Source: a virus. From it: a DNA stretch of 23,709 bases. Location: the IMG/VR virus record IMGVR_UViG_3300020478_000069, positions 1-23,709 of that record; one strand, 5' to 3'. Shown piece after piece: positions 1 to 23,709 of the stretch. Positions within the stretch are counted from its first letter, which is position 1, and every line of letters begins with the position of its first letter. The notes under the pieces are model-generated. The model had not been told where the DNA came from and did not search any database. It saw only the letters and a list, made by a program, of their open reading frames with translations. The translations under genes were made by a program, and so were the position numbers.

Positions 1-33
1 TCTGTCGGTTTGCGTAGTTCCATTGTAAGACAC
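1..33 (-). CDS. Possible start of the next leftward gene (partial, cut by window edge)
   Basis: Every other gene in the cassette is followed within a few bases by another leftward gene, so one is expected here. Two starts are possible. A GTG at 33-31 directly follows the TAG stop of the LamG gene and would read MSYNGTTQTDR. An ATG at 23-21 in another frame would read MELRKPT. A weak AGGTG lies about seven bases upstream of the ATG, and no clear ribosome site serves the GTG. Too little is present to assign a function; the call rests on gene packing only. Confidence 0.3.
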   Translation of the reverse strand, partial: MSYNGTTQTDR

Positions 34-1611
34 CTAATCGTTGTGGAATGGGTGGTGCGCGGAAAACCTCACGCCATCCCCGTCCCTTGTTAAATGGTTT
101 GCGTTGCTAGTGTGGTCTTTAATTTTCTTAACGCCTCCGTCAATTATCGAGTCACCCTTATAGTAGGCGACCAGGCCAGTACTGCCGGGGTCGATGTCCT
201 TGTTGTAGTTGCCCGATATCTCCCCCGCAGTTCTTGCGGTGTTCCATAGTCGGATCTCACAAAGACGCCCGTCAAACTGATAGGTAGCGCTATCTGTCGA
301 TGTGTCAAAATTGCCGATAGTGAATTGCGCCGAATTGTCATTGACCGAGGACTGGACCGCGCCAAGACCACCGTGCTCGTAGCTAACATTTCCGCTGGCC
401 GTCGTTAGTAGAACGCCGTCCATATAAAAAGCGTGCTGTGCCTTAACGGTCGATTGCGACACGTCATACACCCAAGCGAAATGCGTCCAAACGCTTGACT
501 CCGGTCTTAGGGTGGTTGCTGAAGTGACGTTGTTTGTCACCGTGGAACTCCAGTACTGGTACTTGAAACTGTGATTACTTCCCGCAAACGTCCCGTCTGA
601 GGAGACACCAACACGCCAATAACGACCGTACGAGTACGTGTAATCACGAATCCCAAAAGCCATGTCCGAAGATGCAAACTTACAGAGAACCTGATTAAAG
701 TTGCTGTCCATTTGCCCGTTGCACCACCACAGTTCAATAGTGAAATCGCCACTCCCAAACTCGAAAGCAGAGTCATCGGCATGGCGCGCTGCATTGATAC
801 CGGGAACCCCTGTTCCGCTCGTAAAATTTGTTGACTCTGATACGAATAAAGAACGCTCTGCCGGAGGCTTTAGGCCCTTGTTTATCGTCGGGACATACCC
901 GGAATATTTCGGTTCTAAGTCGTTGTTGTGCCTTCCTGCATAGTCTTTGAAATCGGTAGTCAAGGGCCAATAACTTTGTAGCCCTTCCTCGCCGGGGTAA
1001 GGGTGTACAGTGGCAAGCTCCTTCATTCTGTCGGTACTGAGAACGCCCTTGTAGACCGCGACGTGTCTATACTCGGCATCGTGGGGGTAAGTATTGCTAC
1101 CGGAGTCATGCCCCCCGATACAGAAACCGTTTCCGGTATCAACCTTGATATTACCCGACCCCGCCGCACCTGTGGCTGTAGCGTTGCTTAGTAGTACACC
1201 ATCCACTACACATTTCAGCTCATCGGCGAGCGCCGTCTCCGAAAGGTCCCAGGAGATAGCGATATGATGCCACCCGCCCGGATTCCACTGCATCCCTGTA
1301 GTGCTATACCAGTATCCATGCGTCCCGAATGCATGACCGTCGCAATAAAAGTACGTGTAGATTCTCTGCTCCGTGCCGCTAGTGTACCAGTATATAGCGT
1401 ATCCAGACCCCTTGCTAATTTGCAGGGTCCAAGTATTTAGCGCAGTTGTTGGGTGTGGTTTGAAGTGATAGCTCCACGTCATCGCCGTCGTGCTAGCGTC
1501 GTTCAACCCGTTGCTGGTCGCGTGATCAACCCGCAAGTATTTGTGCTGACTCGTTGTCACGTAATCAGTTGAAATCGAACCGTCTGGCAATCCTGCGTGA
1601 AACATCGTCAT
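34..1611 (-). CDS. Double LamG-domain virion protein, probable receptor-binding tail protein
   Basis: The 525-residue protein is two concanavalin/LamG-like beta-sandwich domains in tandem, about residues 22-240 and 254-515. Domain 1 shows WHHIAISWD, VVDGVLLS and YRHVAVYKGVLS. Domain 2 shows FTIELWW, WTHFAWVYD, FYMDGVLLT, FDGRLCEIRLWNTARTAGEI and GLVAYYKGD. These are the usual LamG landmarks: a central W-x-H strand, an x-DG-x-L hairpin and a final E-x-R-x-W strand. Such domains bind glycans, and on a phage they would sit on the tail exterior. The start ATG (1611) is preceded by GGGAGG at seven-base spacing; a second in-frame ATG lies two codons on. It is the last complete gene of the late run, directly after a fibre-like gene, which fits an adsorption role. 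No glycosidase catalytic residues were recognised, so a lectin rather than an enzyme is inferred. Confidence 0.8.
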   Translation of the reverse strand: MTMFHAGLPDGSISTDYVTTSQHKYLRVDHATSNGLNDASTTAMTWSYHFKPHPTTALNTWTLQISKGSGYAIYWYTSGTEQRIYTYFYCDGHAFGTHGYWYSTTGMQWNPGGWHHIAISWDLSETALADELKCVVDGVLLSNATATGAAGSGNIKVDTGNGFCIGGHDSGSNTYPHDAEYRHVAVYKGVLSTDRMKELATVHPYPGEEGLQSYWPLTTDFKDYAGRHNNDLEPKYSGYVPTINKGLKPPAERSLFVSESTNFTSGTGVPGINAARHADDSAFEFGSGDFTIELWWCNGQMDSNFNQVLCKFASSDMAFGIRDYTYSYGRYWRVGVSSDGTFAGSNHSFKYQYWSSTVTNNVTSATTLRPESSVWTHFAWVYDVSQSTVKAQHAFYMDGVLLTTASGNVSYEHGGLGAVQSSVNDNSAQFTIGNFDTSTDSATYQFDGRLCEIRLWNTARTAGEISGNYNKDIDPGSTGLVAYYKGDSIIDGGVKKIKDHTSNANHLTRDGDGVRFSAHHPFHND

Positions 1612-1624
1612 AGTAAAACCTCCC

Positions 1625-2317
1625 TTACCCTAAGCCGTAGCCAATCGAGCAAATAAATTCTTCGCTGCCTCCTGTTGCGTTTGCGCATACAACATGAACA
1701 ACATCCTTCGCTGCGGCGCTTGTGCTAAGAGCTGGATTCGCTCCACCCGCAAAATGAAAAGTTGCGGGCCATGTCGCTGTTCTCCCTCCGGTACCGTCTT
1801 GAGTGATGATAAACCACCACTGGTGGCCTAGCGTCGCATTAGAGAAAGCAAGCGTGAAGTTATGCCCTGCCGTAAGGTGGAAAATGTTTCCTGCGCTAAG
1901 GTCTGCCGTAATTGAAACCGCCGATGTAAGGGCGGTGTTTCCGGTCGTCTGTCCACCACCGGCAGAGCCCCACTCTGGTGCCGTTGCCCCGGAGTTCATT
2001 TTTAGAACTTCACCAGCCGCACCTTTAGCGAGTCTCGTCAAGACATTGCTTGAACGATAATAGACATCGCCATCGGCGTCACTGCCAAGAGTCATGGTAG
2101 CGCCACCAATTACGCTGCTTGTGCCCCACGTCCCTTGGGTAATTGTGATGTCGTTTCCTGACGTGGTAGCCGTTAGTGCTGCACCAACGACGTTGATGGA
2201 TACCGCGCCCGCAGTAAGTTCGCTTCCCTCTTCGCTGACCGAAAGGGCAGAGCCCCCACCGCCGCCTGTGGAAACAAAGCCGCCCTTTGTTGACTGTAAA
2301 AAACCGCCCGCAGCCAT
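1625..2317 (-). CDS. Tail fibre-like structural protein
   Basis: The 230-residue protein is rich in Gly, Ala, Ser and Thr. The N-terminal part (VSTGGGGGSALSVSEEG, then AGAVSINVVGAALTATTSG) has the alternating short beta-strand pattern seen at the head of many phage fibres. GEVLKMNSGATAPEWG, near residues 103-118, is a fibre motif also common in phage and prophage tail proteins. The C-terminal half (residues 125-230) is a compact beta-rich domain with HQWWFIITQDGTGG. It probably forms trimers and acts in adsorption, on its own or as the stalk for the LamG protein encoded next. The ATG at 2317 lies two bases beyond the stop of the preceding gene and has only a weak ribosome site, so translational coupling is likely. 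The family assignment is by pattern. Confidence 0.6.
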   Translation of the reverse strand: MAAGGFLQSTKGGFVSTGGGGGSALSVSEEGSELTAGAVSINVVGAALTATTSGNDITITQGTWGTSSVIGGATMTLGSDADGDVYYRSSNVLTRLAKGAAGEVLKMNSGATAPEWGSAGGGQTTGNTALTSAVSITADLSAGNIFHLTAGHNFTLAFSNATLGHQWWFIITQDGTGGRTATWPATFHFAGGANPALSTSAAAKDVVHVVCANATGGSEEFICSIGYGLG

Positions 2318-2319
2318 GG

Positions 2320-2733
2320 CTATCTATTCCCCAAGTCGCGAGTTGCGATTACACAGGTTAAAGTGGGACTGCCTGTTTTGGCAGTAACCTCGATGTCTAG
2401 CCGTGAGAAGCCTCTTAGCCCCGTAATTATTTCCGCGTGAGCTATGACCCCGGCGCTGATTGAGGTTATTTCAGAGGACTCGTTTAAGACCCCGCGATTT
2501 CCGGCGGTGGCGTCTGTGCCAAGCACATACCACTTCGAGGTTGCCTGATGGTAGCCCCACACCTTGCAGGTGACACCAAGAGAGCCACTCCCTGCCGTAT
2601 TGTGAATTAGACACACCACTTCGTTTGGGTATCTCATCAGTTTAAGGTCTACCCCATCGGTTGCGGCTGTCGGTGCGGCCGTTGCCGCCGTCACGCCGCT
2701 AAATACTGTCAGATTTTGCTGTGTTGTTGGCAT
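2320..2733 (-). CDS. Small beta-rich virion protein of unknown function
   Basis: The 137-residue protein opens with a low-complexity Thr/Ala stretch (GVTAATAAPTAATDG). It continues as an apparent beta-sandwich with strands around VVCLIHNTAG, VTCKVWGY, KWYVLG and FSRLDIEVTA. There is no signal peptide, membrane segment or catalytic motif. Size, composition and position between the ejection genes and the fibre genes suggest a small tail or fibre-associated structural protein. The start is well supported, because GAGGAAAAGGAA precedes the ATG immediately and the preceding gene stops only 11 bases before it. I do not recognise a named family. Confidence 0.6.
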   Translation of the reverse strand: MPTTQQNLTVFSGVTAATAAPTAATDGVDLKLMRYPNEVVCLIHNTAGSGSLGVTCKVWGYHQATSKWYVLGTDATAGNRGVLNESSEITSISAGVIAHAEIITGLRGFSRLDIEVTAKTGSPTLTCVIATRDLGNR

Positions 2734-2744
2734 TTCCTTTTCCT

Positions 2745-3389
2745 CTATTTCTGTAATCTCTGGGACTGTGTTATTTGGTTTTCGGCGGTCTGCTTTACAT
2801 TGCTAAGATTCGCTTTTTTCTCTTCCTGTGCGGCCATAAATACCTTCTGCCTTTCCCGCATGGCCTCGGGACTCATCACCGAATCCGCTGGCATATCGAA
2901 CAGGATCGAAAGCTGTACTATCTTGTTAAATGGGAGTCGGCCCTCTGTCTTGGGTAGCTCTTCTATGAATCGTTCCTGTATCCGCATATAGATCTCAGGG
3001 GATGTATCTCTCAGCGCCTCCGCTTCCTCTTTAGTAAGCCTTCCACGGTTCATGGAGTCAAGGACGCTCATCGGGTTCCAGGCTGCCCCCGCATACCTCG
3101 CGAACTTCGCGATAGCATGGTCTGACGGTATGTACTCATCGTATTCTGAACCCAGGTAGCCCATAGGTGGGCCTTTTGGCAGTTTCTTGTGAATCAACAT
3201 AAGTCGGTTGAAGTGCTCCTCTGCGACGGCATTCCCGATATTATGATCCAGCGTGCGAAGGTTTCGCGTAGCATCGGAAAGCCGATCCATTGTGCCCTGC
3301 GGGTCTGCCATTGACGCATCAAGCTCGGCCGCACGCCTAAAGTAGGCTTTTTGTAACTTGGTTAGTTTGCGGTGTGGCCTATTCTTCAT
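2745..3389 (-). CDS. Ejection-protein C-terminal domain as a separate gene
   Basis: The 214-residue helical protein is read from ATG 3389, which has AAAGGAA six bases upstream. An in-frame ATG 60 bases earlier would add a hydrophobic MFFLLWITCLLV leader that lies inside the preceding gene and lacks that support. Residues 90-185 (KFARYAGAAWNPMSVLDSM, GRLTKEEAEALRDTSPEIY, IVQLSILFDMPADSVMSPE) resemble, from memory, the C-terminal end of long internal virion proteins in other phages, where they are fused to the large chain. Here the gene overlaps the end of the 976-residue ejection gene by 11 bases in another frame, which suggests the two act as one split protein. The C-terminus is Gln/Lys-rich and probably disordered. 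An independent minor virion protein is the alternative. Confidence 0.65.
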   Translation of the reverse strand: MKNRPHRKLTKLQKAYFRRAAELDASMADPQGTMDRLSDATRNLRTLDHNIGNAVAEEHFNRLMLIHKKLPKGPPMGYLGSEYDEYIPSDHAIAKFARYAGAAWNPMSVLDSMNRGRLTKEEAEALRDTSPEIYMRIQERFIEELPKTEGRLPFNKIVQLSILFDMPADSVMSPEAMRERQKVFMAAQEEKKANLSNVKQTAENQITQSQRLQK

Positions 3390-6309
3390 ACTTGGTTCCT
3401 TTAAAATCAACGTCACCAAAAGACATGTTATCCAGAGTAGAAAGAACACCTACGGCCGCATATGGCTGGGCCTTCTTCGTAAGGCCAAGGAACCCCTGGA
3501 CACCGCTGGCCAGCCTAGACTGGGTTTTACCGTAGGCCGTTGTAACAGACTTACCAAGCCCGCCACCCGTAACCGCATCGTATCCCCTTCTAATCAGGCC
3601 AGCACCAAAGCGGCCAGCGATTGCCCGGCGGAAGCTGCCGCCGCCTGCCATCTTCATCCCAGCATAGTATCCGCCGGTAGTCATCCCCCTTGCTAATGCA
3701 TCCTCAATCAGGCCCTTGCGGCCTTTCTTTCCTGGTCCGGCGGTTGTTGTGCCAAACAGGTAATCCGCTTCCTTGGCGAGCCTTGTGGCCTCGGCCGCCG
3801 TAACTTGTTCTTTAAGGGCGTCACGGAGCCTTATCGCCTCGTCCAGTTTAGCCCTGTCAACAACGGCCGCATCAAGCTCGGCCTCGGCGGTTTTGAGCTT
3901 TGCCTCTGCCTCTTCTACAATTTCTTTTCCGAGCGCGGGCTGGTCTTTTAGTCTTTGACGCGCTAGGTCCAGTTCCCTCTGGGCCATCCTCGCAAACTCT
4001 AGTTTCTCTGGCGGTACCTCACTCGCATGGCGAACACCCCGGACTAGCTCATCCATTTTTTCATTGACGCCCATTTTCTCAGCCTCTGATAGCGCTCCCT
4101 GGGCGGCCCTTACTTCTTCATTCTCGGCTACTTCATCGTTTATTGACTTACGCCTGGCCCTAACGGCTGGCTTTTGCAGAACCCCCTTTGCCTGAAGGAG
4201 TTTAGTTCCAGCCTTTGCGCCCTTGTACCATAGTAAGGGTTCTATAATTGCTCCGAGGGTTGGCGAGATCGCCCCGGCTGCTTCGCCTAAGCCCGGCATA
4301 GTGCCAGTCATATCCCCGGCCGCCTCTACCGCACCAAGCAATTCCACACCGGAAAGGCTGTCGGCCATTTCTACACCGGATCTCTGCGCCCTCAAATAGT
4401 CCCCCGGACTGAATTGGGCTCCCATGATATCATCAATGTCCTCCGGCAGCTTGCTTTTTGCAAGAATGCCACGTTCTGCCAGTAGCGGCTTAAGTCGTCG
4501 AACCTCTGCTATCTGTGCGCGTAACGCATCCATCATATGATCGGCACGCCTGATTAGTTCTTCATATACCTCCGGCTGCTCTTTGGCTAGCTTCAAGATC
4601 TGCGCCTCTGTAAACTTGGGAGGGGAAGGCTTCAGCTTCTCCCATATTTTCCCCTTATCTCTTTTTCGCTTATAAAGGCGGCCCATTTCTAGGTGGTGAA
4701 TAAAGGTGTTTCGGAACGTGTTCCATGCGCTATTAAGATCTGTCGTTGTTCTTTGAAGGCCCTGCGTCATGTTGTCCCATAGCTTTACCCCTGTCGTCCC
4801 TACATTAACGGGAAGGTTTTGCTGGATCTTAAACCCCTCGCTCTTCCACTTTGTTCCATTCTGAAACAACGCAAAGAGGTTGGCGTTAAAGTTGCTTGGC
4901 TTGTAAAGAAGTCCTTCAAGCTCCTTGTTGAAGGTTGCCACCTGGCTGGTAAACTTGTCTTCAGCGGCCCTCTGCTCCCTTGCCGCATCCTTAGCCTTTC
5001 GCTTCGCCTCCTTTAATTGCTTTTTTCGCTGGCGAACTATCGACGCATTTACTGCCTTACTGAATCGCGTCTCTGCTTTCTGCTCTGCTCGCTGCGCCTT
5101 TTTGACCGCCTCGTCTGCTTTTAGTAGGGCGGCCTCTTTTGCACGAACTTCTTTTCCGCGCTTCTCTAGTATGTCGGCCTGCTTTCCTAGCGTAACCTGG
5201 ACTTCCTTTTCCGCGCCCAAAACCTCTTTGTTCTTGTCGGCTACAATCTTCTCGTAATTTCGCTCGGCCGCCTTTACTTCGCGCTCTGCTCTCCGAAGAT
5301 CTGCCTTCCTGGCTCGGGATTCAGTCTTTGCGACTTCCTTCCCCATCCACGCATCAGACTCTGCCCGGATCACAGCATCCATCTCATCGGCGGCCCTCAC
5401 GGCCCGGCTCTCTCGCCAATTCTTAAATGCCTTGTGCCCGTCGCCAAGCATTGATAGACCGCCACCAAACGCGGCCCCCCACTTAGCGCCAGACCATGCG
5501 CCCGCCTTCATCTCTGACCAAAGGGCCTCCGATGTCATCGGGTCGCCGGATAGACTGAGGGTTGACATTCCCTGGCCAGCACCGTAGGCTGCTGCTTCGA
5601 TGGTGCTCTGGACTGTCCACGGAATTGCCCTGCCAGCAACCGCCCGAAGTCCGGTAGAAGCACCAGCACCGCGAAGTGTTCCGCCTGCGATAAATTCCCC
5701 TACAGGGACAACTGCCCGGCCTGCGCCCATCGAGCCACGGAAAGCTAATCCCGCCGGGGTTGCGCCTGCGATCTTTGCCGCCATACCTGTCTTGGCTGCG
5801 GCTGCGCCGCCCTTGGCAAACATCGATGTTCCGCCCGTTGCGATGGCGGTTCCCACAAAGCCACCGATCTCTCCGACAGTGGCCGCGTATGGATTCCATC
5901 GCTTTCGCTCACGAAGACCTTCTTCGTCAACACCCATCGCTTCCAGAACCACGTCTGAAAGCCCGAAGGTGACACCTCGGCCAGCCCCTTCGAGTAAGGC
6001 TCTTCCGGTAGACCAGAACCCATCACCATACTCTGCCTCTAATCCAGATTGCTCCTCCCTGTGACGAATATGCGCTAGCGATTCGGGGGCCATCCCGATC
6101 TGGCGGCCAAAGGCTGCGCCAGCATCGGCCGCGTCGATTGTCCTTGTCTTGCCCCGGTCATCGACAACAAGCATTGGATCACCGCGCTCTCCCTGCCATA
6201 GACCCGACTGAATCGCATCCTTTAACTGGGACTGAGGAAACCATTTCCTTTCACCAGTTTGCTGGTTTATTAGGGTGTTCCCTGTTATTGCCTCATGAAA
6301 ACGTGACAT
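3379..6309 (-). CDS. Large internal virion (DNA ejection) protein
   Basis: The 976-residue protein has a short N-terminal domain (residues 1-100). It is followed by RALLEGAGRGVTFGLSDVV and a long Gly/Ala-rich amphipathic helical region with hydrophobic stretches (141-290). A highly charged coiled coil spans about 305-465, and a second Ala/Glu/Lys-rich coiled coil runs from roughly 700 to 860. A Gly-rich hydrophobic tail ends near QGFLGLTKKAQPYAAVGVLS. This architecture is typical of proteins packed in the capsid and ejected to help DNA cross the cell envelope. No lysozyme or transglycosylase motif (such as a clear E-S/T slt pattern) was found. It follows the 814-residue ejection gene by eight bases and overlaps a gene that looks like its missing C-terminus. 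No classic gene name can be assigned with confidence. Confidence 0.7.
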   Translation of the reverse strand: MSRFHEAITGNTLINQQTGERKWFPQSQLKDAIQSGLWQGERGDPMLVVDDRGKTRTIDAADAGAAFGRQIGMAPESLAHIRHREEQSGLEAEYGDGFWSTGRALLEGAGRGVTFGLSDVVLEAMGVDEEGLRERKRWNPYAATVGEIGGFVGTAIATGGTSMFAKGGAAAAKTGMAAKIAGATPAGLAFRGSMGAGRAVVPVGEFIAGGTLRGAGASTGLRAVAGRAIPWTVQSTIEAAAYGAGQGMSTLSLSGDPMTSEALWSEMKAGAWSGAKWGAAFGGGLSMLGDGHKAFKNWRESRAVRAADEMDAVIRAESDAWMGKEVAKTESRARKADLRRAEREVKAAERNYEKIVADKNKEVLGAEKEVQVTLGKQADILEKRGKEVRAKEAALLKADEAVKKAQRAEQKAETRFSKAVNASIVRQRKKQLKEAKRKAKDAAREQRAAEDKFTSQVATFNKELEGLLYKPSNFNANLFALFQNGTKWKSEGFKIQQNLPVNVGTTGVKLWDNMTQGLQRTTTDLNSAWNTFRNTFIHHLEMGRLYKRKRDKGKIWEKLKPSPPKFTEAQILKLAKEQPEVYEELIRRADHMMDALRAQIAEVRRLKPLLAERGILAKSKLPEDIDDIMGAQFSPGDYLRAQRSGVEMADSLSGVELLGAVEAAGDMTGTMPGLGEAAGAISPTLGAIIEPLLWYKGAKAGTKLLQAKGVLQKPAVRARRKSINDEVAENEEVRAAQGALSEAEKMGVNEKMDELVRGVRHASEVPPEKLEFARMAQRELDLARQRLKDQPALGKEIVEEAEAKLKTAEAELDAAVVDRAKLDEAIRLRDALKEQVTAAEATRLAKEADYLFGTTTAGPGKKGRKGLIEDALARGMTTGGYYAGMKMAGGGSFRRAIAGRFGAGLIRRGYDAVTGGGLGKSVTTAYGKTQSRLASGVQGFLGLTKKAQPYAAVGVLSTLDNMSFGDVDFKGTKYEE
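3396..3402 (-). promoter_or_regulatory. Ribosome binding site inside the 976-residue ejection gene
   Basis: AAAGGAA lies six bases before ATG 3389 and within the last codons of the upstream ejection gene. It supports separate initiation of the 214-residue protein rather than a sequencing frameshift in one long gene. Confidence 0.65.
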
Positions 6310-6317
6310 AGAAACCC

Positions 6318-8762
6318 CTATATTGCCCGCCCTCGCATACGCATCCGCCGGGCTGCTCTCTTCTGCGTTTCGCGTGTTCTTCTGTATATCTTACTCCAGT
6401 TCTTCTGGCCGGAAATAAATGCCTTCTCCACCTCCTGCCTCTGTTTCTTGTTCATCCATTCAGGCGCGTAGCCCTCTGGCCAGGTGCTATGTCCCTCATG
6501 CTCTGCCCATGGCTTTTTGAATGAATCCCTGTACCCCTGCGCCACACCTGCCAAGCGTGCCCGTTTCTTGTAGAGTGCAACAGTCTTCCCCATTTTCATC
6601 TGCCACGCCTTGCGCTTTGTCATGTCGGTGCCCGGCGCTCTCTCCCCTTTTCCCTTTAAGCCTGTCGGCATCTTCCCTCTTGGGGGCTGCCATGCAGGCT
6701 GTTGTACCCGCTCATCGATGGCTTCGATTAATTGATTCACTCCGTCGAAGGTGGTTTCTCGGTCCATTCCCTCCGTTTGCGTGCCCGCGAGAACTGATTT
6801 CTCCGTTCCCTTAAGGAGTTTGTTTATAGCCACCTCGGCCTCGCCCGGATCACCGCTCTCGATTGCTTTTAACACACCGGCGTAAGGGCCAACCTGTTTC
6901 GATGATACCCGGTTGATTGTGGGGTTATAAAACTCCTCCATGTTATCAAACCAATGCTCGTCAATATCGATCATTCCGGCACGGATCTGGTTTCGGTGCT
7001 CTCGGTAGACCCCCTCTTTGTAGCTTCTGAGCGCCTTCAGCGGGCTACCCTTAAGAAACTCGTACCACTTGTTTGGTCCGGTTATGATGCCATCGGCCCA
7101 CCGCAAAAATTCCTTGTCGGTCGTTTGCGCGCCCGAAAGCGAGTGCATTTGCCTTACTGCGAGGTTCAGGTGTTTCTGGACCAATGCGCGCTCATCTGCG
7201 CTCTGCCACCACTTTGGATTAACACGGGTTTTTTCCCTTATCGCTCTTTCAAAATCCGCCAGCGATTGGAGTACGGCCGTTCGTGCAAGAACATTTTGGT
7301 GTGTCTCCCTCTGGAGTGTCTTGTCATGGGCAGGGTTAACCCGGCCGATGGTTACCGCCTTCGGTCTACCCCATACAGGCTTACCGTCCTTACCCACTAC
7401 GGGCTTACCATCCGGGCCTATCACCTGATGCCGGTATTTGGGTCCCGAAAACAACTCAGTTTGCGGGCCTCTGGTAACCTTAAACCCGGACTGGACCGCC
7501 TCCTCGACTGACTGCCGTCTGGCTGCCTTTGCTGCTTTCTCCGTTGCGTCTTTCCGAAACTCTAGCTCCGCCCTCCATTTGGCTTCTGCGCTCTCTTGTG
7601 CAAGACGGCTCGTTTTTGCGTTGTACCAGGCTACACCCTCACGCTGCTCTTGGCCTTTAATCTTGAGAAGGGCCGCATCGCGTTTTTCTCTGGCCTGAAT
7701 TGCTAACAAATCAAACCCTGCTGCCTTCGCTTTATCGCCATACTTTGACTTTATGGCGTCGATCTTATTGCCTACAACTGTCCAATAGCGGGCGTGCGCC
7801 ATATCCATGGCCTTGCCCTTGTCCCTCTCAATTTGAAGGGAGTCCTGATAAATACCTACCTGCTGACCAGCCGCCCACTTCTTCTTGGCAAGGTTCGCCT
7901 GCTGTACTCGGATGTCCCGGTCGATCATCTTCTGGATTAGGGCTACACCTTGGTTTTGCTCACCCCGGCGTTGAACCAACCCACCCAGGGCGGCCATGAG
8001 AACCATCCCTATCTTTCCGCCGACATCGCTTTTTCCGAAGTAATCAGTATCGATTTTTGTGTTGTTAATATCGTCCAGCATGGCCTGGCGCTTTGCCATA
8101 CCTTCTCGGGCCATCTTATCGGCCGCCTCATCAACTTGCGCCCGCTCTTTCAGGTAGGCCGCATCCCGCTTAGCTGCCTCCTGCTTCACCGCAAGGCGTT
8201 CTCTTGCTTCTGATACGTGAAACCCCTTTTGGGTCCTTGCTATGTCGGCCCTCTGTTGGGCCGCAATGTCTGCCGATTCCTTCTCGGCCCTGTACCGCCC
8301 TTTGTATTTCCTGCTCGGCGTGTAATCCTTATCGGTTATTGAAGGAATGCCCGGCTCCTCTTCGGCTGGCGCGGGCTGGGCTGGTGCTCCGGGTTGTTGT
8401 ATGCCGAAACCGCCAGCTTGGCCAAAGCCGACCGTTGGATCCTGCAAGCCTGTATCACCGAGTGAAAGCTCCGGACGCTGGCCGCCCATCTGTCCCGGTG
8501 TGCCCTGGAACCCTGGCCTTTCAGGAGATGCCCCGCTGGCAATAAGTTCCGCCACCGCAGCCTCATATTCGCGGCTACCTAAAACTGGGTTCGGGTTCAT
8601 GCTGCGGCGGGCGACTTCCGCGTCACTCCCCTGGCCACCCAAAGCATCTAGTTCCTCTAGTGCTTCCTGTGATCGCACCTCCTCCTGGCGATCTCTTTCT
8701 CTGATCTCCGCTAGGTATTCTTCCATCCCTGGGGTGGTGGGTAGTTCATCTTCAAATGCCAT
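6318..8762 (-). CDS. Internal virion (ejection) protein with basic C-terminus
   Basis: The 814-residue protein starts acidic, then has a Gly/Pro/Gln-rich linker (about 80-140) and a charged helical stretch (155-235). A short hydrophobic segment, KIGMVLMAALGGLV (about 250-263), is followed by IQKMIDRDIRVQQANLAKKK, a combination I associate with phage internal virion proteins. A Gly-Pro-Asp-Gly-Lys repeat pair (GPDGKPVVGKDGKPVWG) lies mid-chain. The last 60 residues are strongly basic and end in RAARRMRMRGRAI, suited to contact with packaged DNA. ATG 8762 has AGGAG six bases upstream. The gene sits between two other ejection candidates, matching the usual three-gene ejection set of short-tailed phages. 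No enzymatic motif is visible; the function is inferred from architecture and context. Confidence 0.65.
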   Translation of the reverse strand: MAFEDELPTTPGMEEYLAEIRERDRQEEVRSQEALEELDALGGQGSDAEVARRSMNPNPVLGSREYEAAVAELIASGASPERPGFQGTPGQMGGQRPELSLGDTGLQDPTVGFGQAGGFGIQQPGAPAQPAPAEEEPGIPSITDKDYTPSRKYKGRYRAEKESADIAAQQRADIARTQKGFHVSEARERLAVKQEAAKRDAAYLKERAQVDEAADKMAREGMAKRQAMLDDINNTKIDTDYFGKSDVGGKIGMVLMAALGGLVQRRGEQNQGVALIQKMIDRDIRVQQANLAKKKWAAGQQVGIYQDSLQIERDKGKAMDMAHARYWTVVGNKIDAIKSKYGDKAKAAGFDLLAIQAREKRDAALLKIKGQEQREGVAWYNAKTSRLAQESAEAKWRAELEFRKDATEKAAKAARRQSVEEAVQSGFKVTRGPQTELFSGPKYRHQVIGPDGKPVVGKDGKPVWGRPKAVTIGRVNPAHDKTLQRETHQNVLARTAVLQSLADFERAIREKTRVNPKWWQSADERALVQKHLNLAVRQMHSLSGAQTTDKEFLRWADGIITGPNKWYEFLKGSPLKALRSYKEGVYREHRNQIRAGMIDIDEHWFDNMEEFYNPTINRVSSKQVGPYAGVLKAIESGDPGEAEVAINKLLKGTEKSVLAGTQTEGMDRETTFDGVNQLIEAIDERVQQPAWQPPRGKMPTGLKGKGERAPGTDMTKRKAWQMKMGKTVALYKKRARLAGVAQGYRDSFKKPWAEHEGHSTWPEGYAPEWMNKKQRQEVEKAFISGQKNWSKIYRRTRETQKRAARRMRMRGRAI

Positions 8763-8777
8763 TAGGATCTCCTATTC

Positions 8778-9473
8778 CTACGCAAAAAGTGACCCGACGC
8801 CGATGCCTACTCTTGCTAGCTTCTCCCAGGGTGCTTCTTGTTGCATCTCCAGGTTACGGGCTGCTGCTCGCTGGCTGGCTTGGAACATTTCACCTTGCTG
8901 CTCTAGTCCTAGCATTCTGGCATAAAGATCTCTCTGTGCCTGCCCGGCTCCGAGGTTTACCTCGCCAAAGCGCTGCTGTGCCCCGGTCATTGCTTGCATT
9001 TGTTGCGCTCGCATCTGATCAAGCATTTGTTGCTCTTGCAGCCTTCGGGTAATTTCGTCCCGACCTTGCTCCTGGCGAATCATCCCGATGTCTTGCTGCG
9101 CGGCTCTCGCCGCACCAGGACCACCACCTAAAAGCATGGCACCCCTTCTTTGTTTGGCCGCTTGCTCGGCGCTCTGGGCGGCCCCAATACGAGCGCGCTC
9201 GCCAACACTCGCCTGCCTTCTGGCCAACTCTGCGGCATAATTCTCCATCATGCCAATGCCGCCAGGTCTGTCCATCTGAAGTGCGTCGGCCTGACCCAGA
9301 CCAAGCTGACGACCTACACGCCCGCTCTGGCCCTCCATAAGCTCCGGTTCCACCTTTTCCTTATCTGTTAGCCAGCCCCAAAGGCTTGTTCCTCCCCTGG
9401 CATTAGCCAGCTCTTCATGGGTTGGACGGCCCATCCCCCTGCCTGTAGCTCCACCAAACCCGAATACGCTCAT
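8778..9473 (-). CDS. Small internal virion (ejection) protein
   Basis: The 231-residue protein is dominated by Gln, Ala, Arg and Met in long predicted helices (ELARRQASVGERARIGAAQS, RRLQEQQMLDQMRAQQMQAM). It ends with a short hydrophobic C-terminus, LARVGIGVGSLFA. This Gln/Ala-rich helical type is common as the smallest ejection protein, placed just after the tail hub gene as here. ATG 9473 is chosen because AAGGAG lies eight bases upstream; a GTG three codons earlier would overlap that ribosome site. The start is one base beyond the hub gene's TAA. The function is inferred from composition and order. Confidence 0.6.
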   Translation of the reverse strand: MSVFGFGGATGRGMGRPTHEELANARGGTSLWGWLTDKEKVEPELMEGQSGRVGRQLGLGQADALQMDRPGGIGMMENYAAELARRQASVGERARIGAAQSAEQAAKQRRGAMLLGGGPGAARAAQQDIGMIRQEQGRDEITRRLQEQQMLDQMRAQQMQAMTGAQQRFGEVNLGAGQAQRDLYARMLGLEQQGEMFQASQRAAARNLEMQQEAPWEKLARVGIGVGSLFA

Positions 9474-9474
9474 C

Positions 9475-12400
9475 TTATACACTCCTTGAATCTGCGGCCT
9501 TAAACGTGCCGCGCTTGGTTCCGACTTCCAACATTAATTCTGTAACCTCATAGCCTTCACCGAGGTAACCCCCCACTCTGGCATGATCTTCAAAGTAAAA
9601 CTTAACACTCTGGCATTTCTGCTTTGGTAGATGCGCCCGAAATTGGTAGGTCTGCGTTTCCATCTCCGTGGTGGTTGTTCCGCTACCGAACGGAGTGCCA
9701 TCACCAAGTTCGTCCGGCTGCGGATCCCCGAATACAGTGGGGGCAGTAGGCTCGAAAACCAGCCGTCTCTTTAAGGGCTCATAGTCGTAAGAAACATCCA
9801 GAGCAAGCCGATGGTTAGACTTGAATTCACCCAAGACCATCGCCCTTCGTACCCGCTGAAAGCCCTGCAATGTGTTTAGGGATACCCAGGAGGTTTCAAG
9901 CTTCAACTGTACCCGCGCACCCGCATCACTAAAGTCGGTGGTAGATTCTTTATAGACTTCCCCGCCTACACGACCGTAGCATAGGAGATCGTTCCAGTAC
10001 GTTGCTGATGTGCCCTGGTGGTTGGTGAAGGTTGACCACTGCTTGAAGTGGTAATCATACAAAAGCGCCCGGTTATCCGATGACAAAAACACCACCTGGT
10101 TCCGGTCTGGCGCTACGGCCGCCCTGGTTACTGTTGCATCGTTGTATGCCTCAACCTCTGCGCCGATATACCCAACCTGATACTGCTTCGTGAGAATATA
10201 AATTCCCTTGTTGGATTGAAACATCATTCCAAGCGGCATCGAAACAATGCTTTTCTGACTCCTACAACCAACGTCATTAGAGATAAGTTGCACCGCGCCA
10301 AACTGGCCAAAGCCTAAATTATTTGGTCCGTCGCCTGGAATGGCATAGATTGCCCGCTCCTTAAAAACAATAAGGTTATTGTTCATAGTGCGAAGGCCAG
10401 TGATCGCGCCGCCGTCCTCGGGTATTGTTAACCTTAGACCATCGTGAAAATCCACAGCCCTACCTGCGAAGTGCTGCTTTGAATACTGTATTTGCGAAGT
10501 ATCCTCAAACCCCGCCAGCCAGATCCGGTCTTTCCCTTCCGCGATGATAGATGCAGCCGGGGGCGGGATATTGTCTAGCTCGCCAGAATTGAGGTAATCG
10601 ACCTCTTTCCCAATGATCACGGAGTCGGCAAGCGAATCAACGAAGGTCACTTCATTGTCAATCGTGGAACCAGAAAGTGTAATATTCGGGATAAAACAAT
10701 TATCACCCGTAGTAGTCGCCGGGTCATCCCCGGACACCTTGTAAAACGGACTGTTCGCGCCCGGTGTGTGTTCCGTTCGATAAACCTCAAAATAAGTATT
10801 CGTCTTGTTCGTGTGCTCGATTGTCTGAATCGTTAGAGTTGCCTCTTGATTCGCCCCGGTGGTGTTGGTCTTGATTGATGCGGCGGTTGTTGAGCGCTCC
10901 TTTTCACCGTTTGCGTTTGTCCAGCACAGATACACTTTGTAAAAATAGGTTTTGTTGCTGCCGCCATACTCCAAGGCCCCGCCAGATCCGCCAACAACTA
11001 CGGAGAAGTCCTCCGGATAGTTATGAAGACCCGCCTCCACAACCTGCTTTCCGTCATACTGCCAAACCTGCCCGCCATTGAAGTAAGCCGTTCTCCCAAC
11101 CTGGACCATTTCATGCGCCTGGGGAGACTGATGTTTCATGCGAAACCTCTTGAGCCCCGGCGCTTCATAGATTGCCACTAACGTACTCGTGGCAGTTCCT
11201 GCTAGATCCGCATCCGTCGTATCGATGCGCTTCCGGTACCCACCCACCCACTGATGGACACCGCCACCCAGATCCTGCACACCTGGAAGGTGCTTCTCTG
11301 TCACCAGGCCACGCGCCATTCCGGGCTCCATCTTAGCGATAAGCGTCCCGTCATCCATATATGTGTAATATGTTGTCTGGAGCGTTGAGGCATGTACTAA
11401 ATTAACATGCACGTCATTCGCATCTGACCATGCTTTCGATGCCAGACCAGCGTGAATCTTAAAAGGGACACCCGTCAACACGGTCCCCAGGTTTGTAAAT
11501 ACCGCCATCCGTACAAAGTGATTGTAATCATCTGATACGTTTGTTTCGTAAAATACATGTAGGGGATAGTCTTCGGCAAGTTGCTCCGTTTCCGCTGCCG
11601 TAAACAGGGTAGTTGGAAAGTCGGCCGTAACACCATCGACAAACGCCTTCTCTATTGGAGATAGGCTGGTATTATTCGTTAGGGTCATGTTATTGCCAGA
11701 GCTGTCCGTGAAGTCCCCGTTTAAGCGCCAGTACCCCTTTAGGTTTGTCTGCGTTGTTGTTATTTCCTTGTAAGCGTTGTCTAAGATTTCGGCGGCTGTT
11801 CGCTCGACATCCCACACCCTTACTTCGGATATCTGTCCGTCAAAGTAATTAGTGTGTGTTCCATTCTCGCTTCCGATGCGAAAGTCGGCCGCTGATGCCT
11901 CGGATGTTGTTGTTGCTAGACCTGTAATTAGCGAACCCAACGCAGCACCGTCTTTGTAAAACTGAACATCCCCGGCTGACTTGTCGTGGACAACCGCCAG
12001 GTGATACCACGTCCCAACAACTGCCGTGAAGCTAGTGGAGGCCGTCACGTAATTACCGGCCGAGTCGCGGCAACCAAACTGTAGTGTATCCGGGGATCCG
12101 TCTACATAGCGAAAATAATACCCTTTGGTCCCTGTCCCGTTTTCATCCCTTGCGACAAATGTCATTTTGTTGCCGCTGGTTGGAAGGGATTTAAATTTTA
12201 CCCAGCATTCAATGGTTATGTCATCATAGATCGCCAACGCATCGGTGGTCGTGCCTGTTGTTATTGACGCATACCGGCCATCACTCGCCAGGAGATCAAG
12301 AACACGCACAAACGGCCGTTCAAATGGGTCGCGCTTGAATGCACACGCAATGTTTACAACATCCGGGGCCGTGGCAACGGGATCTAGCACCTCAAGAAAG

Positions 12401-13302
12401 AGCGTCTGAAGGGTCGCCCCTTCGATAATCATCGACTTAACCCCCTCACTGTCGTTGTGCCACACCATAACAACATTCCCGGTATTGGGCTCCGCCGTAA
12501 CTGTCAACGCATTGGCCGGGTCTTCCACAAAATCCTGGTCACTGACCGACACACCTGCTGATGTGTAGCGCCCGATCTTTAGCTGTAGGCTTCCGTGGGT
12601 TGTGCGGTAGGCAACATACACAGAATCCCCGCTCGCACATACGTCGTAAAAGTAGGGGGTCATATCCAGATCTGAAACTATAGTTGTCTGGGTGAAACCG
12701 TCCCTTATTACCTTCTCGACATTTGCCGGAGAAATAATCGTCCTTACAATCAGGCCGTCACGGATACCATAGACATGAATAAACGACCCGGCCGCTATTA
12801 CCCTCGGGCGACCCATGCTTGCATGGAAGACCCCATCAAAATAGACTGTGCCTGTATCCTCGTTGAGGATTGCGATGTTTATCGCGGAATTGTTCTGTTC
12901 CCATGCGTAAACCGTCACCCCGTCAACTGTGGCGCAATCTGCGAGCCCCTGCTTTTCGTCGGTTTCCGCAACCGTCTCCGTGTCAATAACCACCGATTTA
13001 AACCGGCCGCGATCTACCCACTTCTCTTCGGCAGGGGCGTAACTCATCAACCGCTCGTCATCTACGAGTAAGAGTTCATTGTCAACTGTATGAAGCGCAC
13101 GGGCGGAAGTCGGGGCTGATGTGGAGGCCATAATGTCATTAGACATCTTGGTGTACCCGTTTCTCTTTACAATAGAACCGCCCTTCGTAAACACCCCGTT
13201 CTCCAGGTTGGCGAGTTTCGTCGGTGGCAGTGCCTTGGGGTCTGTTTTAGTATCCAGCCCCTGGCCTATCGGTAACGAAATATTTTGCCACTTCATTGCC
13301 AT
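9475..13302 (-). CDS. Tail hub/nozzle-type protein with inserted LamG lectin domain
   Basis: The 1275-residue protein begins LPIGQGLDTKTDPKALPP and LANLENGVFTKGGSIVKRNG, an N-terminus I associate with podovirus tail hub or stabilisation proteins. Repeating beta-strand units follow (IYAIPGDGPNNLGFGQFGAV, VVFLSSDNRALLYDYHFKQW), as in beta-propeller nozzles. Residues about 340-550 form a separate LamG/concanavalin-like domain: ITIECWVKF, TWYHLAVVHD, FYKDGAALGSL, FDGQISEVRVWDVERTAAEI and LKGYWRLNGD. The flanks (DVVNIACAFKRDPF before, YPLHVFYETNVSDDYNHFVR after) read as one interrupted hub strand pair. The C-terminal part is beta-rich with no fibre repeat. It lies between a fibre gene and the ejection genes. 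It should form the distal tail and, through LamG, add glycan binding. The start has only a weak ribosome site, three bases after the previous stop. Confidence 0.7.
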   Translation of the reverse strand: MAMKWQNISLPIGQGLDTKTDPKALPPTKLANLENGVFTKGGSIVKRNGYTKMSNDIMASTSAPTSARALHTVDNELLLVDDERLMSYAPAEEKWVDRGRFKSVVIDTETVAETDEKQGLADCATVDGVTVYAWEQNNSAINIAILNEDTGTVYFDGVFHASMGRPRVIAAGSFIHVYGIRDGLIVRTIISPANVEKVIRDGFTQTTIVSDLDMTPYFYDVCASGDSVYVAYRTTHGSLQLKIGRYTSAGVSVSDQDFVEDPANALTVTAEPNTGNVVMVWHNDSEGVKSMIIEGATLQTLFLEVLDPVATAPDVVNIACAFKRDPFERPFVRVLDLLASDGRYASITTGTTTDALAIYDDITIECWVKFKSLPTSGNKMTFVARDENGTGTKGYYFRYVDGSPDTLQFGCRDSAGNYVTASTSFTAVVGTWYHLAVVHDKSAGDVQFYKDGAALGSLITGLATTTSEASAADFRIGSENGTHTNYFDGQISEVRVWDVERTAAEILDNAYKEITTTQTNLKGYWRLNGDFTDSSGNNMTLTNNTSLSPIEKAFVDGVTADFPTTLFTAAETEQLAEDYPLHVFYETNVSDDYNHFVRMAVFTNLGTVLTGVPFKIHAGLASKAWSDANDVHVNLVHASTLQTTYYTYMDDGTLIAKMEPGMARGLVTEKHLPGVQDLGGGVHQWVGGYRKRIDTTDADLAGTATSTLVAIYEAPGLKRFRMKHQSPQAHEMVQVGRTAYFNGGQVWQYDGKQVVEAGLHNYPEDFSVVVGGSGGALEYGGSNKTYFYKVYLCWTNANGEKERSTTAASIKTNTTGANQEATLTIQTIEHTNKTNTYFEVYRTEHTPGANSPFYKVSGDDPATTTGDNCFIPNITLSGSTIDNEVTFVDSLADSVIIGKEVDYLNSGELDNIPPPAASIIAEGKDRIWLAGFEDTSQIQYSKQHFAGRAVDFHDGLRLTIPEDGGAITGLRTMNNNLIVFKERAIYAIPGDGPNNLGFGQFGAVQLISNDVGCRSQKSIVSMPLGMMFQSNKGIYILTKQYQVGYIGAEVEAYNDATVTRAAVAPDRNQVVFLSSDNRALLYDYHFKQWSTFTNHQGTSATYWNDLLCYGRVGGEVYKESTTDFSDAGARVQLKLETSWVSLNTLQGFQRVRRAMVLGEFKSNHRLALDVSYDYEPLKRRLVFEPTAPTVFGDPQPDELGDGTPFGSGTTTTEMETQTYQFRAHLPKQKCQSVKFYFEDHARVGGYLGEGYEVTELMLEVGTKRGTFKAADSRSV
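9482..9487 (-). promoter_or_regulatory. Ribosome binding site that fixes the start of the small ejection gene
   Basis: AAGGAG on the minus strand, eight bases before ATG 9473. A candidate GTG start at 9480-9482 would overlap this site, so the ATG is preferred. Confidence 0.7.
11653..12285 (-). other. LamG/concanavalin-like domain inside the tail hub gene
   Basis: This segment encodes residues about 340-550 of the hub protein. It contains the LamG landmarks in order: ITIECWVKF, WYHLAVVHD, FYKDGAALG, FRIGSEN, FDGQISEVRVWDVERTAAEI and GYWRLNGDFTDSSGN. The FDGQISEVRVWDVERTAAEI segment closely matches FDGRLCEIRLWNTARTAGEI in the terminal double-LamG protein, so the two are probably related by duplication or shared import. 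The boundaries are estimates. Confidence 0.75.
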
Positions 13303-13305
13303 GGA

Positions 13306-14562
13306 TCACGCATTCGCCTTATAGGTTATAGTGAAGGCCACGTTGGTCCTGTAGGCCGTACCGCTGTCAATCGTCACCGGAAGCGCGTTTGTTGCGCCAG
13401 CCGCCGGAGATGCTGGGTAATCGTTTCTAGCTGATGCCCCCTGGCCGTACTGCATTGCGCCCTTCATGAAATGCACCTGGTTATCGTATGCAAAGATCAC
13501 GGGGACCACGGCATGCGAAATGCCACCCGATCCAGGTGTTGCAATCGTGTCACTGTGAGGAAACGCCGCACATGAACCCATTCCGATAATATAGCTATTT
13601 AGCCCAGCTACCCCGCCCGAATCTGCCCGGTATGGAAGCCCGGTTACTTTAAAAGACTTATCGGTTAGGGTGCTCCCAGAGTTTTGATAAAACTCGATAT
13701 TGCACGTTACTGTGACCCATTGGCCAATCTTCTGAATAAGCCCAACCCGCTGATCATAGATCAGGTCACTTGCTGAAAGCGTGTCAATCTCAATGACTGG
13801 AGTCCAGCCCAGACCGGTGGTCGAGGCCCCGGTGGGCCATGATGTTCCCTGTTCCTCAAAGTGTGTAATCGCTGTGTTACCAGGGCTTGAACCCTTCACA
13901 ATAATACCGCCGGTAAAACTTATCTGCCCCGTCACTGTACTGGTAGGCGCGAGGGTTAAGTCACTTCCGGCTGTAGTTCCGGCAATCACCTGATTACCCG
14001 TCCCCTTATCTGTCGGCATAATTATGTTGTATGTTGCAACGCCAGAGGGGGCTTTTATCGTAACCGCATTAGACGATGCGCTCTCATACCTTAACTGGAT
14101 CTGGCCACAATTCATTTTTGCGGGTTTTGCTGGGGTTGCATCATCAGAGAAGGTATACAAGTCATTCGAGTTGGAGTAGGTAACAGAGGCGGCCGACGAG
14201 GGATAATCTCCGCCAATTCCGCCCGTCGATAAAACATTCACCGCACCGCCAGAGGTGATCTGGATAGATGTACCGTTCGCATCAACAAAGTACAGGTCAT
14301 CACCTGCCACTTCCAGCATAGAGGAGTTCGATGCGCCGGATGATGCCCCACTTGTGTTTGGTGTAAACCTAACACCACCCAGACCCGTCGCCTTATAGTT
14401 ACTAAACGCAAAATCCTGGTTTACCGTAATCTCACTCGGAACGACCGCCGCCTCCAGGTCCGCCTCTACCTCGTTGCACCACGAGATCAGGTCTGATGCC
14501 CAGGTAGGGCCAACGGTTGATCCCACTGTCGGTAATGTGCTCGTAATTGCTACTCCTGGCAT
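13306..14562 (-). CDS. Tail fibre protein
   Basis: The 418-residue protein has a short helical N-terminus (WASDLISWCNEVEADLEAAV), then FAFSNYKATGLGGVRFTP, the strand pattern found near the start of many phage fibre shafts. The middle (residues 75-240) is Ser/Thr/Gly-rich beta repeat. The C-terminal region has GLIQKIGQWVTVTCNIEFYQ followed by FKVTGLPYRADSGG, matching the widespread fibre C-terminal module in which a 'KIG-x-x-V' strand precedes 'V-T-G-L-P-F/Y'. This indicates a trimeric fibre ending in a receptor-contacting domain. AGGAGG lies six bases before ATG 14562. The gene is placed between the adaptor block and the tail hub, so it may attach near the adaptor or hub. No chaperone or esterase motif was seen. 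Confidence 0.75.
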   Translation of the reverse strand: MPGVAITSTLPTVGSTVGPTWASDLISWCNEVEADLEAAVVPSEITVNQDFAFSNYKATGLGGVRFTPNTSGASSGASNSSMLEVAGDDLYFVDANGTSIQITSGGAVNVLSTGGIGGDYPSSAASVTYSNSNDLYTFSDDATPAKPAKMNCGQIQLRYESASSNAVTIKAPSGVATYNIIMPTDKGTGNQVIAGTTAGSDLTLAPTSTVTGQISFTGGIIVKGSSPGNTAITHFEEQGTSWPTGASTTGLGWTPVIEIDTLSASDLIYDQRVGLIQKIGQWVTVTCNIEFYQNSGSTLTDKSFKVTGLPYRADSGGVAGLNSYIIGMGSCAAFPHSDTIATPGSGGISHAVVPVIFAYDNQVHFMKGAMQYGQGASARNDYPASPAAGATNALPVTIDSGTAYRTNVAFTITYKANA

Positions 14563-14572
14563 CTATGCCCTC

Positions 14573-14902
14573 CTAAAAAACCCATAGGCTTACTGTGTAT
14601 GTGGCGGTCGTTGATCCTGTAGTCAACATAAGCCACAGCTCCTGATCCTCTTTTTTGTTATCGACCTGCTGATCGGAGAAGACCCCCGCCGTTGCATTTC
14701 GACGAACGACAACCCACCCGCGCAACTTCCTACCTAAACCATGACGGATCCTTGCTGTCGTGCCTTCCTTGACACTTATATCCTCCAAGAGCCTGCCCTG
14801 AAGGATAGGAACATCAACCATCTCATTAAAGCGGTCTACAACAGGTTCAACGGCCTGGGTTAGATCCGCTTTTTGTGACCATATTTTCGCTACTTTCTTC
14901 AT
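14573..14902 (-). CDS. Small beta-rich tail protein, 'HGLGRKxRGW' type
   Basis: The 109-residue protein has a helical N-terminus (QAVEPVVDRFNEMVDVP) followed by a beta domain with TTARIRHGLGRKLRGWVVVR and a final TYTVSLWVF. The pairing of 'HGLGR-x-x-RGW-x-VV' with a terminal 'LW-x-F' is, from memory, frequent in short phage proteins encoded near tail fibres; I know no established function. ATG 14902 forms an ATGA overlap with the adaptor stop. A GTG 21 bases upstream could add seven residues but lies inside the GGAGG-bearing segment. Probable role: fibre or tail-tip accessory. Confidence 0.65.
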   Translation of the reverse strand: MKKVAKIWSQKADLTQAVEPVVDRFNEMVDVPILQGRLLEDISVKEGTTARIRHGLGRKLRGWVVVRRNATAGVFSDQQVDNKKEDQELWLMLTTGSTTATYTVSLWVF

Positions 14903-15573
14903 AATGTGTCCGCACGCCTCCACCAGTCACCCGGCCTCGAACCCGCGCCCCGAACATCAACAACCCGGCGCGGAGTTGACCATGCTCTGTTTTGAACCAT
15001 CTCCTCAATGCGGGCACGAATACGCTCCAGATCGCGCTCGATGGCGGCTGTAGATGACTCTTCCTTCTGGAGCATCTTTTTCGCCGCGTCCACAACGATA
15101 AATTCCTCCCACCCTGACACTCCGTCAACCGTATCCGAGTCACTAGACAGGTTAGAAGGGGCCGGGATGTAGATATGCCGGTAGGTCCCACCCGAAGGGG
15201 CCGGAAGGAGCGATATGTTTGATCCCTGTGGGGAATACACCGTGGCATCACCCGATGAGTTCTCGAAACTATGCCGCTCCATGATCATGTACTCAGTTAG
15301 CGGAAGATAGTCCGACCCTGATAGCCGGTCTACCCGTATTGTTCCGTAGTAATCGGCCGGAAGCGCGTAGGTTTCAGATCCGCTACCCGTAATCGTCTGT
15401 GTAGTCGGGGTGAAATAGATCAGCCCTGACTGAACCAGGAGATCATAAAGCTCTGCATAGGATGCCGAGATGTACCCGTTCAATTCGCTATCAGTAACGA
15501 ATGATGAGTTCACCATATCGCTGCGTTCTCGTGCCTTAGTTCTGAGCTGTGCAAGCGTAAAAGTCCGGGCCAT
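14899..15573 (-). CDS. Head-tail adaptor (connector) protein
   Basis: The 224-residue protein starts MARTFTLAQLRTKARERSDM followed by FVTDSELNGYISASYAELYD, the helical N-terminus typical of podovirus-type adaptors that ring the underside of the portal. A beta-rich middle holds TYALPADYYGTIRVDRL and YRHIYIPAPSNLS. It ends in long charged helices (FIVVDAAKKMLQKEESS, LERIRARIEEMVQNRAW) and an Arg-rich tail. Length and order (after capsid, before fibre and hub) fit this role. AGGAG lies six to seven bases upstream of ATG 15573. The adaptor would seal the filled head and provide the platform for the tail hub. Confidence 0.8.
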   Translation of the reverse strand: MARTFTLAQLRTKARERSDMVNSSFVTDSELNGYISASYAELYDLLVQSGLIYFTPTTQTITGSGSETYALPADYYGTIRVDRLSGSDYLPLTEYMIMERHSFENSSGDATVYSPQGSNISLLPAPSGGTYRHIYIPAPSNLSSDSDTVDGVSGWEEFIVVDAAKKMLQKEESSTAAIERDLERIRARIEEMVQNRAWSTPRRVVDVRGAGSRPGDWWRRADTL

Positions 15574-15582
15574 CTCGCTCTC

Positions 15583-15792
15583 CTAGTCTCTGTTGTAATC
15601 GCGGGATAGTTCTTGAAACGATAAAAGTGCATCCACTCGCTCATCGTCATTCTTCGCATTCGCGAAATCTCTCGCGGCTGCCTTCAGATCATCCCGCCCT
15701 GTACCTTTGGGTTTTGTCTTCTTTTTTAGCAAACTAGCCGGGGGCTTTTTGCCCCCGATTAGTAAAGCTAACATTCCAGCGCCTTTCGGCAT
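15583..15792 (-). CDS. Small basic/helical protein of unknown function (head region)
   Basis: The 69-residue protein has a Lys/Pro-rich N-terminal half (GGKKPPASLLKKKTKPKG) and an acidic helical C-terminal half (DLKAAARDFANAKNDDERVD, ALLSFQELSRDYNRD). Similar tiny two-part proteins are often encoded just after the capsid gene in phages of this layout, without a known role. The start overlaps the stop of the preceding gene as TAATG and has no strong ribosome site, so coupling is likely. The gene contains a GC-rich hairpin and an in-frame A-AAA-AAG heptamer. Confidence 0.6.
   Translation of the reverse strand: MPKGAGMLALLIGGKKPPASLLKKKTKPKGTGRDDLKAAARDFANAKNDDERVDALLSFQELSRDYNRD
15740..15756 (-). 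other. GC-rich hairpin inside the small head-region gene
   Basis: The transcript reads GGGGGC-AAAAA-GCCCCC, a perfect six-base stem (seven if the flanking C-G pair is counted) with a five-base loop. It is not followed by a T-run, so it is not a standard terminator. It encodes GGKKPP. Twelve bases further on lies the A-AAA-AAG heptamer (15721-15727). Confidence 0.5.
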
Positions 15793-16175
15793 TAGGTTGT
15801 CACCGATGTGTTACGAAACACCGCAATAAAGTTGACATAGCAGTCTGCCGCTAAGTCATCGGCGGTTGGGTTTGCCGCATCGTACGATGGGTACACCATA
15901 ACCGTTAACGTTGGGTTTGCGCCCGCCGTATAATTACCCGTTGCCACCGTCCAACCATCAACGTCCGCTGCCGTATCGCCCTCGACTCCGGCAACACAGG
16001 AAATAAACCCGCTGTATTGGTCGTCAAAAGTAATGTCGTATCGGCCCGCAGTAGCATGGTCCACAACAGTAAACCCGTTCCCTGACGCAACAGTGGTCGG
16101 GTGAGCAAAGCGCCCCGTTATGATAACGAGCCCCTTTCCATCTGCATTAACCTCATAAAGAGTTGTTTTAGACAT
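15792..16175 (-). CDS. Probable head decoration or small capsid-associated protein
   Basis: The 127-residue protein is Thr/Ala/Asp-rich and looks all-beta, with strands around GLVIITGRFAHP, AGRYDITFDDQY, FISCVAGVEG and CYVNFIAVFRNTSVTT. It is encoded directly after the major capsid gene with the clearest ribosome site in the window (AAAGGAGG, five-base spacing), suggesting high expression. Position, size and strong translation fit a capsid decoration protein. A small fibre-like protein is the alternative, as no family motif was recognised. Confidence 0.55.
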   Translation of the reverse strand: MSKTTLYEVNADGKGLVIITGRFAHPTTVASGNGFTVVDHATAGRYDITFDDQYSGFISCVAGVEGDTAADVDGWTVATGNYTAGANPTLTVMVYPSYDAANPTADDLAADCYVNFIAVFRNTSVTT

Positions 16176-16180
16176 AATTG

Positions 16181-16188
16181 CCTCCTTT
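16181..16188 (-). promoter_or_regulatory. Strong ribosome binding site
   Basis: AAAGGAGG on the minus strand, five bases before the ATG at 16175. It is the longest match to the 16S anti-Shine-Dalgarno sequence at any gene start in the window and implies high expression of the gene following the capsid protein. Confidence 0.8.
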
Positions 16189-16193
16189 AGTTA

Positions 16194-17432
16194 TTAGATG
16201 GCGAAAACGCCGTTCCACCCTGGAGCAATGCACGCCAAGTTAGCCCAGTAACGAGCGCGAACTTCAATGCCGTCTGCTGCAGACTGACGAAGAGCGCTGT
16301 TACCGTCAAGGGTATCAATGTGTGGGAATGCATCCAAGTGATGAAGTTGCCATGTATTCATCTGTAAGACATATCCACGATTGGAAGGGCAGTCCGGGTC
16401 TGGGTGTACCATTACGGGACCAGCTGAGGTGTGAATCTGAACTCCACCAAAACCAACATCTGCTTTTCCGCCTGCACCTTGATACTCAACCTTGGTTCCA
16501 AGACCTTTGATTAAGTTGTTAAAGTTGCCATGAGAAATGAAGCATTTGTCTGGTCGTCCACCGGAGCGAACGATGCTTTCGGAAAGCGTTAAGATATTCT
16601 CTTCGATGCTGTTCCCGGTTGCGTCAAGGCGATGTCCAGCCAAGCGAGTTGGGTGGGCGGTTCGGTCAACACCGAAAAACAAGGTAGCCGAAGGCGTAGT
16701 CAGTGGAAGCCATCCAGCAAGACCCATCATCTTAGTAACACCGAGAGATGCGGCTGCGGTCTGATCACCAGAGGTGAAGATGTAGTCACCAGCATCAATG
16801 CCAGTACCACCAGCAGAACAAGCCGTGTGAACGGTTAAGGTTCCTGCAGCTTCATCCACTGCGGTTACTCGAAGTTCTGCCTGTCCAGACCTCGGAGTCG
16901 TACCATCGATAGCATCAGCAAATACGATGTATTGGCCAACGCTGAAGTTGCGGCTGTCGTCTGCGTCGGTGAGGGTGATGGTCGTTCCGGTTCCAGGGTC
17001 ACTTGCCGTAATACCGAGAGCACCATAACCACTGCGATACAATGCGTGTGCCGCTGAGTTACCGAGTTGTGCAAGCATCATATCGATTTCAGTCTTGCGA
17101 GCATTTACAAATGCGCCGCGATTAGATCTCGATGCTCGAAGAGTAATCGCTTCAACCAAGATTACAGCGTAATCCGACGCTTGGGTAATGTTCCATTTAA
17201 CCGAAGAGCTATTACGCGCATTGGCTTGAGCGGTTGCGAAGGTAGCAGAACGACCTGCTGGGTTGCCGTAGTAAACGGGCACTACAAGATTGTCACCTTC
17301 AAAGTCGTCAACTTTCTTGACCATACTCATGAAGGGGTGAGCCTTTGCGGCTACGTTTTCAGGGACGCCTGCGGGATATAATTCCTTGAGCATCGCATCG
17401 AATTCAGTTTGTCCTAATGCATTCTGTGCCAT
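16194..17432 (-). CDS. Major capsid protein (HK97-like fold, inferred)
   Basis: The 412-residue protein lies directly downstream of the scaffold gene, the canonical place for the capsid subunit. The N-terminal arm (FDAMLKELYPAGVPENVAAK) and the E-loop-like segment (LVVPVYYGNPAGRSATFATA) are followed by an alpha spine with AFVNARKTEIDMMLAQLG. Residues about 150-225 (VGQYIVFAD, AELRVTAVDEAAGTLTV, GIDAGDYIFTSGD) look like a small inserted beta domain. Conserved-looking P-domain strands follow (KCFISHGNFNNLIKGLG). The C-terminus, VRARYWANLACIAPGWNGVF, is typical of this capsid group. AAGGAG lies nine bases before ATG 17432. It forms the icosahedral shell. Codon choice appears more biased than in neighbouring genes, as expected for the most abundant virion protein. 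Confidence 0.85.
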   Translation of the reverse strand: MAQNALGQTEFDAMLKELYPAGVPENVAAKAHPFMSMVKKVDDFEGDNLVVPVYYGNPAGRSATFATAQANARNSSSVKWNITQASDYAVILVEAITLRASRSNRGAFVNARKTEIDMMLAQLGNSAAHALYRSGYGALGITASDPGTGTTITLTDADDSRNFSVGQYIVFADAIDGTTPRSGQAELRVTAVDEAAGTLTVHTACSAGGTGIDAGDYIFTSGDQTAAASLGVTKMMGLAGWLPLTTPSATLFFGVDRTAHPTRLAGHRLDATGNSIEENILTLSESIVRSGGRPDKCFISHGNFNNLIKGLGTKVEYQGAGGKADVGFGGVQIHTSAGPVMVHPDPDCPSNRGYVLQMNTWQLHHLDAFPHIDTLDGNSALRQSAADGIEVRARYWANLACIAPGWNGVFAI

Positions 17433-17445
17433 TTTCTAATTCTCC

Positions 17446-18447
17446 TTACCCTAACGCCTGAAGGGCTCGCTTAATGCGCTCTTCCTCTGTTTGCGCGGGT
17501 GATTGTTGTGTTGTTCTCCTAGATTGCGAATTGCGTAGTGTCTTTTTTTGCCTTGGTATCTCTTCGGCCTGGGTTTCAGCTTCTGGGGTTTTGGTTCGCG
17601 CATCTAAGATTCTATTGATCACTGGCGCGAGGGTTACCTCTAAGTTCGTGTTTAAAGCTTCGGCAAGTTGCTCCGCTGTCGGTAAGATTGCGTTGGGGTC
17701 TTCCACGGCAACTTGATAGGCTATGGAGTACATAGCCTGAATCGCATCCCCTGCGTTTTCTTCAAATAGTGCTTTCGCATAGGGTAGTTCTTCGGGGACG
17801 GTCTTCATGTACGTTTCCATCTCCCCGATGTATTGTTTCTGGAAGTTGGCCACCTCGGCCTCCTTCATCTCTTTCTTTTTCCGCTCCTCGCCAGCCTTCT
17901 GTTCTTCCTCGAACCTTTGAAGGCGGTCCCGCAAGGCGCGGATTTCCCTTTGCGAGCGATGCTCTGCCGGTGCGTCTTCGCCCAGCTCTTCATCATAGAG
18001 TGCGCTGGCCGCATCGGCGTAACCCTTCTCGATTCCCAGTTCCTTCAATGCCGCAACTGGGTCGTAGGCAAAATCTCTTTTTATGCGCGCAAGCTGGTTT
18101 TCAAGTTCTTCGGCTTTCTTTATGCGCGCATCGAGTTCCTGCTCCCTCTTTGTGAGTTTGTCTTCACGTTCTTTTGATTGTTCTCTGGCATGCCGTTCTC
18201 TTCTGGCGAGCGATGCCAGTTTCGACGACTCTAGGATATTCTCTTCCCCTGGGGTTACTGGTTGGTCATCATCCTCTTCTCCTTCGCCTGGATGTTCGGC
18301 GGAAACCGCTTCAACTTCTGCGGGCTCTTCCTGGGTTTCAGCTTCTGCCACCTCCTCGGCTTGCTTTTCGGGCTCGAATACCTGAATGGCGGCCTGGATT
18401 CGGCTTTCGTCGGTTGCTAGAGTTTCAGCTTCTGTTTGTTCGGACAT
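17446..18447 (-). CDS. Scaffolding protein
   Basis: The 333-residue acidic protein is almost wholly helical. A disordered Glu-rich N-terminus (residues 1-75) precedes a charged coiled coil (about 78-125, RREQELDARIKKAEELENQL in character). A second coiled coil lies at about 165-205. A final amphipathic helix, TEEERIKRALQALG, is the usual capsid-contacting tail of phage scaffolds. It lies between portal and capsid genes, the standard location. It would guide procapsid assembly and then leave the head. No protease domain is visible. AAGGAAGAA precedes ATG 18447, 12 bases after the portal stop. Confidence 0.8.
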   Translation of the reverse strand: MSEQTEAETLATDESRIQAAIQVFEPEKQAEEVAEAETQEEPAEVEAVSAEHPGEGEEDDDQPVTPGEENILESSKLASLARRERHAREQSKEREDKLTKREQELDARIKKAEELENQLARIKRDFAYDPVAALKELGIEKGYADAASALYDEELGEDAPAEHRSQREIRALRDRLQRFEEEQKAGEERKKKEMKEAEVANFQKQYIGEMETYMKTVPEELPYAKALFEENAGDAIQAMYSIAYQVAVEDPNAILPTAEQLAEALNTNLEVTLAPVINRILDARTKTPEAETQAEEIPRQKKTLRNSQSRRTTQQSPAQTEEERIKRALQALG

Positions 18448-18459
18448 TTCTTCCTTCCT

Positions 18460-20325
18460 TTATCCTGGGATTCCTGATGGCTTCAAAAGTTGTGTCTGTG
18501 GTGACAATGCCGCCGCCGGGGGGCCTCCTGGGGCGGGGCCTCCGGTCATCGGGGGAGATGCCGGCGGTTGCATCATCATCTGGGCTTGCATCATCTCTTG
18601 CTGCGCCAATTGGGCGATCATCTTCAGCTCATAGTCGGCTGATTCGATCCATCGGCGCATATCTTCGAGAATGTCTTCGGGGGCACCTTCCCGCCGGGCC
18701 TTTAGGTAAGCGAGTTGCACCCGCTTTATTCCCATCGTTAGGTCCTGGTAGGGCTCCGGGGGGTGGTACTTTCCATCTAGTAAGTCCTCAATCGTCGCTT
18801 CGATGTCTTCGATGGCTGCGTTGACAATATCGGCCGTTCTTTCAAGATCTGGGTGGTTCAGTAAACGCCGCGCTTCATCGGTGTCGATGATTCCCGCCTG
18901 GGACCACTCCACAACCTGCTGAGAACGACCCGCCGGGGTTCTGCTTAGAATGCTGGCGGGCTCTAAGCGAATCTTGTAGGTTCCATCGTGGATCTTCGCT
19001 TCTTTGAAACAAATCTTCTCTACCAGTTTTTTCGCGTGAAATACGCTTTTACATTCTCCGCCGTCTTCATGGACGGCCCTGGCGATATCGATATAGCGCT
19101 CGGCTGCTAACGGCGCAATGCGCTCAAACTCTTGCGCGTTGTAGGCGAACCTTTGCGCATTTATGTCGTTATATTCCCGCAACGCCACCGCGCTCTCTAG
19201 CCCGGCTGGTTTTCTTGATGTTGCCGCAAGTTGTGAGATTCCAGCGATCTCGAAGCCTCGTCTCCAAAGGCTTTCTTTGTAGTTGTAGATCTCCGGAGAA
19301 ACCGCCTGAGCTGTATGGAATACAGGTGGCTTTCCTCGATAAGGGATGATCGCGCCGATCTCGTTATTGATCTGCATCTTGAGGTTTTTCGATGCGATAT
19401 CTACAAAAACCCTCGGAACAGCGATTAAATCCTGGGCTTTTTGGATAAAATGATTGAGTTGATTGATCCTAAGCTGAATTCCGGTAAGTTGCTCGGCCAG
19501 CCCTTGGCCGTAAAACCCGCATACCGGTTCACTCCATCGGTAGAATATGAACGGGAAGTAGTCATTCGTCCATTCCTCCGATACGAGGGTAGCCCCATCG
19601 ATGCAAATGACCCGCTTACCGTCTTTTTCGTCTGGCCCACTCGGTAGGTGGTAGCTCTCAACACAAACAGCCGTGTTCGGGTCAATACTTCGATAGGCAC
19701 CACTACTCCTCGCGCTCTCACGGGTAGACTCTTCAATCTCCTTCGTGAAGTCTGGGAACTCGGCCTTAAGGACTTCCTTGTCAATAAACTTGACCTGATG
19801 AAGCTGGCGCGGCTCACTAGAGCGACACTCCATCTCATCCACTTTGATCTCATCAATCAGGACACGCTCACACCGAACATCACCGTTATGTTCGTAGATC
19901 TTCAGGGCTCCGGTGCCAAAAATAACGGCATCCCGAAAAGCGCGGGTCGCTTCGCGGTGAAAGTTCGTTTCGTCAAACTTCCCCTCTACCCATTTCTCTA
20001 ATAGTCGTGCGCGGCGCTGGACGGAAAACTCGGCCCCATCAGTCTGGAACGTTACACGGGCCCGGTTTCCAGCAATGATACTGGTTGCGGTATCGACCAC
20101 GGACTGGATTAAATTCTCTGTAACCCGGCCTAAACTTTTACGCGAATAATCGCGCTGGGTTAACGTCCAATCCAGGCCCAAAAGATCGACGTTGGAATAA
20201 AGTCGGGCATTCCGTATGTTCATCTCGTGGATATACTTTTGCATTTCCTCAAGAGATTCCACATGGGCAATTACCGCCTCATGCATTGTTTCTTCGGGCT
20301 CTTCCCACCAGAAATTATCGGTCAT
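18460..20325 (-). CDS. Portal protein
   Basis: The 621-residue protein follows the terminase block and precedes the scaffold. Portal-like features include an N-terminal helical region, LIQSVVDTATSIIAGNRARV (about 72-91), the wing strand-helix AFRDAVIFGTGALKIYEHNG (129-148), and the stem/crown helices near LRINQLNHFIQKAQDLIAVP. AYNAQEFERIAPLAAERYID lies in the late helical region. The last 45 residues are rich in Met, Gln, Pro and Gly, probably a disordered barrel-top tail. It forms the dodecameric ring at the unique vertex through which terminase pumps DNA. The start forms an ATGA overlap with the preceding gene, with AGGAGG about ten bases upstream. Its length is within the usual range for podovirus portals. 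Confidence 0.85.
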   Translation of the reverse strand: MTDNFWWEEPEETMHEAVIAHVESLEEMQKYIHEMNIRNARLYSNVDLLGLDWTLTQRDYSRKSLGRVTENLIQSVVDTATSIIAGNRARVTFQTDGAEFSVQRRARLLEKWVEGKFDETNFHREATRAFRDAVIFGTGALKIYEHNGDVRCERVLIDEIKVDEMECRSSEPRQLHQVKFIDKEVLKAEFPDFTKEIEESTRESARSSGAYRSIDPNTAVCVESYHLPSGPDEKDGKRVICIDGATLVSEEWTNDYFPFIFYRWSEPVCGFYGQGLAEQLTGIQLRINQLNHFIQKAQDLIAVPRVFVDIASKNLKMQINNEIGAIIPYRGKPPVFHTAQAVSPEIYNYKESLWRRGFEIAGISQLAATSRKPAGLESAVALREYNDINAQRFAYNAQEFERIAPLAAERYIDIARAVHEDGGECKSVFHAKKLVEKICFKEAKIHDGTYKIRLEPASILSRTPAGRSQQVVEWSQAGIIDTDEARRLLNHPDLERTADIVNAAIEDIEATIEDLLDGKYHPPEPYQDLTMGIKRVQLAYLKARREGAPEDILEDMRRWIESADYELKMIAQLAQQEMMQAQMMMQPPASPPMTGGPAPGGPPAAALSPQTQLLKPSGIPG

Positions 20326-20588
20326 TGTTTAGCCGCCTCCTGAACCTTTAGCCATTCACGTTGTTCGGCTACGGGATCCACACCATCGGGGTACAACATT
20401 GGGTTGTCATAATCGTTCTGATATCGAACAGGCCGCCCGGATGCTTCTATGTTCACCTCTTCAAGATCAATCTTTAGTGCTGACGGATGAAGGGTTACCT
20501 CCATATCGCCTTGCTTTAGGTGGAGCACACCGTTATCACGCATCACTGCGATTAATTGCTTCATCTCTACTAGGTTAGGTTTTGCCAT
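20322..20588 (-). CDS. Small protein between terminase and portal, unknown function
   Basis: The 88-residue protein has an N-terminal helix and beta hairpin (LIAVMRDNGVLHLKQGDMEV, then TLHPSAL) and a C-terminal segment with YDNPMLYPDGVDPV. A short protein ending in a 'DP-x-LYPDG'-like motif between terminase and portal is something I recall from other phages of this layout, without known function. It overlaps the terminase end by 19 bases and the portal start by four (ATGA), so all three are probably coupled in translation. GAGGA lies four to five bases before ATG 20588. Confidence 0.65.
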   Translation of the reverse strand: MAKPNLVEMKQLIAVMRDNGVLHLKQGDMEVTLHPSALKIDLEEVNIEASGRPVRYQNDYDNPMLYPDGVDPVAEQREWLKVQEAAKQ

Positions 20589-22123
20589 GGGTCCTCAAAC
20601 GCCAGGTCATCCACCGCCTGGCTTTCTAGTGTCTGGAAGTAATCAACACTTCTTTGCCGCTTCTTGCGGTCGTAAATTGCCTCACGCTCTTCCTTCATTT
20701 TTTCGTCCCAGTATGCCCGACTGTTCGGGGGTGGTGGGCGCTTGAGGGCGCGGGAAAAATTATGAAAGCTATAGCGCCAGGTATAGAGAAAGGAGTCACA
20801 AACATGGTTTGCACAGGCCCGGTCTTCCTTCTGGCCGTGGGAGTCCCAAACGAGGAAGCTCATTTCCTGGGCTAACTCGGAGTCCTCTAAGATCTTGATC
20901 CTTCCCTCCATCATGTCGGAATTGAGAAGCTCAATGTAATCTCTTTTCTCGGCCTTTTCGGCGGCCTCGATATGCAGCTCATAGCGCTCGCTCAACTCGG
21001 CCAGGACCATCTTACCCAGGCCGCCCCTATCACCCACCATCACTTCAAACTCCCCGAAAATTTTCTTAGTTTCTGAGATGACCCGCGCAACATCACCGAC
21101 GGTCATATTGGCTTGTTTGAAGTCGTAAATCTGGTAAAGCGTATCTGAAGTTTCCGCGTAGGCTACCACCACCAAGGCAAACGGATCGTCATACCCCAGG
21201 TCACACCCCATAAGGTATTTCCATTCGTGCTCATCGGGCAAACCAAACTCGTTCGATGATTCGGGGTCCTTCTCCCATAGATTCCGGCCGGGCTCAAACT
21301 TATAGACAAACGCATCATCATCGCTCACCCACTTGCCTAAATACTCACGTTGCCAGATCGGGTTTTCATCACTCCACCCGTAGCTTTCCTTGTCGGCCAT
21401 ACACGCACCCCAAAGGTGGGGCTGGGCGATGTTGTCGCTGATGGACCAGGAATGGCTACTCCACATTCTGGCTGGTTTCTTCTCCCGATCTACATAGCGT
21501 CTACTAAGAGGAGAGTCCGTTTTTGTTGTGTCGTAAAATACACCGGCCAGGACACTTCCGGGGGTTCCCATTAAAACCAGGCTTCCCATCGTATCATTCA
21601 GGGCTGGTCCGATAACCTCACGGGCTAATTCTGTTAAAACATCACTTGGGAATGACTTACACTCGTCGATAATGGCGAGGTCGTAGGGTTGGCCCCTTAA
21701 TTTGTCAATTTCCGCCCTGGATTCTGCCCCGGTGAGGAAAATGCGCCGATTTCCACCGGGAAAGGTACAAACGAGTTGTGTGTTATGAAAGTGACATCCA
21801 AGCTCAAATTCTTTGTCAAATTTCTTTAAAACCGGCCATAAAATGGACCTGGCGCTTCCTTTGGTAAGGGTTGCGTATAAACAGTTCGCATCTGTTCGGT
21901 TTAGGCACGTCACCATCAGATAAACGGCGGCGGCGAAGGATTTTCCAGCTCTGCGCGGGCACAGCAGTGTTTTTCGCCGGGCTGGATCCTCAATTAAGCC
22001 TATTTGTTGGTGAAAAAGGCGGCCCATAAGCTGGGATGCCTTCTCTCTGTCTCGACGGGGGGAGAATTTCGCCGCATCGTTGGCGATCTCCCGAAAAATG
22101 TCGATGGACGAGGTATGATTCAT
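20570..22123 (-). CDS. terL: Terminase large subunit (DNA packaging ATPase/nuclease)
   Basis: The 517-residue protein contains both terminase domains. ATPase: Walker A-type CPRRAGKS at residues 55-62, Walker B YDLAIIDE at 147-154 with the catalytic Glu, and the coupling motif LMGTPG at 184-189. RNase H-like nuclease: acidic residues at GCDLG (Asp308), VMVGDRGG (Asp365) and NHVCDSF (Asp443), the expected Asp triad. It cuts concatemers and pumps DNA through the portal. Length is normal for the family. The ATG at 22123 overlaps the previous stop as ATGA, with only a weak upstream AAGG, so coupling is likely. The C-terminal basic/charged tail (residues 460-517) would contact the portal. Confidence 0.95.
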   Translation of the reverse strand: MNHTSSIDIFREIANDAAKFSPRRDREKASQLMGRLFHQQIGLIEDPARRKTLLCPRRAGKSFAAAVYLMVTCLNRTDANCLYATLTKGSARSILWPVLKKFDKEFELGCHFHNTQLVCTFPGGNRRIFLTGAESRAEIDKLRGQPYDLAIIDECKSFPSDVLTELAREVIGPALNDTMGSLVLMGTPGSVLAGVFYDTTKTDSPLSRRYVDREKKPARMWSSHSWSISDNIAQPHLWGACMADKESYGWSDENPIWQREYLGKWVSDDDAFVYKFEPGRNLWEKDPESSNEFGLPDEHEWKYLMGCDLGYDDPFALVVVAYAETSDTLYQIYDFKQANMTVGDVARVISETKKIFGEFEVMVGDRGGLGKMVLAELSERYELHIEAAEKAEKRDYIELLNSDMMEGRIKILEDSELAQEMSFLVWDSHGQKEDRACANHVCDSFLYTWRYSFHNFSRALKRPPPPNSRAYWDEKMKEEREAIYDRKKRQRSVDYFQTLESQAVDDLAFEDPWQNLT

Positions 22124-22452
22124 CCGGCTGCCTTACCTGTGACTCTTGGCCGGGACTTCCGGGTAAGAACGGGGGTTTTTGGTGGCTTTGTTGGCGCTGG
22201 ATCAACGTGGACTGGCTTTTTTCGCTTTGGCTTTGGAGGTTCGGCCAGGTTAATGAATGCACAGTTTGTCATGGGCACAATCGTCACCCATTTGTCGGCC
22301 TTAATTGACTTGATGGTCACAATATTGGCCTTCGTGTCCACCGTCACCTCGTAGGATTTCTCTTGGTGGTTGTTTTTCATGGAGATGGTGGTTTCATGCC
22401 TCCCATCGGGTAGTCGGATTCGGGTAACGAAACTAACGGTATCTACGCGCAT
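22120..22452 (-). CDS. Hypothetical protein with Pro/Lys-rich tail
   Basis: The 110-residue protein has two parts. Residues 1-70 form a likely small beta domain (VSFVTRIRLPDGRHETTISM, NIVTIKSIKADKWVTIVPM). Residues 71-110 are a Pro/Lys/Arg-rich, probably disordered tail (PPKPKRKKP and further P-x-K repeats). The basic tail could bind DNA or a partner, but no family is recognised. AAAGGAA precedes ATG 22452 at five-base spacing. The gene overlaps the GNAT-like gene by ten bases and the terminase by four (ATGA). Confidence 0.6.
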   Translation of the reverse strand: MRVDTVSFVTRIRLPDGRHETTISMKNNHQEKSYEVTVDTKANIVTIKSIKADKWVTIVPMTNCAFINLAEPPKPKRKKPVHVDPAPTKPPKTPVLTRKSRPRVTGKAAG

Positions 22453-22985
22453 TGTTTTTCCTTTGGTTGGGTTTTCTTCTTCGCTTGGTTCTGCTCGTGC
22501 GTCACCGCGTCACCTTTATCGAAGCGGGCGAGCAAGGGTTTAAATATTCCACCAGAGAAGGGGCCTCCCCATTTGGAAAGGCGTGCCCATACTCCAGTTT
22601 TAAAGGTGTAATAGAAGGGCTGTTTTGGTTGGATGCCGGCCTTATTCAGGAGCATGGTGGCCAGGCCGTTCTTGAACGCCTCATCCTTTGAGGGAAGTTG
22701 GCGGAAGTCTTCCTTCACGTAGATATAATGAAGGAGGGGGATGGTGTAGCCGGACTCATAACAGCAAAATCCAAAAATCTGATCAGGATGGAGAGGGTTG
22801 AAGGCCACAAGTATTTCCGCCCCATCCCGATCAGAAATATCTCGGATGATGTCGTGATAGATACGAAAATAGTCTGACATTGGGATGACTCCGGCGTAGT
22901 GCGAGGTCCGAAAGCTCTCCACCCAGCTATGACGAATAAAACGCATGTCCTCTTCTCGGGCGGGCGTATATCCGATCCCCGACAT
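22443..22985 (-). CDS. GNAT-like acetyltransferase-fold protein
   Basis: The 180-residue protein has a GNAT order of elements: an N-terminal helix with FIRHSWVESFRTSHYAGVIP, central strands EILVAFNPLHPDQIFGFCCY and PLLHYIYVKEDF, and the helix GLATMLLNKAG. Similar GNAT-like proteins encoded next to phage packaging genes are known to me; their substrate is not. The acetyl-CoA loop normally follows the strand as a compact R/Q-x-x-G-x-G/A. Here the strand's FRQ and the G-L-A are separated by an extra stretch (LPSKDEAFKN), so cofactor binding is uncertain. The C-terminus is Lys/Gln-rich. The start overlaps the previous stop (TAATG). It may be a virion or packaging accessory rather than an active enzyme. 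Confidence 0.65.
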   Translation of the reverse strand: MSGIGYTPAREEDMRFIRHSWVESFRTSHYAGVIPMSDYFRIYHDIIRDISDRDGAEILVAFNPLHPDQIFGFCCYESGYTIPLLHYIYVKEDFRQLPSKDEAFKNGLATMLLNKAGIQPKQPFYYTFKTGVWARLSKWGGPFSGGIFKPLLARFDKGDAVTHEQNQAKKKTQPKEKQCA

Positions 22986-23353
22986 TAGGATTCTTTTTTC
23001 ACCACCACGCGGGTCTGGTTACAAATTTGCTGCATCTGCCATAAGAGATTCCGCTGAACCTCAAAGGGCTGCTTCTCAAAATACTCCACCAGCAATTTTT
23101 GCTTCTCAGTGGGGGATAGCTTCATTGCAGCGGCGGCGGCTTCCTTGTTGATGGCACGGGCCTCTTTCAGCACCACACCGAGGGCGCGGGTCACGTTGGC
23201 TAGTTCGCGGGCGAAGCTGGCATCAAACTCTTCCGGGTCATCATCAAGCTTGGCTGACCACTGTTCAAGGCGGTCTAGTGTCTTCTTCTGAAGACGTAGT
23301 GTCTGCTCGGTGATCTCGTCCAGATAGATGGGCTTCTTTGTACGTCGGGCCAT
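22985..23353 (-). CDS. Small helical protein, possible small terminase subunit
   Basis: The 122-residue protein is all-helical. A charged N-terminus (TEQTLRLQKKTLDRLEQWSA) is followed by a central helix pair (FARELANVTRALGVVLKEAR, NKEAAAAAMKLSPTEKQKLL) and a basic C-terminus. It is the first gene after the promoter, in the packaging block upstream of the large terminase, where a DNA-recognising small subunit is expected. However, no helix-turn-helix could be identified by eye and two genes intervene. A GGGGGG run three to four bases before ATG 23353 serves as ribosome site. The function is a positional inference only. Confidence 0.55.
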   Translation of the reverse strand: MARRTKKPIYLDEITEQTLRLQKKTLDRLEQWSAKLDDDPEEFDASFARELANVTRALGVVLKEARAINKEAAAAAMKLSPTEKQKLLVEYFEKQPFEVQRNLLWQMQQICNQTRVVVKKES

Positions 23354-23381
23354 GATCCCCCCAGTGTCAAGTAATGTTCAC

Positions 23382-23410
23382 ACTATAAACGATTGTTGAC
23401 GCTTTGACAA
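23382..23410 (-). promoter_or_regulatory. Sigma70-type promoter for the leftward cassette
   Basis: On the minus strand TTGTCA (23410-23405) and TATAGT (23387-23382) are separated by exactly 17 bases. Each box differs from consensus at one position. Transcription should begin near 23375, giving a leader of about 22 bases before the ATG at 23353. It implies use of host RNA polymerase for this gene run. Confidence 0.75.
23391..23403 (+). repeat. Direct repeat copy 1, GATTGTTGACGCT, within the promoter spacer
   Basis: This 13-base sequence recurs at 23572-23584 with one change (G to A). It lies wholly inside the 17-base spacer of the leftward promoter, the place where a bound repressor would block RNA polymerase. 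Operator function is inferred. Confidence 0.45.
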
Positions 23411-23419
23411 ACTACACCC

Positions 23420-23435
23420 GTGAACGGTTATTCAC
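23420..23435. repeat. Short inverted repeat GTGAA-N6-TTCAC
   Basis: The sequence GTGAACGGTTATTCAC has perfect five-base arms and begins ten bases upstream of the -35 box of the leftward promoter. Related GTTCAC motifs occur at 23376-23381, just downstream of the -10 box, and at 23502-23507. It is a possible activator or repressor site. Confidence 0.4.
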
Positions 23436-23571
23436 AACCCTGCTAAAAAAGTTTCATAAATCGACCGTAAGTGTATGCTAGCTCCTTGACAGTGGTTCTT
23501 TGTTCACGCACACATTAGTGTTACGAGCTTAATCACCTCCGGCGATTCATCTCCCTCCCTCGCTGTGCTCG

Positions 23572-23584
23572 GATTGTTAACGCT
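23572..23584 (+). repeat. Direct repeat copy 2, GATTGTTAACGCT
   Basis: Twelve of 13 bases match the copy at 23391-23403, in the same orientation, about 180 bases away. It contains the palindrome GTTAAC that also occurs twice just to the right (23599-23604 and 23609-23614). Confidence 0.45.
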
Positions 23585-23592
23585 AGGTCACG

Positions 23593-23620
23593 GTTTTCGT
23601 TAACAAAAGTTAACGTAAAC
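23593..23620. repeat. Inverted repeat GTTTTCGTTAAC / GTTAACGTAAAC
   Basis: Two 12-base arms with one mismatch flank AAAA; the inner seven bases of each arm (CGTTAAC / GTTAACG) are perfect. It could be a dimeric protein-binding site. It lacks the T-run of a terminator. Confidence 0.5.
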
Positions 23621-23709
23621 GGTTTTTGACTGCGCAATTTGTGGGTGGGACACTGGATTTCTTGGAAAGGTCGATCCGGGGGATGGGGGGTCAATGATCT
23701 TGGGTACTT

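Follow-up and report, generated by a model that had tools for sequence, protein, structure and literature searches.

A LamG domain gained within a predicted second propeller of the tail nozzle in one clade of podoviruses

Host range in short-tailed phages is usually ascribed to fibers and spikes. The window analyzed here, the whole 23,709-nucleotide stretch of virus record IMGVR_UViG_3300020478_000069, encodes a 1275-residue tail protein with a LamG domain in its interior. An earlier note on this DNA had read the protein as a tail hub or nozzle into which a lectin-type domain had been inserted, at a point where such hubs normally carry none. Here, we ask what this protein is, whether its LamG domain is an insertion or an integral part of the fold, and what such a domain may do in an injection channel.

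Results

The 1275-residue protein is a podoviral nozzle

The hub gene and the virion genes that bear on its identity are the following.

9475 to 13302, minus strand: nozzle/hub protein, 1275 amino acids (open reading frame; phrog_3287; compact-hub profile; model against solved nozzles)
14899 to 15573, minus strand: tail adaptor gene, upstream of the hub (Pfam SU10_adaptor, E = 4.1e-16)
16194 to 17432, minus strand: major capsid protein (Pfam SU10_MCP, E = 2.3e-7; phrog_14242)
18460 to 20325, minus strand: portal (Pfam P22_portal, E = 3.6e-8)

The 1275-residue protein is the nozzle of a podovirus of the SU10/P22/T7 type, an identification that rests on its predicted fold (next section), a PHROG match, a profile of compact hubs, and gene order. 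It matched phrog_3287 (virion structural protein; E = 1.6e-15). A profile built from seven compact, P22 gp10-like phage hubs (466 to 553 amino acids; five of the seven annotated "phage stabilization protein") matched residues 9 to 76 (E = 1e-8) and 913 to 1140 (E = 1.1e-29 in a one-sequence search). Because these matches are confined to the two ends, the approximately 840 residues between them have for the most part no counterpart in compact hubs. Residues 958 to 1125 also gave a local sequence match to the crAss001 muzzle, gp44 (E = 7e-7, single subject). The genes run in the order terminase, portal, a scaffold-like gene (by position), capsid, two small genes, and adaptor, followed by two genes, the hub, a 234-amino-acid gene, two large genes, and fiber-like genes. 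The hub therefore lies where a nozzle gene is expected, downstream of the adaptor and ahead of the ejection genes (assigned by position only) and fiber genes, and the SU10_adaptor match supports its identity. Together, the adaptor neighbor and the model's likeness to solved nozzles bear out the hub/nozzle assignment of the earlier note. The two large proteins in the ejection-protein position (3379 to 8762, minus strand; 814 and 976 amino acids) matched neither Pfam nor PHROG families at the thresholds applied.

Sequence searches reached few known phages. The whole protein found 11 phage records, 10 of them through LamG alone; the N-terminal 339 residues found nothing in phage records at E values up to 1, and the C-terminal 701 residues found 49 records at E values up to 1, many of them weak and often annotated "stabilization protein." Searching phages with the hubs of two relatives returned four Roseobacter phages (L033) and no match (L035), and a profile of the hub family found no solved nozzle among solved sequences (best E = 0.022). 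The C-terminal part additionally matched phrog_5107 ("amidase"; 1.5e-8) and phrog_511 ("internal virion protein"; 1.7e-8). We rejected an enzyme reading, since the compact hub P0003 matches both families too, and we take these names as those of hub relatives rather than as evidence of an enzyme.

The predicted nozzle propeller is interrupted by a second propeller

Residues 1 to 1150 were modeled with AlphaFold2 (56 sequences; pLDDT 81, pTM 0.75), as was the hub of L037, a natural LamG-less homologue that served for comparison without the insert (pLDDT 82.8, pTM 0.83). The predicted window model contains the platform and seven-bladed propeller of the podoviral nozzle fold, and its best matches among solved nozzles were the crAss001 muzzle gp44 (PDB 7qok, 7qol; Z = 28.6), Pa223 (28.3), and SU10 gp17 (PDB 7z4b, 7z47; 26.0), followed by GP4 (24.3), HRP29 (21.9), and cyanophage A4 (20.7). 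The T7 and P22 nozzles were absent among the best 50 structural matches listed for this model. The L037 model matched SU10 (Z = 20.6), T7 gp12 (19.3; the class that we take TTPB to denote), and P22 gp10 (17.1). With Foldseek, multipropeller proteins (LRP2 and DDB1 among them) came top for the window model; SU10 ranked 5th and crAss001 10th.

The structural matches of the window model fell into two sets: nozzles matched over the whole chain, and single propellers matched over residues ~105 to 726. The latter set comprised CylK (Z = 28.3) and YncE (Z = 23.9), among many other propeller proteins, as well as the seven-bladed Photorhabdus PLL/PHL lectins (Z = 23.5 to 25.4 over ~300 residues). The L037 model gave the same two sets, with the Photorhabdus lectins at Z scores of about 13 to 16.0. 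These two sets indicate that a second propeller interrupts the nozzle's own, which is formed by strands before residue 100 and after residue 732. The parts of the chain are as follows.

13003 to 13302, minus strand: N-terminal nozzle part, platform and first blade, residues 1 to 100 (compact hub profile; model)
11125 to 12990, minus strand: second propeller, which carries LamG, residues ~105 to 726 (structural matches; model strands)
9883 to 11109, minus strand: remainder of the nozzle's own propeller, residues ~732 to 1140 (compact hub profile; model)
10636 to 10953, minus strand: possible Ig-like module inside the nozzle propeller, residues ~784 to 889 (strand pattern; weak profile matches)

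As predicted, then, the insertion is nested, with a second propeller set into the nozzle chain and LamG set into the second propeller. From the strand list and the matched lectins, we read the second propeller as seven-bladed. Its predicted resemblance to the Photorhabdus lectins is one of fold only: identity to the window protein is 8 to 12%, CylK and YncE score as well, and the same propeller is seen in the LamG-less L037. The Ig-like module is a possible reading of our own from the modeled strands; matches of the family profile to phage capsid-type proteins in this region were weak (E = 0.02 to 0.05).

A LamG module occupies a hairpin turn of the second propeller

Pfam PF13385 (Laminin_G_3) matched hub residues 342 to 506 over profile positions 2 to 150 of 151 (E = 4.2e-25), and its score of 89.1 bits, against a family cut-off of 27.6, rules out a chance match. 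Among solved sequences, the insert matched only 4dqa (4.1e-6) and a SAP-like pentraxin (0.056). The insert and its surroundings are laid out as follows.

11785 to 12279, minus strand: Laminin_G_3 core match, residues 342 to 506 (Pfam PF13385)
11572 to 12330, minus strand: LamG insert, residues ~325 to 577, each edge within about ±10 residues (free-gap profile alignment; halves found by hmmsearch; flanking strands)
12337 to 12360, minus strand: strand before the insert, residues 315 to 322 (AlphaFold2 model)
11539 to 11562, minus strand: strand after the insert, residues 581 to 588 (AlphaFold2 model)

Edges were placed with a base profile of 63 complete LamG-less hubs (median length 1013; four hubs with larger inserts left out). 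When one gap was made free, the alignment broke at profile columns 313 to 325, with the left part ending at residues 312 to 324 and the right part starting at 569 to 581, giving an insert of ~256 amino acids. The edges in L025 and L031 agreed within ~10 residues; those in L001 were looser (left edge 280 to 339). Freeing the gap raised the score from 749 to 932, roughly what the waived gap cost would account for (188); the gain itself is thus no evidence of insertion. Without the free gap, hmmalign placed the insert at residues 272 to 507; we set this placement aside as wrong, given that propeller blades resemble one another, and the free-gap alignment and the AlphaFold2 model agree with each other instead. 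Pairwise alignments with LamG-less relatives were too noisy to define the edges. In L037, the corresponding profile columns fall at residues 324 to 338, and its model has an 8-residue loop there (328 to 335) between strands 320 to 327 and 336 to 345, although local detail is uncertain in the part of the loop with pLDDT under 50 (328 to 332). In the window model, the linkers at 326 to 356 and 528 to 577 likewise had pLDDT under 50. The LamG block between them (361 to 525), modeled as a domain within the whole chain whose fold lists are filled by propellers, consisted mostly of beta strands with pLDDT of 58 to 86, falling to ~50 at 461 to 490.

These results sharpen the earlier account. The far above-threshold Pfam match confirms the LamG domain, and family membership predicts a concanavalin-like fold for the segment, as had been supposed. 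The whole insert (~325 to 577; 11572 to 12330) is wider than the proposed interval (residues 340 to 550; 11653 to 12285). The flanks had been described as one interrupted propeller segment; the profile of the 63 LamG-less relatives found them both, one on either side of the insert. LamG thus does split a propeller segment, but one belonging to the second, inserted propeller rather than to the nozzle's own.

The LamG domain was gained in one clade

Relatives were gathered stepwise, by a portal-based search (L025, L021), an alignment-based search (L031, L033), and a genome scan (L035). The L001 and L002 records carry an identical 1289-amino-acid hub, 83% identical to that of the window by tblastn. 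With an alignment of seven hubs as the query, the best 80 of 172 relatives were taken; these 80 loci and the window were examined, yielding 78 hubs over 900 amino acids. The L002 hub, being identical to that of L001, was not counted separately; L072, L099, and L106 were dropped for hub frames under 900 amino acids, and L034 was dropped because it matched via LamG alone. Seven hubs cut by contig ends were kept among the 78 (L021, L054, L064, L083, L094, L108, and L110).

The LamG insert was present in 5 of the 78 hubs (the window, L001, L025, L031, and L021), a count drawn from the best 80 of 172 relatives and not a population frequency. The other 73 had no match to a LamG profile better than E = 0.19; because the five inserts themselves were the source of that profile, the carriers score by construction, and the test lies solely in the absence of a match among the 73. 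Pfam found PF13385 independently in L001, L025, L021, and L031, and did not find it in the hubs of L033 or L035. In a PF13385 search of 50 records, some of which may be fragments, five (those of L001, L002, L025, L031, and L021) had the domain in the hub; no hub in the remaining 45 matched. Outside the hub, by coordinates, LamG occurred in 4 of these 45 (the records of L063, L069, L084, and L107), and the L002 record has a 455-amino-acid open frame with LamG, also outside its hub. One LamG-less hub (L035:7998-11120) comes from a contig assigned to a Burkholderiales bin (MAG), which may be a host hint or a binning error.

In a 67-row tree computed without the insert-region columns, the five carriers formed one clade (SH-aLRT 100), requiring one change of state; the tree came from a quick search under a simple model, with the root placed at the midpoint. 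We conclude that one clade acquired LamG at a beta-hairpin turn of the second propeller. The module is present in 5 and absent in 73 homologous hubs at one site, and these 73 hubs rule out LamG as an integral part of the fold, so that the insertion proposed in the earlier note stands. Its premise that hubs normally lack a lectin at this point holds within the family; relative to compact hubs it needs rewording, since the point lies in the second propeller and compact hubs match only the two ends.

A proposed role at the cell-facing end of the nozzle

Solved nozzles carry extra domains at roughly the same place. According to the accessible parts of the respective reports, the SU10 nozzle has four such domains, placed between blades 2 and 3, with two of the four forming the tip and two pointing to the capsid until the tail rearranges (PMC9509320); in T7, the tip emerges from a blade 3 loop (PMC6702177); and the IG1, IG2, and crass-fold domains of crAss001 are likewise inserted, with cell contact proposed for the crass domain (PMC10172136). 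In the window protein and its family, the second propeller would be inserted after the first blade or blades of the nozzle propeller, approximately where T7, SU10, and crAss001 carry these domains, and by analogy with them the LamG domain may face the host. If the nozzle is hexameric, as other nozzles are, six LamG copies would sit on flexible linkers near its cell-facing end. Fibers would make first contact, LamG would then bind a surface glycan or other ligand at close range, and this grip would help to keep the nozzle fixed to the envelope during opening. Glycan binding by the domain is putative. The low-confidence linkers, together with the pLDDT of ~50 at 461 to 490, mean that the model does not fix the orientation of LamG. 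Overall, we consider it somewhat probable that this is a nozzle of the SU10/P22/T7 type in which one clade carries LamG in a second propeller and six tethered copies bind a surface ligand near the cell.

Alternative readings and constraint on the insert

Near the contig end, the window encodes a separate LamG protein.

34 to 1611, minus strand: 525-amino-acid protein with two LamG domains (PF13385 at two places)

By position, this protein is probably a fiber or spike. Its LamG domains are related to the hub insert (26% identity, E = 1.7e-12), but only distantly, so recent copying of the insert from this gene is unlikely. It could also be a binding partner, a point in favor of a second reading in which LamG never touches the host and is a structural or docking module that binds a virion protein, such as a fiber or a neighboring nozzle subunit. 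LamG folds can serve as protein-binding or structural modules. Across the five inserts, 39 of 277 alignment columns were invariant; by eye these look like the LamG core, and no conserved ligand motif was seen by eye in the five. The loop of the insert that we take to resemble the pentraxin calcium motif varied among them. A jelly-roll fiber dock belongs to the T7 nozzle, according to the accessible part of its description (PMC6702177). Against docking, the absence of LamG from 73 of the 78 family hubs examined means that it is not needed to build a nozzle, and the domain hangs on low-confidence linkers. We regard docking as possible but, on balance, unlikely. Also doubtful is a more elaborate scheme in which the distal nozzle is a two-lectin glycan reader, its PLL-lectin-like propeller, common to the family, binding one sugar and, in the one clade, LamG binding a second, with the resulting six-fold adhesin sensing the envelope and gating DNA release without fibers.

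Several loops of the hub family seem able to take up modules. By hmmalign, L085 (L085:6001-9816; 294 amino acids) and L105 (L105:2048-5242; 72 amino acids) carry inserts at profile column 545, L098 (L098:6001-10119; 58 and 217 amino acids) and L073 (L073:5998-9429; 88 amino acids) carry them at columns 414 to 439, and L060 (L060:2210-5536) has inserts of 60 and 34 amino acids at columns 337 to 338. Searched against Pfam, these other-loop inserts gave no credible match, those of L085 and L098 giving no match; by eye, the L085, L060, and L105 inserts resemble modules that are frequent among phage tail proteins. Unrelated inserts of 72 to 294 amino acids at other loops of these five hubs would fit neutral decoration, in which tolerant loops take up modules and LamG is kept without an important role. 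Set against this is the presence of the insert in all five clade members seen, with hub identity down to 47 to 49% (tblastn), and its low dN/dS. Between the window and L001, dN/dS was 0.080 for the insert, 0.136 for blades 101 to 324, and 0.054 for the core, values that are rough since synonymous sites are near saturation; the insert value (~0.08) suggests that the sequence is maintained. We consider neutral decoration improbable. Blades 101 to 324 (12331 to 13002, minus strand) were the fastest-changing hub part compared between the window and L001; because these blades, and not the insert, change fastest, the insert shows no sign of receptor-driven diversification.

An ancestral LamG lost in other lineages, rather than inserted, is very improbable. 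In its favor, the root is a midpoint placement from a quick search; against it, all five carriers group in a single clade with LamG-less lineages around it when the tree is drawn from its midpoint, and several losses would be needed unless the root lay on the carrier clade's own branch.

Discussion

We favor the reading in which a LamG domain that may face the host was added to the nozzle, and its parts have precedents. One is SU10 gp17, and the adaptor and capsid genes of the window also match SU10 families; as far as the available part of its description goes, SU10 inserts four Ig-like domains, whereas the window protein has a second propeller with LamG. The crAss001 muzzle gp44 shares nested insertion in a propeller (IG1 and IG2, with the crass fold inside IG2), but its inserts are Ig-like domains and the crass fold, and the accessible text mentions no lectin-type domain. 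T7 gp12 and P22 gp10 share the nozzle fold of L037; the former has a small beta-barrel tip, in the part of its description at hand, and the latter is compact (~471 residues in the solved chain). In siphophages, the tail hub protein Dit has acquired a carbohydrate-binding module by insertion in some members only (evolved Dit), according to the accessible part of that report (PMC8540738), although theirs is another hub in long-tailed phages and the inserted modules are CBMs, so that the comparison is one of analogy.

In searches of the open-access PubMed Central literature, no description of LamG or another lectin in a podoviral nozzle was found, and the accessible part of one report (PMC11054128) makes no mention of a lectin in a muzzle. 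Nozzle propellers with inserted Ig-like or novel domains (SU10, crAss001) and Dit hubs with CBMs were known already; LamG in a podoviral nozzle is new relative to this literature. These observations suggest that nozzle propellers, like the Dit hubs of siphophages, accept modules. Since LamG is present in the nozzle of one clade and missing from its relatives at the mapped turn, the family offers a natural with-and-without comparison of host-surface reading by an injection channel. If the proposed role is true, LamG helps the nozzle to grip the host surface.
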